From positions 1 to 64,000 of the forward strand of contig OMVJ01000003.1 in assembly GCA_900314495.1 (NCBI GenBank): a DNA stretch of 64,000 bases, written 5' to 3'. Below the pieces are notes generated by a model. It had not been told where the DNA came from. It saw only the letters and a program-made list of their open reading frames with translations, and ran no database searches. Numbering within the stretch: position 1 is the stretch's first letter; every line of letters starts with the position of its first letter. This document shows positions 1-64,000 of this stretch, one piece after another. The translations under genes were made by a program, and so were the position numbers. This stretch comes from an uncultured Olsenella sp. Lineage in GTDB: Bacteria; Actinomycetota; Coriobacteriia; Coriobacteriales; Atopobiaceae.

Positions 1-564
1 CGCCGCTTCCTGCGCCCCATGATCGAGCTGCTCACGGGCATCCCGTCGGTCGTCTTCGGCCTCCTGGGCCTCTCGCTTGTGGTTCCCTTCATCCGCAACC
101 AGGGCGGCGGCACCGGCTACGGCATCCTTGCCGGCTCGCTGGTTCTGGCACTCATGATTCTTCCTACCGTCACCTCCCTGGCTGCTGACGCCATTGCCTC
201 CGTGCCCGAGTCCTACAAGGACGGCTCCTACGGCCTGGGCTGCACCCGCTGGCAGACCATCGTGCACGTCGTGATTCCGTCCGCCCTGCCCGGCATCCTG
301 ACCGCCGTCATCATGGGCATGTCCCGCTCCTTCGGCGAGGCACTGGCCGTCCAGATGGTCGTCGGCAACGCCGTGCAGATGCCGCAGAGCCTGATCACGC
401 CCGCCGCAACGCTCACGTCCGTCCTGACCATGGGCATGGGCAACGAGGCCATGGGCACCGTCTACAACGACGTCCTCTGGTCGCTGGCCATGGTGCTTCT
501 TGCCATGTCCCTGGTATTCATCCTCATCGTCCATCTCATCGGCAAGAAGGGGGCGGCTAAGTAA
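1..564 (+). CDS. pstC: Phosphate ABC transporter permease PstC (3' part)
   Basis: Membrane subunit of the high-affinity phosphate importer. The reading frame is open from base 1, so the N-terminal third or more lies outside the window. The visible 187 codons hold several hydrophobic spans and the EAA-type coupling loop GLGCTRWQTIVHVVIPSALPG, which docks on the ATPase. The stop codon is followed directly by the pstA start with no gap. Order pstC-pstA-pstB-pstB-phoU and similarity to PstA make PstC rather than another permease very likely. The phosphate-binding protein PstS is expected upstream of the window. Confidence 0.93.
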   Translation, partial: RRFLRPMIELLTGIPSVVFGLLGLSLVVPFIRNQGGGTGYGILAGSLVLALMILPTVTSLAADAIASVPESYKDGSYGLGCTRWQTIVHVVIPSALPGILTAVIMGMSRSFGEALAVQMVVGNAVQMPQSLITPAATLTSVLTMGMGNEAMGTVYNDVLWSLAMVLLAMSLVFILIVHLIGKKGAAK

Positions 565-1488
565 ATGGCTAACGCAAACGTCGACGAGCGCACCAAGTCC
601 GTCGGTCGCGCCCGCACCGGTGACCACATCGCAACCGGCATCCTCTGGGCCATCGCGATCTTCATCATCGCCATCGTCGCTATCTCCATTGGCTACATCG
701 TCATCTCCGGTATTGGCAAGGCCTTCGACCCTGCCTTCCTCACTGGCAAGCCCGAGCAGTTCAAGGAGGGAGGCGGCATTGGCCCCGAGCTCTTCAACTC
801 CTTCTACCTGCTGATCCTGACCCTGCTCATCTCGCTCCCCATCTCCCTTGGCGGCGCAATCTTCCTGACGCAGTACGCGCCTCCTGGAAGGGTCACCAGC
901 ATCGCTAAGACCGCCATCGAGACCCTGTCCTCGCTGCCTTCTATCGTCGTCGGCCTCTTCGGCATGTTGTTCTTCGTGCTTCGCTTTGGCTGGGGCTTCT
1001 CCATCCTCTCCGGCGCACTGGCACTCACGATGTTCAACATTCCTATTCTGGTCCGCACCATCCAGCAGGCCATCGAGCAGGTCCCGCGTGACCAGCGCGA
1101 CGCCGCAGTCGCCCTTGGTCTGACCCGCTGGGAGGCCACGGTCAACATCCTGCTGCCCAGGGCCATGCCCGCAATCATCACCGGCACCATCCTCTCCGCA
1201 GGCCGTGTCTTTGGTGAGGCAGCTGCACTCATCTACACCGCAGGCCAGTCGGCCCCCACGCTGAGCCTCCTGGCTCCCATCTGGAGCCCGTCGAACCCCT
1301 TCAACGTGTTCCGTCCGGCCGAGACACTCGCGGTCCACATCTGGAAGATCAACTCTGAGGGCGTAGTTCCCGACCTCACCGCTGTCTCCGCTGGCACCGC
1401 AGCAGTCCTGATGATTTGCATTCTTTTGTTCAACGTCCTGGCACGCATCGTTGGTCGTGCCCTTACGAGAAAGATGACGGCGGAATGA
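565..1488 (+). CDS. pstA: Phosphate ABC transporter permease PstA
   Basis: Second membrane subunit of the Pst phosphate importer, 307 residues, usual length. A short cytoplasmic N-terminus precedes a first membrane span at about residues 25-50, then further spans. The EAA coupling loop is seen as ALGLTRWEATVNILLPRAMP near residue 180. The gene starts at the base after the pstC stop and its stop overlaps the next start as ATGA, so it is translationally coupled on both sides within the pst operon. Confidence 0.95.
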   Translation: MANANVDERTKSVGRARTGDHIATGILWAIAIFIIAIVAISIGYIVISGIGKAFDPAFLTGKPEQFKEGGGIGPELFNSFYLLILTLLISLPISLGGAIFLTQYAPPGRVTSIAKTAIETLSSLPSIVVGLFGMLFFVLRFGWGFSILSGALALTMFNIPILVRTIQQAIEQVPRDQRDAAVALGLTRWEATVNILLPRAMPAIITGTILSAGRVFGEAAALIYTAGQSAPTLSLLAPIWSPSNPFNVFRPAETLAVHIWKINSEGVVPDLTAVSAGTAAVLMICILLFNVLARIVGRALTRKMTAE

Positions 1489-2300
1489 CGCAGACACAAA
1501 CTGGCACCGCGCCCGAAGTCGCGGCGTCCGCCACTCCCACGAGTGATGCGCTGCTGTACACGCGCAATGTCACCGTTGATTACGGCAAGCATCGCGCGCT
1601 CAAGGAGACCAACCTGGAGTTTGGCTCTGGCACGTGCACGGCTCTGATCGGTCCGTCCGGTTGCGGCAAGTCCACCTTCCTGCGCTGCCTCAACCTCATG
1701 AACCGCGAGATCGAGGGCTGCGTGGTTGGCGGAGAGATGTTCTACCACGGGGAAGAGTACAACCAGTCCAAGTACGATACTTACTCGCTTCGCAAGAGTA
1801 TCGGCATGGTCTTCCAGCAGCCCAACCCCTTCCACAAGTCCATTTACGAGAACGTCGCCTTTGCGCCCAAGAAGCATGGCAACACCAACAAGGCAGCCCT
1901 GGACCAGCTGGTCGAGGAGAGCCTGAAGGCCGCCGCCATCTGGGACGAGGTCAAGGACAAGCTCCACGACTCCGCCTACGCGCTCTCCGGTGGTCAGCAG
2001 CAGCGTCTGTGCATTGCTCGTACCCTGGCCATGCACCCCGACGTCGTCCTCATGGACGAGCCCTGCTCCGCACTTGACCCCATCGCCACCCTCGCCATCG
2101 AGGAGACCATCCGCGACATGGCGGACAAGGGCATCTGCGTAATCATCGTTACGCACAACATGGAGCAGGCCGGCCGTGTGTCCGACAAGACCGCGTTCTT
2201 CCTGCTGGGAGAGATGGTCGAGTTCGGCGACACCGATCAGATCTTCAACCGTCCGAAGGACAAGCGTCTTGAGGACTACCTCACGGGAAGGTTCGGATAA
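1485..2300 (+). CDS. pstB: Phosphate ABC transporter ATPase PstB (copy 1)
   Basis: ATP-binding subunit of the phosphate importer, 271 residues. Walker [10 protein letters not shown] is at about residues 55-63, the PstB-typical QQPNPF Q-loop follows, signature LSGGQQQRL is near residue 167 and Walker B VVLMDEP near 187, followed by SALDP. I chose ATG 1485 because it overlaps the pstA stop as ATGA; an upstream in-frame ATG at 1416 would run through pstA. The first 25 or so residues are a low-complexity Thr/Ala extension. A second PstB follows immediately; the two differ in sequence, so this is an old duplication, and both keep all catalytic motifs. Confidence 0.94.
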
Positions 2301-3049
2301 TGTCCATAGGTATGTCGGTGGAGGACGTCAACCTCTGGTATGGTGACCACCAGGCCCTCCACAACGTTTCGCTCACCTGCCCGGCCGGCGAGGTCACCGC
2401 TTTCATCGGCCCTTCCGGCTGCGGCAAGTCCACGCTCCTGCGCTGCCTGAACCGCATGAACGACCGCATTGAGGTCTGCCGCGTCGAGGGCACCATCAAG
2501 CTGGGTGACGAGAACATCCAGGACATGGACGTCTACGCCCTGCGCAGGCGCGTCGGCATGGTGTTCCAGCGCCCCAACCCGTTCCCGCTGTCCATCTATG
2601 ACAACGTGACCTACGGCATGAGGCGCCAGGGTCACCCCAGCAAGGAGCTCATGGACGAGACCGTGGAGAGCACCCTCAAGGTGGTCGGCCTGTGGGACGA
2701 GGTCAGCAGCAAGCTGAAGTCCTCTGGCCTCTCCCTCTCCGGCGGCCAGGCCCAGCGCCTGTGCATCGCCCGCGCCCTCGCGGTGAAGCCCGACGTCCTG
2801 CTGATGGACGAGCCCACCAGTGCACTGGACCCCATTTCCACCGGTATGGTGGAGGAGCTTACGTGCAACATTGCTGACACCTGCACCGTTGCTATCGTTA
2901 CGCACAACATGCAGCAGGCAACGCGCGTCTCCACGCACACTGCCTTCTTCTACCTGGGCGAGCTGATCGAGTACGGCCCCACGGCCGAGCTCTTCTCCAA
3001 CCCCAAGGACAAGCGCACGGAAGACTACCTGACGGGAAGGTTTGGTTAA
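2300..3049 (+). CDS. pstB: Phosphate ABC transporter ATPase PstB (copy 2)
   Basis: Second ATPase of the Pst system, 249 residues, the standard PstB length without the N-terminal extension of copy 1. Walker [10 protein letters not shown] sits at about residues 36-44, Q-loop QRPNPF, signature LSGGQAQRL near 147 and Walker [14 protein letters not shown] near 167. The start codon shares one base with the stop of copy 1 (TAATG). ATG at 2312 is an alternative start. Two PstB ATPases could form a heterodimer or alternate; the sequence does not say which. Confidence 0.94.
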
Positions 3050-3052
3050 AGA

Positions 3053-3727
3053 ATGAAGACCAGAAGCTCTTATCGCAAGCAGCTCGAGAGGCTCGAGGCT
3101 CACGTGCAGGCACTAGGCCAGGGCGTCGTGGACGACGTCCGCGACACCGGCTTTGCCATTGCCGAGGGCAACACCAGCGCTGCTGAGGAGGTCATCGAGG
3201 GCCACCGCGCCTCCGAGCGCCTGCACCGCACCATCGAGGACGCCTGCATGAACATGATGCTGCTGCAGTCCCCGGTTGCCAGCGACCTTCGCCTGATCAC
3301 CGCCACGTTCCGCGTGATCGGTGACCTAGCGCGCATTGACGAGATGGCCTACGAGACCGCCCTGCTCACCCAGGAGATCGACCTCGGCGCCAACGAGAAG
3401 CTGGCACGCGACCTGGGCGACATGTCCCAGCGCGCGGCCGAGATGGTGGAGAAGGCCTGCGATGCCTTCGACGACGTGGACGTTGACGCCGCCAACCAGG
3501 TCTTCCCGCTGGACGACAACGTGGACGCCCTGTACGACAAGGTCAAGGCCGAGGTCGTCGAGCTGCTCCGCAACGGTGAGGAGCCCGTCACGATTGCTCC
3601 CGAGGTGCTGAGCGTTGCCAAGTACTACGAGCGCATGGGCGACCACGCCCAGAGCATTGCCGACTGGGGCATCTTCCGCGCCACCGGCGAGTTCCGTGGC
3701 CGCGCCCTTGGCGAGGACGCCAAGTAG
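3053..3727 (+). CDS. phoU: Phosphate signalling regulator PhoU
   Basis: Cytoplasmic all-helical regulator that links the Pst importer to the PhoR-type kinase and represses phosphate uptake when phosphate is plentiful. It is 224 residues, the family norm. Two PhoU three-helix repeats are visible, each with the acidic metal-binding E/DxxxD pattern (for example RVIGDLARIDEMAYE and YYERMGDHAQSIADW). It lies 3 bases after pstB and before a two-component pair, the classical order. Confidence 0.93.
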   Translation: MKTRSSYRKQLERLEAHVQALGQGVVDDVRDTGFAIAEGNTSAAEEVIEGHRASERLHRTIEDACMNMMLLQSPVASDLRLITATFRVIGDLARIDEMAYETALLTQEIDLGANEKLARDLGDMSQRAAEMVEKACDAFDDVDVDAANQVFPLDDNVDALYDKVKAEVVELLRNGEEPVTIAPEVLSVAKYYERMGDHAQSIADWGIFRATGEFRGRALGEDAK

Positions 3728-3928
3728 GTTGGCCAACGCATAGGTCCCTTGTAAGGGGACTGTCATTTGTGTTAAGTGCACGCACCGCGCTTGGCCATTT
3801 GGCTGGGCGCGGTGCTTACAATGAAGGGAGCTTTCATGCCGGGCGAGCACCAGGGCGACGTCGGCACGCTGGAGTCGAGGAGTGTTCCTGACGGGAGCGT
3901 GGCGACGACTGCCACGCGAGGAGGGGAC

Positions 3929-4606
3929 ATGGTCTACTACGTCGAGGACGACGACAACATACGCGAGCTTACCGTGTATGCGCTCACGCAGGCGGGCATA
4001 GAGGCAAAGGGCCTGCGCGATGACGTTGAGTTCCGCGCCGCGTGCGAGCGCAGGGTGCCGGACGCCATTCTCCTGGACATCATGCTGCCGGGCACGGACG
4101 GCCTGCAGATCCTGCACCGCATACGGCACACGCCCAACCTGTGCAAGATTCCCGTCATGATGCTGACTGCCAAGGACACGGAGCTGGACACGGTCCGCGC
4201 CCTGGATGACGGTGCGGACGACTACCTTGCCAAGCCCTTTGGCATGATGGAGATGGTCTCGCGCGTTCGCGCGCTGCTGCGCAGGTCGCGCATAGAGCCT
4301 CCCGACACCGAGCCCAGCGTCCTCATGGTGGGTCCGGTGGAACTGTGGCCAAGCCGCCGCGAGGCCACGGTGGACGGCAGGGAGCTGACGCTCACCATGC
4401 GCGAGTTCGACCTGCTGGAGTTCCTCATGCGCACGCCGGGCGAGGTCTTCTCGCGCGAGGTGCTGCTGCAGCGCGTGTGGGGTTGGGACTTCGACGGCGG
4501 CTCCCGTACGGTGGACGTGCACGTGCAGCAGCTACGCTCCAAGCTGGGCGTGCACTCTGACCTCATCGAGACGGTCCGCGGCGTCGGCTACAGGCTCAGG
4601 GGATAG
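3929..4606 (+). CDS. OmpR/PhoB-family response regulator
   Basis: Transcription factor with a receiver domain and a winged-helix DNA-binding domain, 225 residues from this start. The phosphate-accepting Asp is at residue 50 (LLDIMLPG), with the conserved Thr at 80 and Lys at 102 (LAKPFG). The C-terminal half ends in a typical wing (ETVRGVGYRLRG). Because it follows phoU it is probably PhoB-like and controls the phosphate regulon. ATG 3929 has an AGGAGGGG site just upstream and gives the family length. ATG 3836, preceded by AAGGGAG, would add 31 residues and cannot be excluded. Confidence 0.9.
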   Translation: MVYYVEDDDNIRELTVYALTQAGIEAKGLRDDVEFRAACERRVPDAILLDIMLPGTDGLQILHRIRHTPNLCKIPVMMLTAKDTELDTVRALDDGADDYLAKPFGMMEMVSRVRALLRRSRIEPPDTEPSVLMVGPVELWPSRREATVDGRELTLTMREFDLLEFLMRTPGEVFSREVLLQRVWGWDFDGGSRTVDVHVQQLRSKLGVHSDLIETVRGVGYRLRG

Positions 4607-4608
4607 GC

Positions 4609-6045
4609 ATGGCCGAGAAGGACTCGTCCGTCGCGTCGCTCCAGCGTCGAATGTTCGAGGCGCTAACGCTCGTCTCGGTGCTGGCGGCGATAGTCTCCGT
4701 CGTGGCCGCGACGTTTGTCTTCCGGTCCTCCATTGTGGCGGACGCCCACGTGCAGCTGGCCCGCGAGTGCGCGGTGGTCGGGTCCCTGGTGGAGGAGTCT
4801 GCGGACCCGGTGGCGTCGCTGTCTGCCCTTGACTTCGGGGACGCCCGCGTGACGCTGATCGCGGCAGACGGAACGGTCGTCTTTGACAACAAGGTCGCCA
4901 TCCACCAGCTCTCCAACCATTCCGACCGTCCGGAGGTGGAGCAGGCGCAGCGGAACGGCACGGGCGCGTCCGAGAGGCAAAGCCAGACCCTGGGCTTCGT
5001 GTCCATTTACGAGGCGGTGCGCCTGGACGACGGGCGAGTGCTGAGAATTGCGGAGGACCGCGCCGGCGTGCTGGCGCTTTTGTGGTCATCTGTTGGCATG
5101 GTGTTCGCGGTGCTGGCCTCAATGATCGTCCTCAGCTGGTTTGCCTCCAGGGCGCTTGCGCGGCGGCTGGTGCGGCCCATTCTGGAGATTGATCCCACAG
5201 AGCCTGACGCGGAGGCGCCGTACAGGGAGCTTGCGCCCCTGGTCTCGCACCTGAAGACGCAGAACGCCCAGCTTGAGGACCAGATGGAGCGCCTGCGCGA
5301 CGCGGACGCGGTGCGCCAGGAGTTCACCTCCAACGTGACGCACGAGCTCAAGACGCCCATCGCCTCCATCATGGGCGCGTCCGAGCTCATTCGCGACGGC
5401 ATCGTGAGGCCAGACGACATCCCTGACTTCGCAGCCCGCATCTATGGGGACGCTCGGCGCCTCTCGGCGCTGGTCTCGGACATCCTCACCCTGTCCAAGC
5501 TGGACGAGACGGAGCGTTCGCGTGACCGCGGCCTGCTGGGCCAGGCCCAGAAGTGCGACCTCTTCATGACGGCGCGCGACGCGTGCGACCGCTTGGGGGA
5601 CCGTGCGCAGGCCGGCCGCGTCATGCTGACGCTTGATGGTGACGTGGTGGCGGTGCGGGGGTACCCGCGCCTCCTGGACGAGCTTGTTGGCAACCTGATC
5701 GACAACGCCATTCGCTACAACGTGATGGGCGGGTCCGTCGCGGTCACCGTTGGGACCAAGCCCGGCGGGGCTCCCTTCGTGCGCGTGAAGGACACTGGAG
5801 TGGGCATTCCGGAGGAGGACCAGCAGAAGGTGTTCGAGCGGTTCTACCGGGTGGACAAGAGCCGTTCGCGCGCCAGCGGCGGCACCGGCCTGGGCCTGGC
5901 CATTGTGAAGCACGCGGCAAAGGTGCACGGGGCCACCATCAACATGCAGAGCACCTTCGGCAAGGGCACCACCATAGAGGTCACCTTCCCGCCCTACGTC
6001 GAGGCGCCGAGCGCGGAAGAGCTGGAAGAGTCGCTGCGCAACTAG
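4609..6045 (+). CDS. PhoR-like sensor histidine kinase
   Basis: Membrane sensor kinase, 478 residues, partner of the regulator two bases upstream. A first membrane span lies at about residues 20-42, an extracytoplasmic sensor segment follows, a second span is at about 155-180, then the HisKA dimerisation helix with His245 in VTHELKTPIAS. The ATPase domain shows the N box LIDNAIRYN (about 364), G1 DTGVGIP and G2 GGTGLGLAI. Its place after pst-phoU suggests phosphate-limitation sensing with the PhoU-Pst complex. This is inferred from context. Confidence 0.92.
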   Translation: MAEKDSSVASLQRRMFEALTLVSVLAAIVSVVAATFVFRSSIVADAHVQLARECAVVGSLVEESADPVASLSALDFGDARVTLIAADGTVVFDNKVAIHQLSNHSDRPEVEQAQRNGTGASERQSQTLGFVSIYEAVRLDDGRVLRIAEDRAGVLALLWSSVGMVFAVLASMIVLSWFASRALARRLVRPILEIDPTEPDAEAPYRELAPLVSHLKTQNAQLEDQMERLRDADAVRQEFTSNVTHELKTPIASIMGASELIRDGIVRPDDIPDFAARIYGDARRLSALVSDILTLSKLDETERSRDRGLLGQAQKCDLFMTARDACDRLGDRAQAGRVMLTLDGDVVAVRGYPRLLDELVGNLIDNAIRYNVMGGSVAVTVGTKPGGAPFVRVKDTGVGIPEEDQQKVFERFYRVDKSRSRASGGTGLGLAIVKHAAKVHGATINMQSTFGKGTTIEVTFPPYVEAPSAEELEESLRN

Positions 6046-6080
6046 CGCTGCCGGAGCGTGTTGGCACGCGGGCGGTGCCG

Positions 6081-6197
6081 CTACTTCCCTCGGCGAATCT
6101 GCACGTAGGACGTGAGGCCTATGGCCCCGATGACGGCAAAAAAGATGCCAGTTGCGACTAGGCTCTTCACGACGTCCGCCATAAGGATGTCCTGCAT
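6081..6197 (-). CDS. Small membrane protein, 38 residues
   Basis: A 38-codon gene on the minus strand with one predicted membrane helix (residues about 10-30, VVKSLVATGIFFAVIGAIG) and a basic end IRRGK. The start ATG at 6197 has GGGAG eight bases upstream; a longer frame to 6302 has no such site. It sits convergent to the sensor kinase and near the PiT phosphate transporter. I do not recognise the family. The clean site, helix and charged tail argue for a real peptide, but a protein this short is uncertain. Confidence 0.5.
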   Translation of the reverse strand: MQDILMADVVKSLVATGIFFAVIGAIGLTSYVQIRRGK

Positions 6198-6218
6198 GGC
6201 TGCTCCCCTCAGGCTTAT

Positions 6219-6257
6219 GGGAGGCGCCCCCGAGTGGGGTGCCTCCCTTCTTGTTTT
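6219..6257 (+). terminator. Rho-independent terminator after the pst/two-component operon
   Basis: Stem GGGAGGCGCCCC pairs with GGGGTGCCTCCC over a short loop and is followed by TTCTTGTTTTT. It reads rightward and would end transcripts from the sensor kinase operon. It also lies in the leader side of the minus-strand small gene. Confidence 0.75.
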
Positions 6258-6574
6258 TGACGCTAAGGGCCGCATGTCATGTGTGTGTAAGGTGTTCGTC
6301 ACGGTTGGGCGGATGCAGCCCCGGGCGCATGGAGCGCGGCTTGGATGGCAGATTTAGCCGTTCGCAGGCCCAACGAAGCCGCTGCCAGGCGCTGAGCAGG
6401 CTTCAGACGGCAGCGTGTGTAATGAAAACGTAAGCCCCGTGTAATCTGCACGTTTGGCAAACCGCAGTAATGCAAAATCATATGAGGTCCAGCAAGATTC
6501 CCGGGCAAGTCCAGGCTCGCTGGAGGGCAGCCGCCGGCACCGGCCGGCGGGAAACCGAGTGAAAGGTCGCTTTT
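6258..6574. other. Intergenic leader of the PiT transporter gene
   Basis: About 320 bases without a convincing gene. A GC hairpin (CCGCCGG with CCGGCGG) lies at about 6530-6550, shortly before the transporter start, and the part at 6410-6485 is AT-richer and probably holds the promoter. No clear PhoB box was found by eye. Confidence 0.4.
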
Positions 6575-7624
6575 GTGATCAGCTTCTCTCAGTTCCTCGT
6601 CATGGTCAGTCAGAACCCCTTCCTCGCCATCGTGATTGCGCTCGTCTTGGGCACCATCTTCGTGAACGGCGCGACCGACGCGGCAAACGCCATTGCCGAG
6701 CCCGTGGGAACGCGGTCCATTGGGGTCAACGCCGCCATTGCCATGAGCGTGGTGTGCAACTTCGTGGGCCTTGTTGCCATGACCTTCGTCTCCACCGCGG
6801 TGGCGGACACCGTCAGCGGCATGGTGGACTTTGGCGGAGACACCCATGCCGCCCTCATAGCTCTTGCCGCCGCAACGGTGGGCATCGTAGCGTGGGGCGT
6901 GGGTGCCTGGATCTTCGGCATCCCCACGTCCGAGAGCCACGCCCTCATAGCGGGCCTCACCGGCGGCGCCATGGCCGTCTCCGGCGGCCTGGGCGGCGTG
7001 AACGTGGGGGAGTGGATGAAGGTCATCTACGGTCTGGTGCTCTCAACCGTACTTGGCTACGCGGCTGGTTGGGGCATTGCCAAGGTAATACCGGTTCTGT
7101 GCAAGAACGCGAACAGGCGCCGCGCCAACGACTTCTTCGGCCGCATGCAGGTTGTGGGTGCCGCCGGCGTGGCCCTCATGCACGGCGCCCAGGACGGCCA
7201 GAAGTTCATGTCCACCGCCATGCTGGCCGTGGCGCTCTCGCAGGGGCTGGGTGCCGCGGACATGGGCGGCTTCCCCCTTTGGATCGAGGTCATGTGCGCC
7301 GGCTGCATGGCCTTCGGCACCGCAATGGGCGGCAAGAAGATCATCAAGAAGGTGGGCATGGAGATGGTGCAGATGGAGAAGTACCAAGGCTTCGCCGCCT
7401 CGCTCTCTGCCACGGTCTCGCTGCTCATAGCCACACTGACGGGCCTGCCCGTCTCCACCACGCACACCAAGACGGCCGCCATCATGGGCGCCGGCGCCGC
7501 CAAGAACAGGCACGGCGTCAAGTGGGACATCGTGAAGGACATGGTCCTCACCTGGGTCTTCACCTTCCCGGGTTGCGGCCTCATCGGGTACGTGCTGGCT
7601 CGCCTCTTCCTCATCTGGTTCTAG
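6575..7624 (+). CDS. Inorganic phosphate transporter, PiT family
   Basis: Low-affinity, cation-coupled phosphate permease of the cytoplasmic membrane, 349 residues with about ten hydrophobic spans. Both halves carry the PiT signature: VNGATDAANAIAEPVGTRS near the N-terminus and GAQDGQKFMS in the second half; a further hallmark is LPVSTTHT near residue 290. The start is GTG 6575 with GAAAGG upstream. It complements the high-affinity Pst system encoded just before it. No PhoU-like partner adjoins it. Confidence 0.92.
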   Translation: MISFSQFLVMVSQNPFLAIVIALVLGTIFVNGATDAANAIAEPVGTRSIGVNAAIAMSVVCNFVGLVAMTFVSTAVADTVSGMVDFGGDTHAALIALAAATVGIVAWGVGAWIFGIPTSESHALIAGLTGGAMAVSGGLGGVNVGEWMKVIYGLVLSTVLGYAAGWGIAKVIPVLCKNANRRRANDFFGRMQVVGAAGVALMHGAQDGQKFMSTAMLAVALSQGLGAADMGGFPLWIEVMCAGCMAFGTAMGGKKIIKKVGMEMVQMEKYQGFAASLSATVSLLIATLTGLPVSTTHTKTAAIMGAGAAKNRHGVKWDIVKDMVLTWVFTFPGCGLIGYVLARLFLIWF

Positions 7625-7705
7625 TGGGCAGCCGCCTGCGAGCGGTGTCTGGGCCTCGGTGGGCGTATACTCTTTCGGGCAAGGTTATGCTCGGAAGGAG
7701 TATTC

Positions 7706-9025
7706 ATGGCACAGCACATCCAGGGCACGGAGGACCTCTTTGGCGGGTACATGCGTGCCTGGCAGCATATGCAGGACGTGGCGCGCGACCTCTTTGGCGC
7801 CTATGGGTTCGACATGATAGAGACGCCCGCCATCGAGCAGGTGTCCACGTTCGTGCACGGCATCGGCGAGTCAACGGACGTCGTCCGCAAGGAGATGTTC
7901 CGCGTCTTCAGCGGCGCCCTCATGGAGCGCCTGCTGCAGAGCGGCAGCGAGTCCTCCCTCAAGGCCAAGCAGCGCCTGGCCCTGCGGCCTGAGGGCACGG
8001 CTGGTGTGGTGCGTGCCGCGGTGGAGAACAACCTGGTGCCGCAGGGCGGCGCGCCGGTGAAGGTCTGGTATGCGGAGGCCATGTTCCGCGGCGAGCGCCC
8101 CCAAAAGGGCCGCCTGCGCCAGTTCCACCAGGTGGGCGTGGAGTGGCTGGGCGCCAGCGACCCCGCCTCCGACGCCGAATGCATCATCATGCTCATGGAG
8201 TTCTACCGGCGCGTTGGCTTTGACCCCAGCAAGCTCACCCTGCGCATCAACTCCATGGGGGACGCCAACTGCCGTCCCGCCTACCGCCAGAAGGTCCGCC
8301 AGTTCATCCTGGACCACAAGGACGAGATGTGCGAGGACTGCCTGGAGCGGGCAGAGATCAACCCCCTGCGCAGCTTCGACTGCAAGAACGACCACTGCCG
8401 CCAGGTCATGGCCGGGGCGCCCCTGGTGACGGACAACCTGTGCGATGACTGCCGCGAGCACTACGCCAAGGTCAAGCAGTACCTGGACGAGGCCGGCATC
8501 TCCTACATTGAGGACCCCACGCTTGTCCGTGGCCTGGACTACTACATGCGCACCGTGTTCGAGGTGGAGGTGGAGGGCTCCGGCGTCGGCGCCATTGGCG
8601 GCGGCGGCCGCTACGACGGCCTCATGGAGCTGGAGGGTGGCAAGCCCACCCCGGGCTTGGGCTTCGCCGTTGGCTTCGAGCGCATGTACCTTGCCCTGCA
8701 GGAGCTGGGCGTGGACCTTGCCGGCCAGGAGCCTCCCTGCGTGTACGTTGCCTGCACGCCGGAGGAGCGCGACGAGGTCTTCTCCGCCACGCTGGCGCTG
8801 CGCCAGGCGGGCGTCAGGGCCGAGGCCGACTACCAGGGCCGCTCGCTCAAGAGCCAGTTCAAGCAGGCCGACAAGCACCACGCCTGCCTGTGCGTTGTTC
8901 TGGGGCCGGACGAGGTTGCCGCCGGCAAGGCGACGCTGCGTGACATGTCCACGCACGAGCAGGTGCAGGTTCCCCTGTCGGAGCTTGTGAACCAGGTGTG
9001 CGAGCGCGTGTCACAGAAGCACTAG
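7706..9025 (+). CDS. hisS: Histidyl-tRNA synthetase
   Basis: Class II synthetase that charges tRNA-His, 439 residues. Visible are the N-terminal KG/QGT motif (IQGTEDLFG), motif 2 region FRGERPQKGRLRQFHQVGVE, the histidine-binding LVRGLDYYMRTVFEV and GIGGGGRYDGL-type loop (AIGGGGRYDGL), and motif 3 GLGFAVGFERM, followed by the anticodon-binding domain. GGAAGGAG lies six bases before the ATG. A cysteine-rich segment around residues 210-250 has zinc-ligand-like spacing. The RluA-type gene downstream starts within 31 bases, so the two are probably cotranscribed. Confidence 0.97.
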   Translation: MAQHIQGTEDLFGGYMRAWQHMQDVARDLFGAYGFDMIETPAIEQVSTFVHGIGESTDVVRKEMFRVFSGALMERLLQSGSESSLKAKQRLALRPEGTAGVVRAAVENNLVPQGGAPVKVWYAEAMFRGERPQKGRLRQFHQVGVEWLGASDPASDAECIIMLMEFYRRVGFDPSKLTLRINSMGDANCRPAYRQKVRQFILDHKDEMCEDCLERAEINPLRSFDCKNDHCRQVMAGAPLVTDNLCDDCREHYAKVKQYLDEAGISYIEDPTLVRGLDYYMRTVFEVEVEGSGVGAIGGGGRYDGLMELEGGKPTPGLGFAVGFERMYLALQELGVDLAGQEPPCVYVACTPEERDEVFSATLALRQAGVRAEADYQGRSLKSQFKQADKHHACLCVVLGPDEVAAGKATLRDMSTHEQVQVPLSELVNQVCERVSQKH

Positions 9026-9055
9026 GCCTTGGCGGCATCCTGCGAGGTGGCTGCC

Positions 9056-10036
9056 ATGGGCCGTGGGGAGAGTGGCAAGAGGCCGGTGCTCCTGGCGTCT
9101 GACGACGAGGGCGCCACGTTCCTGGTTGGGGGGTCGCTCTCTGCGCAGGAGGCTTTGCGGGTGCTTGGCCTTTCCAAGCCGCAGGTGGCGCGCGTGCTTG
9201 CCGAGGGCAGGTTCGTGCGCGTGCCTGGCGGGCCGGAGGCTGCCAAGGGGGTGGCCGGCCGTGCCTGGAGGCTGCGCTTCTCTGCCGGGCACCCGCTGCG
9301 GGAGGTCCAAGCTTCGGCGCGCAGGGCGGCCCAGGGGCAGTTGAATGTGGTGCTTCAGGACTCCTTCCTCCTGGCGGCAGACAAGCCCGCGGGCCTCATA
9401 GTGCACGGGGACGGCACGGGCAGGGAGACCCTTACGGACCGCGTGCGCGCCCACCTGCTTGGGCAGGGCCTTCCCGGTGCCGCCTGCCGCGCCCAGGCGG
9501 TGCAGCGGCTGGACGAGGATACAACGGGCGTGGTGCTCTTCTCGCTTGCGGAGGAGTTCCAGGGCGCCCTTGACTCCCAGGTGGCGGGGCATGCCATGCA
9601 CAAGCGCTACCTGGTCATGGTTCGCGGCGGCTTTCCCGCGGGCGTGCGGACCATTTGCGAGCCCATAGGCCGGGACCGGCACGACGCGCGGCGCATGCGC
9701 GTCTCTCGCACGGGCAAGGAGAGCGTCACCCGCGTGGCGAAGCTGGACGAGCGCGGCGGATTCTCGCTGCTTGGCTGCCAGCTGGGGACCGGCCGCAGGC
9801 ACCAGATTCGCGTGCACCTGGCAAGCCTGGGGTACCCCATTGTTGGGGACGCCCTGTACGGGGGCCCGCGCGACCGTCGGGGACTCATGCTGCATGCCGC
9901 GGAGGAGTCGTTTGCGCACCCCGTGACGGGCAAGCCGGTCCGGGCGGCGGCACCCTGGCCAGCACGCTTTGCGGAAGTGTTCCCGCAAAGAAACGTGGAA
10001 TGGGGCATACTTGATGCGACCGAGTACCAGCGGTAG
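9056..10036 (+). CDS. RluA-family pseudouridine synthase
   Basis: Enzyme that isomerises uridine to pseudouridine in rRNA or tRNA, 326 residues. The N-terminal ~90 residues resemble an S4-like RNA-binding region (VLGLSKPQVARVLAEGRF). The catalytic motif is QRLDEDTTGVVLF, with the essential Asp, and the C-terminal motif GRRHQIRVHLASLGYPIVGD is clear. ATG 9056 with AGGTGG upstream is preferred over the TTG at 9029. Motif LDEDTTG in place of LDxxTSG is a common variant. The modified position cannot be read from sequence. Confidence 0.9.
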   Translation: MGRGESGKRPVLLASDDEGATFLVGGSLSAQEALRVLGLSKPQVARVLAEGRFVRVPGGPEAAKGVAGRAWRLRFSAGHPLREVQASARRAAQGQLNVVLQDSFLLAADKPAGLIVHGDGTGRETLTDRVRAHLLGQGLPGAACRAQAVQRLDEDTTGVVLFSLAEEFQGALDSQVAGHAMHKRYLVMVRGGFPAGVRTICEPIGRDRHDARRMRVSRTGKESVTRVAKLDERGGFSLLGCQLGTGRRHQIRVHLASLGYPIVGDALYGGPRDRRGLMLHAAEESFAHPVTGKPVRAAAPWPARFAEVFPQRNVEWGILDATEYQR

Positions 10037-10113
10037 GAGTTTTGGTCCGGAGCTGCAGCATTGAGTTCCCGCACGGCGGGTTGAGGGGCCCGCGCGGGGA
10101 GAGGAGAGCCGCC

Positions 10114-11742
10114 ATGCCCAATACCATGCGAGGAGTCTATACAAACCTCACTGACATTCGTCGCAGGGTGTTTTCCGAGGTTGCGAACGTCTGCTATTCC
10201 GTGGGGGAGAACCCCGAGATGGGCTTGGGGGACTTCGACACCAAGTTCGAGGAGCTTCCGTACAAGATCATCCCGGGCGACGTTGCCACGTACAGGGAGT
10301 CCGTCTTCTTGGAGCGGGCCATTGTATCGGAGCGCATCAGGCTTGCCATGGGCCTCTCGCAGCAGGGCGTGGACCGTCCGGTCAAGATCTCCGAGGGCCT
10401 TGTTGCCGCGGCGGGCCCGGAGCAGTACTACGAGCCCCCGCTCATCAACGTGATCAAGTTCGCCTGCAACGCCTGCAAGGACAACGTGTACGAGGTCACG
10501 AACACCTGCCAGGGCTGCCTGGCGCACCCTTGCAGGGAGATCTGCCCCAAGGGCGCCATCAGCTTCGTGAACAAGCGTGCCTACATTGACCAGGAGAAGT
10601 GCATCCATTGCGGCATGTGCGCCAAGACCTGCCCCTATGAGGCCATCCACCACTACGTGCGCCCCTGCGCCGCCGCCTGCGGCATGAAGGCCATCAAGTC
10701 CGACGAGCACGGCCGCGCGGACATAGACCAGTCCAAGTGCGTTGCCTGCGGCCAGTGCCTCATCAACTGCCCCTTCGGCGCCATTGCCGACAAGAGCCAG
10801 ATTGCCCAGGTAATCTTCTCCATCCTGGCCAAGGAGGAGGTCATCGCCATAGTCGCCCCGGCCTTCGTGGGCCAGTTCGGCGGCAAGGGCGACGTGGGCA
10901 AGCTCCGCAACGCCTTCACCCAGCTGGGCTTCTCCGGCATGGAGGAGGTTGCGCTAGGCGCGGACCTGTGCACCATCCAGGAGGGTGACGACTTCCTGGA
11001 GGAGGTCCCGGAAAAGTACCCCTTCATGGGCACCTCCTGTTGCCCCGCCTGGTCGGTCATGGCCAAGCGCGAGTTCCCCAAGTACGCGGACTGCATCTCC
11101 ATGGCGCTCACGCCCATGACGCTGACAGCCCGCCTGGTGCGCCAGACGCACCCCAAGGCCAAGATCGTCTTCGTGGGACCTTGCTCGGCCAAGAAGCTGG
11201 AGGCCATGCGCCAGTCCGTCCGTTCGGAGGTGGACTTCGTGCTGACCTTCGAGGAGATGGCCGGCATGATGGACGCCAAGGGCATTGACTACCTGAAGCT
11301 CACCGACGAGGGCTCCGACTTTGACCAGGCCTCCGCCGACGGCCGCGGCTTTGCCGTGGCCGGTGGCGTGGCAAGCGCCGTCGTCAACGCCATTCACCGC
11401 GAGCACCCGGGCATGGAGATCAAGATTGCCAACGCCGAGGGCCTGGAGGAGTGCCGCAAGATGATGAAGGACGCGGCCAAGGGCAAGTACGACGGTTACC
11501 TGCTGGAGGGCATGGCCTGCCCGGGCGGCTGCGTTGCCGGCGCCGGCACCCTGGTTGCCATCAACAAGTCCGCGGCCGCCGTGAAGCGCTACGCCAAGCG
11601 GTCCTCGCGCCAGAATGCCACCGAGAACGGCTTCCGCATGCTGATCCCCACCCTGGAGCGGCCCGAGGACAAGGTCAACTTCGGTGACCACGAGATTGCG
11701 GAGACGGATGCCGCAATGATCAAGGAGAAGGGCAAGGAGTAG
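10114..11742 (+). CDS. hydA: Monomeric [FeFe]-hydrogenase, group B type
   Basis: Cytoplasmic hydrogenase that interconverts protons and H2, normally disposing of electrons in fermentation; 542 residues. A Cys-rich N-terminal cluster region begins at CNACK (about 118) with CQGCLAHPCREIC. Two ferredoxin motifs follow, CIHCGMCAKTC (about 163) and CVACGQCLINC (about 209). H-cluster motifs are TSCCPAW (about 307), GPCSAKKLEA (about 355) and EGMACPGGCVAG (about 467). The TSCCPAW form and extra N-terminal cysteines match group B monomeric enzymes. ATG 10114 follows GAGGAGAG. The maturases HydE, HydF and HydG are not in the window. Confidence 0.93.
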   Translation: MPNTMRGVYTNLTDIRRRVFSEVANVCYSVGENPEMGLGDFDTKFEELPYKIIPGDVATYRESVFLERAIVSERIRLAMGLSQQGVDRPVKISEGLVAAAGPEQYYEPPLINVIKFACNACKDNVYEVTNTCQGCLAHPCREICPKGAISFVNKRAYIDQEKCIHCGMCAKTCPYEAIHHYVRPCAAACGMKAIKSDEHGRADIDQSKCVACGQCLINCPFGAIADKSQIAQVIFSILAKEEVIAIVAPAFVGQFGGKGDVGKLRNAFTQLGFSGMEEVALGADLCTIQEGDDFLEEVPEKYPFMGTSCCPAWSVMAKREFPKYADCISMALTPMTLTARLVRQTHPKAKIVFVGPCSAKKLEAMRQSVRSEVDFVLTFEEMAGMMDAKGIDYLKLTDEGSDFDQASADGRGFAVAGGVASAVVNAIHREHPGMEIKIANAEGLEECRKMMKDAAKGKYDGYLLEGMACPGGCVAGAGTLVAINKSAAAVKRYAKRSSRQNATENGFRMLIPTLERPEDKVNFGDHEIAETDAAMIKEKGKE

Positions 11743-11797
11743 GCAGGGGCGGTGCCGCCGGGTGCCCTTGGCGCCTGGCGGCACCGGTTTGCCTGCC
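11742..11797 (+). terminator. Hairpin after hydA
   Basis: CGGTGCCGCC pairs with GGCGGCACCG, with outer GGCAGG/CCTGCC pairing. The T-run is short, so termination here may be partial. Confidence 0.5.
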
Positions 11798-11829
11798 GTT
11801 GCGCACGGTAACGGACCCAAGGCAGAAAA

Positions 11830-11880
11830 GGGCGGGGCGCGGCTTGTGGACCGCACCCCGCCCTGCTTGTTGCGCTTTGA
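11830..11880 (+). terminator. Second terminator hairpin after hydA
   Basis: GGGCGGGGCGCGG pairs with CCGCACCCCGCCC around an eight-base loop, followed by a T-rich stretch. It lies between hydA and the convergent small gene at 11908 and is the stronger of the two hairpins. Confidence 0.6.
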
Positions 11881-11907
11881 CGGCTTGCGCCTGGCGAAGG
11901 ACCTGCC

Positions 11908-12213
11908 TTACGCCTTCACGCCTTTGGTGGAGGGGTAGAACTCGCAGTGGTCGAAGACCTCCTTGATGGTGTGGCCGTCAACGAAGGGGAGGGAGAGGAA
12001 CTCGTCCACCGTGGGAACGAGGTCGCTGCAGTCGACGAAATGGTTCTTGCTGTTGCGAATGCTGGTGTCCTGCGCGCGCCATGCCTCATAGTTGACGTCG
12101 GTGAGGTAATAGACCTTCGAACCGCACTTCATGTATACGGAATGGTTGACATGCAGGTAATCTGCCAGCTCGTCGTAATTGATGTCGAGCTTCTCCTGAG
12201 CGATCTTTCCCAT
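11908..12213 (-). CDS. Hypothetical protein, 101 residues
   Basis: A soluble, Tyr/Asp-rich protein of 101 residues with no signal peptide or membrane span. I do not recognise the family. ATG 12213 is preferred because AAAGGA sits six bases upstream; ATGs at 12219 and 12228 are too close to or overlap that site. Aromatic clusters (VYYLTDVNYEAW, FDHCEFYP) suggest a folded domain. It is monocistronic, convergent with hydA, and its codon use is less GC-rich than that of hydA. Genes of this kind can be immunity or accessory proteins, but nothing here shows it. Confidence 0.7.
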   Translation of the reverse strand: MGKIAQEKLDINYDELADYLHVNHSVYMKCGSKVYYLTDVNYEAWRAQDTSIRNSKNHFVDCSDLVPTVDEFLSLPFVDGHTIKEVFDHCEFYPSTKGVKA

Positions 12214-12442
12214 GGTCATTCCTTTCAATCAAAGGGCCAGACCTGTACATGAACAGATAGTACCCCGCTGGGTGGGGTTGCAGACCAACAGTTTCGTCGA
12301 GTTAGGCGAGCGTTAGGTATAGTGCGGCAGGCCGATTTCTTGCACACTTTTGGTCAGGTTGTGGTAAACAAGCGGAACGAAGGTGGACGAACATTGCTCC
12401 CAAGGCGGCCAACGCCTGGCAAAATTGATGCAAGTTTGATTA

Positions 12443-13096
12443 CTAAACAACCAATGCCCGCAGGTCTGGCGGGTTGTGGGCAAGCACCGTGGCACCAGAT
12501 TCCAGCAGTTCCGCCTCGCTCCTGAAACCCCACGTCACAGAGATGCAGTCGCACCCTGCGTTGCTTGCGGTGGCGAGGTCGACCTCGGAGTCCCCAATGT
12601 AGACGCACTCCCGCGGGCTGACCCCAAGCTCGCGCATGCAGGCGAGCACGGTGTCGGGCGCCGGCTTGCGGCGAATGCCCTCCGCCTCGCGCTCGCCAAC
12701 CACCACGTCGAAGAGCCCCGGGAAGAAGCGGCGGATGAGCACCTGAACGGCCGAGTCCACCTTGTTGGAGACCACGCAGCAGGGCACGCCGTCAGCCCTG
12801 AGCGCGGCAAGAAGCTCTGGTATGCCGTCGTAGGGAGCGGTGCGGTCCAGGCTGTGCTCGGCGTAGTGCGCGCTGAAGTCCTGGAAGACGCGGCTGGTCA
12901 CCTCGGCGGGGGTGCCGGCGGGCACCGCCAGGCCAACGAGCCTGCGAATGCCGTTCCCTATGAAGGCCTTGACCTCCTCGCGCGAGCGCGTGGGGAGGCC
13001 GTTCCTCAGCAGCGCGTAGTTCACGGACGCCTGCAGGTCGGCGCTCGTGTCCAGAAGCGTTCCGTCCAAGTCGAAAACAGCCACGCTGTAGTGCAT
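12443..13096 (-). CDS. HAD-superfamily phosphatase, phosphoglycolate-phosphatase-like
   Basis: Hydrolase of small phosphate esters, 217 residues. Motif I is DLDGTLLDT at residues 8-16 with both catalytic Asp, motif II VVSNK, motif III Lys in RRKPAPD and motif IV YIGDSEVDL. A helical cap sits between motifs I and II. This is the Gph/PpaX arrangement; 2-phosphoglycolate or pyrophosphate are likely substrates but cannot be told apart. ATG 13096 has GGAGG nine bases upstream; the long in-frame extension to 13378 is antisense to the next gene and lacks a start site. Confidence 0.88.
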   Translation of the reverse strand: MHYSVAVFDLDGTLLDTSADLQASVNYALLRNGLPTRSREEVKAFIGNGIRRLVGLAVPAGTPAEVTSRVFQDFSAHYAEHSLDRTAPYDGIPELLAALRADGVPCCVVSNKVDSAVQVLIRRFFPGLFDVVVGEREAEGIRRKPAPDTVLACMRELGVSPRECVYIGDSEVDLATASNAGCDCISVTWGFRSEAELLESGATVLAHNPPDLRALVV

Positions 13097-13118
13097 CTTC
13101 GTGCCTCCGTCTGACTTC

Positions 13119-15173
13119 CTAGCCTGCCGTGGTGGCCTCTGGGGCCGAGGATCCCGCTGCGTCGCCCTGCGTGGCGGCGCTGGAGCCGGCGTCGCTGCCA
13201 GAGGAGGGGTCGGAGCTGCCGCCACCCAGGATGACCGTGGTGTCCGCCTGGATGTTGGGGGCCGAGACGGCCGCCTGCGTGGCGTTCGTGGCAACCACCG
13301 TGACGGGAATGCGGGTCTCGATTCCGCGCGTGGGGTCCAGGAGCACGTTGAGGTAGGTTCCGGTGGAGTCCGCGTCAAGCGCCTCCAGCGGCACGATCAG
13401 GGAGTCCGGGATGCTCTGCAGTATGACCTGGGCGTCCGCCTGCATGCCCACCTTGAGCGCGGGGTCCGGGTCGCCTATGACCACCCTCAGCGGGAAGGCG
13501 TGCCCGCCGGAGCTGGTGGTTATGGTGCTGGTGCCGACCTCTGCAACGGTGCTGGTTACCTGGAGGTCGGGGACGTCCGGGAAGCTGATCCTGACCTCCT
13601 GGCCAACCTGCGCCTTGCTAACCTGGCTGTCGGTTGCGGGCACCTGGATCACGAGTTGGCTGGTGTCCTCTATGGTGCAGAGCGCGGACGTGGTGCTGAC
13701 GGTGTCTCCAACCGCCACGTCGGAGTTGGCATCGGTTATGGTGCCGGAGATGGGTGCCGTGACGGTGAGCTTCTTGCGCTGGGCGACCGCCCGGTCGTAG
13801 GCGTCCTGGTAGTTCTTCAGGCCGTCCTGGGCGCTCTTGAGGGTGGACTTTGCGGAGGCGAGGACGGTGCGGGCGTTGCTCAGCTGGTCGATGGAGCTCC
13901 TGAGCTGGGTCTCGTCCCCAGAGAGCAGCGTCTTCATGGGGCTGGAGAGCTTGGAGGTGTCCAGCCCCTTCATGAGGTCGTCGGCGTTGGCGGTGTCGGC
14001 GATGCCGTCGCCGTCGCTGTCCACTATGTCCGCCTTGCCGTCGGCGTTGAGGTCCACGGAGTCGGCCTTGCCGTCCCCGGTGGTGTCCACGTGGTCTACC
14101 TTGCCGTCGCCGGTGGTATCGAACGCGTCCGGCTTTCCGTCGCCGTTGAGGTCTGCCGCGTCCGGCTTGCCGTCGTCGTTGGTGTCTATGGTGAGCTGCT
14201 GCGCCGCCGGCGTGCTGCCGCCTGCGCTGCTCACGATGCTCTGGATGGACGACCAGGCCTGGACGATGGGCTGCTGCGCCTCCGTCAGCGCCTTGGTGGC
14301 GTCCTCCACCGCCTTGGTCTTTGCCTCGATGTCGCCCTTCGCCTCGTCGAGCTTGGTCTTGGCGTCAGACTCCGCCTTGTCTATCTCTGGGTTGGAGATT
14401 ACGAGCAGGGTGTCGCCCTGTGCCACGTGCGTGCCCTCGGCAACCGAGGAGCTGGCAACCGTGCCCGTGACCTCCGGCACGACGTTTGCGGAGTTCACGG
14501 GTTCCAGGGTGACCGAGGCGGGTATGGTCTCCAGGAACTCGCCCTTCTGGATGGTGGCGGTGTCCAGGTCCTGCTGGGGGTTCTCGTTCTGCGCCGGCTT
14601 GGTGACCTCGTACACCGCGTAGGCCCCGCCTGCCACCAGCGCGGCAAAGAGGATCAGGAAGAAGCCGACGAAGAAGGCGCGGTGCCGGCGGCGGGATACC
14701 TCCGGGTTGCGGTTGGCCTGCCGCTTGGTCAGGTAGGCGCCTGCCTTGGCGTCGTTGCGCAGGGCGCCGTGGTCTATGCTCACCCTGGCAACCTCGCGCT
14801 TGCGCAGGGTCTGCGTGGGCACGTCCGGCAGGGGAGCCTGCGCCCTTTGCGTGGGGCCTTGGCTGGCTTCGGCCGCTGGCAGGGGGTGGGTCTCCGGGTA
14901 GAGCTCGCCCACCGGCGCCTGTGCCGGCTGGGTGGAGGGGGGGACGGGCGGGGCTGCCGCCAGGACGGTTGCCTGGTCCTTCGCCGCAGGTGCGGGCACA
15001 TGAACCGCGGGCATGGCGTTCGTGGGGTCCTGGGCGTCGTCGGCCTGCTCTTCGGGTTTCTGCTCCGCCGGCGGGTTGGGCTGTGGGCCTTCCCGCAGGT
15101 CAGCCTCGTCCGGGGTGGTTCCGTCGCTCTTGAAATGCTTGCCGCTTGCCGCGTTTGAGAAATGTTTGGGCAT
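13119..15173 (-). CDS. HlyD/RND-type membrane-fusion protein with calcium-type repeats
   Basis: Periplasmic-adaptor-like protein, 684 residues. About 160 cytoplasmic residues rich in Pro, Gln and Ala precede one membrane span (about 163-185). Outside come a lipoyl/barrel half (TIQKGEFLETI, VPEVTGTVASSSVAEGTHV), a coiled-coil hairpin, and the second half (LTVTAPISGTITD). The hairpin tip, about residues 325-395, contains six DxNxDGxxD-like units as in thrombospondin type 3 or EF-hand loops, which is unusual. No ABC transporter adjoins, so its partner is unknown. ATG 15173 has an AAGGATG-like site; the gene is divergent from aspS. Confidence 0.85.
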   Translation of the reverse strand: MPKHFSNAASGKHFKSDGTTPDEADLREGPQPNPPAEQKPEEQADDAQDPTNAMPAVHVPAPAAKDQATVLAAAPPVPPSTQPAQAPVGELYPETHPLPAAEASQGPTQRAQAPLPDVPTQTLRKREVARVSIDHGALRNDAKAGAYLTKRQANRNPEVSRRRHRAFFVGFFLILFAALVAGGAYAVYEVTKPAQNENPQQDLDTATIQKGEFLETIPASVTLEPVNSANVVPEVTGTVASSSVAEGTHVAQGDTLLVISNPEIDKAESDAKTKLDEAKGDIEAKTKAVEDATKALTEAQQPIVQAWSSIQSIVSSAGGSTPAAQQLTIDTNDDGKPDAADLNGDGKPDAFDTTGDGKVDHVDTTGDGKADSVDLNADGKADIVDSDGDGIADTANADDLMKGLDTSKLSSPMKTLLSGDETQLRSSIDQLSNARTVLASAKSTLKSAQDGLKNYQDAYDRAVAQRKKLTVTAPISGTITDANSDVAVGDTVSTTSALCTIEDTSQLVIQVPATDSQVSKAQVGQEVRISFPDVPDLQVTSTVAEVGTSTITTSSGGHAFPLRVVIGDPDPALKVGMQADAQVILQSIPDSLIVPLEALDADSTGTYLNVLLDPTRGIETRIPVTVVATNATQAAVSAPNIQADTTVILGGGSSDPSSGSDAGSSAATQGDAAGSSAPEATTAG

Positions 15174-15216
15174 GGTCGCATCCTTGATTTCATTACGATA
15201 TGGAATCCTCTGCATC

Positions 15217-15246
15217 TTAACGCAACGTGGGCATGCGTAGTACAAT
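15217..15246 (+). promoter_or_regulatory. Candidate aspS promoter
   Basis: TTAACG at 15217 and TACAAT at 15241 are separated by 18 bases, about 95 bases before the aspS start. No T-box-like leader was seen between it and the gene. Confidence 0.45.
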
Positions 15247-15339
15247 GCAACACTGCGCGCCTTCCGCCGTCTACGGAGTGGCGCCTTCTGCTGGTTTACC
15301 GCCCGGACGACACGGGGCGGGTTAGACGGAAGGACTTGC

Positions 15340-17109
15340 ATGCCCACGTACTCCCTGCACACCCACACCTGCGGCGAGCTTCGCCCCCAGAACATTGGCG
15401 AGACCGTCACCCTTACCGGTTGGGTCTGGCACCGCCGTGACCACGGCGGCCTCATCTTCATTGACCTGCGCGACCGCGCCGGCGTGACGCAGATCTCCTT
15501 CGACCCGGAGCATTCCGGCGGCACCGCCTTCCACGCGGCCGAGCGCGTTCGCTCCGAGTGGCCAATCAAGGTCACCGGCACCGTGCGCCAGCGCCCGGAG
15601 GGCCAGGACAACGAGAAGCTGGCCACCGGCCACATTGAGGTCCTGGTGTCCGAGCTGGAGGTGCTCAACACCTCCAAGACGCCCGCCTTCCAGATTGAGG
15701 ACCACGTGGACGCGTCGGAGGACGTGCGCCTGCGCTACCGCTACCTTGACCTGCGCCGTCCGAAGATGATGGCCAACATGCAGCTTCGCTCGGACTTCAC
15801 CTTTGCCATTCGGGAGGCGCTCCACAACCGCCAGTTCATGGAGGTGGAGACCCCCTCGCTCTTCAAGTCCACGCCCGAGGGCGCGCGTGACTTCCTGGTG
15901 CCCAGCCGCACGCAGCCCGGCCACTTCTACGCCCTGCCCCAGTCCCCCCAGCTGCTGAAGCAGCTGCTTATGGTGGGTGGCGTGGAGCGCTACTACCAGG
16001 TTGCCAAGTGCTTCCGCGACGAGGACCTTCGCGCGGACCGTCAGCCCGAGTTCACGCAGGTGGACATTGAGATGTCCTTCGTCACGGAGGACGACGTCAT
16101 GGGTGCCCTGGAGGAGGTGCTGAGGGACGCCTTTGCCAAGGTGGGCGTGGACATGCCCACCCCGCTGCGCCGCATCAACTACTGGGACGCCATGGACACC
16201 TACGGCATAGACAAGCCGGACACCCGCTTCGGCATGCACCTGCACGACGTGACCTCCATCTTCGCCCAGTCCAAGTTCAAGCTCTTTGCCACCGCGGCCA
16301 AGACCGAGGGCCAGTACGTGAAGGCCATCAACGCCAAGGGCGCCGGCAAGTGGCCCCGCGCGCAGATTGACAAGCTGGCAGACGTGGCAGCCACCTTCGG
16401 CGCAAAGGGCCTGGCCTACATCGCCTTCCGCGAGGACGGCAAGGTCACCAGCCCCATCGTCAAGTTCTTCTCTGAGGAGGAGATGGCCGCCCTCAAGGCC
16501 GAGATGGACGTGGAGCCCGGCGACCTGGTCATGTTTGCCGTGGCTGACCGGAAGACGGCGGACGAGATCTTGGGTGGCATGCGCAACCACATGGCCGACG
16601 CGCTGGAGCTCCCGCGCGAGGGGCACGACTTCCTGTGGGTGGTCAACTTCCCGCTCTTCCACTGGGACGAGGACCGCAAGGCCTACGCCGCGGAGCACCA
16701 GCCCTTCACCCAGCCCATAGAGACGGACATCGAGCGTCTTGACTCCGACCCGCTCTCCGTCGGCTCCTGGACCTACGACTTCGTCATGGACGGCTTCGAG
16801 GCCGGCGGCGGCGGCATGCGTATCCACAACGCCGACCTGCAGATGAGGATCCTGGAGAAGCTGGGCTTCACCGAGGAGCGCGCGGAGGCGCAGTTCGGCT
16901 TCCTCATGGAGGCGCTGCGCTACGGTGCGCCCCCCATGGGCGGCTTTGCGCTGGGCCTGGACCGCGTCTGCATGCTGCTGACCAAGTCCGACTCCATCCG
17001 CGAGGTCATGGCCTTCCCCAAGACCAGCTCCGGCTCAGACCTCATGTCCGGCGCGCCCAGCGAGGTCTCCGGCAAGCAGCTGAAGGAAGTCTCCCTCCGC
17101 ATCCTGTAG
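15340..17109 (+). CDS. aspS: Aspartyl-tRNA synthetase
   Basis: Class II synthetase charging tRNA-Asp, 589 residues, the bacterial-type length with a GAD insertion domain. An N-terminal OB-fold anticodon-binding domain (VTLTGWVWHRRDHGGLIFID) is followed by motif 2 CFRDEDLRADRQPEFTQVD and motif 3 GFALGLDRVCMLL. GGAAGGA precedes the ATG. The last ~50 codons plus downstream sequence recur in diverged form at 19.1 kb. Discrimination between Asp-only and Asp/Asn charging cannot be decided here. Confidence 0.97.
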   Translation: MPTYSLHTHTCGELRPQNIGETVTLTGWVWHRRDHGGLIFIDLRDRAGVTQISFDPEHSGGTAFHAAERVRSEWPIKVTGTVRQRPEGQDNEKLATGHIEVLVSELEVLNTSKTPAFQIEDHVDASEDVRLRYRYLDLRRPKMMANMQLRSDFTFAIREALHNRQFMEVETPSLFKSTPEGARDFLVPSRTQPGHFYALPQSPQLLKQLLMVGGVERYYQVAKCFRDEDLRADRQPEFTQVDIEMSFVTEDDVMGALEEVLRDAFAKVGVDMPTPLRRINYWDAMDTYGIDKPDTRFGMHLHDVTSIFAQSKFKLFATAAKTEGQYVKAINAKGAGKWPRAQIDKLADVAATFGAKGLAYIAFREDGKVTSPIVKFFSEEEMAALKAEMDVEPGDLVMFAVADRKTADEILGGMRNHMADALELPREGHDFLWVVNFPLFHWDEDRKAYAAEHQPFTQPIETDIERLDSDPLSVGSWTYDFVMDGFEAGGGGMRIHNADLQMRILEKLGFTEERAEAQFGFLMEALRYGAPPMGGFALGLDRVCMLLTKSDSIREVMAFPKTSSGSDLMSGAPSEVSGKQLKEVSLRIL

Positions 17110-17175
17110 TGAGACGCGGGGCCGGTTCTCGCGTCTCATTGCAATGAGACACGGGGACGCACCTTTTGTCTCATT
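17110..17175. repeat. Tandem pair of REP-like palindromes behind aspS
   Basis: Two imperfect palindromes begin directly at the aspS stop. The first (17110-17140) pairs GAGACGCG with CGCGTCTC. The second (17143-17175) is a 33-bp unit with ends AATGAGAC and GTCTCATT around CGGGGACG and CCTTTT. The same unit recurs at 19296 and, inverted, at 21619. The form resembles REP sequences mobilised by RAYT-type transposases; no such gene is in the window. Confidence 0.75.
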
Positions 17176-17190
17176 TCGCGTTTGGTGTGT

Positions 17191-17226
17191 GGCGCCCATC
17201 CGGGGTCCCCGGGTGGGCGCCTTCTT
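17191..17226 (+). terminator. Terminator downstream of aspS
   Basis: GGCGCCCAtCC pairs with GGGTGGGCGCC and is followed by TTCTT. A diverged copy of the same hairpin lies at about 19349-19376. Confidence 0.65.
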
Positions 17227-17304
17227 GTGCCTGCTAAGTTCTTGTGGCGCATACTGAAACCGGTTCACACGCCCAATGCCGTGCGAAATGGGCTCTGAGC
17301 GTGT

Positions 17305-17397
17305 ACCTCCATACTGGCATCCGTGGGCTAGAGTGGTGGTCGAATCGCCCAAAGGGCACCAGGAGACTCTATCGGCAGGAAGCATCAGCAGGTCTTG
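17305..17397 (+). pseudogene. Remnant of a capA leader and first codons
   Basis: This stretch matches the region just upstream of and into the capA-type gene at 19987. Shared blocks include CGTGGGCTAG, GGCACC-GGAGA and GAAGCATCAGCAGG in the same order and spacing. It contains no open gene. It marks the left copy of a duplicated aspS-capA junction. Confidence 0.6.
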
Positions 17398-18032
17398 CTA
17401 CATTTCGGATTCTCCAAAAGGTGTAATCACATGTGAAAACGTTCTCCGCATGACGATTGGACCTTGCGCCGGGTGAGTCTGTGCAAGAACTATCGTAAGA
17501 AGGTGCTTTGCCGCAGCAAAGTGCATACCTAGATGGTCTGGAAGCTTTGGGGTTCTAAGAGCGTTCGGATAGTTTCGAAATCCAAGGGCCTTCGAATTTC
17601 GTGAGCTGGGGGCACTCCTTGGATTTCGACGGACTTCGTAGACTCCAGTTGATGGTCCTCCCTATACGACCTAACTGCCATGAAGCACATGGTCTGTAGG
17701 AACGTGGAGAGCGTGGCGTGTTAAGTCGGTTTCTTTTCTTAAGGGTACCGATATCCTGTACCTTCACTCATCTTCTCTCGAGCACACGGCACTAATGACC
17801 GTATATATTGACGCGGGCTTCATGCTGTCCACGGTCGTGATGGGTGGAGACTTGAAGGAGTACTCGTCATCCAGGATGACGGTGGCTTATATGAGGATCG
17901 ACGGCGGGACGAGCTCGCTGGGGTATCTGATGGCGGTGTAGTGCAAGAAAGTCACTTCGTCGCCGCTTACCTCCGCAACCTTAGCGACCAGGCGATTGCT
18001 ATGACGTTGGCGACACATTTGACGCCGTCTGT
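17398..18032. other. Degenerate intergenic part of the island
   Basis: About 635 bases with lower GC than its surroundings and no recognisable gene. An 11-bp inverted repeat, GAAATCCAAGG with CCTTGGATTTC, lies at about 17577-17628. A 48-codon open frame at 17795-17941 begins with ATG but has no clear ribosome site and no recognised similarity. It looks like decayed transferred DNA. Confidence 0.5.
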
Positions 18033-18188
18033 TGGCCATTCAGGTAAACTGCAGTGAAATGGGCCAAAGCATTCAGAAGGATGCAGATAGGCGAATGTAT
18101 GGGTGAGAATCCGGCTAATGGGGAGACTCCCCGGGATGCCCTCGCATCTTCTGGCGAATGCTGTCACTGTGCTGGGAAGGATGAAGCT
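18033..18188 (+). promoter_or_regulatory. Cobalamin-riboswitch-like leader, possibly degenerate
   Basis: The order of conserved blocks fits the cobalamin aptamer core: AGGCGAA, then GGGTGAGAATCCGG at 18101-18113, then GCTGTCACTGT and GGGAAGG at 18160-18180. The usual consensus is AGGGAA, GGTGAAAATCC, GCCACTGT, GGGAAGG. The 3' GCCAGGAGACC block and an expression-platform hairpin are not seen; the lipoprotein start codon follows eight bases after the last block. It could be a truncated or variant aptamer. Confidence 0.45.
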
Positions 18189-19074
18189 ATGAAGAAGGTA
18201 CTTTCATTTATCTGCGTCATGGCAGTGTCGCTATCTTTGGTGGCCTGCGGGGGGGGGTTCAACGTCTTCCGGGTCTGATTCGAACGGGTCTGCATCTGTG
18301 CCGTCATCGACCACAACAGCAGATACTCCGTTCGTCCTTAAGACATCGCCTGACAAGTACACATATTATGTGGACAAGTACGTTGGCATGAACGCAGCCT
18401 CGATCGGATATACCTCTCTTGCTGGTAAGCGCATGATTCAGATTCAGAATTGCTACCTGGAGGCCGTGTTCGTCACTGCGGACGGCACGTATGTCGGTGG
18501 TGAGGATGAGGAAGGGCTAAAGAACTACGTAGTGGTCAAGCAGTCCGTCGAGCCGAACACCGAAATCAAGGTAACGTACAAGAAGGACGAAGAGGGCAAC
18601 GAGTATGACAACCTGACGGACTGGCAGAGCATTGAAAAGATTGACCTTCTGGTGAAGAAGGTTGGCGACGTGGATCCGCAGGTTGACCTTGTAACGACCA
18701 CCCCAACACCGGACAAGTATACGCAGTATGTCAGGAGCTACGTTGGTAAGAATCTCTATTCTGCCGGGTATATATCTTTGGGTGGGAACCTCATGGATGC
18801 CTACGGACAAGGGTATGTTCAGCTGAACCCTGTAGCGGAGGACGGGAGCTATATCGACACCACCGACGAAACTGTGCTGAAGCAGTACGTCATCACGGGT
18901 CAAAACGTCGAGCCGAACACGGAGATTGAGTACGTGTTTCGGAAGAAGGATGACGGGACAGAATACGATAATCTGGTTGAGTCGCAGTCAATCAGTGCGA
19001 TAACCCTGAACGTGAAGTCCATTTCCGGCCAGCCAGTGGTATCCACCAAGGATTCAGGTTCCTCTGCATCCTAA
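18189..19074 (+). pseudogene. Repeat lipoprotein gene, out of frame at a G9 tract
   Basis: The first 20 codons encode a signal peptide with lipobox LVAC (Cys20). A run of nine G at 18249-18257 follows and the frame stops at 18278. Removing one G continues the frame as GGGSTSSGSDSNGS into 272 more codons, ending at 19074. That part has two tandem repeats of about 100 residues, each starting PDKYT-YV--YVG and containing VEPNTEI and EYDNL-S-SI, so selection has acted on it. The break may be phase variation, a recent mutation or a sequencing error. Function is unknown; an exported surface role is likely. Confidence 0.7.
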
Positions 19075-19138
19075 TAGAAGGCCCAGATAACAGCAAGCCC
19101 GTAGTCGCGCTACTGTCGAATGCAGGCTCTTCTATGTC

Positions 19139-19297
19139 TTAGGAATGGACCGTGTTTGCATGTTGCTGACCAAGTCCGACTCCATGCGCAAGGTCATGGC
19201 CTTCTCGAAGACCAGCTTCGGTTCCGACCTCATGTCTGGTGCGCCGAGCGAGGTCTGTGGCAAGCAGCTGAAGGAAGTCTCCCTCCGCATCCTGTAA
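19139..19297 (+). pseudogene. Fragment duplicating the 3' end of aspS
   Basis: About 52 codons align in frame with the C-terminus of AspS, from GLDRVCMLL (here GMDRVCMLL) to the identical end KQLKEVSLRIL and a stop. Several substitutions (Ile-Met, Glu-Lys, Pro-Ser, Ser-Cys) separate the copies. Similarity continues past the stop through the REP unit and the terminator. No start or upstream part exists, so it is non-functional. Confidence 0.85.
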
Positions 19298-19328
19298 TGA
19301 GACACGGGGACGTACCTTTTGTCTCATC
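19296..19328. repeat. REP-like 33-bp palindrome
   Basis: AATGAGAC at the left and GTCTCATC at the right surround CGGGGACG and CCTTTT. It overlaps the stop codon of the aspS fragment, as its sister copies abut stop codons. Confidence 0.7.
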
Positions 19329-19986
19329 TCACGTTTGATGCGTGGCGCCCATCCTGGTTCCCGGGTGGGTGCCTTTACTTGGTGGTACGGTTCATTGGAT
19401 GAACTGTCCATAACTTGGATGTCCCGAGCGTCCCATTGACCTTCTGCCTCTCCTCCCAACCCATTGGGTTGGTGACTGCCCCCTCGGGTTTTCCGGACTC
19501 TCCTACCTGCGGTTGGTTGGCTTCCCTTCCCGGTGCCCGGTTCCCGACTCATGGTCCTCCGCGGGCGCGTCCGTCGCGTGCGCTCGGCTCGCTCGCCCAG
19601 CCAGGGCAGGTTGAACTGTCCAGGGGCCCGCAGGGGTCGCCGGCAGGGCGTCACGCGTCGTCCCACCTGAGCCGCAGGTCGGAGGGCGCCGATTGTCACG
19701 CTGCGTGCGCCAGCTCGCTTAGACAGTTTTCAACATCATCCATACACAACGGGTTCCAAGGGAAGATCAGGTTTTTCGCATCGGCCGAGCGGTCTTTGCC
19801 GGCATTGTTTCGCCCGCACATGCACGCTTTCGGTGGCCAGAAGCCTTCCCATAGTGGTTTTGGTTACACACAAAAACGGTTTACTTCCAAGAAAAAGTAG
19901 AGCAAACGGGCGGTATGTGTGTACTGGAAATTAGCGTTCGTGGGCTAGCATGGTAATGATTGGCGCATAAGGCACCGGGAGATCCC
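19329..19986. other. Intergenic region before the capA-type gene
   Basis: No supported gene in about 660 bases. A diverged copy of the aspS terminator hairpin comes first. The GC-rich middle (about 19410-19700) is open in one frame on each strand but with low-complexity Pro/Ser/Arg translations and no ribosome site. The last 80 bases hold the capA promoter region. Confidence 0.5.
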
Positions 19987-21522
19987 ATGACTACGAAGCA
20001 TCAGCAGGAGCCTGCAGGCAAGCGCGTGGCAAAAGGCGCAAGGCACGCCAAGAGTGCCAATCGCAGCCGTGGGCCGGCGCTGCGCTATGGGTATCCTCCG
20101 GCGGAGGTCGTGTACGCTCGCCGTCGCCGGCGCCATCGTCGCCACATTGCGGAGGGGGTCCTGCTCTTGGTGGCGTTTGCATGCGCGCTTGCGGTTGGCG
20201 CCCGAGCGCTTGTCCAACCGGGCAGCACTCCGCAGGGTCCTCAGTTGCTGCCGAGTGCGCCGCAGTCCCAGCAAGGGTCTGCGCAGGCGGGTGCCGGCAG
20301 CTCGGCAGAGCCGCAGGCGGAGCCCGTGCAGGTCCGCTTGGTCATGGTGGGGGACATCCTGAAGCACATGCCGCTGGTTGAAAGCGGCTACCGGGAGGAC
20401 GGCACCTATAACTACGACCACATATATGCGCACGTGGGGGAGGAGCTTGCTGGCTTTGACCTGCGCGTCGTGAACCAAGAGACCCCCACTGCCGGCGCGG
20501 ACTTCGGCTACAGCGGCTACCCCAGCTTCAACGCGCCGCTGGCGTTCAACGACGCCACCGCCAAGGCAGGCTTCAACGTCGTGCTCAAGGCGTCCAACCA
20601 CACCATGGACATGGGTTACGAGGGCATTCACGCAGAGCTTGCCTACTGGGGCCAGACGTACCCGGGCGTTCGAACCATTGGCTGCGTGGACCCGACTGCG
20701 GACGCGGCCGCCAGCCCCTACGCCCCCTACGTGTACGAGAAGGACGGCTTCAGGGTGGCGCTTCTCAACTTCACCTACGACCTGAACGGCTACGAGGACC
20801 CGCAGGGGGCCGTCGCGCTGCTGGACCAAGCGCACGAGCAGGACGTGCGCGCGGCCATACGCGCGGCAAGGCAGCAGGCGGACATGGTGGTCGTCTTCCC
20901 CCACTGGGGCGTGGAGTACGAGCTGCAGCCCTCGGACGAGCAGCGGGCGTGGGCGCAAGTCTTTGCCGAGGAGGGCGTGGACGTGGTCATTGGCGGACAT
21001 CCGCACGTGATTGAGCCCGTGGAGGTGCTGGCGCGGCCGGACGGCAGCGGCATGCTCTGCTTCTGGTCCGTTGGCAACTTCGTGAGCAACCAGCCCAACA
21101 GCCCCAGCCTGGTGGGCGGAATGGCGGAAGTCACGCTCACCAAGGCCGCAGACGGAACCTGCTCCGTGGGTGACTACGCCTTCGTGCCGGTTGTTTGCCA
21201 CAAGGGGCTGGGCGCGGACTTCACCACCTACCTCCTGCGCGACTACACGGATGAGCTGGCGGCCACCAACGTTGGCGTCTGGACGGACAGCACGGACTGC
21301 ACCCCCGCGTGGGTGGACGGGTTCTGCCAGGAGGTGCTGGGTGGCGGGTATGACCCCGAGCTCGATTCCCTGTCTGGGACGCTTGCGGAGGCCGACCCGG
21401 TCCCCATCTTGCCCGTGGAGGACCCGGAGCCAGAGGCGGTGGAAGCAGAGATGTCGGAGGCACGGACGGCGATGCCCGAGTCAGCCTCTGACGAGAGTAA
21501 CAGCTTGGACCTTGCTGCCTAG
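19987..21522 (+). CDS. CapA-family (PGA_cap) metallophosphatase-like membrane protein
   Basis: Protein of 511 residues with a basic cytoplasmic N-terminus, one membrane span at about residues 55-75, a Pro/Gln/Ser linker and an extracytoplasmic CapA domain. Metal-site motifs are visible: VMVGDIL, NQETP, NHTMDMGYEG, PHWGVEYE and GGHPHVIEPVE. CapA proteins take part in poly-gamma-glutamate capsule anchoring or export, but the lone gene without capB/capC suggests another envelope role. ATG 19987 has GGGAG upstream. The last ~70 residues are acidic. Confidence 0.87.
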   Translation: MTTKHQQEPAGKRVAKGARHAKSANRSRGPALRYGYPPAEVVYARRRRRHRRHIAEGVLLLVAFACALAVGARALVQPGSTPQGPQLLPSAPQSQQGSAQAGAGSSAEPQAEPVQVRLVMVGDILKHMPLVESGYREDGTYNYDHIYAHVGEELAGFDLRVVNQETPTAGADFGYSGYPSFNAPLAFNDATAKAGFNVVLKASNHTMDMGYEGIHAELAYWGQTYPGVRTIGCVDPTADAAASPYAPYVYEKDGFRVALLNFTYDLNGYEDPQGAVALLDQAHEQDVRAAIRAARQQADMVVVFPHWGVEYELQPSDEQRAWAQVFAEEGVDVVIGGHPHVIEPVEVLARPDGSGMLCFWSVGNFVSNQPNSPSLVGGMAEVTLTKAADGTCSVGDYAFVPVVCHKGLGADFTTYLLRDYTDELAATNVGVWTDSTDCTPAWVDGFCQEVLGGGYDPELDSLSGTLAEADPVPILPVEDPEPEAVEAEMSEARTAMPESASDESNSLDLAA

Positions 21523-21563
21523 CTGGGCCTACTGGGTCCCTTTCCCTCGGCTACTGCCAGCAA

Positions 21564-21605
21564 GATGGCGCCCGACCGCGCGAATGCCTGCGGTCGGGCG
21601 CCATC
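21564..21605. terminator. Long perfect hairpin between convergent genes
   Basis: GATGGCGCCCGACCGC pairs without mismatch with GCGGTCGGGCGCCATC around a ten-base loop. It lies between the ends of the capA-type and flippase genes and may stop transcription from both sides, although T-runs are weak. Confidence 0.6.
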
Positions 21606-21618
21606 CCATCAAGCATGC

Positions 21619-21651
21619 AATGAGACAAAAGGACCGTCCCCGTGTCTCATC
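21619..21651. repeat. REP-like 33-bp palindrome, inverted copy
   Basis: Same unit as behind aspS but inverted: AATGAGACAAAAGGACCG followed by TCCCCGTGTCTCATC. On the minus strand it begins directly at the flippase stop codon. Confidence 0.75.
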
Positions 21652-23096
21652 TAGCTCCCCACGCGAATGACAACGTACTGGGCGACGAGCATGCCGAAGA
21701 GTGCCAGGTGCGAGACCAGGTAGGCGTACACGGCGCCGTTGAAGCCCATGGTGCGCACGAAGACCACGGACAGCACGACGGATACCAGGAAGGCGATGCC
21801 GTAGATGCGCGTTGCCACTGCCTGGTGGCGCAGGACGGTGAGCACCTGGAACAGGAGGTCGATGCACGCGGCCAGGCCGCCGGCGGCAACCATGAGGTAG
21901 CTCTGCGTGCGGAAGCGCTCGAAGTCCGTGGCGTACAAAAGGCCGTTCAGCGGGATGCCGATGGTGGCCACGAACACGAACATGACGGCGGCGATGACCG
22001 CCATGGTGGCGAGCATGGCAACGAGCAGCAGGTCAAACCGGCCGCGACGGCTGCGGTCGTTCCAGAGCTCGGCAATCCTCAGCAGCTGCGGCTTGTACAC
22101 GAAGCCGCCCGCCATGAGGATGGCGTTGGAGCCGAAGTAGATGGCGTTGAAGTACACCTGGTCGTCGTAGGGGAGACTGGCCTCCATGGCGTACTTGGGC
22201 AGGTTGTCTACCAGGGCGTAGAGGAGGGTCGCCGCGAAGGCGGGGAAGCAGTCGACGAAGATCTCTCGCACCTCAACCAGGTCCCACTTGCGCGAGCGGT
22301 CCGTCTCGAAGAGGGTGAGCGGAATGGTGACCAGCACCAGGGTGGCCACGGCCACGACTGCCAGGGAGAGGGAGGCCAGCCTCAGGTTGCGCGTCACGAA
22401 GAGGAGCAGGGTGAACACCACGACGGCGAGGCCGGACCGCAGCCCCATGGAGATGCCCGAGAGGTAGAGCTTGTCCTCCTGCTGCAGGCGCCCCTCGTAT
22501 ACGTCTGCCAGGGCGTCGACCGCGCGGTAGACGATGGCACCCTCGCAAATGACGAGCATGTCCCCGCTGTAGCCGCGAACGCGCAGGTAAACCCATGAGG
22601 CCACCAGCATGAGGGTGACGGTCAGGAAGCGCTGGATCATGTAGGCGCCAAAGGACTCCGTCTCCTCTATGTCCGAGACCTGGAAGGTCCGCACGCCGTA
22701 GTTGCCCACATACATGAGTAGGGTTGCCGTGACGAACGCCATGGAGAACATGCCGGCCTGCTCGGCGCCGGAAAGCTGCGTCGCAATGATGGTGAGCAGG
22801 GGGAACACGGCGCCCCACAGGCCCTGACCCGCGGTGTTCAGCATGTAGTCAAGGACGCCGCTGCCGGCGTCGTACTGCTCCGCCTGGCCGGAGAAGTCCC
22901 TGTTGTAGATGGCACTGGCGAGCCTCTCCCACCACTGGCCGGCTATGCGCGAAAGCCAGGACTTCTTCTTGGGTCTGACCAGGACGGTCCCGTTGGGGCC
23001 GACCGAACCCACGGGGTGCTCCTGCCGCTTGCGCTCTGCGCGAATCCTCTCGCGCTGCCTTGCGCGGCGCCTGCTCTCTATGCGGTCCCTGATCAT
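21651..23096 (-). CDS. Polysaccharide flippase-like membrane protein
   Basis: A 481-residue protein with a very basic cytoplasmic N-terminus (RIESRRRARQRERIRAERKR) and about 12 hydrophobic spans starting near residue 85, as in Wzx/MATE-like lipid-linked oligosaccharide flippases. It would move a lipid-linked precursor across the cytoplasmic membrane. There are no glycosyltransferases next to it, so its substrate is open. The start ATG 23096 has AAGGGA upstream. It is convergent with the capA-type gene. Confidence 0.8.
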   Translation of the reverse strand: MIRDRIESRRRARQRERIRAERKRQEHPVGSVGPNGTVLVRPKKKSWLSRIAGQWWERLASAIYNRDFSGQAEQYDAGSGVLDYMLNTAGQGLWGAVFPLLTIIATQLSGAEQAGMFSMAFVTATLLMYVGNYGVRTFQVSDIEETESFGAYMIQRFLTVTLMLVASWVYLRVRGYSGDMLVICEGAIVYRAVDALADVYEGRLQQEDKLYLSGISMGLRSGLAVVVFTLLLFVTRNLRLASLSLAVVAVATLVLVTIPLTLFETDRSRKWDLVEVREIFVDCFPAFAATLLYALVDNLPKYAMEASLPYDDQVYFNAIYFGSNAILMAGGFVYKPQLLRIAELWNDRSRRGRFDLLLVAMLATMAVIAAVMFVFVATIGIPLNGLLYATDFERFRTQSYLMVAAGGLAACIDLLFQVLTVLRHQAVATRIYGIAFLVSVVLSVVFVRTMGFNGAVYAYLVSHLALFGMLVAQYVVIRVGS

Positions 23097-23280
23097 ATTA
23101 GAATCCCTTCGGTGCGCGGTGGCCCCTGGGCGAAGGTGCTGCGCTCGGCGTTCTGCATGGCGTTGATTGTAGTCCGTCAGATCCTTGTACCCGTTTCACG
23201 TGTTGCCACTCGCCCTCGTGACGCTGTGTGAAGCGTTTGTCGTGCGCCTGTGAACGCATGATTTCATTTTCAGCGACAAT

Positions 23281-23309
23281 TTGACGCCGTCCACCGAAAA
23301 CAAGTATGT
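23281..23309 (+). promoter_or_regulatory. Candidate ppc promoter
   Basis: TTGACG at 23281 and TATGTT at 23304 with a 17-base spacer, about 65 bases before the start codon. Confidence 0.5.
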
Positions 23310-23374
23310 TGAAGGTGCTTGATTGTTCCCTTTGCTGGGGACCGAATAATCGGATCTGTGCACCAGGAGGAACC

Positions 23375-26116
23375 ATGGCAGAGAAGGACGAAACCTCAGA
23401 CTTGGAGCAGCCGCAGGTCATGAAGAAGCTTGGCTGGCGCAACCCCGATGCAGGTTTGGCAAGCGCAGACATTCCGGAGGAGCTGCGAGAGGACCTTCTG
23501 CTCTTCCTTCGCCTTGTGCGCAAGGTCTTGGACGAGTACGACCACGAGCTGCGGGAGTCGTTCGACAACCTCCTGGCGGACACGATTGAGACCACCTACG
23601 GCAAGGACGAGGCGTCGACCTCTGCCGCCTTCGAGGACGCGGTGGGCATCATCGATGGCATCTCGCTGGACCGCGCGCAGATGCTGGTGCGCGCCTTCGC
23701 GACCTTCTTCCACCTTGCCAACGCGGCAGAGGAGCACTACCGCGTGACATCCCTGCGCACCCGCGAGGAAGCGGCGGACACCAGCCAGAGCGCCGACCCC
23801 GTCAATGAGCTCACGGTTTCCTACCAGCAGCTCATTGACGAGATGGGCCAGGGCCGCGCTAACGCACTGCTGGACCAGCTGGAGTTCCACCCCGTGTTCA
23901 CGGCGCACCCCACGGAGGCGCGCCGCAAGGCCGTGACGGGCAAGATACGCCGCATCTCCGGCCTCCTGGACGAGCGCTCGCACCTGGCTGGCAACGCCCT
24001 GCGCGAGAACGAGCGCAAGATGCTGCAGGAGATTGACGCCCTCTTCCGCACCTCCCCCATCGCCCTCAAGAAGCCGACGCCGGTGGAGGAGTCCGACACC
24101 ATCATCGACATCTTCGACAACACCCTGTTCCGAATGGTGCCCGAGGTCTACCGCCGCTTCGACGACTGGGAGCTGGGCGACAAGGCCGGAACCGTCCCGC
24201 CCGTGTGCCCCGCCTTCTTCAGGCTGGGCAGCTGGATCGGGTCCGACCGCGACGGCAACCCCAACGTCACCGCCAAGGTCAGCCGCAATGTGGCCGAGAA
24301 GTTCCGCGTGCACATGCTGCAGGCCCTGGCAGAGGAGACGCGCCGCGTGGGCCGCAACCTCACGCTTGAGGCCGGCAGCACCAAGCCCACGCCGGAGTTG
24401 CAGAACCTGTGGAACCATCAGGTGGAGATGAGCGAGGAGCTGACCAAGCGCGCGGAGGTCCTCTCCACCTCAGAGCCGCACCGCGCCACCATGCTGGTCA
24501 TGGCCAACCGGCTGGAGGGCACCATCACGCGCGACGCGGACGTAATGTACGCAGACTGCGACGAGTACATTGCCGACCTCAAGGTGGTGCAGGACTCGCT
24601 TGCCCGCGGCGGCGCGCCCCGCACGGCCTACGGCCCGGTTCAGACTCTGCTTTGGCAGGCACAGACCTTCGGCTTCAACATGGTGCAGATGGAGTTCCGC
24701 CAGCACTCGTTGGTGCACACCCGGGCCCTGGAGGACATTCGCGAGCACGGCCGCTGGGGCCAGCGCGGCGAGCTTGACCCCATGACCAGGGAGGTGCTGG
24801 ACACCTTCCGTGCCATTGGCTATATCCAGCGCCGCAACGGCGTCAACGCGGCGCGGCGCTACATCATCTCCTTCACCAAGTCCGCCCAGAACGTGGCCGA
24901 CGTGTACGAGCTGGCGCGCCTGGCCTTCGCCCACCAGGAGGACGTGCCCACGCTGGACGTCATCCCCCTCTTCGAGCAGGTGGAGGACCTGGAGAACGCG
25001 GTTGACACGCTGGACCAGATGATCGCCCTGCCCGACGTGCGGCTGCGCCTGGCCGCCACCGGTCGCAAGCTGGAGGTCATGCTGGGCTACTCGGACTCCT
25101 CCAAGGACGCCGGCCCCACGTCCGCCACGCTGGTGCTGCACGAGGCGCAGGCACGCATTGCGGAGTGGGCCAAGCGCAACCGCATTGACCTGGTGCTCAT
25201 GCACGGGCGCGGCGGTGCCGTGGGCCGCGGCGGCGGCCCGGCCAACCACGCGGTGCTGGCCCAGCCCAAGGGGTCCGTCAACTGCTGCTTCAAGCTCACG
25301 GAGCAGGGAGAGGTCATCTTCGCCCGCTACGGCAACCCCACGCTGGCCCGTCGCCACGTGGAGTCCGTTGCCGCGGCAACCATGCTTAACTCCGCCCCGT
25401 CCATAGAGTGGCGCAACACGGAGACCACGGAGGCCTACGCTGGCCTCTCTGCCAAGCTGGAGCGTTACTCCCGCGAGCGCTACCTTGACCTGCTGAACAC
25501 GGATGGCTTCGCGGAGTGGTTCTCCACCGTCACGCCCCTGACTGAGATTGGCCTGCTGCCCATTGGCAGCCGGCCCGCCAAGCGTGGCCTGGGCGCCAAG
25601 TCCCTGGACGACCTGCGCACCATTCCCTGGATCTTCTCGTGGAGCCAGGCGCGCATCAACCTTGCCGCCTGGTACGGTTTGGGCACGGCGTGCGAGCGCT
25701 TCGGTGACCTGGCTCAGCTGAGGAAGGCCTACGAGGAGTGGCCACTCTTCACCACCTTCATCGACAACATAGAGATGTCGCTTGCCAAGACCGACGACGG
25801 CATTGCCCGTCTGTATCTGGCGCTGGGCGGCCGCGACGACCTGTCCCAGAAGGTCTTGGACGAGATGGCACTCACCAAGAAGTGGGTGCTGGCCATCTTG
25901 GACGAGGAGTACCCGCTGCAGCACCGCCACGTGCTGGGGCCGGTGGTACGCGTGAGGCTGCCCTTCGTGAACGCCCTCTCCATCGCGCAGGTGCGCGCCC
26001 TGGCCAGGCTGCGGCTGGAGAACGACACCCTCACGCCGGAGGAGCGCGAGCGGCTGATCTTCCTCATCCTCTGCACCGTGTCCGGCGTTGCCGCCGGCCT
26101 GCAGAACACCGGGTGA
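23375..26116 (+). CDS. ppc: Phosphoenolpyruvate carboxylase
   Basis: Cytoplasmic anaplerotic enzyme converting PEP and bicarbonate to oxaloacetate, 913 residues, full length. The catalytic His lies in FTAHPTEARRK (about 176), the substrate loop GYSDSSKDAG at about 571 and the Gly-rich loop HGRGGAVGRGGGP at about 611; the C-terminus ends QNTG as in most family members. CAGGAGGAA precedes ATG 23375. It would feed oxaloacetate for aspartate or succinate formation. Monocistronic, with two terminator hairpins behind it. Confidence 0.97.
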   Translation: MAEKDETSDLEQPQVMKKLGWRNPDAGLASADIPEELREDLLLFLRLVRKVLDEYDHELRESFDNLLADTIETTYGKDEASTSAAFEDAVGIIDGISLDRAQMLVRAFATFFHLANAAEEHYRVTSLRTREEAADTSQSADPVNELTVSYQQLIDEMGQGRANALLDQLEFHPVFTAHPTEARRKAVTGKIRRISGLLDERSHLAGNALRENERKMLQEIDALFRTSPIALKKPTPVEESDTIIDIFDNTLFRMVPEVYRRFDDWELGDKAGTVPPVCPAFFRLGSWIGSDRDGNPNVTAKVSRNVAEKFRVHMLQALAEETRRVGRNLTLEAGSTKPTPELQNLWNHQVEMSEELTKRAEVLSTSEPHRATMLVMANRLEGTITRDADVMYADCDEYIADLKVVQDSLARGGAPRTAYGPVQTLLWQAQTFGFNMVQMEFRQHSLVHTRALEDIREHGRWGQRGELDPMTREVLDTFRAIGYIQRRNGVNAARRYIISFTKSAQNVADVYELARLAFAHQEDVPTLDVIPLFEQVEDLENAVDTLDQMIALPDVRLRLAATGRKLEVMLGYSDSSKDAGPTSATLVLHEAQARIAEWAKRNRIDLVLMHGRGGAVGRGGGPANHAVLAQPKGSVNCCFKLTEQGEVIFARYGNPTLARRHVESVAAATMLNSAPSIEWRNTETTEAYAGLSAKLERYSRERYLDLLNTDGFAEWFSTVTPLTEIGLLPIGSRPAKRGLGAKSLDDLRTIPWIFSWSQARINLAAWYGLGTACERFGDLAQLRKAYEEWPLFTTFIDNIEMSLAKTDDGIARLYLALGGRDDLSQKVLDEMALTKKWVLAILDEEYPLQHRHVLGPVVRVRLPFVNALSIAQVRALARLRLENDTLTPEERERLIFLILCTVSGVAAGLQNTG

Positions 26117-26163
26117 CGCGCTTGGGCCGAGCGGCCAAACGGCAGGGCCAAACGGCCGATTGA

Positions 26164-26195
26164 CGGTACCCACCCTCTTGGGTGGGTACCGAGTT
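26164..26195 (+). terminator. First hairpin behind ppc
   Basis: CGGTACCCACCC pairs with GGGTGGGTACCG around TCTT, followed by GAGTTCTG. Confidence 0.6.
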
Positions 26196-26257
26196 CTGAT
26201 GACCGTGCGAGCCTAGCAAGCCATCTACCTGCACAAACGTACAACCGCAAGCAGCGA

Positions 26258-26298
26258 GGCCGGTACCCACCCCCTGGGGGTGGGTACCGGCCTTCTCG
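26258..26298 (+). terminator. Second, near-identical hairpin behind ppc
   Basis: GGCCGGTACCCACCCCC pairs with GGGGGTGGGTACCGGCC around a very short loop, followed by TTCTCGTC. The stem core repeats that at 26164. Confidence 0.65.
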
Positions 26299-26540
26299 TC
26301 ATTCTTGCCTCGCGCAGTGGTTGAGTACGACTTGGCTTACATGAACGTAAGTGAGCGATGGGTAATCATGACAAACGCAGGAGAGCACAACCAGTGCGGG
26401 CAAGAGGCAACGTAGAGTAGCCTGGGAAAACTCACTTGAAGGGAGTTTAGTGCAGAAATCCTCAGAATAGCAGGTGGATGCTAGCCAAGAATTGTCTAGC
26501 TCTAACATGCAAAAAAGTTAGACTAAGCTACAATAGCCCC
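26299..26540. other. AT-rich intergenic region before feo
   Basis: No gene supported. AGTTAGACTAAGCT at 26516-26529 is a near-palindrome that could be a DtxR-family metal-regulator box just ahead of the feo promoter. This is a weak motif match. Confidence 0.3.
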
Positions 26541-26568
26541 TTGCGCGTATGGCATTTCATCCTATAAT
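26541..26568 (+). promoter_or_regulatory. Candidate feo promoter
   Basis: TTGCGC at 26541, a 16-base spacer and a perfect TATAAT at 26563, about 70 bases before the first feoA. Confidence 0.6.
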
Positions 26569-26639
26569 CGACTCTGTAGTTAACCACTGCCAACTCGTGT
26601 GTCTCGCGAGCGGGGCTGTATTGTCGAGGAGTGGTTCAG

Positions 26640-26924
26640 ATGGCAGAGACGGCAGCGGTCTTCGGCGAGGAGAGCAGCATGGCAGCAAACGTGCACGTAA
26701 GTGGCGCACAGCTTCCGCTTTCCATGGTGAGCGAAGGCCAGACGGCGACCGTTGCCCGTGTCAAGGGCAATCCTGAGCTGCGGCAGCACCTGGCGGAGCT
26801 TGGCTTCGTGGAGGGCGCGCAGGTCAAGGTCGTCTCCCGCGTAAATGGTGACGTCATTGTGAACGTCAAGGGCGCCACCTTTGGCATTGGGCGCGACATG
26901 GCCAAGCACATCACCACCGCCTAG
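26640..26924 (+). CDS. feoA: FeoA-domain protein (first)
   Basis: Small SH3-like cytoplasmic partner of the FeoB iron transporter, 94 residues from this start. The FeoA core runs from LPLSMVSEGQTATVARV to the end, with the GNPELRQHLAELGFVEG helix-turn and GATFGIGRDMAKHI. Two starts are plausible: ATG 26640 with GAGGAG eight bases upstream, and ATG 26679 with another GAGGAG six bases upstream, which gives 81 residues, closer to the family norm. Confidence 0.88.
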   Translation: MAETAAVFGEESSMAANVHVSGAQLPLSMVSEGQTATVARVKGNPELRQHLAELGFVEGAQVKVVSRVNGDVIVNVKGATFGIGRDMAKHITTA

Positions 26925-26957
26925 TGGCAGCGCTTGGGAACGGCAATCGGTTCTACT

Positions 26958-26990
26958 CCGGCCAGGCTCCTCTGGCCGGTTCTTTTGTTG
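26958..26990 (+). terminator. Attenuator-like terminator between the two feoA genes
   Basis: CCGGCCAG pairs with CTGGCCGG around a six-base loop, then TTCTTTTGTT. It lies inside the feo cluster, so it should lower expression of the second feoA and feoB relative to the first. Confidence 0.65.
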
Positions 26991-27005
26991 GAAGAAAGGG
27001 GAACA

Positions 27006-27236
27006 ATGGCAACTCTAAGGGATGTGAAGGTCGGGCAGACCTGCGTGGTCAGCAAGCTGACCGGCACCGGTGCCATCAAGCGCCGCATCATGGACATGGG
27101 CCTTACCAAGGGCGCGTCCGTGTACGTGCGCAAGGTCGCACCTCTGGGCGATCCCATTGAGGTGACCGTGCGCGGTTACGAGCTCTCGCTCCGCAAGGAC
27201 GAGGCCCAGAACGTGGAGGTCAGCCAGGTCGCCTAG
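27006..27236 (+). CDS. feoA: FeoA-domain protein (second)
   Basis: A second FeoA-like SH3 protein, 76 residues, the family norm. Core motifs are KVGQTCVVSKLTGTGAIKRR, MDMGLTKGASV and PLGDPIEVTVRGYELSLR. AAAGGGG precedes the ATG. It differs considerably from the first FeoA and lies 147 bases before feoB. Tandem unlike FeoA proteins are common with Gram-positive FeoB. Confidence 0.92.
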   Translation: MATLRDVKVGQTCVVSKLTGTGAIKRRIMDMGLTKGASVYVRKVAPLGDPIEVTVRGYELSLRKDEAQNVEVSQVA

Positions 27237-27383
27237 TGCGGCCACATGGCCGGAAGGCACCAATAAGTCCGTCTCGAGCCACACCGCGGTTCCGCAGCAG
27301 GGGCTCGCACCCGGGCACCATCCGGGAAAAGACGGCAGGGTAGGAGGGCGCAAGCCCACAAACCTAGCAACGAAAGGCAAGGA

Positions 27384-30053
27384 ATGGCGGAAAAGACTTT
27401 CATCGGTCTTGCTGGCAACCCCAACTGCGGCAAGACCACGCTGTTCAACCAGCTCACTGGTTCGAACGGCTACGTCGGCAACTGGCCCGGCGTAACGGTT
27501 GAGAAGAAGCAGGCCGAGTGGCGCAAGGACAAGGCAGTTACCTTCGTCGACCTCCCCGGCATCTACTCCCTCTCCCCGTACTCCCCGGAAGAGGTCGTCT
27601 CGCGTGACTACATCGTCAACGAGAAGCCCGACGCGATCATCGACCTCATCGACGTGACCAACCTGGAGCGCAACCTCTACCTCACCACGCAGGTGCTGGA
27701 GGCTGGCCGTCCCACGGTCATCGGCCTCAACATGTGCGACCTGCTGAAGGAGCGCGGTGACGTCATCGACTCCAAGGCACTCTCCGAGCGCCTGGGCGCA
27801 GAGGTCGTGGAGGTCTCCGCGCTGCACAACAAGAACCTGGACGAGCTCGTGAACGACGCCGTGGCGGCTGGCAAGGCCGGCAAGGCCAACGGCGGTGTCA
27901 AGTGCTTCTCGCCCGAGGTCGAGTCCGCGCTGGCCACCATTGCGGAGAAGATCCAGGGTTCCTGCGCGCCCGACCTGGTGCGCTGGTACTCCATCAAGGT
28001 CTTCGAGCGCGATGCCGAGGCCATCAAGCCGCTGAACCTCTCCAAGCAGCAGCTGGCTGAGCTGGAGCCCGTCATTGCCGCCGTGGAGAAGGAGCGCGAC
28101 GACGACGCCGAGTCCATCATTACCTCCGACCGCTACGAGTGGATCGCCGACGTCATGGAGGCCTGCGTCAAGAAGGCCCCCAAGAAGCTGACCACCTCCG
28201 AGAAGATCGACCGCGTGGTCACCAACCGCGTGCTCGGCCTGCCCATCTTCGCGGCCATCATGATTGCCGTATACTGGTTTGCCATGGTTGCCGTTGGTAC
28301 CCCTGCCACCGACTGGGTGAACGACAACCTGTTCGCCGACGGCTGGTACATGAACGGCGAGTCCGCCGCCCAGTTTGAGGAGGACGACGGCGCTTGGCAG
28401 GAGAACCACTACGGCGACCAGATCTCTGGCTTCCTTGCCGCTGCCGAGGAGGCTGGTGTTGACACCGAGGGCGTCGAGGACGCCATCAATGCCGAGGAGC
28501 CTACCGCCGAGGACGAGGCCACCATCGCCGACTTCGAGGCTGCGGCCGAGAAGGCCAACGTCGTTGCCACCGATGTGCCCATCATGGATGGGGACGGCAA
28601 CTACGTCGACACCGAGGGCAACATCATCACCACGCTCGACGCCGACGAGAATCCCGTTCTGGCTGAGGGCCAGGAGCTTGACACCCTGCCTTCCGTGACG
28701 CTCGACGACTTCGAGACCGCCATCGCCACCCCCGAGCCCGACCAGCACGACTACCCTGGCTTCATCGACTCCATCCCCACCGCTGCCACCAATGCCCTCA
28801 CGAACGCTGGCGCCTCTGACGCCGTCATCTCCCTCGTGGTCGACGGCATCATCGGCGGTGTGGGCTCCGTCCTGGGCTTCATCCCGCAGATCTTCTTCCT
28901 CTTCATCGCCCTGTGCTTCCTTGAGGACTGCGGCTACATGAGCCGTGTCGCCTTCGTCATGGACCGCCTGTTCCGCCGCTTCGGCCTGTCCGGCAAGTCC
29001 TTCATCCCCATGATCGTCTCCTCTGGCTGCGGCGTTCCTGGCGTCCTTGCCACCAAGACCATCGAGAACGAGCGCGACCGTCGCATGACCGCCATGCTTA
29101 CGACCATGATTCCTTGCTCCGCCAAGCTGCCGATCATCGCTCTGGTCATGGGCGTGCTCGTCGGTGCCGACAACGCCGCTTGGTGGGTTGCCCCCATGTT
29201 CTACTTCATGGGCATCGTCGCCATCATCATCAGCGCCGTCATGCTGAAGAAGACCAAGCCCTTCGAGGGCGACCCCGTCCCCTTCGTCATGGAGCTGCCT
29301 GACTACCACTTCCCCTCCATCCGCTCTTGGTTCCTGCACGTGTGGGAGCGCGTCTCCGCCTACGTCAAGAAGGCCGGTACCATCATCTTCGCCGCTGCCG
29401 TCGTCGTGTGGTTCCTCTCCAACTTCGGCATGTCTGGCTGGGAGGGCGGCACTGGCTCCTTCGGCTTCCTGCCCGGCATGGAGGCCGCGCCCGGGAACTA
29501 CATGGACTACTCCCTGCTCGCCGGTGTTGGTGGTGCCCTGAGCTGGCTCTTCATCCCGCTTGGCTTCGGCAACTGGCAGGCAACCGCCTCCACCATCTCC
29601 GCCCTCATCGCCAAGGAGAACCTGGTCTCCACCTTCGGCGTCCTGTACGGTGTTGGTGCTGACGCCAGCGAGAACACCGTTGCCATGTGGCAGGGCTTCG
29701 CCAACATGTTCACCATCGACGGCACGCTGCACGCCGGTGCCATGTGCGCCTTCGTGGCCTTCAACATGCTCTGCGCCCCCTGCTTCGCCGCCATGGGCAC
29801 CATTCGCCGCCAGATGGACTCCGGCAAGTGGACCGCGTTCGCCATTGGCTACGAATGCGCCTTCGGTTGGGTCATCGGCCTCTTCATCAACCAGTTCTAC
29901 GAGCTCTTCGTCTTTGGCAACTTCGGCTTCTGGACCATCGTGGCGTTTGCGCTGCTGGCACTCATGCTCTTCCAGCTCTTCCGCCCCATGCCCAAGTTCG
30001 AGCACAAGGACGACAAGATCGTCGACAACCTCAGCGAGGTCGAGGCTGCGTAA
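27384..30053 (+). CDS. feoB: Ferrous iron transporter FeoB
   Basis: Membrane Fe(II) transporter, 889 residues, longer than usual. The N-terminal G-protein domain has G1 GNPNCGKTT, G3 DLPG and G4 NMCD, followed by a helical spacer. The membrane part has the two Gate motifs around SSGCGVPGVLATKT and CSAKLPI. An acidic insert of about 150 residues (about 310-465), rich in Asp, Glu and Ala and predicted extracytoplasmic, separates the first span from the rest. AAAGGCAAGGA precedes the ATG and a strong terminator follows the stop. Confidence 0.95.
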   Translation: MAEKTFIGLAGNPNCGKTTLFNQLTGSNGYVGNWPGVTVEKKQAEWRKDKAVTFVDLPGIYSLSPYSPEEVVSRDYIVNEKPDAIIDLIDVTNLERNLYLTTQVLEAGRPTVIGLNMCDLLKERGDVIDSKALSERLGAEVVEVSALHNKNLDELVNDAVAAGKAGKANGGVKCFSPEVESALATIAEKIQGSCAPDLVRWYSIKVFERDAEAIKPLNLSKQQLAELEPVIAAVEKERDDDAESIITSDRYEWIADVMEACVKKAPKKLTTSEKIDRVVTNRVLGLPIFAAIMIAVYWFAMVAVGTPATDWVNDNLFADGWYMNGESAAQFEEDDGAWQENHYGDQISGFLAAAEEAGVDTEGVEDAINAEEPTAEDEATIADFEAAAEKANVVATDVPIMDGDGNYVDTEGNIITTLDADENPVLAEGQELDTLPSVTLDDFETAIATPEPDQHDYPGFIDSIPTAATNALTNAGASDAVISLVVDGIIGGVGSVLGFIPQIFFLFIALCFLEDCGYMSRVAFVMDRLFRRFGLSGKSFIPMIVSSGCGVPGVLATKTIENERDRRMTAMLTTMIPCSAKLPIIALVMGVLVGADNAAWWVAPMFYFMGIVAIIISAVMLKKTKPFEGDPVPFVMELPDYHFPSIRSWFLHVWERVSAYVKKAGTIIFAAAVVVWFLSNFGMSGWEGGTGSFGFLPGMEAAPGNYMDYSLLAGVGGALSWLFIPLGFGNWQATASTISALIAKENLVSTFGVLYGVGADASENTVAMWQGFANMFTIDGTLHAGAMCAFVAFNMLCAPCFAAMGTIRRQMDSGKWTAFAIGYECAFGWVIGLFINQFYELFVFGNFGFWTIVAFALLALMLFQLFRPMPKFEHKDDKIVDNLSEVEAA

Positions 30054-30099
30054 GCTCAGCCTACCTGGTCTGAATCCTGGCTTAGCTTAGGCCGGCACA

Positions 30100-30136
30100 C
30101 GGTCCCCGTACCCCGGTACGGGGACCGTTCTTTCTG
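30100..30136 (+). terminator. Terminator of the feo operon
   Basis: CGGTCCCCGTACC pairs with GGTACGGGGACCG around two bases and is followed by TTCTTTCT. Confidence 0.8.
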
Positions 30137-30294
30137 GGGTAGTAAGTCGTCACAGGTCTCTGACCTGCAGTTGCATTGAATCGTTGACAAGAAGCCTGAC
30201 CCCGTCAGCGCAGGCGGGGTCCAAGGCACTGATGTTTCAAGGGGCTGGCCCATATGGATCAAAGAGGAGCGGCGCAGAAGGCAGGGCTTGCGCC

Positions 30295-30600
30295 CAAGCA
30301 TCTGTCCTCGCAGGTGTTGCTGGATGGAGTCAGCCTTCCTATGTGGACGCCCTCAAGGCCGCCGGTCACACCGTTGCCATGGTGGGGGACGGCATCAACG
30401 ACTCGCCGGCGCTGGCCGCAGCCAACGTCTCCATTGCCATGAGCGACGCAAACGACATCGCCCGTGCGGTGGCGGATGTGGCCATGCAGGATTCCACGCT
30501 GGACTCCCTGGTCACAGCCCGAGTGCTTTCCCAGCGGCTTATGGGCCGAATCTCATCGCCCACCCGCCGACTCCTTGCTTTGCGGTTCCAAGGAGCGTAG
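30295..30600 (+). pseudogene. P-type ATPase fragment (heavy-metal type)
   Basis: The frame contains the P-domain hinge of P-type metal ATPases: YVDALKAAGHTVAMVGDGI and NDSPALAAANVSIAMSDAND, then SLVTARVLSQRLMGRI. A functional ATPase needs some 600 residues upstream and two more membrane spans downstream; both are missing, and similarity fades at both ends. It is a decayed remnant, probably of a copper- or zinc-type exporter. The frame upstream to 30184 is open but not similar. Confidence 0.8.
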
Positions 30601-30612
30601 GGGAGGATGGCC

Positions 30613-31110
30613 CTAAGCGGCAAAGACCTGCAGGTGCGTGAGCATGTCGGCTGCTGTCAGTGCGCGTACGTGCGGATTCTGAAGCAGTTTGGCATCGGAC
30701 GTGACGATGTAGTCTGCATTGGCGCGCTCGGCTGCGGCAATCACCAAATTGTCTTCTAGGTCGTTGTGCACCGATCGCAGCTTGCGAGCCATCCAAACGT
30801 CTGCCGCATCCATGGCTATGGGTGTGGCGACGTCGTTGAGTCCCTCTGCAACTTCCCATGCGTTGTTTGTGGACGCTGCCGCACCGTCTTCTGTGAGAGT
30901 GCCCTGCATCTCGCGAGCGTATTCCTTGAATTGCCGTTCCGCTATGTAGAACACATCCTTTATGGTCGTGACCGCATAGGCTAGTTCAACACCGTGCTCT
31001 CTCGCATAGGAGATAAGATCCTCGGCGCTCTTGTGCCCCTTGCGCCACACGATTGCATCGTCGAGCCATACATTGGTATCTAGCACTAGGATTGGGGCCT
31101 TCATACTCAC
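30613..31110 (-). CDS. PIN-domain toxin (ribonuclease) of a toxin-antitoxin pair
   Basis: Predicted Mg-dependent RNase of 165 residues. Acidic catalytic residues are seen in LVLDTNVWLDD near the N-terminus and later in DLEDNLVIAAAE and VTSD. GTG 31110 overlaps the upstream antitoxin stop as GTGA and has GAGGAG five bases upstream; ATG 31104 is the alternative. The tight coupling to a RelB/DinJ-like gene marks a type II toxin-antitoxin module. Toxin activity is inferred from family and context. Confidence 0.85.
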   Translation of the reverse strand: MSMKAPILVLDTNVWLDDAIVWRKGHKSAEDLISYAREHGVELAYAVTTIKDVFYIAERQFKEYAREMQGTLTEDGAAASTNNAWEVAEGLNDVATPIAMDAADVWMARKLRSVHNDLEDNLVIAAAERANADYIVTSDAKLLQNPHVRALTAADMLTHLQVFAA

Positions 31111-31511
31111 TTGTGCTCCTCCCAATACCTTTCGAACAATGCTGCCTCGAGTGCTTCTTCATCGCTTTTCTCATCGGCGAATGGCACGGACGTGTCTATG
31201 CCAAGGTCAGCGAACCTCTTTTGGATAGAGGCGATGCGCTCCCTATGTGCGCGGAGCCCCTCATCTTCTGTAGACGTTATTTCCTTGACGAGGTTGTTCT
31301 GAAGCTCTTGCGTCACGGAGTTTGAAGCTGGTCCTGATAGAAGCGTCCGCAGCTTTTCGGGACTCTTGCGTAGCTTTACCGCAATCTCCCAGAGGGCGCG
31401 GACGGCCTGCGATGGTGTGTAGCCAGCTGCAGCGAGGGCGGCGTCCCCCTCGCGCTTGAGCGTCCGGTCGATGCGGGTGTTCATCTGCACGGCATCCATG
31501 GTGTATGACAT
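31107..31511 (-). CDS. RelB/DinJ-like antitoxin
   Basis: A 134-residue protein. The N-terminus, MNTRIDRTLKREGDAALAAA followed by GYTPSQAVRALWE, is a ribbon-helix-helix DNA-binding module as in RelB/DinJ. The rest is charged and helical and would wrap the toxin. AAAGGAGG lies six bases before ATG 31511. It should bind its own promoter and neutralise the PIN protein encoded downstream. Confidence 0.83.
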   Translation of the reverse strand: MSYTMDAVQMNTRIDRTLKREGDAALAAAGYTPSQAVRALWEIAVKLRKSPEKLRTLLSGPASNSVTQELQNNLVKEITSTEDEGLRAHRERIASIQKRFADLGIDTSVPFADEKSDEEALEAALFERYWEEHK

Positions 31512-31583
31512 GATAACCTCCTTTTGCAGGAAGATATATCTGCTATACATTCTCTGTCAACAGGAGGATTGGGAGAGTTCTAT

Positions 31584-34049
31584 TTACTCCTGCACCTTGA
31601 GTGCCTCGCTCAGTCGCACCTTGCGAATGCGCCGCATGTTCAGCAGGGCCACCAGCACGTAGGCCCCAAACTCCAGTGCCATGGCCTCCAGGTAGGTGGC
31701 GGGCTGGATCCACAGGGGGTAGTTGCCTGGGTAGGACGCCATGGCGAGGCGGAAGAGCCAGATGAGGATGAAGTGGTTCAGCGGCAGGCAGAGAAGGAGT
31801 GAGATGGCAACGGTGATGGTGATCGACCGGATGTAGAGCTTGTCCACCTCGCGGTCGTGGTAGCCAAAGACCTTCATGTAGGCGATGGCCGTGGAGGACC
31901 TGTCGATGACGGTCTTGGTGAGCAGGAAGATTACCACGACGGAGAAGGGCACGGCCAAGATCATGACGAAGACCATGACGCTACCCATGGAGGTCTCCAG
32001 TTGGTTCACCATCTTGAGCATGTCCTCGGGCGTGGTCTCGCCTGCCACGTAGGCCTGGGTGAGCTCCAGGGGCTCGTCGGAGGCGTAGCCGCAGAACCAC
32101 TGGCTGTCTCCGCCCGTCAGGTCGTCGAAGGTCTTGGCAAAGGTCTCGCGGCTCATGTAGACGCCCATGTCGGTCACTTCGCCTACCTCGCCGGAGACGC
32201 TGATGGTGTATGTCTTGTCGGCGAACTTGTCGTAGAGCTGAAGCGCCTGGCCGGCCCCGGTGCCGCACTTGGCGGCCAGGCCGCGCCCCACGCAGATCCT
32301 GCCGTCTGACACGTCCACGTCCCAGTAGCGGGAGCCCTCATCGATGCCGTATACCGTCACGGATTCCTTGGAGTCGCTGTATAGGCGATCGGCCTGGAGC
32401 GTGGTGGCGCTGAACTTCTCTGCCTGCGCCAGCGCCTCCCGGGAGTTGCGGTAGCCGTTGGGCAGATGACCCGAGGGCAGGCTGGGTCCGTCGTCGTCCA
32501 GCGAGAAGAGCATGATGGCGGCCAGTTCCTCCGTGCTCAGGCCCGTGGGCGTGGTGGACGTGGAGCGCAGGTCGAGCGCGTGACCCACCGCCAGCTGGTC
32601 GTCCGTGACGTCTATCTCGAGCGGGGCCTTGAGGGTGTAGAGGTGTTCCGCCACCACGGAGTCGCTCATCTGGCCACCCACGTGCTGGACCAGTGGCATG
32701 AAGCACATGGCAAAGAGAGCGATGAGCATGCAGACGGCGATGCCCAGGAAGAGCACCGCGAAGTGCGAGGCGTTGCGCAGGAAGACGCGCAGGCGGAAGC
32801 GGGCCACGAAGCCCCAGCGTTCGGGCAGGCTGGCGCTGGCCGTGGCGGACTTGCGGCCCACCTCGTGGCGGAGGAAGGCCAGGGGCGTCGCGCGTAGCTT
32901 GCGGCGAATGCCCAGCCAGGAGATGACGATGAGCATGGCCACAGGAAGTACCGTCGTGGCCAAGAAGACGTCCAGCGAGAAGTAGGCGCGGAAGGGCGGC
33001 AGGCTGTAGGAGTTGTAGTACATGTCCTTGCAGGCGTCCATCACCACGAACCTGCCCACGATGGCACCGGCGACCGTCGCGGCCATGCCCACGACCGCGG
33101 GCATGGCCAGGTAGTGGCGCACCAGCTCCCGCTTGCGGTAGCCGCTGGCAAGGAGGGTGCCGATGACGGCCGACTCCTGCTCTATGCTGGCACCCGTCAG
33201 TACCACGAAGACGAAGGCCGAGATGCTGATGATAAGCACGCCCAGGATCTCGTACATGACGGAGTCGCCCTCTATGTCGTCTCCCACAAAGGTCATGGCG
33301 TTGTTCTGGTCGCGGTCCAGCAGCTCGGTGAGGGTGGTTTCGTGGTCGATGAGGGCCTTTGCGACGTCGGACTCCAGGTCGACGCGGCCCTTGGGGGAGA
33401 GGTCCCCGTCGTTTGCGATGGCGGAGTAGTGCCACACGGTGGCGGAGCCCGCCAGGGCGTCGAAGGCCTCTGGCGTCACCTGCGAGGTTGTGAAGGTGAT
33501 GGTGTCGAACATGAGGTCCATGTTGGAGGCTACCAGGGCCTCGTAGTCTGCCAGCACGCACTGGCCGACGATGGCCAGCTGGCGGTCGCCCACCTGCACC
33601 GTGTCCCCAATGGCGAGGTCGTTGTTCTTCATGAACAGGCGGTCGAGGGCAATCTCGTCATCCTCCTGGGGTGCGCGACCTTCAAAGTAGAGGACCTTGT
33701 CGATGTCCGTGCGGTTCTTGTAAAGGCGGACCGTTGCCTCGTGACCCTGGTCCCGGCCAAGCACGGTCAGGGGCACGTCAGCATAGAAGTTCTCGTATAT
33801 GGTGCTTCCGCCGCCTGCCTGTGACGCGGCGTCCAGGGCTTCGTCCGAGGCCTGGAACTGGGTGGCGAAGGAATAGTCCTCCCTGGAGGTGGTGGCCCGC
33901 CAGTCGTCCAGGAGGAGCTGGATGGACCGGGCGGCGTCCAGAAAGCCGCCGACGAAGGCTACGGTTAGGAAGACCATGAAGAAGAGGCCAAGGTAGCGGC
34001 CCACGTTGTTACGGAGCTGGCGGGGAAGCCGGCGTGCGAGGGGAGTCAT
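31584..34049 (-). CDS. FtsX/MacB-type ABC exporter permease
   Basis: Large membrane protein of 821 residues with the fold of two FtsX domains. One membrane span near residue 25 leads into a big extracytoplasmic domain (to about 260), then three spans, a second large outside domain (about 440-680) and final spans. Such permeases work with LolD-type ATPases in peptide resistance, lipoprotein handling or envelope signalling. ATG 34049 has AGGTGG upstream; ATG 34064 would overlap the ATPase gene. Confidence 0.87.
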   Translation of the reverse strand: MTPLARRLPRQLRNNVGRYLGLFFMVFLTVAFVGGFLDAARSIQLLLDDWRATTSREDYSFATQFQASDEALDAASQAGGGSTIYENFYADVPLTVLGRDQGHEATVRLYKNRTDIDKVLYFEGRAPQEDDEIALDRLFMKNNDLAIGDTVQVGDRQLAIVGQCVLADYEALVASNMDLMFDTITFTTSQVTPEAFDALAGSATVWHYSAIANDGDLSPKGRVDLESDVAKALIDHETTLTELLDRDQNNAMTFVGDDIEGDSVMYEILGVLIISISAFVFVVLTGASIEQESAVIGTLLASGYRKRELVRHYLAMPAVVGMAATVAGAIVGRFVVMDACKDMYYNSYSLPPFRAYFSLDVFLATTVLPVAMLIVISWLGIRRKLRATPLAFLRHEVGRKSATASASLPERWGFVARFRLRVFLRNASHFAVLFLGIAVCMLIALFAMCFMPLVQHVGGQMSDSVVAEHLYTLKAPLEIDVTDDQLAVGHALDLRSTSTTPTGLSTEELAAIMLFSLDDDGPSLPSGHLPNGYRNSREALAQAEKFSATTLQADRLYSDSKESVTVYGIDEGSRYWDVDVSDGRICVGRGLAAKCGTGAGQALQLYDKFADKTYTISVSGEVGEVTDMGVYMSRETFAKTFDDLTGGDSQWFCGYASDEPLELTQAYVAGETTPEDMLKMVNQLETSMGSVMVFVMILAVPFSVVVIFLLTKTVIDRSSTAIAYMKVFGYHDREVDKLYIRSITITVAISLLLCLPLNHFILIWLFRLAMASYPGNYPLWIQPATYLEAMALEFGAYVLVALLNMRRIRKVRLSEALKVQE

Positions 34050-34057
34050 ACCACCAC

Positions 34058-34783
34058 CTACCATTCGATCTGGGCGGCGGGCATCACGTGCGGGTTGAGC
34101 TCGTCTTCCACCAGTTGGCCGTCGCGCAGACGCAGGATGTGGTGGGACATGTGGCGAATGGCGTCATTGTGAGTGACTATGACCATGGTGCAGCCAAACT
34201 CGCGGTTTACGTCCTCCAGCAGGCAGAGGATCTCCTTGGAGGTCTTGTAGTCCAAGGCACCGGTGGGCTCGTCGCACAGGAGCAGGCCCGGCCTCTTGGC
34301 CAGGGCGCGGCCGATGGCGCAGCGCTGCTGCTGGCCGCCGGAGACCTGGTTGGGGAACTTGGCGCGGTGCTCCCAAAGGCCCAGCCGGTGCAGGAGGTCG
34401 TCCACGGGGATGGGATCCTTTGACAGGTGGGCCGTGACCTCGATGTTCTCCCGTATGGTGAGGTCTGGCACCAGGTTGTAGAACTGGAACACGAAGCCAA
34501 GCTCGCGCCGGCGGTACTCAACGAGGTCGTTGTCCTTGAGGGTCGTGAGCTCGGTGCCGTTGACGCTTATGGTGCCTGCGTCAGCCGGCTCCAGGCCGCC
34601 CAAAAGGTTGAGGAAGGTTGACTTGCCGGAGCCAGAGGGGCCAAAGAGCACGCAGACCTCCCCGCGCGCGACCGTCACGTTGATGTCGTGCAGGACCTCC
34701 ACGTGGGAGTCGCCTTGGCCGTAGCCCTTGCGCAGATGGCTGATGGTCACGTAGTTGTTGGAATTGGAATTGCTTGTGCTCAT
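34058..34783 (-). CDS. ABC transporter ATPase, LolD/MacB type
   Basis: Cytoplasmic ATPase of 241 residues for the permease downstream. Walker [10 protein letters not shown] is at residues 48-56, signature [15 protein letters not shown], Walker [13 protein letters not shown], and switch His in VIVTHN. The first ten residues are a Ser/Asn tract (STSNSNSNN). The two genes are eight bases apart and form an operon. No sensor kinase pair adjoins, so the substrate is open. Confidence 0.92.
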
Positions 34784-34924
34784 GGGTCCGCACCCTTCGA
34801 GTTCCGTTGGGGGGCGTTGCAGGTCCGCCAGCGGAGCTTTGATTCGAGAATAGTTAGCTACATCTTACTCTATGAGGGTTCGTGAACCCGTCTTGTGACG
34901 CAAGTTTGCCCAAGTTGGTGCCGC

Positions 34925-34972
34925 GGGTCACCGGGCCGAGGGCAGCGCGGGCCACTGGGCTGAGCGCAGCGC
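34925..34972. repeat. Two tandem 24-bp repeats
   Basis: Units GGGtCACcGGGCcGAGgGCAGCGC and GGGCCACTGGGCTGAGCGCAGCGC-like lie head to tail with four mismatches, just before a second repeat array. Confidence 0.7.
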
Positions 34973-35125
34973 GGGATAACCGACAGCTTTCCCCTACATA
35001 GGGGAAAGCGATAGCTTTTCCCAGGGATAACCGACAGGTTTTCCCCGACTGGGCAAACCCGATAGCTTTTCCCAGGGATAACCGACAGCTTTCCCCCACT
35101 TGGGCGGAACAGACAGGTTAATCCT
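34973..35125. repeat. Tandem 51-bp repeat array (2 full units plus a partial)
   Basis: Units start at 34973, 35024 and 35075, each with GGGATAACCGACAG then TTTCCC. The first two end CGATAGCTTTTCCCA; the third diverges after about 30 bases. No gene overlaps; spacing and internal similarity exclude a CRISPR. Together with the 24-bp pair it fills most of the 508-base gap between the ABC exporter and the VWA operon. Confidence 0.8.
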
Positions 35126-35291
35126 GATTAGGGAACAAGCCGCGTGGATGCAGTGTGACAAAAGAGAAACGTCCCCCTGACACGTGCGCCCGCCCCTTCC
35201 ATTCGTCAGAGCTTACACAGAGCGAACAATCGCCTTTTGGCTACGGGGTACGTTAAAGAACACTATGAGCCGACCGAAAGGCAGGTCTTAC

Positions 35292-36998
35292 ATGGGGAAC
35301 AGGGTGTCTGCAAGGCTGCGCGCGGGGCTGCGGTGGCTGGCTGCCGTTGCCGCGTGCCTGTGCATGGTGGCGTTCGTCTCGGGCTGCTCAAGCGGAGGCA
35401 GCGACGAGCCCTCTTCTCAGGCGCAAACCCAGGCGTCTTCCTCCAAGGAGCAGACCTTCACCCCCTCGGGCGACAAGGACACCGGAACCGTCATCACGAT
35501 TGCCTCTGGGTCGGAGAACCGCGAGGCGGCCGCTGCCATCCAGAAGGCGGCTGACGAGGCAGGCGTCACCATCAACATGGAGTACATGGGCTCCGTGGAC
35601 ATCAAGAACGTCCTGGCGGAAGGCGCCTCAGACTACGATGCCGTTTGGCCCGCCAGCTCCATCTGGATCTCCATGGGTGACACCCAGCACCTGGTAAAGG
35701 ACGAGGAGTCCACCTCCACCACGCCGGTGGTCTTGGGCGTGAAGAAGTCCAAGGCCCAGGAGCTGGGCTGGCTGGGCAGCGACGGCTCGGCGTCCGTCAC
35801 CACGGCGGACATCGTCAAGGCCGTGCAGGACGGCAAGCTGACCTTCGCCATGACCAGCGCCACGCAGTCCAACTCCGGTGCCTCGGCCTACCTGGCCTTC
35901 CTCACCAGCCTTGCCGGCAAGGACCAGCCGCTCACGGCCGAAGACCTTGCCAACCAGGACCTGCAGAACAGCATGAAGGCGCTGCTCTCGGGCGTGGACC
36001 GGTCTTCCGGCTCGTCCGACTGGCTCAAGGACCTGGTTCTCAAGGACCCGGATGCCCACGATGCCATGGTCAACTACGAGTCCATTGTCATCCAGACCAA
36101 CAAGGAGCTGACGGCCCAAAGCAAGGAACCGCTGATCGTTGTGTACCCCAAGGACGGAATCGCCGTCTCTGACTCCCCGCTTGGCTACATTGATCACGGC
36201 CAGGGCAAGGAGGAGGACTTCGAGAACTTCCAGGCTGCGCTGGCATCCGACGACGCCAAGCTGGAGCTGGAGCGCGTGGGCAGGCGTACGGGCCTTGGCG
36301 GCAAGCTGGCCTTTGCCGACGATGACCAGGTGAAGCAGGCCTTCAACGCCGAGTGGGGCATCGTCGCCGACGGCAGCGTGCTGAAGACCGCGCCGCTTCC
36401 TGCCGCGGACGTGACGGAGCAGGCCCTGCAGCTCTACCAGTCGGCCCTGCGCAAGGCGGCCTACACCATTTGGGTGGTGGACTACTCCGGCTCCATGCAC
36501 GGCGAGGGCAAGAACGGCGTGACCCAGGGCCTGAGCCTGGCGCTGGATCCCACGCAGGCCGAGCAGTACATGATTCAGCCTGCCGAGGGAGACGTGAACA
36601 TCCTCATTCCCTTCAGCAGCGACGTGCTGGACACCGCGGTTGCCGACGGCCCCAACACCGCCGACCTGCTGCAGCTAGCGCAGACCACGGACGCCAGCGG
36701 TGGCACCAACATCTATGCCGGCTTGGAGGCCGCCTTGCAGATGCTGCCGCCGGATGACGGTTCCTGCACCACGGCCATCGTGCTCATGACGGACGGCATG
36801 TCCGATGACATGGAGAAGGACCAGTTCTTCGAGGATTACCAGGCCCTGGGCCGCGACATCCCCATCTTCCCCATCATGTTCGGCGAAGCGGACGACGAGC
36901 AACTGGAGCCCCTGGCGGACCTCTCCAACGGCAAGATGTTCGACGGCCGCAATGGGGACCTGGCTGCCACCTTCCGCACGGTGAAGGGTTACAACTGA
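35292..36998 (+). CDS. Lipoprotein with substrate-binding-like and VWA domains
   Basis: Secreted lipoprotein of 568 residues. Signal peptide with lipobox VSGC gives lipidated Cys32. A periplasmic-binding-protein-like region (about 60-370, TVITIASGSENREAAAAI, SATQSNSGASAYLAFLTSL) is followed by a von Willebrand A domain. Its metal site is intact: DYSGS at 397, GGTN and LMTDG. The fusion suggests ligand sensing plus adhesion or assembly outside the cell. ATG 35292 has AAAGGCAGG upstream. First gene of a five-gene operon ending with telA; the stop overlaps the next start. Confidence 0.85.
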   Translation: MGNRVSARLRAGLRWLAAVAACLCMVAFVSGCSSGGSDEPSSQAQTQASSSKEQTFTPSGDKDTGTVITIASGSENREAAAAIQKAADEAGVTINMEYMGSVDIKNVLAEGASDYDAVWPASSIWISMGDTQHLVKDEESTSTTPVVLGVKKSKAQELGWLGSDGSASVTTADIVKAVQDGKLTFAMTSATQSNSGASAYLAFLTSLAGKDQPLTAEDLANQDLQNSMKALLSGVDRSSGSSDWLKDLVLKDPDAHDAMVNYESIVIQTNKELTAQSKEPLIVVYPKDGIAVSDSPLGYIDHGQGKEEDFENFQAALASDDAKLELERVGRRTGLGGKLAFADDDQVKQAFNAEWGIVADGSVLKTAPLPAADVTEQALQLYQSALRKAAYTIWVVDYSGSMHGEGKNGVTQGLSLALDPTQAEQYMIQPAEGDVNILIPFSSDVLDTAVADGPNTADLLQLAQTTDASGGTNIYAGLEAALQMLPPDDGSCTTAIVLMTDGMSDDMEKDQFFEDYQALGRDIPIFPIMFGEADDEQLEPLADLSNGKMFDGRNGDLAATFRTVKGYN

Positions 36999-37654
36999 TG
37001 AGCATCCTCTTGGGCATAGTCGCAGGCCTGGCACTTGGCGTTGGCGCAATAACACTGGTCCCCGGGGTGCCCGGCATCGTCGTAGGCGTCGTTGTGGCGG
37101 CTCTGGGCTACGTGGGCGTCTCCAGCCTCACCACGCGCGAGCGAAGGTTGGGTGGCGTGGCGGAGTCCCTTCTGCCAAACGGGGAGCAGGTCTCGCGCAC
37201 CATCGACGCCGGCATTGGGCTGCGCAAGGCACTGGAGAAGGACGCGCGACACACGAACGATGCGCAGGTGAGGGACGCCATCCAGTCCCTGTGCGACCAG
37301 CTCGACAAGCTGGTGCGCTACGTGCAGGAGAATCCCGGTGCCAACTCGCAGCTCTCGCATGTGGTCAACGTGTACGGCGACCAGCTGCGCGGCCTGGTGG
37401 ACAACTGGGTTGGGCTGGAGCTCTCTGGCAGCAAGCGACGCATAGGTGCCAGCAAGGCGGACCTGCTGGTTGCCCTGCAAGGTGCCACCGCTGCTATTGA
37501 AGACGCGCTGGGCGAGGCAACGGACGCCCGCGCGGCGCAGATTGCAGCCGCAAGTGACGCCATCAAGCGCCTTGCCGCAATGGATGGCTTGGGCCCGGGC
37601 GCGGCACCGAAGGTGGACGACCAAACCGGCGGCACCACTGCCGCTGGCAAGTAG
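36998..37654 (+). CDS. XpaC-like membrane protein (first copy)
   Basis: A 218-residue protein with N-terminal hydrophobic spans (about 1-45) and a helical cytoplasmic domain similar to the XpaC family, named for 5-bromo-4-chloroindolyl phosphate hydrolysis. Its end, AAASDAIKRLAAMDGLG, matches the paralogue at 38839. It starts on the last base of the previous gene (TGATG). XpaC and TelA genes often occur together; the biochemical role of XpaC is not established. Confidence 0.75.
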   Translation: MSILLGIVAGLALGVGAITLVPGVPGIVVGVVVAALGYVGVSSLTTRERRLGGVAESLLPNGEQVSRTIDAGIGLRKALEKDARHTNDAQVRDAIQSLCDQLDKLVRYVQENPGANSQLSHVVNVYGDQLRGLVDNWVGLELSGSKRRIGASKADLLVALQGATAAIEDALGEATDARAAQIAAASDAIKRLAAMDGLGPGAAPKVDDQTGGTTAAGK

Positions 37655-37662
37655 ACGGGGGT

Positions 37663-38766
37663 ATGGGTATGCGCATGAGCAAGAGTAAGCTCATTGGTCT
37701 CATTGCGGTGGTGGCCGTTGTTGTCATCTTTGGCGGGGTCATGGCATGGCGGTCCGCCCAGCCAGAGCCTGAGGTTCCCGCGGCGCCGGTGGAGGCCACG
37801 GCGGTCAACGGCTACCTGGGCGGCGAGAAGATTAGCCTCTTCGACGACGAGGAGTTCAAGCAGCTTGCCTCGGACGCCAACCTCAGCGTGCAGTACCGCA
37901 AGGCTGGCTCGCTGGCCATGATGGACGCGGACCAAACTGGTATGGACTACCTCTTCCCCTCGTCCCGCTCGGCCGTTGAGTACGGCGCCAGCAAGGGCGT
38001 GAAGAGCGCGGACCAGGACATCGTCTTCAACTCGCCCATTGTGGTATACACCTACCGCGACGTGGCGGACGCCATGGTGGGGTCTGGCATCATGAGCAAG
38101 GACGGCGACGTGTACCGGCTGGACACGGGGGCCGCGGTGCAGGCTATGGTGGACAACAAGACCTGGCAGGACCTTGGCTGGGCGGATGGCTACGGCCAGT
38201 TCCGCATAGACTCCACGGATCCCACCAAGTCCAACTCCGGCAACGAGTGGGCGGCCCTGGTGGCAACCATGCTCAACGGGGGCCAGCCTGCCACGGCAGA
38301 CAGCGTGCAGCGCGACGCAGACAAGATTCGTACCATCTTCCAGAAGTCTGGCTGGATGGAGACCTCCTCAGAGGACTCCTTCAAGCAGTTCCTGACGCTG
38401 GGGGAGGGCTCCAAGCCCATGATGGTGGGCTACGAGTCCCAGGTGCTGGACTTGGCAGCCAACCAGCCCAACATCTACACCCAGGCTAAGGACGAGCTGG
38501 TGGTGGCCTACCTCACGCCCACCGTCTGGTCCACCCACGTGATCATGCCGCTGGACGAGAACGGCGTGAAGCTGCGCGACTTCCTCAAGAGCGACGGGGT
38601 GCAGAAGCTGGCGTGGGAGAAGCACGGCTTCCGCACGGCCTCCTACACGGGCACGGACTCCGTCTCGCGCTTCAACGTGCCGGGTACCGTGGACAAGATC
38701 ACCTCCGTGGTGGAGCTGCCCGACACCAACGCAATGAACCGCCTGATTGAGGTCCTTGGCAGTTAG
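37663..38766 (+). CDS. Membrane-anchored substrate-binding-like protein
   Basis: A 367-residue protein with one N-terminal membrane span (about 9-29) and an extracytoplasmic domain with the build of a type 2 binding protein. The segment DSTDPTKSNSGNEWAALVA parallels SATQSNSGASAYLAFL in the VWA lipoprotein, so the two are distantly related. No lipobox and no ABC permease are present. It lies between two XpaC-like genes in the telA operon. Ligand unknown. Confidence 0.75.
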   Translation: MGMRMSKSKLIGLIAVVAVVVIFGGVMAWRSAQPEPEVPAAPVEATAVNGYLGGEKISLFDDEEFKQLASDANLSVQYRKAGSLAMMDADQTGMDYLFPSSRSAVEYGASKGVKSADQDIVFNSPIVVYTYRDVADAMVGSGIMSKDGDVYRLDTGAAVQAMVDNKTWQDLGWADGYGQFRIDSTDPTKSNSGNEWAALVATMLNGGQPATADSVQRDADKIRTIFQKSGWMETSSEDSFKQFLTLGEGSKPMMVGYESQVLDLAANQPNIYTQAKDELVVAYLTPTVWSTHVIMPLDENGVKLRDFLKSDGVQKLAWEKHGFRTASYTGTDSVSRFNVPGTVDKITSVVELPDTNAMNRLIEVLGS

Positions 38767-38838
38767 GAGGGTACAAGCGCCCCCAGTCTGTGGGAATATG
38801 TGCAAAGAAGCACGAATGAGCAGTCAGGGGGATGAGAA

Positions 38839-39438
38839 TTGATTGGCGTCGTGGCGGGAATAGTGGCCGTGGTAGCAGTCGTTCTTATAGTCGCAGGGGT
38901 GAGGCGTCGCAGGATGGGGCTTGCCGCGGTGGCGGCTCCGCTCCTGCCGAATGAGGACGCGGTCCAGCGGTCCGTCTCCGAGGCCGCGGAGTTGGAGGGC
39001 AGGCTGCGTGGAGACGCGTACAACATCCACGACCAAGAGGTCGTCGCCGCGATTCTCAAGTTCTGCGGCGAGCTGGAGAAGCTCATCTCGTACGTGGAGA
39101 AGAACCCCTTCGAGCTCAGCTCGCTCACGCACGTGGTAAACATCTATGCGGACCAATGTCTGAGGGCGGCCGACAACTGGGTGGAGCTGGAGGGCTCGCG
39201 CAGCGGTCGCACGGCGGAGGTCAAGCCCGACTTGCTCACGGCGCTGGACGGCGCCAACGCCGCGGTGGAAAGCGAGCTGGGCAACGCGACGAGTGGCCGC
39301 GCCGGCCAGATTGAGGCCGCGAGCGAGGCCATCAAGCGCCTGGCTGCCATGGACGGCTACGGCGTGGGCAGCGCGCCCAAGGTGGAGGATGTGACCGCGC
39401 CGCCCGCAGCCAATGCGGACGAGGCGGGAGCAGACTAG
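38839..39438 (+). CDS. XpaC-like membrane protein (second copy)
   Basis: A 199-residue paralogue of the protein at 36998, with an N-terminal membrane span (about 2-20) and a helical domain. The C-terminal EAASEAIKRLAAMDGYG is nearly the same as in the first copy. The start is TTG 38839, with AGGGGGA eight bases upstream; no ATG fits. It is followed 43 bases later by telA. Confidence 0.75.
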   Translation: MIGVVAGIVAVVAVVLIVAGVRRRRMGLAAVAAPLLPNEDAVQRSVSEAAELEGRLRGDAYNIHDQEVVAAILKFCGELEKLISYVEKNPFELSSLTHVVNIYADQCLRAADNWVELEGSRSGRTAEVKPDLLTALDGANAAVESELGNATSGRAGQIEAASEAIKRLAAMDGYGVGSAPKVEDVTAPPAANADEAGAD

Positions 39439-39481
39439 CATAGGCACACGTTTGCAGGAAAACTGCCGACAGGAGGATCTT

Positions 39482-40642
39482 ATGAGTGACCAGGAGAAGA
39501 ACAACCAGTCCCCAGCCATCACGCTCGAGTCGCTGATGGCGGCAAACGCCGCGGCCACCAAGGAGGAGGCCGCGCTCGTCCCCGTGGAGGAGACGGAGGC
39601 GGCCGTCGTTCAGGCCGTGCAGCAGCTGACCCCGGAGGACCAGCAGAAGGCAACGGAGCTTGCCACCAAAATCAACTTCGCCCAGCAGGGCATTGAGCTC
39701 AACTACGGCGCAGACGCTCAGAAGGGCCTGGCTGCCTTCTCGGAGACCGTGCTTGCCAAGGTCAGCAGCAAGGACACCGGTGAGGCTGGCCAGCTGCTGC
39801 GTGAGCTGCTCACCACCGTGGACGACAGCAACCTCTCCGGCGTGAAGAAGCTGCCCATCATCGGCCAGGTGGTCATGAAGGTGGACGAGATTCGCCGCGA
39901 GTACCAGAAGGTCACCCCCCAGGTGGACGAGATCGTGGGTAAGCTGGAACGCAACCAGGCGCAGATGGTCACGGACATTGCCATGTACGACAAGATGTAC
40001 GACCAGTCCGTTGCCCAGTACAAGCAGCTGAAGATTTACGTGGCGGCCGGCCGCCAAGCGCTGGCGGACTTCCGCCGTGACCAGCTGCCGGCGCTGGAGC
40101 AGCAAGCCAACGCATCCGCCGACCCCATGGCCAGCCAGGTGCTCAAGGACTTCAAGGACAAGCTGGACCGCTTTGACAAGCACCTGGACGACCTTGACCG
40201 CGTGAGCGTGGTTGCCCTGCAGTCCTGCCCGCAGATCAAGATCCTGCAGAACGCGGACAAGACCGTGGTGGACAAGATCAGCACCACCATCAACCTGACC
40301 ATCCCCCTGTGGAAGAGCCAGATGGTCATCGCCCTTGGCCTGGAGAACCAGCGTCGCGCGCTAGAGCTGCAGAACGCCGTGGACGAGACCACCAACAAGC
40401 TCATTCGCCAGAACGCGGAGAAGCTGCATCAGGGTGCTGTGGCCGCGGAGAAGGCCAACCAGCGCGGCGTCGTGGACGTTGACACCCTGCAGCACGCCAA
40501 CGACGAGCTCATTGCCACCATCAAGGAGACGATTGAGATTCAGCAGGAGGGCCGCAAGCAGCGCCAGGACGCCCAGGTCAAGATGCGCAAGATGGAAGGC
40601 GACCTCAAGACGGCCCTTCTGGAGCAGGCCAACAAGATGTAA
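39482..40642 (+). CDS. telA: TelA-family protein
   Basis: Cytoplasmic, coiled-coil-rich protein of 386 residues of the TelA/KlaA family, annotated as toxic anion (tellurite) resistance. Family features include ADPMASQVLKDFKDKLDRFD and LTIPLWKSQMVIALGLENQ, followed by VDETTNKLIRQNAEKL. CAGGAGGA precedes ATG 39482. The tellurite link was made with a few plasmid genes; in this operon with VWA and XpaC partners an envelope-stress role is as likely. A terminator hairpin follows. Confidence 0.88.
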   Translation: MSDQEKNNQSPAITLESLMAANAAATKEEAALVPVEETEAAVVQAVQQLTPEDQQKATELATKINFAQQGIELNYGADAQKGLAAFSETVLAKVSSKDTGEAGQLLRELLTTVDDSNLSGVKKLPIIGQVVMKVDEIRREYQKVTPQVDEIVGKLERNQAQMVTDIAMYDKMYDQSVAQYKQLKIYVAAGRQALADFRRDQLPALEQQANASADPMASQVLKDFKDKLDRFDKHLDDLDRVSVVALQSCPQIKILQNADKTVVDKISTTINLTIPLWKSQMVIALGLENQRRALELQNAVDETTNKLIRQNAEKLHQGAVAAEKANQRGVVDVDTLQHANDELIATIKETIEIQQEGRKQRQDAQVKMRKMEGDLKTALLEQANKM

Positions 40643-40688
40643 CGCTGCGATGCGACGGCCTACGGGGCCGCATCAATTCGCGATGGGG

Positions 40689-40736
40689 CTACCTCACAAA
40701 CGGCACGTTCCGCTTGTGAGGTAGTTCTTGTTTTGG
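40689..40736 (+). terminator. Terminator behind telA, member of a hairpin family
   Basis: CTACCTCACAA-CGG pairs with CCG-TTGTGAGGTAG and is followed by TTCTTGTTTT. The same CTACCYCACAA core is found in three more hairpins in this window. Confidence 0.75.
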
Positions 40737-40768
40737 ACATCTGCGCAGGTAGATGCCTATGTTGCGAC

Positions 40769-40804
40769 TTACCTCACAAGCGAAGGCTGTCGGTTGTGGG
40801 GTAG
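40769..40804. repeat. Second hairpin of the TACCYCACAA family
   Basis: TTACCTCACAAGCG faces CGGTTGTGGGGTAG. It follows the telA terminator by 33 bases and lacks a T-run. Confidence 0.65.
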
Positions 40805-40891
40805 CGGCCGCCCCTTCCGTGCAGTCGTGTCGGGCAAACGGGGTATATTCACCAATAAAGAAATGGCTGTCGTGTGGGTTGGGGGTGTCGC

Positions 40892-41107
40892 ATGTCTCAG
40901 GAACAGCTCGAGTTCGTTACATACTGCATCGGCAATCTGTCGCAGCGCCTGGGCCAGCCGCAGCCTCAGGTTTACAACGAGCTGAAGCAGAGCGGCATCC
41001 TGTACGGTTACATTGTGCCTGGCTACGACGTGCTCCACACGTTTGGCAAGGACTATCTCATGGATGACTTACTTGACTGCATGCGCGAGAAGGGGCTCAT
41101 CGCATGA
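40892..41107 (+). CDS. DUF3791 protein
   Basis: A 71-residue protein of the DUF3791 type: a helical front (LEFVTYCIGNLSQRLGQ), then VYNELKQSGILYGYIVPGY and DVLHTFGKDYLMDDLLDCM. ATG 40892 follows GGGGG-rich sequence. Its stop overlaps an ATG as ATGA, which fits a coupled following gene that is now mostly deleted. Such proteins usually stand beside a DUF3990 protein, which resembles ADP-ribosyltransferase toxins, so an antitoxin-like role is possible. Confidence 0.75.
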   Translation: MSQEQLEFVTYCIGNLSQRLGQPQPQVYNELKQSGILYGYIVPGYDVLHTFGKDYLMDDLLDCMREKGLIA

Positions 41108-41114
41108 GCGTGCA

Positions 41115-41198
41115 AAGCCCAACAACCAAGTCTGCCTACGTTCGCAGGTGTTGATTGATTCGAGCGTGCATTTCGTCGAGGCGGTGAAAGTGAAATGA
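41115..41198 (+). pseudogene. C-terminal remnant of a DUF3990-like gene
   Basis: The frame KPNNQVCLRSQVLIDS followed by SVHFVEAVKVK and a stop resembles the end of DUF3990 proteins, whose last strand typically reads Q-CF-S--AL--L-F--A. The stop overlaps the next start as ATGA, the coupling expected of an intact three-gene cassette. About 130-150 codons are missing upstream. Family assignment of so short a piece is tentative. Confidence 0.5.
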
Positions 41199-41428
41199 GC
41201 GAGGCCGTGGGTAAGCAAGCTGTGCTGCAGATGAAGTACGCGCGCATTATTCGCTTGGTTTCCGCTGGGGCGGGCGTGAGCATTGAGCAGGCCACGGACA
41301 TGTTTTACAACTCACCGATGTTTCCCCTGATACAAGATGGTGTTGCCGATCTGCACTGCCGCAGTGACGAATACCTTGCGGGCGAGATTCTGAGGGACTA
41401 TCCCGAGACTGGGTTCAATGCGGTCTAG
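41195..41428 (+). CDS. Small DUF3791-associated protein
   Basis: A 77-residue helical protein (MKYARIIRLVSAGAGVSIEQ, ATDMFYNSPMFPLIQDG, DEYLAGEILRDY). Proteins with the pattern YSP-YPLI-DGV-DLHC-S--YLA-E commonly form the third gene of DUF3791/DUF3990 cassettes. Its ATG overlaps the stop of the gene remnant before it. Function unknown; it may bind the lost middle product. Confidence 0.7.
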   Translation: MSEAVGKQAVLQMKYARIIRLVSAGAGVSIEQATDMFYNSPMFPLIQDGVADLHCRSDEYLAGEILRDYPETGFNAV

Positions 41429-41559
41429 CGTGCACCCTTGCGTGATTTCTGGGAGTTCAAAAGTTGAACACGGCCGATTCCGTGCGATGTCGTATCTTTT
41501 CTTGCGCAGAATTGCCGGCACTTTGCTGGCCAGAGAACCCCGCCACCAGAAGGACGCAC

Positions 41560-42762
41560 GTGAAAGACAACACCTCAGCCTCCTCTGCCCCCAACTACAG
41601 CAAGACCCTCCGTGCCTGCTACCTGGGGTTCATCACCCAGGCCATAGCCGCCAACTTCATGCCGCTGCTCTTCACCACCTTTAACCGCGAGTACGGCATA
41701 CCCCTGGGGCAGATCGCGCTGGTCTCCACGGTCTTCTACCTCACGCAGCTGCTGGTGGACGTCGTCTGTGCCAAGTTCGTGGACCGCGTGGGCTACCGCG
41801 TCTGCGTTGTTGCCTCGGAGGTCATCTCCGCCGTGGGTCTGGCTGGCCTCGCCTTTGTGCCGGACCTGCTGCCGGACCCCTTTGTGGGCATCATGGCCTG
41901 CGCCATTGTGTACGCCATTGGCTCCGGCCTCATTGAGGTGCTGGTCAGCCCCATCGTGGAGGCCTGCCCCTTCCCCAACAAGGAGAGCGTGATGAGCCTC
42001 CTGCACTCCTTCTATTGCTGGGGGTCGGTGGGCGTCATCGCGGGTTCCACGCTCTTCTTCGCCGTGGCGGGCGTTGGCAACTGGCGCATCCTGGCCTGCC
42101 TGTGGGCGCTGATTCCGGCCTACAACGTGTACAACTTCCTGAGCTGCCCCATCGAGCGCCTGGTGGAGGAGGGCGAGGGCATGGGCATTCGACAGCTCAT
42201 GCGCAACCGCACCTTCTGGACTCTGTGCATCCTCATGGTGGGTGCCGGCGCGTCCGAGATTGCCATGGCGCAGTGGGCCTCGGCCTTTGCGGAGACAGCG
42301 CTCGGCGTGTCCAAGACGGTGGGCGACATAGCCGGTCCCTGCGCCTTTGCCGTTTTCATGGGCGTCAGCCGGTCGCTGTACGGTAAGTTTGGCGCCCGGC
42401 TTGACCTGCGGCGCTTCATGGTTGGGTCGGGCATCCTCTGCGTGGCTTGTTACCTGCTTGCCGGCCTGAGCCCCCTGCCCGTGCTGGGCCTGGTGGGCTG
42501 CGCTCTGTGCGGCTTCTCCGTAGGCATCATGTGGCCGGGTGCCATCAGCATTTCCTCACAGGAGCTGCCGCTGGGTGGCACGGCCATGTTCGCCCTGCTG
42601 GCCCTGGCGGGCGACGCGGGCGGCTCCGTGGCACCCTCCCTGGTTGGCAACGTGGCTCAGCTGGCGGGTGGGGACCTTCACGTTGGCGTGCTCTCTGGCC
42701 TGGTCTTCCCTGTGGTGCTGGTTGCCTGCATGGCCGCGCTGGCAAGGCGGGCGCATCGCTAA
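41560..42762 (+). CDS. MFS transporter
   Basis: Major-facilitator permease of 400 residues with about 12 membrane spans. The spacing of loops, VDRVGYR after span 2 and the short central loop fit sugar-type MFS proteins. GTG 41560 is chosen because AGAAGGA lies five bases upstream; further upstream the frame runs through the DUF3791-associated region without a site. It borders the pectin locus and ends convergent to the GH28 gene, but membership in that regulon is not shown. Confidence 0.83.
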   Translation: MKDNTSASSAPNYSKTLRACYLGFITQAIAANFMPLLFTTFNREYGIPLGQIALVSTVFYLTQLLVDVVCAKFVDRVGYRVCVVASEVISAVGLAGLAFVPDLLPDPFVGIMACAIVYAIGSGLIEVLVSPIVEACPFPNKESVMSLLHSFYCWGSVGVIAGSTLFFAVAGVGNWRILACLWALIPAYNVYNFLSCPIERLVEEGEGMGIRQLMRNRTFWTLCILMVGAGASEIAMAQWASAFAETALGVSKTVGDIAGPCAFAVFMGVSRSLYGKFGARLDLRRFMVGSGILCVACYLLAGLSPLPVLGLVGCALCGFSVGIMWPGAISISSQELPLGGTAMFALLALAGDAGGSVAPSLVGNVAQLAGGDLHVGVLSGLVFPVVLVACMAALARRAHR

Positions 42763-42795
42763 GGCACGCCCGCTCCGAAAGTTCGGATTGTCCCG

Positions 42796-44364
42796 CTAGA
42801 CCTCGGTCACGCGGTCCACGTTGCTGAGTTCGAACGGCTGGCCGTCCTGTCCTGCCAGCGTCACGTCGTGCAGGACAAGCTCGTCCACGTTGGAGATGAC
42901 GAACCCACGCCGAGCCATCTCGCCGACGCCACTTGCCATGGCAGGCTCACCGGGCGTGCATTCGTCCGCAAAGCTTACGTGAACGTGGCTCAGCTCAAGC
43001 CTGTTGCACTTGCTCTCTGGCAGGCCGGCGATCCAGGCGGCCGCCACCTGGGCTCCCGTGGCCTCAATGTTGCGGAAGGTCATGTTGCCCAGGCGCGGCG
43101 TGCGCTCGTCCACGGGCAGCGCCTCGCGTGACTGCACGTAGTCGGTCTTGCCGTCGGGGTCGCAGAAGTAGAACGAGTTGATCACGAAGGGCGTCTTTAC
43201 GCTGTCCATGCAGATGTCCTCGAAGGTCACGCACGCCGTGTCGGACTCGCGCCCGCGCCCGCGCCGGGTCTTCACACGCAGGCCGCGGTCGGTGCGCTCG
43301 AAGAGGCACTTGCGCACGGTAAGGCCAAAGAGGCCGCCCGCAAGCTCGCTGCCAATGACCACGGCACCGTGGCCGTCGTGCATTCGGCAGTGCTCGATGG
43401 TGACATTGGTGGTGGTGGGGCGCAGCTCGCGAGGAGTCTCCAGCCTGCCGCTCTTGATGGCAATGCAGTCGTCGCCCACGCTGAAGAGGCACCCCGCAAT
43501 GGTCACGCCCTGGCAGGATTCGGGGTCCATGCCATCCGTGTTGGGGGAGACTGCCGGCCCCTCAATGGTGAGCGCCAGAGCACGGAAGTCATGGCAGAGC
43601 AGCGGGTGCACGTTCCACGAGGGGCTGTTGCGGATGGTGATGCCTGCCAGCGTCACGTTGTCGCATTCGTTCAGGAAGACCATCCGTGGACGCGCGGCTC
43701 CGCGGATGACCTTGGCCTGGTACCACCAGTTGTCCTCGTCGTCGTTGGCCTGGCCGTCCAGCACGCCCTGGCCGTACACGCACGCGTCGTGGACGCGCAG
43801 TCCCGTGATGGTGGAGCAGAAGGTGGGGGCGGGCACGCCCTCCCAGCTGCCCATGGAGAGAAGCGGCTGGTTGCCCTGGCCGCCGTGCAGTGGCTGCGGG
43901 TTGGGCAGGATGGCAAGGCTCTCCCTGTCGTGCCGTGCCAGGATCCGTGCCCCTGCGGCCAGCTCCACGTTGACGCCAGACTTGAGGAAGATCGACTTAA
44001 CGCGGTAGTCTCCCGCCGGCACCAACACGCGGCCGCCCTCCGGGCACGCCATGATGGCCGCCTGGATGGAAATGGTGTCGTCGCGCACGCCGTCTCCCGC
44101 GGCACCGAAGTCACGCACGTTCAGGGAGCAGGTCTCCGCAGGCGTGACGAACCCGCACGAGAGCGAGATCCCCTCGTGTACGTACCGCACCTCGTAGCGC
44201 GTGGCCGGCTCCAGGTCCGGAATGTAGGTGTCCACGCGACGGGTGGTTCCGCGGCTCTGGCCATTGACGAAGATTTCCCACTCGTCGTCCGTCTCGAACA
44301 GCGCGTCGTCATCGCTCCGCACGATTGCCGCGCGCGAGCACTTCCATTGCACGCTCAGCTTCAT
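42796..44364 (-). CDS. Glycoside hydrolase family 28 (polygalacturonase-like)
   Basis: Glycosidase that cleaves alpha-1,4 galacturonide links, 522 residues. A fibronectin-like N-terminal domain (about 1-80) precedes the right-handed beta-helix. Catalytic motifs are NTDGMD (about 273), GDDCIAIKSG (about 298), HGAVVIGSE (about 326) and RVKT (about 363). There is no signal peptide, so it should act inside on imported oligogalacturonides, probably as an exo-enzyme. Last gene of the uxaC-uxaB-uxaA-GH28 operon, 40 bases after uxaA. Confidence 0.93.
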   Translation of the reverse strand: MKLSVQWKCSRAAIVRSDDDALFETDDEWEIFVNGQSRGTTRRVDTYIPDLEPATRYEVRYVHEGISLSCGFVTPAETCSLNVRDFGAAGDGVRDDTISIQAAIMACPEGGRVLVPAGDYRVKSIFLKSGVNVELAAGARILARHDRESLAILPNPQPLHGGQGNQPLLSMGSWEGVPAPTFCSTITGLRVHDACVYGQGVLDGQANDDEDNWWYQAKVIRGAARPRMVFLNECDNVTLAGITIRNSPSWNVHPLLCHDFRALALTIEGPAVSPNTDGMDPESCQGVTIAGCLFSVGDDCIAIKSGRLETPRELRPTTTNVTIEHCRMHDGHGAVVIGSELAGGLFGLTVRKCLFERTDRGLRVKTRRGRGRESDTACVTFEDICMDSVKTPFVINSFYFCDPDGKTDYVQSREALPVDERTPRLGNMTFRNIEATGAQVAAAWIAGLPESKCNRLELSHVHVSFADECTPGEPAMASGVGEMARRGFVISNVDELVLHDVTLAGQDGQPFELSNVDRVTEV

Positions 44365-44404
44365 GGTAGTTTGTCCTTATCCCTTTTCGCCTCTGACTGC
44401 CGCC

Positions 44405-45919
44405 CTACAGGACGACGCCGTCCTTCCAAATGCTGATGTCGTGGAAGCCGTTCTGCTCCGCCTTGGTGCGCTCGCCAGACGCCACCTTGAGCACCTTTTC
44501 GAAGAGGAGTTCTCCGGCTTGCTGGGTGCTGAGCTCACCGGTCTGGACGCAGCCGGCGTCGAAGTCAATCCAGTTGCCCTTGTTGCTGGCAATCTTGGTG
44601 TTGGTAGCCACCTTCATGGTTGGGGCTGGGGCACCAAAGGGTGTGCCGCGCCCGGTGGAGAACACAATGAGGTGTGCGCCGGCCGCGGTGAGGTTGGTGG
44701 TGGAGACCAGGTCGTTGCCCGGTCCGCACAGAAGGCTCAGGCCGTGCTTGCGCACGGGGTCCGCGTAGCCCAACACATCCACAATGGGTGCCGTTCCGCC
44801 CTTTTGCACGCAGCCGCAGCTCTTGTCCTCCAAGGTGGTGATGCCGCCCTGCTTGTTGCCGGGGCTGGGGTTGTCGTACACGACGGTGCCGTGGTCTAGG
44901 AAGTACTGCTTGAAGCCGTTGAGCATGTTGCATGCGCGGTCGAAAGTCTCGCGCGAGTCGCAGCGGTCCAGGAGGAAGGCCTCTGCGCCGAACATCTCCG
45001 GCACCTCGGTGAGGATGCTGCTCCCGCCCTGCTGGACCAAGAGGTCGCTCATGACGCCCAGTGTGGGGTTGGCGGTGATGCCAGAGAGGCCGTCCGAGGC
45101 GCCGCACTTCAGACCCACGACTAGCTCGCTGGCGGGGATGGGCTCGCGTTGGAACTGGCTTGCGTACTCGCACAGCTCCTCGACGATGCGCGCGCCCTCG
45201 GCAACCTCGTCCTCAACGTCCTGGCAGGTGAGGAAGCGAACGCGCTGGGGATCATAGGGACCCAGCTCCTGAAGGAACTGATCGTGCGTGAGGTTCTCGC
45301 ACCCCAGCGAGAGCACCAGCACGCCCGCGGCGTTGGGATGGCGAACCAGCGATGCCAGGAGCTTGCGCGTCTGGGCGTGGTCAGCACCCGTCTGGCTGCA
45401 GCCGAAGGGGTGGGCCAGGGCAAACACGTCGTCCACCATGGCCAATGCCTGAGGGTCAACCCTGCCCACAATCCTCTCCGCAATGCGGTTGACGCAGCCA
45501 ACGGTGGGGACGACCCAAACCTCGTTGCGAATGCCCACGGTGCCGTCCGGGCGACGGTAGCCCATGAACGTGCGCCGGTGCGACGGCTTGGGCAGCTTGG
45601 CCCCCTGTGGGTGGTACTCGTACTCCACCGTGCCCGAGAGGTTGGTCTTCATGTTGTGCGTATGCACCCAGCTGCCGGGCTCCACGTCCTCGGTGACGTG
45701 GCCAATGACCATGCCGTACTTGACCACATTAGAGCCGGCGGGCAGAGCGGTGAGCGCGACCTTGTGGCCCTGCGGAATGCTCTGGAGCGTGAAGACGGAC
45801 GTTCCGTCATCAAGTGGGATCTCGGTGCCCTTGGGGATGGGTGACATGGCAACCGCAACGTTGTCCTGGGCGGCAATGCGGTGCAGCGCTACCCGCGGGA
45901 GGGTGGTCAAACGGGTCAT
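44405..45919 (-). CDS. uxaA: Altronate dehydratase
   Basis: Cytoplasmic enzyme that dehydrates D-altronate to 2-keto-3-deoxygluconate, 504 residues. The N-terminal SAF domain (about 10-100, NVAVAMSPIPKGTEI) is followed by the large catalytic domain with HPFGCSQTGADH, SLGCENL, GLKCGASDGLSGI and a C-terminal GCVQTGE. Cysteines fit a metal-dependent dehydratase. GAAAGGAG precedes the ATG. Two bases separate it from uxaB. It joins the saturated-galacturonate branch to KDG. Confidence 0.95.
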   Translation of the reverse strand: MTRLTTLPRVALHRIAAQDNVAVAMSPIPKGTEIPLDDGTSVFTLQSIPQGHKVALTALPAGSNVVKYGMVIGHVTEDVEPGSWVHTHNMKTNLSGTVEYEYHPQGAKLPKPSHRRTFMGYRRPDGTVGIRNEVWVVPTVGCVNRIAERIVGRVDPQALAMVDDVFALAHPFGCSQTGADHAQTRKLLASLVRHPNAAGVLVLSLGCENLTHDQFLQELGPYDPQRVRFLTCQDVEDEVAEGARIVEELCEYASQFQREPIPASELVVGLKCGASDGLSGITANPTLGVMSDLLVQQGGSSILTEVPEMFGAEAFLLDRCDSRETFDRACNMLNGFKQYFLDHGTVVYDNPSPGNKQGGITTLEDKSCGCVQKGGTAPIVDVLGYADPVRKHGLSLLCGPGNDLVSTTNLTAAGAHLIVFSTGRGTPFGAPAPTMKVATNTKIASNKGNWIDFDAGCVQTGELSTQQAGELLFEKVLKVASGERTKAEQNGFHDISIWKDGVVL

Positions 45920-45921
45920 GG

Positions 45922-47448
45922 TCAGTGCTCCTTTCCGAAGCAGGCCGAGAAGGCGGTGCGGGTGCCCCGGGTGCGAATGGTGTCCAGCGCAGAAGCGGTT
46001 GCCGCCTCCAGACTGGGAACCTGCGTGAGGTCATAGCCCCACAGCTGCGCGTTCGCAAGTGTCTCGTGCACCAGGTTGGTGGTCGAGAGGTTCCAGTTGG
46101 CATAGAAGAACTCAAGCGCCGCCCGATCGTCCACCGCGACGTAGGGGGTGCCGTCGCCCCGGGTGAGGTGCAGGCCATCCTCGTCCAGGCCGGTGACGCC
46201 AGTGGTGTAGAAGGCGATGAGGCAGGCCAGGCTCGTCACGAGGCAGCTGGGGACGCGACTGAACTTCTGCGAATACTCCAGCAACGTGGGAAGGTCCCGC
46301 GTGCGCCACTTGGAGGTGCTGTTGAGGCAGATGGAGAGCAGCTGGTGGTCTATGAAGGGGTTGTCGAAGCGGTCGAGCGTGGCGCCGGCGAACGACTCGA
46401 GGTCGGCCCGCTCCAGGCGGCCCTCAAGCGTGGGGATGACCTCCTGGTTCAGCAGCTGGTTCATGAAGGCGGAGACAACCTTGTCTTCCATGCAGTCGCG
46501 TACGATGTTGAAGCCCGCCAGCCAGGCGCCTGGTACGAAGCCGGTGTGGGCACCGTTGAGGATGCGCACCTTGCGCAGCTTGTAAGGGGAGACGTCCGGC
46601 GTGACGAAGATGGAGCCTTCCAGGCCGGCTGCCTTGAAGGGCAGACGGTCCTCCAAAGAATCGTCACCCTCTATGCCCCACATCTGGAACGGCTCGCGCA
46701 CGTCGGCGAAGTCGTCGTGGTAACCGCGCCGGGCATCCATCTTGGCAACCTCTGCCTGGTCGCGCACGGCGCCGGGGACTATGGAGTCCACAAGCGTGGT
46801 GCAGAAGGTGCACTCGTGCCCGAGCCACGCCTGGAAGTCCTCGCCCCAGCCCCAGTCACATGCATGCTGCTTCACTATCTTCAGGAGCTCGGCACCGTTG
46901 TGGTCGATGAGCTCGCACGAGAGCACGATCACGCCGGGCTTTCCCGCCTGCCAGCGGGCGTGCAGCACCTGGGCAAGCTTGGCGGGGAAGCTTGCGGCAG
47001 GGCAGTCTTCGGGGCGGCAGGAGGGGTCGTAGGTGATGCCCGCCTCCGTGGTGTTGCTCACAACGATCTGCAGGTCATCGCTGGTGGCAACCTGCATCAT
47101 CTGGTCGTAGTCATCCTTGCGGTAGGGGTTGAGGCAGCGACTGCAGGCGCTGATGACGCGGGCCTTGTCTTGCACCATGCCATCCTGCTTGCCGCGAACG
47201 TACACGGTGTACAGGCAGTCCTGGGCATTCATGGCGTCCGCGCGGCGCATGCTGCGCGCGGTGGGCTGCACAAGCACGACCTTGCCGTTCCAACCGGCAC
47301 GCTCGTTGGCCAGGTCAAAGAAGTAGTCCACAAAGGCGCGCAGGAAGTTGCCCTCGCCAAACTGCAGGACCTTCTCGGGGGCTCCCTTGGGGAGCACGTA
47401 GCCCTGGTAGCCAATCTGGCTCAGGGTCTGGTAGCTAAGGGTCTGCAT
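45922..47448 (-). CDS. uxaB: Tagaturonate reductase (altronate oxidoreductase)
   Basis: NAD-dependent enzyme reducing D-tagaturonate to D-altronate, 508 residues, of the mannitol/polyol dehydrogenase family. Seen are the N-terminal nucleotide-binding GEGNFLRAFVDYFFD, VVSNTTEAGI, SCELIDHNGAEL and KVRILNGAHTGFVP, a UxaB hallmark. ATG 47448 matches the family start; the longer frame to 47538 overlaps uxaC and lacks a site. It sits four bases after uxaC. Confidence 0.95.
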   Translation of the reverse strand: MQTLSYQTLSQIGYQGYVLPKGAPEKVLQFGEGNFLRAFVDYFFDLANERAGWNGKVVLVQPTARSMRRADAMNAQDCLYTVYVRGKQDGMVQDKARVISACSRCLNPYRKDDYDQMMQVATSDDLQIVVSNTTEAGITYDPSCRPEDCPAASFPAKLAQVLHARWQAGKPGVIVLSCELIDHNGAELLKIVKQHACDWGWGEDFQAWLGHECTFCTTLVDSIVPGAVRDQAEVAKMDARRGYHDDFADVREPFQMWGIEGDDSLEDRLPFKAAGLEGSIFVTPDVSPYKLRKVRILNGAHTGFVPGAWLAGFNIVRDCMEDKVVSAFMNQLLNQEVIPTLEGRLERADLESFAGATLDRFDNPFIDHQLLSICLNSTSKWRTRDLPTLLEYSQKFSRVPSCLVTSLACLIAFYTTGVTGLDEDGLHLTRGDGTPYVAVDDRAALEFFYANWNLSTTNLVHETLANAQLWGYDLTQVPSLEAATASALDTIRTRGTRTAFSACFGKEH

Positions 47449-47452
47449 GCCG

Positions 47453-48871
47453 TTACTCCTGGTCCAGTGGGAAGCCAAAGTAGCGGACCGCGTTGTTGTA
47501 GCAGACGTCGCGAACGATGGTGGCCAGCGCCTCGTCATCGTTGGGGTACTTGCCCTGCTCGACCCACTCGCCCAGCAGGTTGCACATGACGCGGCGGAAG
47601 TACTCGTGGCGCGGGTAGCTCAGGAAGGAGCGGGAGTCCGTCAGCATGCCGATGAAGTTGCCGAAGACGCCCTCGTTGGCCAGGGTGGTCATCTGGTCGC
47701 GCATTCCGCGCTCGCAGTCGTTGAACCACCAGGCGCTGCCGTTCTGGAGCTTGCCGGCCATGGGTGCCTGCTGGAAGCACTGCATGACGGTGTCGATCAT
47801 CGTGGTGTCGTTGGGATCCAGGCTGTAGAGGATGGTCTTGGGCAGGCCGCTGGTCTCGTTCACGTCGTTCAGGAAGTCCGCGAGGCCGGCCGCGGGCTGG
47901 CCGTTGCGGATGCAGTCGTAGCCGGTGTCGGGCCCCAGCAGCTTGAACATGGTGGAGTTGTTGTCGCGCTTGCAGCCAAAGTGGATCTGCATGGCCCAGT
48001 CAAGACGCACGTACTCCGCCGCCACGAACTTCATGAAGGCGGTCTTGTACTGCAGAACCTCATGCTCGCTCAGCTGCTGGCCGTCAACTGCCTTGCCGAA
48101 GATGGCCTCGACCTCGCTGGCGGTTGCGGGGACGTCCACCACGTAGTCCAGGGCGTGGTCGGAGGCGCGGCAGCCCATCTGGGCGAAGAGGTCAAAGCGC
48201 TGGGAAAGAGCGGCCTTGAAGTCGGCGAAGGTCTTGATGCTAGTGCCGCAGACCTCTGCAAGGTGGGCAACATAGGCTCCGAAGCCGGGCTTCTCCACGC
48301 CAAGGGCCTTGTCCGGACGCATGGCAGGCACGACCTTCACCTCAAAGGTCGGGTCGGCGGCGAGCTTCTTGTGCCATTCCAGGGAGTCTGCGGGGTCGTC
48401 CGTGGTGCAGATGAGACGAACGTTGCTCATGCGAATGAGGTTGCGGCAGCTGAAGTCCGCCTCTGCGAGCTTGGCGTTTGCCAGGTCCCACACCTTCTGC
48501 GCGGTCTTGGCGTTGAGCACGCCGTCGTAGCCGAAGAAGCGCCTCAGTTCCAGGTGGCTCCACTCGTAGACGGGGTTGCCAATACAGCGCTCCAGGGTCT
48601 CCGCCCACTTCTGGAACTTCTCGCGGGCGGGGGCGTCGCCGGTGACGTAGCGCTCGTCCACGCCGTTGGCGCGCATCAGGCGCCACTTGTAGTGGTCGCC
48701 TCCCAGCCAGACCTCGGTGATGTTCTGGAAGCGCTTGTCCTCCCAGATCTCCTTGGGGCTGATGTGGCAGTGGTAGTCCACGATGGGCATGCCCTCGGCA
48801 TAGTCGTGGAACAGGTGCTTGCCCACCTGGTTGTTCAGCAGAAAGTCGGTGTCATCCATGAAGTTCTTCAT
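47453..48871 (-). CDS. uxaC: Uronate isomerase
   Basis: Isomerase turning D-galacturonate to D-tagaturonate and D-glucuronate to D-fructuronate, 472 residues. Amidohydrolase-type barrel with metal motif DYHCHISPKE at about residues 32-41, later MQIHFGCKRDNN and MLTDSRSFLSYPRHEYFRR, both typical. First gene of the operon; operator-like sites lie 25-95 bases upstream, between it and the divergent lacI. It would be induced by uronates via that regulator. Confidence 0.96.
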   Translation of the reverse strand: MKNFMDDTDFLLNNQVGKHLFHDYAEGMPIVDYHCHISPKEIWEDKRFQNITEVWLGGDHYKWRLMRANGVDERYVTGDAPAREKFQKWAETLERCIGNPVYEWSHLELRRFFGYDGVLNAKTAQKVWDLANAKLAEADFSCRNLIRMSNVRLICTTDDPADSLEWHKKLAADPTFEVKVVPAMRPDKALGVEKPGFGAYVAHLAEVCGTSIKTFADFKAALSQRFDLFAQMGCRASDHALDYVVDVPATASEVEAIFGKAVDGQQLSEHEVLQYKTAFMKFVAAEYVRLDWAMQIHFGCKRDNNSTMFKLLGPDTGYDCIRNGQPAAGLADFLNDVNETSGLPKTILYSLDPNDTTMIDTVMQCFQQAPMAGKLQNGSAWWFNDCERGMRDQMTTLANEGVFGNFIGMLTDSRSFLSYPRHEYFRRVMCNLLGEWVEQGKYPNDDEALATIVRDVCYNNAVRYFGFPLDQE

Positions 48872-48896
48872 TCTTGCGTCCCCTCTCGCGTTGATA

Positions 48897-48912
48897 TGAA
48901 ACCGTTACCGTT
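48897..48912. promoter_or_regulatory. Operator-like site 1 (uxaC side)
   Basis: TGAAACCGTTACCGTT, with the AAACCG-TT core shared by the other sites of this locus. It lies 26 bases before uxaC, where a bound LacI protein would block the operon. Confidence 0.5.
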
Positions 48913-48950
48913 CGGTCAATTGCAGACAGTAACGCAACGCAAAACGCTAT

Positions 48951-48966
48951 GCAAACCGATTTACCA
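48951..48966. promoter_or_regulatory. Operator-like site 2 (uxaC-lacI gap)
   Basis: GCAAACCGATTTACCA carries the AAACCGATT core, 80 bases before uxaC and 170 before lacI. Confidence 0.5.
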
Positions 48967-49046
48967 ATACGTGGAGAAGATGTGAACTAGCTGATAATCG
49001 TAGGAAAAATGCAACGGATAATCCTCGAATGAAGGACGCAGCGCCC

Positions 49047-49093
49047 TTGGTGACTTCCAGCAATACACTTGCTATAATGAAACCGATTGCATC
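49047..49093 (+). promoter_or_regulatory. lacI promoter with overlapping operator
   Basis: A perfect TATAAT lies at 49073, with TTGGTGACTT upstream as the poorly matched -35 zone. GAAACCGATTGCATC starts on the last base region of the -10 and covers the expected start site, so the regulator probably represses its own gene. Confidence 0.6.
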
Positions 49094-49137
49094 TTCCCGA
49101 AAACAGACGCGCGAAACTGCGGAGCCAAGGAGGCCTC

Positions 49138-50190
49138 ATGACACCGAAGAAGGTAACCATCAACGACATCGCCGCCGCGGCGGGAGTCTCCAAGACGACG
49201 GTCTCGCGCTACATCAATGGCCACGGGGACATGCTGAGCGACGCTTCGCGCAAGCGTGTGGAAAAGGCGATCCAGCTCGCCGACTACCGGCCCAGCGCAG
49301 TGGCACGTAGCCTGAAGACGCAGAAGTCCTATCTGGTTGGCGTCGTACTCGCAAACATCACCACGCCATTTGCCACGTCGCTCATCAACGGCATCAGCTC
49401 GGGGCTCGCGGACGGGGGGTACGTGCCCATCTTTGCGGACGCGGCAGATTCGCCTGCAACCGAGAACCGCATTCTTCAGACGTTGGTGTCGCATCAGGTG
49501 GACGGCCTCCTCGTGAACACTACCAGCGGTGACAACCCGCGTCTTGTTGAGTTGGCTAACTCCGGCATGCCGGTCGTCCTGATCGACCGGACAATTCGCC
49601 ATTACGACCTGGACATCGTGACCGCGCCATACAGCAAGCCTACCGTGGACCTGATGAACCACCTGAAGGACCAGGGGTTCGGCCGCGTGGTGCTCTTTAC
49701 CCAACCGTTTGAGAACAACTCTCCGCGTGAGATCAGGCGTAACGCCTTTCTTGCGGCGAACGAGGAGCTGTTTGGTGTGGACAGCACGCTACGGGACGTT
49801 CGCGTGGTCGACCCGCTGGATCCGCAGGGTGTTCAAGTAGCGATTAGGGACGTGCTGCAGACCACGCCGGCCGAAGAGCATTGCGCCCTGTATGCCACGA
49901 ACACCATCACGCTCATAGCCGTGTACAACGCCATGTGTGCGCTGGGCCTGAGGGCGCCAGGCGACCTTGGCCTGTGCGGACCCGATGATTGGGGCTGGGC
50001 CCACCGCATTGGCTGGGATTGGCCGGAGTCACTGGCGGGTGGCATCACCACGTTCGAGACGGACCCTTCCACCATGGGCCACGAGGCGGCGCGCCTGCTG
50101 CTGACGCGCATCCAGAACCCGTCCCAGGTGCGCGAGAAGCGCTATGTACCCGTGACCATGCGTCTTAGGGCATCCACTCGGCTCGGGTAG
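49138..50190 (+). CDS. LacI-family transcription regulator (uronate locus)
   Basis: DNA-binding repressor of 350 residues. The helix-turn-helix VTINDIAAAAGVSKTTVSRY is at about 5-24, the hinge LADYRPSAVARSLKTQ follows, then a sugar-binding core with SPRE and DDWGWAHR near the ligand site. AAGGAGG precedes ATG 49138. It is divergent from uxaC and flanked by the operator-like sites; resemblance to KdgR-type LacI members suggests KDG or a uronate as effector. The effector is inferred. Confidence 0.92.
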   Translation: MTPKKVTINDIAAAAGVSKTTVSRYINGHGDMLSDASRKRVEKAIQLADYRPSAVARSLKTQKSYLVGVVLANITTPFATSLINGISSGLADGGYVPIFADAADSPATENRILQTLVSHQVDGLLVNTTSGDNPRLVELANSGMPVVLIDRTIRHYDLDIVTAPYSKPTVDLMNHLKDQGFGRVVLFTQPFENNSPREIRRNAFLAANEELFGVDSTLRDVRVVDPLDPQGVQVAIRDVLQTTPAEEHCALYATNTITLIAVYNAMCALGLRAPGDLGLCGPDDWGWAHRIGWDWPESLAGGITTFETDPSTMGHEAARLLLTRIQNPSQVREKRYVPVTMRLRASTRLG

Positions 50191-50221
50191 GGCTGCAACT
50201 AGGGAAGAATCGGCATCCAGG

Positions 50222-50262
50222 GGAGGGCGGCACGCTTGGTGGCGGGCCGCCCTCCTTGCATC
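50222..50262 (+). terminator. Terminator of lacI
   Basis: GGAGGGCGGC pairs with GCCGCCCTCC around a 14-base loop and is followed by TTGCATC. Confidence 0.6.
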
Positions 50263-50311
50263 ACGGCAGGGGCTGGCGTTGAGGGGAGAGTCGCGCTCGC
50301 CTAAACCCAAG

Positions 50312-50329
50312 TATGAAACCGATTGCAAT
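50312..50329. promoter_or_regulatory. Operator-like site 3
   Basis: TATGAAACCGATTGCAAT, nearly the same as the site at the lacI promoter (TGAAACCGATTGCAT). It lies 295 bases ahead of the GPH transporter gene. Confidence 0.55.
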
Positions 50330-50582
50330 TCTTCCTGTAGCCAAAGCATTTCGTATTGCACCGACGAAGGGATTGTCTGCGTCAAGGTCACGCCGTTTAG
50401 CAAAGAAGTCACTGATTCAAGGTAAAACTACCGTTCACGTAGAAAAATATACCGTTCATGGTAACCACAAGCCATTCTCAACGCGTGATAAACCGATTTA
50501 CATCACTATGCGGTTCAGACGAAAGACTTCAAGGACGAAGGTAGCGCTGCCTGGCTCTTGAGGTCATTTGCTTAGGAAAGTA
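50330..50582. other. AT-rich leader of the transporter-GH105 unit
   Basis: No gene supported. The sequence is much less GC-rich than its surroundings, contains promoter-like AT stretches (for example GTAGAAAAATATACCG) and a further site GATAAACCGATTTACAT at 50487-50503 with the same core. Confidence 0.5.
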
Positions 50583-50598
50583 TGGGAACGGTTTCAAT
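50583..50598. promoter_or_regulatory. Operator-like site 4, reversed
   Basis: GGGAACGGTTTCAATC has the core in reverse, AACGGTTTC, 24 bases before the transporter start. Confidence 0.5.
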
Positions 50599-50621
50599 CT
50601 GGAGAGGAAAGGAATCAAATC

Positions 50622-52217
50622 ATGTCTAGAAAGGATGGGAAGATCGGCCTGATCAACCGCATAGGCTTCGGGTCCGGCAACCTGGTGGGGTCTGGCGCAC
50701 TGGCACTCGCCTCCGCCTGGCTCATGATCTTCCTCACGCAGTACTGCGGTCTGGAGCAGTCGCAGGCAACGTTCGTCACCTCGTTCGCCCTTCTGGTGGA
50801 CGTCATCGTCAACCCGCTTGCAGGCTTCATCTCCGACGCCTTCAACAGCACCAAGCTCGGTCGCAAGTTCGGACGCAGGCGCTTCTTCATCCTGCTTGCC
50901 GCGCCGCTGCTCTTCCTGCTGAACGTCCTCTTGTGGAGGGTCCAGAGTGGCGCCTTTGCCTACTACGTGTTCATCTACGTCTGCTACAACATCGTCTACA
51001 CATTCGTCATGGTGCCCTACAACTCGCTCCCCGCAGAGATGACGAGCGACTTTGAGGAGCGCACCTACCTCGGCGGCCTCAAGGCCATCTTCGGCAAGGT
51101 CGCAAACTTCCTGGTCAACGCCCTGCCCGGCCTGTTCTGGGTCATCTTCGGCGAGCAGTCCGAGATGGCGTTCGTGGCCATGGGCATCACCTTCGGCATC
51201 ATCATGGGCGGCGCCATGCTCTTCGTGTACCTCACCACGTGGGAGCGTCCCGTCGACGACACCACCACCGAGAAGGTCCAGGGCGTGGGCGAGGGCATGA
51301 AGAAGCTCTTCGTTGACATGTCCTCCACCTTCAAGCTGCGCACCTTCCGTCACCTGCTGGGCATGTACCTCTTCGGCTTCGGCGCCGAGTGGCTCTACAA
51401 CGCGACCTTCGTGTACTTCGTGCAGTTCGTGCTCTTCCTTCCCAAGACCCAGGCTTCCTTCTGGCAGTCCCTCTCGCCCATCATGCAGCTGATCTCCACC
51501 ATCATCGTCATGGGCGTCGTTGCCAAGAAGGGCTTCAAGAAGCCTTACATCATGGCCGAGTCCGTGGTCATCTGCACCGTGCTCTGCTACGTGGCAACCG
51601 GCTTCTTCGGCGGCTTCTCGCCTGACAACCCCGCCTCCTTCGGCATCATCGCCTTCGTCACCGGCGTTGTGTGCGTGTTTGGCCTGGGTACCGGCGCCGT
51701 GTACTACATCCCCTGGCAGGCCTACATCTTCATCGCCGACGCCGACGAGATCGTGACCGGTCGTCGTCGTGAGGGCACCTACGCCGCAGCCATGACCCTG
51801 TGCGGCAAGCTCATGAACGCCACCGTCGTCGCCATTCTTGGTATCGCCCTTGCCGCGGCAGGCCTGGTCAAGGGCCAGGGCACGCAGCCCGCGTCCGTCA
51901 CCACCGCAATCCTTGCCGTGGAGTTCTTTGGCGTGGTGGGCCTCACCATCCTGGGCGCCATCTCCGCCAAGGTCATGAAGCTGGACAAGCAGACCGACCT
52001 CACCCTGATCGCCGAGGCCAAGCGCGTGCTCAAGGACGGCGGCCGCATGGAGGACGTTGACCCCGAGGTCAAGAAGACCTGCGAGCAGATCACCGGCATG
52101 CAGTACGAGCTCTGCTTTGGCCACAACACCTGGGGCTACCACACCCCTGAGGAGCTTGCCAAGATTAAGGCAGAGATGCCTGCCCGCAAGCAGCTGAACT
52201 TCGGCAAGAAGAACTAA
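50622..52217 (+). CDS. GPH-family sugar/uronide:cation symporter
   Basis: Permease of 531 residues with about 12 spans, of the glycoside-pentoside-hexuronide (MelB) family. Typical are NRIGFGSGNLVGS at the N-terminus, the early Asp-containing DVIVNPLAGFISD and the RRRFFILLAAPLLF loop. A cytoplasmic tail of about 70 residues (EAKRVLKDGGRMEDVD) is longer than in MelB. GAAAGGA precedes ATG 50622. With GH105 downstream it is the likely importer of unsaturated oligogalacturonides. Confidence 0.9.
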   Translation: MSRKDGKIGLINRIGFGSGNLVGSGALALASAWLMIFLTQYCGLEQSQATFVTSFALLVDVIVNPLAGFISDAFNSTKLGRKFGRRRFFILLAAPLLFLLNVLLWRVQSGAFAYYVFIYVCYNIVYTFVMVPYNSLPAEMTSDFEERTYLGGLKAIFGKVANFLVNALPGLFWVIFGEQSEMAFVAMGITFGIIMGGAMLFVYLTTWERPVDDTTTEKVQGVGEGMKKLFVDMSSTFKLRTFRHLLGMYLFGFGAEWLYNATFVYFVQFVLFLPKTQASFWQSLSPIMQLISTIIVMGVVAKKGFKKPYIMAESVVICTVLCYVATGFFGGFSPDNPASFGIIAFVTGVVCVFGLGTGAVYYIPWQAYIFIADADEIVTGRRREGTYAAAMTLCGKLMNATVVAILGIALAAAGLVKGQGTQPASVTTAILAVEFFGVVGLTILGAISAKVMKLDKQTDLTLIAEAKRVLKDGGRMEDVDPEVKKTCEQITGMQYELCFGHNTWGYHTPEELAKIKAEMPARKQLNFGKKN

Positions 52218-52343
52218 CGCGTCACGGCGCCCCGCGCCCGGCACGTATGGGGCGAGGTTGGCAAGAAGCCGGCCCCGCCCCTTTCGTATATGCAAACGTG
52301 CGGCCAACGGCGCCGCAAAAGGAAAGCAAGACGGAGGATACCC

Positions 52344-53501
52344 ATGGCACAGTCACCCATTTTGGACAAGTACATTGGCCAGCTCGTGAGCAATTCCACG
52401 CCCGAGGCCCCTATGTGGAACGTGGAGAAGGCCCGTTCCGGCAAGCCCAACGGCTGGAACTACATTGACGGCTGCATGGTCAAGGCGCTTCTCTCCCTGG
52501 CGGAGATTTCCGGCAAGCAGGAGTACGCGGACTTCGCGGAGGAGTTCATAGACTACTTCGTGAGCGAAGACGGCAGCATTCGCGGCTACGACCCCGAGGC
52601 CTACAACCTGGACAACGTGAACGCCGGCAAGACGCTCTACACCCTCTACAACCTTACGGGCAAGGACAAGTACCGCAAGGCCATGGACCTCATTTACGGC
52701 CAGCTGCAGCACCAGCCGCGCACGCGTGAGGGCAACTTCTGGCACAAGCTCATCTACCCCAACCAGGTGTGGCTGGACGGCCTGTACATGTCACAGCCCT
52801 TCTACATGCAGTACGAGATTGCCTACAACGAAGGCCGCAACTGCTCCGACTCCTTCCACCAGTTCCAGGTGGTGGAGAAGATCATGCGCGACCCCAAGAA
52901 CGGCCTTTACTACCACGGTTACGACGCCAGCCGCCGCGAACCCTGGTGCGACCCGGTGACGGGCCTCAGCAGCAGCTTCTGGCTGCGTGCGGAGGGTTGG
53001 TTCGCCATGGCCCTGGTGGACACCTGGGAGCTCATGCCCGCCAACATGAGCTACGAGCGCGACGAGCTGCGTCGCATGTTCAACGAGCTGATTGACGCCA
53101 TGCTGCCCTACCAGGACAAGGAGTCCGGCATGTGGCACCAGGTCATCAACCTGCCCAACGTGGCGCCCAACTACCTGGAGACCTCGGGCTCTGCCATCTT
53201 TGCCTACGCGCTGCTCAAGGGCGTGCGCCTGGGCATTCTGGACGAGGAGTACGTGGACCGCGGTCTGGCCGCCTTCGACGGCATCTGTGCCACGCAGCTG
53301 AGCGAGGTTGACGGCAAGCTGCAGCTTGGCAACATCTGCCTGGTCTCTGGTCTGGGCGACGGCATGGGCAACTTCAAGTTCCGCTCCGGCACCTTCGACT
53401 ACTACATGAGCGAGCCCATCGTGCAGAACGACGCCAAGGGTGTGGCCCCGCTCGTGCTCGCCTACACCGAGGTGCTCCGCCGGGACAAGGCGCAGCAGTA
53501 G
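52344..53501 (+). CDS. Glycoside hydrolase family 105, unsaturated uronyl hydrolase
   Basis: Cytoplasmic enzyme of 385 residues that releases 4,5-unsaturated galacturonate from the non-reducing end of pectin oligomers. The (alpha/alpha)6 barrel family is recognised from WNYIDGCMVKALLSL, the catalytic-Asp motif VWLDGLYM (Asp145), FWLRAEGWFAMALVD and SGSAIFAYALLKGV. No signal peptide. GGAGGA precedes ATG 52344, 126 bases after the transporter. Its product feeds the isomerase-KduD pair. YteR-like specificity for rhamnogalacturonan is possible. Confidence 0.92.
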   Translation: MAQSPILDKYIGQLVSNSTPEAPMWNVEKARSGKPNGWNYIDGCMVKALLSLAEISGKQEYADFAEEFIDYFVSEDGSIRGYDPEAYNLDNVNAGKTLYTLYNLTGKDKYRKAMDLIYGQLQHQPRTREGNFWHKLIYPNQVWLDGLYMSQPFYMQYEIAYNEGRNCSDSFHQFQVVEKIMRDPKNGLYYHGYDASRREPWCDPVTGLSSSFWLRAEGWFAMALVDTWELMPANMSYERDELRRMFNELIDAMLPYQDKESGMWHQVINLPNVAPNYLETSGSAIFAYALLKGVRLGILDEEYVDRGLAAFDGICATQLSEVDGKLQLGNICLVSGLGDGMGNFKFRSGTFDYYMSEPIVQNDAKGVAPLVLAYTEVLRRDKAQQ

Positions 53502-53514
53502 GAATGGCGTGCAA

Positions 53515-53569
53515 GGCGGCCGGCCATCACCGCGCGTGTCACACGGCGGAGATGGCCGGCTCCTTTTGC
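53515..53569 (+). terminator. Terminator behind GH105
   Basis: GCCGGCCATC with CCGC pairs with GCGG and GATGGCCGGC and is followed by TCCTTTTGC. It ends the transporter-GH105 unit, though the next gene starts only 24 bases later, so read-through is likely. Confidence 0.7.
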
Positions 53570-53592
53570 GAGAAGTCGATGGGAGTCTGATT

Positions 53593-54462
53593 ATGGTCGA
53601 TGGTTTTCTGCCAGAGCGCTATGTGGGCGCCCGCGCGCACGACGTGGTTCCCGGGGCCACCACGCCCGAGGACCTGGCGCGCGCCTGCGCGGAGAAGGGC
53701 GTGGAATGCGTGCAGCTTGCCTGCGGCAAGTCCTTCCCGTGGCTTGTGGGGAGCGATTGCGCGGGGCTGACGCCCGGTGCCGCCCACCGCGTGCGCGACG
53801 AGCTTGCTGCGTCGGGGACGCGCATAGAGGTCCTGGGCAGCTACTACAACATGATTCACCCCAACGTTGCAGCGCGCGACCGGGGCCGTGCTGCCTTCAT
53901 CCGCATGCTGCAGCTGGCGCCTCACTTCGGGGCACCTGTGGTGGCAAGCGAGACTGGATCCGTCAACGTGGACTTCTCCTACACCACGCAGAACTTCACG
54001 GACGAGCGCTTTGAGGAGGCGGCGGAGGAGATTCGCGTGCTTGCCAGCTGGGGCGAGCGGTTTGGAACGTACGTGGGAATAGAGCCGGGCATCAACCACC
54101 CCATCAACACGCCGCAAAGGACCAAGGAGCTTCTGGACGTGGTGGATAGCCCCTGGCTGGGCGTCGTGCTGGACCCGACGGCGTTCATCAACGCAGCAAA
54201 CGCCACGCCCGAGTACCAACTGGAGCTCTGCATGCAGAGCGCGGAGCTCTTTGGTGACAGGATTCTTGCCATGCACCTCAAGGACTGGGACGTGGTGGAT
54301 GGCAGGTTTGCCTACCGCAACGTGGGGGAGGGCCGTGCCCTCATCGACCAGCTGGTGAGCGTTGTCACTTCCGCGTGCCCCATGCTCCCCGTCATCTTGG
54401 AGGCAACGGATGCGGCACACGTTCCCCTTGCCGCGGAACGCGTGCGCGCCACTGCGGCCTAG
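53593..54462 (+). CDS. Sugar phosphate isomerase/epimerase, TIM-barrel type
   Basis: AP-endonuclease-2-like barrel protein of 289 residues. Metal ligands are visible in VASETGSVN, YVGIEPGINHP, GVVLDPTAF, MHLKDWDVVDG and PVILEATDA, the usual Glu-Asp-His-Glu set. Members isomerise or epimerise sugars and sugar acids. The specificity is not known; the location inside the pectin locus suggests a uronate or rhamnose-related sugar. ATG 53593 has GGGAG upstream. It is convergent with the second lacI. Confidence 0.85.
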   Translation: MVDGFLPERYVGARAHDVVPGATTPEDLARACAEKGVECVQLACGKSFPWLVGSDCAGLTPGAAHRVRDELAASGTRIEVLGSYYNMIHPNVAARDRGRAAFIRMLQLAPHFGAPVVASETGSVNVDFSYTTQNFTDERFEEAAEEIRVLASWGERFGTYVGIEPGINHPINTPQRTKELLDVVDSPWLGVVLDPTAFINAANATPEYQLELCMQSAELFGDRILAMHLKDWDVVDGRFAYRNVGEGRALIDQLVSVVTSACPMLPVILEATDAAHVPLAAERVRATAA

Positions 54463-54475
54463 AGCGTCCTAGATT

Positions 54476-55492
54476 CTAAAGTGTGGTCTCGCGCCAAGCG
54501 ACGAAACAGGGAAGCGTCTGCTGGTACGGCTGGTCTGGCTGGTTCTTGAGGACGTCGAGCAGGATCTGGCAGGCATGGCTGCCCTCCTCGAAGGCGGGTT
54601 GCTCTATGACGCTCACCGCCGGGGCGGCAACGGAGGCCCATTCCACGTTGTCGAAGCCCAGCAGGCCAACCCTTTCCGGCATGAGCGGATACCAGTCGCG
54701 CATGGTCACGTACACGTCCGGCAGGGCCCAGCAGTTGGGCGCAAAGACCAGCGTCGGGGTCTCTCCGTCAATGTGCTCCTCCAGGAAGGCGTGCAGGTCC
54801 TCCACATCAACGCCTTTTTCGGACACCGTGTAGCGCAGGAAGTCCTTGGCTTCCTGCGCTAGCGCGTCCTCGAACCCCTTGCCGCGTTCCACGCGCGAGC
54901 TCAGCAGGTGCTCGTTTGCCGCCACGAGGATGAACCTCTGGTAGCCGCGTTCCACGCAGGTGCGGATGGCGGCGCGCGTGGCCTCGTAGTTGTCGGTCTT
55001 GACCCAATGCTGGTCGCTTTCGTAATGGCGACTGTCGAAGAAGACCAGCGGCTTGCCGGCGGTTGCCACCTGTTCGGCCAATTGGGCCGAGTTGGACGTG
55101 GGCTGCACCAAAAAGCCGTCCATGCCAATGGCAAGCATGCGGTCCACGTAGGTGGACTCCTCCTCTTGGTCGTAGCCGGAGGCGCCGATGATGATGCGGT
55201 AACCGTTCTTGCGGGCGGTGGCTTGAATGCCCTTCACGATCCTGTTGGAGAAGGTGCTGGTCACGTCGCCAATGATCACGCCTATGAGCGAGGTGCTCTT
55301 TGCGTTCATGCTGCGGGCGAGGGGGTTGGGCGAGTACCCCGTCTGCTCGATGGCCGCACGTATGCGCTCCTTGGTCTCCTTGGACATGCGTTCCGTCTTG
55401 CCGTTCAGGTAGAACGAGACGGTGGTCTTTGAGGTCCCAGCCATCTGCGCAATGTCGTTGATGGTGACGCGCTTTGCCCTCTGAGCTGCCAT
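54476..55492 (-). CDS. LacI-family transcription regulator (second)
   Basis: Repressor of 338 residues. Helix-turn-helix VTINDIAQMAGTSKTTVSFY is at about 9-28 and the hinge reads TGYSPNPLARSMNAKSTSLI. The effector core begins with IGVIIGDVTSTFSNRIVKGI. Start ATG 55492 has GGAGGTGG upstream. The recognition helix resembles, but is not identical with, that of the first LacI, so both may read related sites. It lies behind the kduD-isomerase unit in the same direction but after a strong terminator. Confidence 0.9.
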   Translation of the reverse strand: MAAQRAKRVTINDIAQMAGTSKTTVSFYLNGKTERMSKETKERIRAAIEQTGYSPNPLARSMNAKSTSLIGVIIGDVTSTFSNRIVKGIQATARKNGYRIIIGASGYDQEEESTYVDRMLAIGMDGFLVQPTSNSAQLAEQVATAGKPLVFFDSRHYESDQHWVKTDNYEATRAAIRTCVERGYQRFILVAANEHLLSSRVERGKGFEDALAQEAKDFLRYTVSEKGVDVEDLHAFLEEHIDGETPTLVFAPNCWALPDVYVTMRDWYPLMPERVGLLGFDNVEWASVAAPAVSVIEQPAFEEGSHACQILLDVLKNQPDQPYQQTLPCFVAWRETTL

Positions 55493-55562
55493 TATGGCCA
55501 CCTCCAAGTCATGCCCCCGGCCTCACCACGAAGCTCCGGACCACTTTCGCCCGAATGAGAAT

Positions 55563-55613
55563 ACTACAAAAGGGGGGACGCGCGACGGCATGTGTACCGT
55601 CGCGCGTCCCCCT
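55563..55613 (-). terminator. Terminator of the kduD-isomerase operon
   Basis: On the minus strand GGGGGACGCGCGACGG pairs perfectly with CCGTCGCGCGTCCCCC and is followed by CTTTTGTAG. One of the strongest hairpins in the window. Confidence 0.8.
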
Positions 55614-55659
55614 GTGGAAGGGAAGAAGATGGGGTTGTTGGGGGTTGGCCGGGGATTGG

Positions 55660-56301
55660 CTAGGCGCCGATGATCTGGCGGACCTTGTTAGCCACCTCCT
55701 GGTTGGTGGCATTGGCGAAGAAGTACTCCTGGAAGTGCTCGCCTGCCAGCGCGCCCTTCAGGAGCTCGGGGTCAAGGTCGTCCAGGATGTCTGCAAACGG
55801 ACGGTAGGTCACCGCGCGGACGCCGTCCAGGATCTTCTTGTTGCGCTGCTCGGGGACCACGCGCTCCTTGGGATAGCCGTTGCCCGAGCCCTCGCTGAAG
55901 AGCTTCTCGAAGGTGTAGCGCAGGTTCAGCTCCTGGCCCCAGCCGTTCTTGAGGGCGAAGGGCATGGCCACGGCGTTGCCGTCGTTGATCTGGGCGAAGG
56001 TGTAGGCGTCCAGGGGGTCCTCCACGTGGCCGCAGATGACGCCGGGGAAGCTGTTGAGTGCCAGCATGGCGCCCTCGCCGGTGCCGCAACCGGTCACCAC
56101 ATAGTCCGCGGCGCCGCCGTTGAGAAGGACGGCGGCAAGGATGCCGTTTTGCACGTAGGTGAGGGGGGCGGAGCCCTCCGCGGCGTACATGCCGTAGTTG
56201 AAGACGGTGTGGCCCATGGGCTCCACCACGCGGCGAAGCTCCTCCTCGATCATGGGGTTCTTGGCGTTCTGGCTGTTCTCGTTGATGAGTGCGATCTTCA
56301 C
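55660..56301 (-). CDS. RpiB/LacAB-family isomerase, DhuI-like
   Basis: Sugar isomerase of 213 residues, longer than RpiB itself. Features are MKIALINENSQ, the active-site-like loop TGCGTGEGAMLALN and GHVEDPLDAYTFAQINDGN. In streptococci an RpiB-fold enzyme (DhuI) with a KduD-like dehydrogenase (DhuD) handles unsaturated uronates in place of KduI. Pairing with kduD 64 bases upstream supports that role here: conversion of the opened 4-deoxy uronate to 3-deoxy-2,5-diketogluconate. The start codon is GTG. Confidence 0.85.
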   Translation of the reverse strand: MKIALINENSQNAKNPMIEEELRRVVEPMGHTVFNYGMYAAEGSAPLTYVQNGILAAVLLNGGAADYVVTGCGTGEGAMLALNSFPGVICGHVEDPLDAYTFAQINDGNAVAMPFALKNGWGQELNLRYTFEKLFSEGSGNGYPKERVVPEQRNKKILDGVRAVTYRPFADILDDLDPELLKGALAGEHFQEYFFANATNQEVANKVRQIIGA

Positions 56302-56365
56302 GGTGTCTTATCTCTCTTTCCGCTGGTGGTTGGCTTGTTATGACCCGCGATTGGGGCCCGTTGCA

Positions 56366-57178
56366 TTACTTGGGCTGCTTGCCGATGTATGCCAGGATGC
56401 CGCCGTCCACGTACAGCACCTGTCCGTTCACGAAGTTGGAGGCATCTGAGGCCAGGAAGACGGCCGGCCCCATGAGATCCTCCACGGTGCCCCAGCGGCC
56501 AGCCGGGGTTTTGGCGCAGATGAAGCTGTCGAAGGGGTGGCGGCTGCCGTCGGCCTGACGCTCGCGCAGGGGCGCCGTCTGCGGTGTGGCAATGTAGCCC
56601 GGCCCGATGGCGTTGCACTGGATGTTGGCTTCGCCGTATTCGGAGCAGATGTTGCGGGTGAGCATCTTGAGGCCGCCCTTTGCGGCCGCGTAGGCGGAAA
56701 CGGTCTCGCGTCCCAGTTCGCTCATCATGGAGCAGATGTTGATGATCTTGCCGTGACCGCGCTCCACCATGGAGGGGATGACTGCCTTGGACACGATGAA
56801 GGGACCAACGAGGTCAATGTCCACCACCTGGCGGAAGTCCTGGGCGCTCATCTGGGTCATGGGAATGCGCTTGATGATGCCGGCGTTGTTCACCAGAATG
56901 TCCACGGGGCCAAGGGTGGCGGCGATGTCTGCCACCATGGCCTGGACGGAGGCCTCGTCCGTGACGTCGCACTGGTAGCCGTGTGCCTCTATGCCTAGCT
57001 TGGCGTACTCTGCCACGGCGTGGTCGATCTGCTCCGGCTTGCGCGCGTTGAAGGCGATCTTGGCGCCGGCCTGCGCCAGTGCGGTTGCAATGCCGAAACC
57101 GATACCATATGTGGCACCCGTTACAAGGGCGACCTTGCCTTCCAGAGAGAAGCTTGCGAGTACATTGTCCTTCTCCAT
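56366..57178 (-). CDS. kduD: 2-keto-3-deoxygluconate 5-dehydrogenase-like SDR
   Basis: Short-chain dehydrogenase of 270 residues. NAD site TGATYGIGFGIATAL, NNAG motif VNNAGI and the catalytic Ser, Tyr and Lys in ICSMMSELGRETVSAYAAAK. The family KduD reduces 3-deoxy-2,5-diketogluconate to KDG. GGAGG lies six bases before the ATG. First gene of the operon with the RpiB-type isomerase; operator-like sites lie upstream. Confidence 0.9.
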   Translation of the reverse strand: MEKDNVLASFSLEGKVALVTGATYGIGFGIATALAQAGAKIAFNARKPEQIDHAVAEYAKLGIEAHGYQCDVTDEASVQAMVADIAATLGPVDILVNNAGIIKRIPMTQMSAQDFRQVVDIDLVGPFIVSKAVIPSMVERGHGKIINICSMMSELGRETVSAYAAAKGGLKMLTRNICSEYGEANIQCNAIGPGYIATPQTAPLRERQADGSRHPFDSFICAKTPAGRWGTVEDLMGPAVFLASDASNFVNGQVLYVDGGILAYIGKQPK

Positions 57179-57245
57179 CTGAACCTCCTGTTACCTGTGG
57201 TTTTCCCGTCTACTGGAATCATCTGTCACACAGTATTGAAGAGAA

Positions 57246-57262
57246 GTAAACCGGTTTTGTCA
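57246..57262. promoter_or_regulatory. Operator-like site 5 (kduD)
   Basis: GTAAACCGGTTTTGTCA has the AAACCG-TT core, 68 bases upstream of kduD. Confidence 0.5.
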
Positions 57263-57311
57263 ACCGAAAACCAAGAATACCAAAGTATTTGTCGGCGAGG
57301 TTCCTCTGGAG

Positions 57312-57328
57312 ATGAAAACGGTTTCAAA
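57312..57328. promoter_or_regulatory. Operator-like site 6 (kduD-gntR gap)
   Basis: TGAAAACGGTTTCAAAC is nearly palindromic (GAAAaCGGTTTC), typical of LacI-family sites, 134 bases before kduD. Confidence 0.55.
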
Positions 57329-57385
57329 CAGATTGCGCTATGCCGCTCTTCGCAAGTGGCATGAGGGCCCCACGACGGGTGAAGG

Positions 57386-58081
57386 CTACTCGGATTCGAA
57401 GTAGTCGGGATACTCCGCCATGACCTCAGCGCGCTCGTCGAGCATGGCGCGAAGGTGCTGCACGTCCAGGAAGGCGGCGTCGGTGGGGCGGTGCTCGGCT
57501 ATGGCGTCGCACAGGCGAATGTGCTGCATGAAGATGCTGTCCCACTCCAGGCCTTTTGAGCAAATGCGGAGCCACCGGTACCTTTGAAGATCGGTGTCGC
57601 CAGAACGCAGCCAGTCCCAAGCCAGATGCCGGCCAGCAATGGTGAAGAAGGCCTCGTGCATTCTGAGGTCAGCCTCAAAGAAGGCCTCCTGGTCGTGGTC
57701 GTCCATTGCCGCGCGTTGCTGGCGCAACGGGTTGGCTATGAGGCTGAGTGCCGTGGAGTCGATGCGGGAACAGCACTCCAAGACCACCTCGCGCTCAATT
57801 TGCATGCGAACGAAGCGGGCGCTCTCCATGCGAGCGGGGCTGATGCGACTCACGTAGGTGCCGCTCTTGGCGCGCGCCTGGACCAGGCCCTCCTGTTGCA
57901 GGCGGACGAGAGACTCGCGCACGGGCGTCCTGCCCAGACCGAGCTCGCGACAGAGCGTGACGGCACCCAGGCGCTCCCCAGGCTTGTAGTCAAAGCGGGC
58001 TATGCCGTCGCGAAGCGCTCGATAGGCGGTTTCCTGCTGGAAGGTGCCTTCTTCTTCTGGTGTGGCTGGGGTTTGCTGCAC
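57386..58081 (-). CDS. GntR-family regulator (FadR/FCD type)
   Basis: Regulator of 231 residues. The winged helix spans about 15-85 (LGAVTLCRELGLGRTPVRES then LVRLQQEGLVQARAKSGTYV) and the FCD effector domain has DLRMHEAFFTIAG and a later metal-binding His. The start is GTG 58081 with AAGGAGG seven bases upstream. It is divergent from kdgK-kdgA and probably controls it, through the palindromes between the genes. The effector may be KDG or a uronate. Confidence 0.88.
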   Translation of the reverse strand: MQQTPATPEEEGTFQQETAYRALRDGIARFDYKPGERLGAVTLCRELGLGRTPVRESLVRLQQEGLVQARAKSGTYVSRISPARMESARFVRMQIEREVVLECCSRIDSTALSLIANPLRQQRAAMDDHDQEAFFEADLRMHEAFFTIAGRHLAWDWLRSGDTDLQRYRWLRICSKGLEWDSIFMQHIRLCDAIAEHRPTDAAFLDVQHLRAMLDERAEVMAEYPDYFESE

Positions 58082-58114
58082 TGTGGGACCTCCTTGCTGT
58101 TCTTAGGTAATGTA

Positions 58115-58144
58115 GCATATCAGTCAAAATCTAACTGATATGGC
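58115..58144. promoter_or_regulatory. Inverted repeat, candidate GntR operator at its own promoter
   Basis: GCATATCAG and CTGATATGGC face each other with 11 bases between. It lies 34 bases upstream of the gntR start. Confidence 0.55.
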
Positions 58145-58202
58145 AGATTTGTGGTGATGCATGCCAAATATCTGAGATATCGGCTAAATCTCGGTTCATT
58201 TC

Positions 58203-58254
58203 TTGACGTATATCGCGCAACTAGTATTCTAGTTGCCGTGAACTGATATACCAG
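58203..58254 (+). promoter_or_regulatory. kdgK promoter and candidate GntR operator
   Basis: TTGACG at 58203 and TATTCT at 58225 with a 16-base spacer form the promoter. CTGATATACCAG at 58243-58254, a 12-bp near-palindrome sharing CTGATAT with the gntR-side repeat, covers the start of the transcript. Confidence 0.6.
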
Positions 58255-58281
58255 ATGGTGGACACTGGATGGGAGATTGAA

Positions 58282-59325
58282 ATGGATCAGATGGTACACG
58301 GCAAGGTCTTGACCTTCGGGGAGCTCATGATGCGCCTCTCGCCGCAGGCGGGTCTGCGCGTTGAGCAGGCTCCCGCCTTCGACGTCAACTTTGGTGGTGC
58401 GGAGGCAAACGTCGCGTCTTCGCTGGCCTTCCAGGGTGACGATGCGGCCTACGCTACGGTGCTTCCCAACAACCGTCTTGCCGATCGCGCCCTGCGTGGC
58501 CTGCGTGCGCTGGGTGTTGACGTCTCCCGCGTGCAGCGCGCCGGTGACCGCATGGGCATGTACGTGTTTGAGGTCGGCACGTCCGAGCGGCCCAATTCTG
58601 TGGTCTACGACCGCAAGTACTCTGCGATGAGTCTTGCTAATGCTGCCGCCTTCGACTGGGATGCGCTGCTCGAGGGGGTTGGCACCTTCTACGTGAGCGG
58701 CATCACGCCGGCCATTTCCCCGCAGCTTGCGCATGCTACGCGCCAGGCGTTGGAGGCCTGCCGCCAGCACGGCATTGCTACGGTCTGCGACCTCAACTAC
58801 CGCGGCAAGATGTGGTCTCCAAGGGAGGCCCAGGCGGTCATGCGCGAGCTGCTGCCCCTGGTGGACGTGTGCATTGCCAACGACGAGGACGCCTCCGCAT
58901 GTCTGGGCATCGACGAGGGTGTGGGCTCCCTGGAGCACGGCATTGACGAGACCGAGGGCTACATCGCCATTGCGCAAAAGGTGTGCCAGACCTACGGCTG
59001 CAAGGCGGTTGCATCCGTGATTCGCAACATTCGCTCCGTGGAGGACTCGGACTGGATGGGCATGCTGTACGACGCCGCTACCGGCCAGGCAACGCTTTCG
59101 CCTGTGCACCGCGTTCACGTGCTGGAGGGGGTCGGCGGTGGCGACGCCTTTGGCGCTGGCCTCGTTCATGCCCTCCTGGCTGGTTGGGATGCCCAGACGA
59201 CCATCGACTACGCCATCGCGGCAAGCGTGCTCAAGCTGGGCGTCCGCGGAGACACCAATCTGGTTACGGAGCAGGAGATCAAGGCCGCCATGGGCAAGGG
59301 GTCTGCCTCGCGCGTGTCTCGCTAG
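58282..59325 (+). CDS. kdgK: 2-keto-3-deoxygluconate kinase
   Basis: PfkB-family kinase of 347 residues making KDPG from KDG. Seen are the N-terminal LTFGELMMRLSPQAG, the substrate strand FDVNFGGAEANVASSLAF, CDLNYRGKMW and the catalytic GVGGGDAFGAGLVHALL with its Asp near 286. ATG 58282 has GGGAG seven bases upstream; ATG 58255 lies at the operator and is less likely. Operon with kdgA 84 bases downstream. Confidence 0.92.
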   Translation: MDQMVHGKVLTFGELMMRLSPQAGLRVEQAPAFDVNFGGAEANVASSLAFQGDDAAYATVLPNNRLADRALRGLRALGVDVSRVQRAGDRMGMYVFEVGTSERPNSVVYDRKYSAMSLANAAAFDWDALLEGVGTFYVSGITPAISPQLAHATRQALEACRQHGIATVCDLNYRGKMWSPREAQAVMRELLPLVDVCIANDEDASACLGIDEGVGSLEHGIDETEGYIAIAQKVCQTYGCKAVASVIRNIRSVEDSDWMGMLYDAATGQATLSPVHRVHVLEGVGGGDAFGAGLVHALLAGWDAQTTIDYAIAASVLKLGVRGDTNLVTEQEIKAAMGKGSASRVSR

Positions 59326-59409
59326 GCAATGTTCCGCACGGCAATAGAAGTCATTCAACAGAACTCTACGGATATTCATTGGCGCCGCTGGCGCAGTTAG
59401 GAGCAAGTC

Positions 59410-60066
59410 ATGCTGGACTACATGGAGAAGGACGGTTTCTACAACAAGGTTTACCAGACGGGCGTGGTGCCCGTTGTGGTGCTGGAGCGCTTGGAGGATG
59501 CGGTGCCCATGGCAAACGCCCTGGTCGCTGGCGGTCTTCCCGCTGCGGAGGTCACCTTCCGCACGGCTGCGGCAGCCGATTGCATCCACGAGATGAGCGA
59601 GAAGTGCCCGGACATACTGGTTGGCGCGGGCACCGTCCTCAACGTGGAGCAGGCCAGGCGCGCGGTGGACGCTGGCGCCAAGTTCATTGTGAGCCCTGGC
59701 TTTGACCTGGACGTCGCCGACTGGTGCGTGGAACACAAGGTGGACGTGATTCCCGCGGGCGTCACGCCCACCGAGGTGACGGCCCTTGTCAACCGCGGCC
59801 TTGCCGTAACCAAGTTCTTCCCCGCGGCGCAGTACGGTGGTCGCAACACCATCGACGCGCTGGCCTCGGTGTTTGTGGGGCACCGCTTCATGCCCACTGG
59901 TGGCGTGAACGCCGCCAACGTGGAGGAGTACCTGACGGACCCGGCAATCATCGCCTGCGGCGGCACCTGGATGGTCAAGCCGAAGTTGTTCGCTAACGGT
60001 GACTTTGCACCGGTGGAGAAGGCAACTGCCGAGGCGGCGGCCATCGTAAGGCGCGTCCGCGGGTAA
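59410..60066 (+). CDS. kdgA: KDPG aldolase
   Basis: Class I aldolase of 218 residues that splits 2-keto-3-deoxy-6-phosphogluconate to pyruvate and glyceraldehyde-3-phosphate. Catalytic Glu in AAEVTFRTAAA, GAGTVLNVEQA, IVSPGFD and the Schiff-base Lys in VTKFFPAAQYGG (about 134), with PTGGVN as phosphate site. TTAGGAG precedes the ATG. The last step of the uronate pathway in this window. Confidence 0.95.
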   Translation: MLDYMEKDGFYNKVYQTGVVPVVVLERLEDAVPMANALVAGGLPAAEVTFRTAAAADCIHEMSEKCPDILVGAGTVLNVEQARRAVDAGAKFIVSPGFDLDVADWCVEHKVDVIPAGVTPTEVTALVNRGLAVTKFFPAAQYGGRNTIDALASVFVGHRFMPTGGVNAANVEEYLTDPAIIACGGTWMVKPKLFANGDFAPVEKATAEAAAIVRRVRG

Positions 60067-60106
60067 AGCTGCTCGTTGGCCTTTGGGTTTCTGCAAGTTG
60101 GCTTGG

Positions 60107-60158
60107 AAGCGCTACCCCACAACCGATATCGTTCGGTTGTGGGGTAGCGCTTGTTTCT
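60107..60158 (+). terminator. Terminator of kdgK-kdgA, TACCYCACAA family
   Basis: AAGCGCTACCCCACAACCG pairs with CGGTTGTGGGGTAGCGCTT around eight bases and is followed by GTTTCT. Its core equals that of the hairpins behind telA. Confidence 0.8.
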
Positions 60159-60191
60159 CGAAAAATAGCAGTTAAAGCTATGCGTTTGCGT

Positions 60192-60227
60192 TTACCCCAC
60201 AAACGAAGAGCGACGGTTGTGGGGTAG
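60192..60227. repeat. Second TACCYCACAA hairpin behind kdgA
   Basis: TTTACCCCACAAACG faces GGTTGTGGGGTAG. It follows the terminator by 40 bases, as at the telA end. Confidence 0.65.
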
Positions 60228-60356
60228 GGCCACTCTCGGTTTCTTGCTTGCAGCCCTGGCAAAGCCAAATTGGGCAAAATCGCTTGACACGAAAGTAAGC
60301 CATCGTTAGCCTGTTTGGAGAAAGTTAGTGCGAGTGAACAAATGAGGGAGAAGAGC

Positions 60357-61139
60357 ATGTGCGGAGCTAGTGCCATGGCTGTCCGCTGCGGCTTGGATGG
60401 CGTGCGCTTCTGCGCGCAGGGCGATTCCTCCCTGGGCGAGGCAATACTCTTCCAGCAGTTCTGCGACTGCGTGGTGCGGTCCGCCGCTGGCGTGATCGAG
60501 GGGGTTAAGCCCGCAGCGTTGTTCAACTTCATCCCAAGGTCGGAAGAGTGGCTGGACAAGCGCAGCATCACGCGGGGGAGTGACGCGTCGTGGTACGGAA
60601 TCCCCGGCGTGACGGGGGAGCGAGAGATTCGCTCTCTGCTCGCCACCTATGGCTGTGAGCTGCCCAGCTACGGCGTGAAGCTGGCAACGCTCTCGCGCTA
60701 CTCTGACAGGCTCGCCCTGCTCGCGTATCGCGAGGACATGCTGAGCCAGGTCCTAGCCGATGCTGACGTCCGCGCGTTTCTGGCCTCGTACGGCTATGAC
60801 CTGACCAGCGTGGACTCCGTGATCTCATGCCTTCGCAGGCGCATGACCGCCTTCTACGGGGCTGGCTGCGGGCGCCGCCCGAAGAGGGAGTTCCCCCACG
60901 AGGTTGGCGTGCTGCTGGGTTACCCGCTGGAAGACGTGCAAGGCTTCCTGACTGGCGCGGAGGCAACGGTGCGCGGCTCCTGGAAGGCGTACGGGGATGC
61001 CGGCGCGGCGCGCGCCCGGTTCCACAGGCTGGCAAAGCATGAGGCCCGCTGCCGGGCTCGCTACTACCAGGAGGGCGCCTCGTTCGGCGAGCTCTTCTCG
61101 CCCGGGCCACTGGATTTGTCCTACAAAGCGGCTGGCTAG
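60357..61139 (+). CDS. DUF3793 protein
   Basis: A 260-residue soluble protein of the DUF3793 family; recognisable are KLATLSRYSDRLALLAYRE, the Cys/Arg segment SCLRRRM and the most conserved block KREFPHEVGVLLGYPLEDV followed by QGFL. Family members are commonly encoded beside a short flavodoxin, as here, and a redox or metal role is presumed but unproven. ATG 60357 with GGGAG six bases upstream is preferred over ATG 60342 or 60315. Confidence 0.87.
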   Translation: MCGASAMAVRCGLDGVRFCAQGDSSLGEAILFQQFCDCVVRSAAGVIEGVKPAALFNFIPRSEEWLDKRSITRGSDASWYGIPGVTGEREIRSLLATYGCELPSYGVKLATLSRYSDRLALLAYREDMLSQVLADADVRAFLASYGYDLTSVDSVISCLRRRMTAFYGAGCGRRPKREFPHEVGVLLGYPLEDVQGFLTGAEATVRGSWKAYGDAGAARARFHRLAKHEARCRARYYQEGASFGELFSPGPLDLSYKAAG

Positions 61140-61205
61140 GGCCCGCCGCTTGGGAATAGGTTCGTTCTATTAGCAAGGCGCGTTCACACAAGCAGGAGGA
61201 AGAAC

Positions 61206-61610
61206 ATGAGCAAGGTTGCAGTTGTGTACTGGTACCAGACCGGCAATACTCAGGCGATGGCTGAGGCCGTTGCGGAGGGCGCTGGCGCGGAGGCCGTGGA
61301 CGTCGCGGACTTCTCTGCCGACAAGGTCGCCGACTACGACGCCTTTGCCTTCGGTTGCCCCGCAATGGGCTCCGAGGAGCTGGATCCGGACTTTGAGGAG
61401 ACTTGGAACGACTGCGTTCCCGAGTTCGGCGGCAAGAAGGTCGCCCTGTTCGGTTCCTATGACTGGGGCACCGGCGAGTGGATGGAGACCTGGAAGGAGG
61501 CTGCCGAGGGTGCGGGCGTGAACGTGGTGGACACCGTGATTGCCAACCTGGAGCCCGATGACGAGGCTCTGGAGACGCTGAAGGCCCTGGGCGCCAAGCT
61601 CGCGGAGTAG
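61206..61610 (+). CDS. Short-chain flavodoxin
   Basis: FMN-binding electron carrier of 134 residues. The phosphate loop is YWYQTGNTQAMAE (Thr12 and neighbours), the 50s loop GCPAMGSEEL and the 90s loop GSYDWGTGEW stack the flavin. GGAGGAA precedes the ATG, 66 bases after the DUF3793 gene. It may replace ferredoxin under iron limitation; the Feo systems fit such a need but the link is inferred. Confidence 0.93.
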   Translation: MSKVAVVYWYQTGNTQAMAEAVAEGAGAEAVDVADFSADKVADYDAFAFGCPAMGSEELDPDFEETWNDCVPEFGGKKVALFGSYDWGTGEWMETWKEAAEGAGVNVVDTVIANLEPDDEALETLKALGAKLAE

Positions 61611-61732
61611 CAAGACCTTCCGGCGGCTCCGAGCCTGAATCCGAAACTGAAAGCACGCCTCCATACATATGTCTATAGTGACCAACGTGCGCTGCGTGAG
61701 GTGGCGCACGTTGTTCTTTGAAGGCGGTATGA

Positions 61733-61963
61733 CTACTTTTGCACCGGCATCAGCGTAACCGGATCTATGTGTATGACGAGGCAACTACCGATGCGTCGCC
61801 AATCCCGAGTCTGCCAAAGCTGGGCGAGGCGTATGCGTCGCTCCCGCTTGCGCGCCATGGCGCGAGCTTCCCTCTTGCGGCTGACGGCGATGATGTAGCT
61901 GTGCACGCTCCACGTGCACATGATCGCCACCAGAATCAGAATGACGCAGTCAATTGGCGTCAC
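61733..61963 (-). CDS. Small membrane protein with basic tail, 76 residues
   Basis: One N-terminal span (DCVILILVAIMCTWSVHSY) followed by a very basic stretch (RKREARAMARKRERRIR) and a polar end. The start is GTG 61963 with GGGAGG eight bases upstream. Not recognised. The opposite-strand frame over the same bases has no site. The good ribosome site and topology make it plausible. Confidence 0.5.
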   Translation of the reverse strand: MTPIDCVILILVAIMCTWSVHSYIIAVSRKREARAMARKRERRIRLAQLWQTRDWRRIGSCLVIHIDPVTLMPVQK

Positions 61964-62447
61964 GGCTCTTGCCTCCCGTGCCCTCTGCGCTTATGGGCCA
62001 TAGATTTGGCCCAAGCGCTTGAGTCTCCCTATAGAGTCAGCTGACTATGACATACTGCGTGGGTATGCGGGCAAAACCTAGCTCGGCAGTACTCAAGCAA
62101 CCTGAAGGTACGCTCACATTGGCTTGCTATTCATAAAATCGATAGTGAAACTTGGACGATCCTCTTCGCCCTGGCGCTTGTGACGAGGGGATACTCGAGG
62201 GCCCTCGAAATCTTGTACACCTCAACGGGCCGAAGGAGGTGCCGAAGGCGCGTTTCCGCAGTTGGCGAACACGAGATTTCGTCCGGAAGACGCTTGAGGT
62301 GTACAAGATTTTGCCTCCCTCCAAGTACAGGGGTCTAAATCAGTTATCGGTTGCCTGCTGGGATGCGTCCTGGCTACCCCACGGGCCGCGCATGGCGCGT
62401 TCCCAGCCGCGCAAGGAGGTATTACCGAAAAAACTTCTGCTTTCTCG
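61964..62447. other. Intergenic region with inverted repeats
   Basis: No supported gene in about 480 bases. GCGCTTATGGGCC pairs with GGCCCAAGCGC at about 61986-62017. A perfect 18-bp inverted repeat, AAATCTTGTACACCTCAA at 62208-62225 and its complement at 62294-62311, encloses 68 bases. Confidence 0.6.
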
Positions 62448-62640
62448 TTGACTTAAGAGTAAACGTGGGTTAACATCTTGCCCAGCAAGGCACGAGGAGC
62501 ACCAAGTGCCTTGGACGCAGCGCCTTTTGGAGCTCGTTTAACACTGCCGGAGGACGCGGACCCTCTCCCCACGTCGGAAGGCCTACTTCGCCCGTCGCCT
62601 GATTCCCCCTCTCTGCAGGTGACGGGCCTTTTCTATAGAG
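62448..62640 (+). ncRNA. Candidate small RNA or leader with own promoter and terminator
   Basis: TTGACT at 62448 and TAACAT at 62471 with a 17-base spacer form a good promoter. The transcript of about 155 bases would begin with the hairpin CAAGGCAC/GTGCCTTG (62487-62513) and end with CCGTCGCCTG pairing CAGGTGACGG, followed by CCTTTTCT. It contains no open frame with a start site. No known family was recognised. It could act alone or attenuate the small gene at 62670. Confidence 0.5.
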
Positions 62641-62669
62641 CGTGCACATGGAAGGGAGATGGTGTTGTG

Positions 62670-62768
62670 ATGGGGGCATTCGAGGCAGCCGTGCTCGCGC
62701 TTGGAGTCTCTGGAGCGGTCGTCGCCATTCGTGACTCCCTGTTGCGAAAGACAGGTGTTGGCGCCTAG
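62670..62768 (+). CDS. Possible 32-residue hydrophobic peptide
   Basis: GAFEAAVLALGVSGAVVAIR followed by a charged end, DSLLRKTG. A single short helix. GGGAG lies 11 bases before the ATG, a wide spacing. It follows the candidate RNA terminator by 30 bases. Small and unrecognised; may not be translated. Confidence 0.35.
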   Translation: MGAFEAAVLALGVSGAVVAIRDSLLRKTGVGA

Positions 62769-62795
62769 GCACCGCGCAAAACGCACATGTGAAGA

Positions 62796-62830
62796 GAAAA
62801 GCGGCCCCGGGCGTGAGCTCGGGGCCGCTT
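62796..62830 (-). terminator. Terminator of gpmA
   Basis: Read on the minus strand, AAGCGGCCCCG pairs with CGGGGCCGCTT around a ten-base loop and is followed by TTCTCTTC. Confidence 0.75.
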
Positions 62831-62866
62831 CGCGAAGGGGTTGCGTATTCCGAACGCCTTCGTTGG

Positions 62867-63634
62867 TTACTTCTTGGCCTTGCCCTGGTTGGCGACGGCC
62901 TCGATCTTCTTGGCAATGGTCTCCGGGTCGCCGATGTAGCGCTTCTCGACGATGTTCCAGTCCTTGTCGAACTTGTAGTAGCAAGGAACGCCGGTGGGGA
63001 TGTTGACCTTCAGGATCTCCTCCGGGGTGAGGTGCTCAAGCTGCATGACGAGCGCGCGCAGGCTGTTGCCGTGTGCGGCAATGAGGACGCGCTTGCCAGA
63101 CTCGAGCTGCGGCTTGATGGTCTCCTCAAAGTACGGCCAAGCGCGAGCGATGGTGTCCTTCAGGCACTCGGTGTAGGGGAGGTCCTCAGCGGGGACGTCG
63201 CGGAACTGCTCCTGGACGTGCGGGTCGCGCTCGTCACCGGGCTTGAGGGCGGGCGGCTGGACGTCGAAGGAACGACGCCAGATGAGGACCTGCTCCTCGC
63301 CGTGCTCGGCGGCGGCGTCGGCCTTGTTCAGGCCCTGCAGGGCGCCGTAGTGACGCTCGTTCAGGCGCCAGGTCTTGTAGACGGGCAGCCACGCGCGGTC
63401 CATCTGGTCAAGGACGATGTTCAGGGTGTGGATGGCGCGCTTCAGCATGGAGGTGTAGCAGATGTCGAAGTCAAAGCCCTGCTCCTTGAGGGCCTTGCCG
63501 CCTGCTGCGGCCTCGGCGCGTCCGGTGTCGGTGAGGTCGACATCGGTCCAACCGGTGAAGAGGTTCTTGAGGTTCCACTCGGACTCACCGTGACGGACGA
63601 TGACGAGGTGCATGTACTGATCTTCGTTGGCCAT
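62867..63634 (-). CDS. gpmA: 2,3-bisphosphoglycerate-dependent phosphoglycerate mutase
   Basis: Glycolytic enzyme interconverting 3- and 2-phosphoglycerate, 255 residues. Catalytic His in VIVRHGESEWNLKNLFTGW, then ERHYGALQGLNK, RRSFDVQPP and the second His in IAAHGNSLRALVMQLE. AAAGGGAG lies before ATG 63634; the frame upstream to 63823 has no site. Monocistronic, with promoter in the AT-rich gap toward 63720. Confidence 0.96.
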   Translation of the reverse strand: MANEDQYMHLVIVRHGESEWNLKNLFTGWTDVDLTDTGRAEAAAGGKALKEQGFDFDICYTSMLKRAIHTLNIVLDQMDRAWLPVYKTWRLNERHYGALQGLNKADAAAEHGEEQVLIWRRSFDVQPPALKPGDERDPHVQEQFRDVPAEDLPYTECLKDTIARAWPYFEETIKPQLESGKRVLIAAHGNSLRALVMQLEHLTPEEILKVNIPTGVPCYYKFDKDWNIVEKRYIGDPETIAKKIEAVANQGKAKK

Positions 63635-63840
63635 TGGAGGTCTCCCTTTCTCGGTAACCGAACTCCGAACTCCATACCTATATTTTAGGCGCAATCTCGG
63701 CTGTTCGTATACCTTGTGCCGCGTACGGTAAGAAATTCTTGGGTATAGTTGAGCTTGGCTAACAGTTCTCACCAGGTTCTTGTTAAGTTCGCGCAAGGGC
63801 AGCATAAGGCTCGTTACGCACAAGCTGAAAGGAGGCTCCC

Positions 63841-64000
63841 ATGAGCCCCATCGATATAGTCATTGTCGTCGCCGTCGTTGCCGTGCTGGCACTCTGCATT
63901 CGGTCTTTCACCAAGGGCAAGGGGGAGTGCGCGGATTGCACGGCGGAGGGCTGCTCGGCTCGCAACCGCGCGGAGGGAAGGTGCGTTGCCGCGGAGGACA
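63841..64000 (+). CDS. FeoB-associated Cys-rich membrane protein (5' part)
   Basis: The frame is cut by the window end after 53 codons. One membrane span (DIVIVVAVVAVLALCIRSF) is followed by TKGKGECADCTAEGCSA, the cysteine pattern of the small peptides often found beside feoB. AAAGGAGG precedes the ATG. It lies 34 kb from the feoB of this window, so a second feo locus may continue to the right. Confidence 0.75.
   Translation, partial: MSPIDIVIVVAVVAVLALCIRSFTKGKGECADCTAEGCSARNRAEGRCVAAED

Follow-up and report, generated by a model that had tools for sequence, protein, structure and literature searches.

The five genes at positions 35292-40642 of the window (the whole stretch of 64,000 nucleotides analysed here) form an operon whose products appear to be layered across the cell envelope, with two SBP domains and one VWA domain on the outside, TelA on the cytoplasmic side and XpaC in the membrane between them. 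Four of its parts, SBP-VWA, XpaC, SBP2 and TelA, recur as a cassette in Actinomycetota and Clostridia, and gene trees indicate that its members are passed on together, whether by inheritance or by transfer. The likeliest reading, to which we give an even chance, is that the operon extends the XpaC-TelA envelope-stress module by an external head that senses anions.

Operon layout

All five reading frames are on the plus strand and are tightly packed. The SBP-VWA lipoprotein gene (35292..36998, 568 amino acids) overlaps that of XpaC-1 (36998..37654, 218 amino acids) by one base, in the motif TGATG, and SBP2 (37663..38766, 367 amino acids) starts 8 bases after XpaC-1. XpaC-2 (38839..39438, 199 amino acids), which has a TTG start, follows 72 bases after SBP2, and TelA (39482..40642, 386 amino acids), with AGGAGG upstream, lies another 43 bases on. 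An earlier reading of this DNA from its sequence alone had described such an operon at these positions, with the same overlap and spacings and with parts outside, in the membrane and inside; the reading frames confirm the former, and the predicted features of the proteins support the latter.

Several other elements surround the operon. At 34973-35125, a 51-nt unit is repeated three times head-to-tail (copies 75 to 78% alike, each partly palindromic), the array ending 166 bases before the SBP-VWA gene. Another exact copy of the core of this unit, together with degenerate copies, is found at about position 3613 of G000:C41, between a VWA surface protein gene and a YhgE/Pip-like gene. Divergent from the operon are genes for an ABC ATPase and an 826-amino-acid FtsX-type permease of the efflux or antimicrobial-resistance type (31584-34783, minus strand), which were not seen next to the operon in genomes G006 or G042. 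A pair encoding a RelB-like antitoxin and a PIN-domain toxin lies at 30613-31550, on the minus strand. Downstream of TelA, the segment 40889-41428 (plus strand) holds a DUF3791 gene (E 3.5e-20) and a second short frame that, by reading, is an apparent relative.

XpaC and TelA

The N-terminus of XpaC-1 is hydrophobic, read as two membrane segments, and is followed by a cytoplasmic helical domain; XpaC-2 has one hydrophobic segment, the first of those in XpaC-1 being missing. Neither protein reaches the PF10112 cut-off of 29.8 bits (XpaC-2, 23.0 bits, 8.9e-5; XpaC-1, 12.8 bits, E 0.11), and a Bifidobacterium XpaC orthologue stops at 29.4 bits. Despite these weak Pfam scores the XpaC label holds, because a profile built from XpaC-1, XpaC-2 and their orthologues (A8) matches, with E from 1e-6 to 1e-12, the XpaC proteins that adjoin TelA in other genera. 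Together with the 48% identity between the two proteins, this profile search bears out the initial description of two paralogous XpaC-like membrane proteins. XpaC-1 is nearest to the single XpaC of G006 and G042 (49 to 52% identity), and among the 140 family genomes searched two short XpaC genes are present in the window's genome only. These comparisons indicate that XpaC-1 is the conserved XpaC of the set and XpaC-2 a lineage-specific duplicate.

TelA belongs to PF05816 (1e-93, 314.5 bits for a cut-off of 30) and has no membrane segment, in agreement with the cytoplasmic TelA proposed from the sequence. Its model is all-helical, with two very long helices (residues 134-200 and 215-309), and is weak (pLDDT 68.8). 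The fold search returned long-helix look-alikes alone (F-BAR, ClyA, coiled coils), and since none of them fell under E 0.001 we make no claim on the fold of TelA.

An XpaC-like membrane protein encoded beside TelA (PF05816) is the arrangement of the XpaC-TelA pair of B. subtilis, L. lactis and Listeria. In B. subtilis, xpaC-yaaN (telA) is part of the core sigma-W regulon (PMC3498285). In L. lactis, the genes for an XpaC-like protein and TelA1 are up 10.3-fold and 3.4-fold, respectively, in the CesSR-linked response to membrane-protein overproduction (PMC3139573). A telA mutant of L. monocytogenes has 4-fold higher susceptibility to nisin and 2-fold higher susceptibility to tellurite, according to the statement in PMC12791056 that cites Collins 2010. 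Compared with this pair, the operon adds two sulfate-receptor-like extracytoplasmic proteins, one of them fused to a VWA domain, and its XpaC is short and strongly divergent.

TelA and a VWA protein are also found together in Ter systems (TerC/TerD/TerF-VWA plus TelA), for which the passage of PMC7824862 citing Anantharaman 2012 gives a predicted sub-membrane role and a proposed block on the entry of phages or xenobiotics. The operon might encode a Ter-type defence in which TelA acts as effector and the outer proteins as detectors. We consider this quite improbable. No Ter gene, TerC and TerD included, was recognised on reading the neighbourhoods compared, and the operon's VWA domain differs from the VWA protein in that description in being exported and SBP-fused. 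Moreover, a search with PADLOC for anti-phage components gave only a weak coiled-coil match to ZorA, covering 38 residues of XpaC-2 (E 0.0056), and hence no accepted component.

The two SBP-like proteins

SBP-VWA starts with a signal helix and a lipobox (VSGC), followed by an SBP domain (residues 63 to 390 approximately) and a VWA domain (about 388 to 568). It matches SBP_bac_11 (1.1e-14), VWA_3 (6e-9) and VWA_2 (1.5e-7) in Pfam, and NCBIfam contributed nothing beyond VWA for the proteins of the operon. The VWA metal site had been described as intact, and it is: all MIDAS residues are present (D397-x-S399-x-S401, T472 and D501) and are invariant in 33 of 33 homologues.

The AlphaFold2 model of SBP-VWA is confident (pLDDT 89.5, pTM 0.85), and comparison of its SBP domain by VIA-align 2 places it within the fold cluster of sulfate-binding proteins. 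The best matches are 5um2 (Z 26.1) and 1sbp (Z 25.9), with 282 to 288 residues aligned at an rmsd of 3.5, followed by a thiamin-binding protein (Z 24.6), SubI of M. tuberculosis (23.9) and others. As the sulfate-binding proteins score only 1 to 4 Z units above the next families, the comparison favours an anion as ligand without proving it. The domain was placed by fold comparison only, sequence searches of the PDB with phmmer and hmmsearch having yielded no useful relative either for it or for SBP2. Sbp and SubI serve type I ABC importers, whereas the operon has no permease or ATPase, and its SBP-like proteins carry a VWA fusion or a membrane anchor.

SBP2 carries an SBP domain behind a single N-terminal membrane anchor and has no VWA domain. 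Its match to SBP_bac_11 (4.9e-5) is slightly below the cut-off, and hhalign aligns it with SBP-VWA at 98.6% over 249 columns, which indicates that the SBP domains of the two proteins are paralogous. The two had first been presented as different binding-protein-like subunits; the likeness to binding proteins stands, but they are relatives within one family. The pocket-like loops of SBP2 (SNS, SS and YES) are conserved in 17 homologues and are equivalent to conserved loops of SBP-VWA. In Bifidobacterium saimiriisciurei, a second, lone copy of SBP2 (L093, 14467-15552) lies beside a gene for a Fur-family regulator and another that reads as a ZnuA-like metal-binding SBP, which hints at a connection with metals.

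The main rival to the sensing module named at the outset is a role in assembly or adhesion. The SBP-like domains and the VWA domain would then hold a wall polymer or a partner, XpaC and TelA would provide a sub-membrane scaffold, and signalling would play no part. VWA domains with a MIDAS are classic adhesion modules, scaffold and adhesion proteins are among the closest VWA structures to that of SBP-VWA, and the long helices predicted for TelA agree with the published proposal that it forms sub-membrane structures (PMC7824862). However, a pure scaffold does not need the pocket-like loops conserved in both SBP types, and the known regulation of XpaC-TelA is driven by stress. We regard such an anchoring machine as doubtful, although less so than a Ter-type defence.

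Conservation and gene orders

Among 140 species genomes of the window's GTDB family, TelA was found in 79, a near-full-length SBP-VWA in 51 and SBP2 in 21. In all 51 genomes that have SBP-VWA, TelA lies on the same contig, at most 4.4 kb away, a linkage that is more than chance. SBP2 is within 2.5 kb of SBP-VWA in 20 of 21 cases, the remaining one (G098) being a partial match with stops.

Three gene orders contain both SBP-like proteins. The first, SBPVWA-XpaC-SBP2-TelA, is that of the window, of G006 (L033) and G042 (L034), and of family f3 (L159, L160, L161 and L165). It is shared by Bifidobacterium cebidarum, ramosum, saimiriisciurei, vansinderenii, amazonense, rousetti and saguinibicoloris, and by three genomes of the class Clostridia (L153, L155 and L156). 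The second, SBP2-SBPVWA-membrane protein-TelA, occurs in genus g33, Olsenella sp. An188, an Atopobiaceae MAG and Brachybacterium equifaecis; G270 shows SBP2-SBPVWA-TelA, the slot in between not being identified. The third, SBP2-TelA-SBPVWA-membrane protein, was seen in four large actinomycete genomes of one genus (L174, L175, L177 and L178). A simpler form, with a TM-anchored SBP-VWA and no SBP2, is found in genera g30 and g35, in G041 and in Eubacterium sp. RUI100. Profile comparison gave no support for homology between the short XpaC and the same-slot membrane proteins of g33 and Brachybacterium, or those of g30, g35 and Eubacterium, so that we take the proteins in this slot, in all forms but the first, as positional counterparts only. 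Of the loci from a contig scan with one MIDAS-centred pattern, the low-scoring ones, mostly unrelated VWA proteins, were left out; the many VWA-only matches of a class-level search (A1) were likewise disregarded.

Loci with a TM-anchored SBP-VWA beside XpaC-like genes, in Clostridia and other genera of the family, resemble the operon in their MIDAS, their membrane protein and, usually, TelA. They differ from it in that the second SBP is absent, and TelA is not adjacent in several Clostridia. The latter loci are L146-L152 and L157, where an XpaC-like membrane gene adjoins SBP-VWA wherever the neighbours were read. In L048 and L051 (genus g30), two tandem SBP-VWA genes precede TelA, as if the second copy stood in place of SBP2.

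The set thus recurs far beyond the strain. Since, among the family genomes searched, two short XpaC genes occur together in the window's genome alone, the conserved unit is one of four parts with a local duplication, and the five-part set of the sequence-only reading has to be reduced by its second XpaC. That reading also took the full set to be undescribed next to the known XpaC-TelA pair. Searches of the open-licence literature turned up no account of the four-part set, in keeping with that view for four parts rather than five.

Co-inheritance of the cassette

For each of the four proteins a tree was built, on 22 loci (on 17 in the case of XpaC), the SBP2 tree excluding SBP-VWA genes. All four recover the same five groups, with pairwise Spearman correlations of 0.91 to 0.96 that were equalled in 0 of 1000 permutations, and all four conflict with taxonomy in the same way: the window's version groups with Bifidobacterium, which belongs to another class, and genus g33, from the window's own family, groups with Brachybacterium. 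This agreement, conflicts included, points to a cassette that moves as a unit, and species history alone would be insufficient to produce the same conflict in four genes. Correlation between trees would prove little on its own, but the case gains from the shared conflict and from the reshuffling of the gene order.

No evidence for an importer

An ABC permease is absent from every operon compared, and the operon has neither a linked or dedicated permease nor an ATPase, the components of a type I ABC importer. We also took a census of permeases in twelve genomes by a BPD_transp_1 search. G611 (1.7 Mb) and G630 (1.2 Mb), two Clostridia genomes, have the full operon and one type I permease locus each, an ATPase-permease-SBP set whose own SBP is NMT1/THI5-like by reading; in G611 the permease is apparently split into two frames. 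The main caveat is that the completeness of G611 and G630 is not stated. A permease found some 2 kb away from SBP2 in genus g33 likewise belongs to an operon that includes an SBP for it.

The two SBPs could still be orphan subunits that hand an oxyanion over to an ABC permease whose gene lies elsewhere, given the sulfate-binding protein fold of the SBP domain and the many permeases in most of the genomes. This scenario is strongly disfavoured, and we give it hardly any weight: the only type I permease of G611 and G630 has its own SBP, the nearest permease among those listed on the window's contig is some 28 kb off, and the VWA fusion and the constant linkage to TelA would be left unexplained. 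It is therefore very unlikely that the SBPs are importer subunits, as had been argued at first from the lack of a permease.

Possible function

A role in envelope sensing or assembly would fit the published regulation of XpaC-TelA by envelope stress, a link that is carried over by analogy from XpaC-TelA pairs lacking SBPs. If the operon is an extension of such a pair, the two SBP-like receptors may recognise a small anion, or else an anionic group, at the surface of the cell, and closure on the ligand, or the VWA Mg2+ site, could alter the contact between SBP-VWA and SBP2. XpaC would relay the change across the membrane, and TelA, a long helical protein, might assemble or rearrange beneath it, thereby shielding the membrane from cationic peptides or toxic oxyanions. 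The weak TelA model, the Clostridia SBP-VWA genes without adjacent TelA, and the XpaC slot that is unmatched in two arrangements speak against an extended XpaC-TelA module.

With less assurance, we may also propose that the operon encodes a distinct transmembrane sensing or defence complex, in which two SBP receptors and a VWA domain are coupled by XpaC to a TelA scaffold, without transporter, kinase or chemoreceptor, as a cassette spread through Actinomycetota and Bacillota. This is on balance unlikely, if slightly less so than the anchoring machine considered above.

The widespread annotation of TelA, 'toxic anion resistance', comes with no mechanism, and the operon's link between TelA and external anion-receptor-like proteins provides a testable reason for that name. 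The operon looks like a little-studied system for sensing or protection at the cell surface, offering a route from a surface ligand to a sub-membrane protein. Carriers of the set include Bifidobacterium, gut Coriobacteriia and actinomycetes with large genomes, and some of these can be manipulated genetically.
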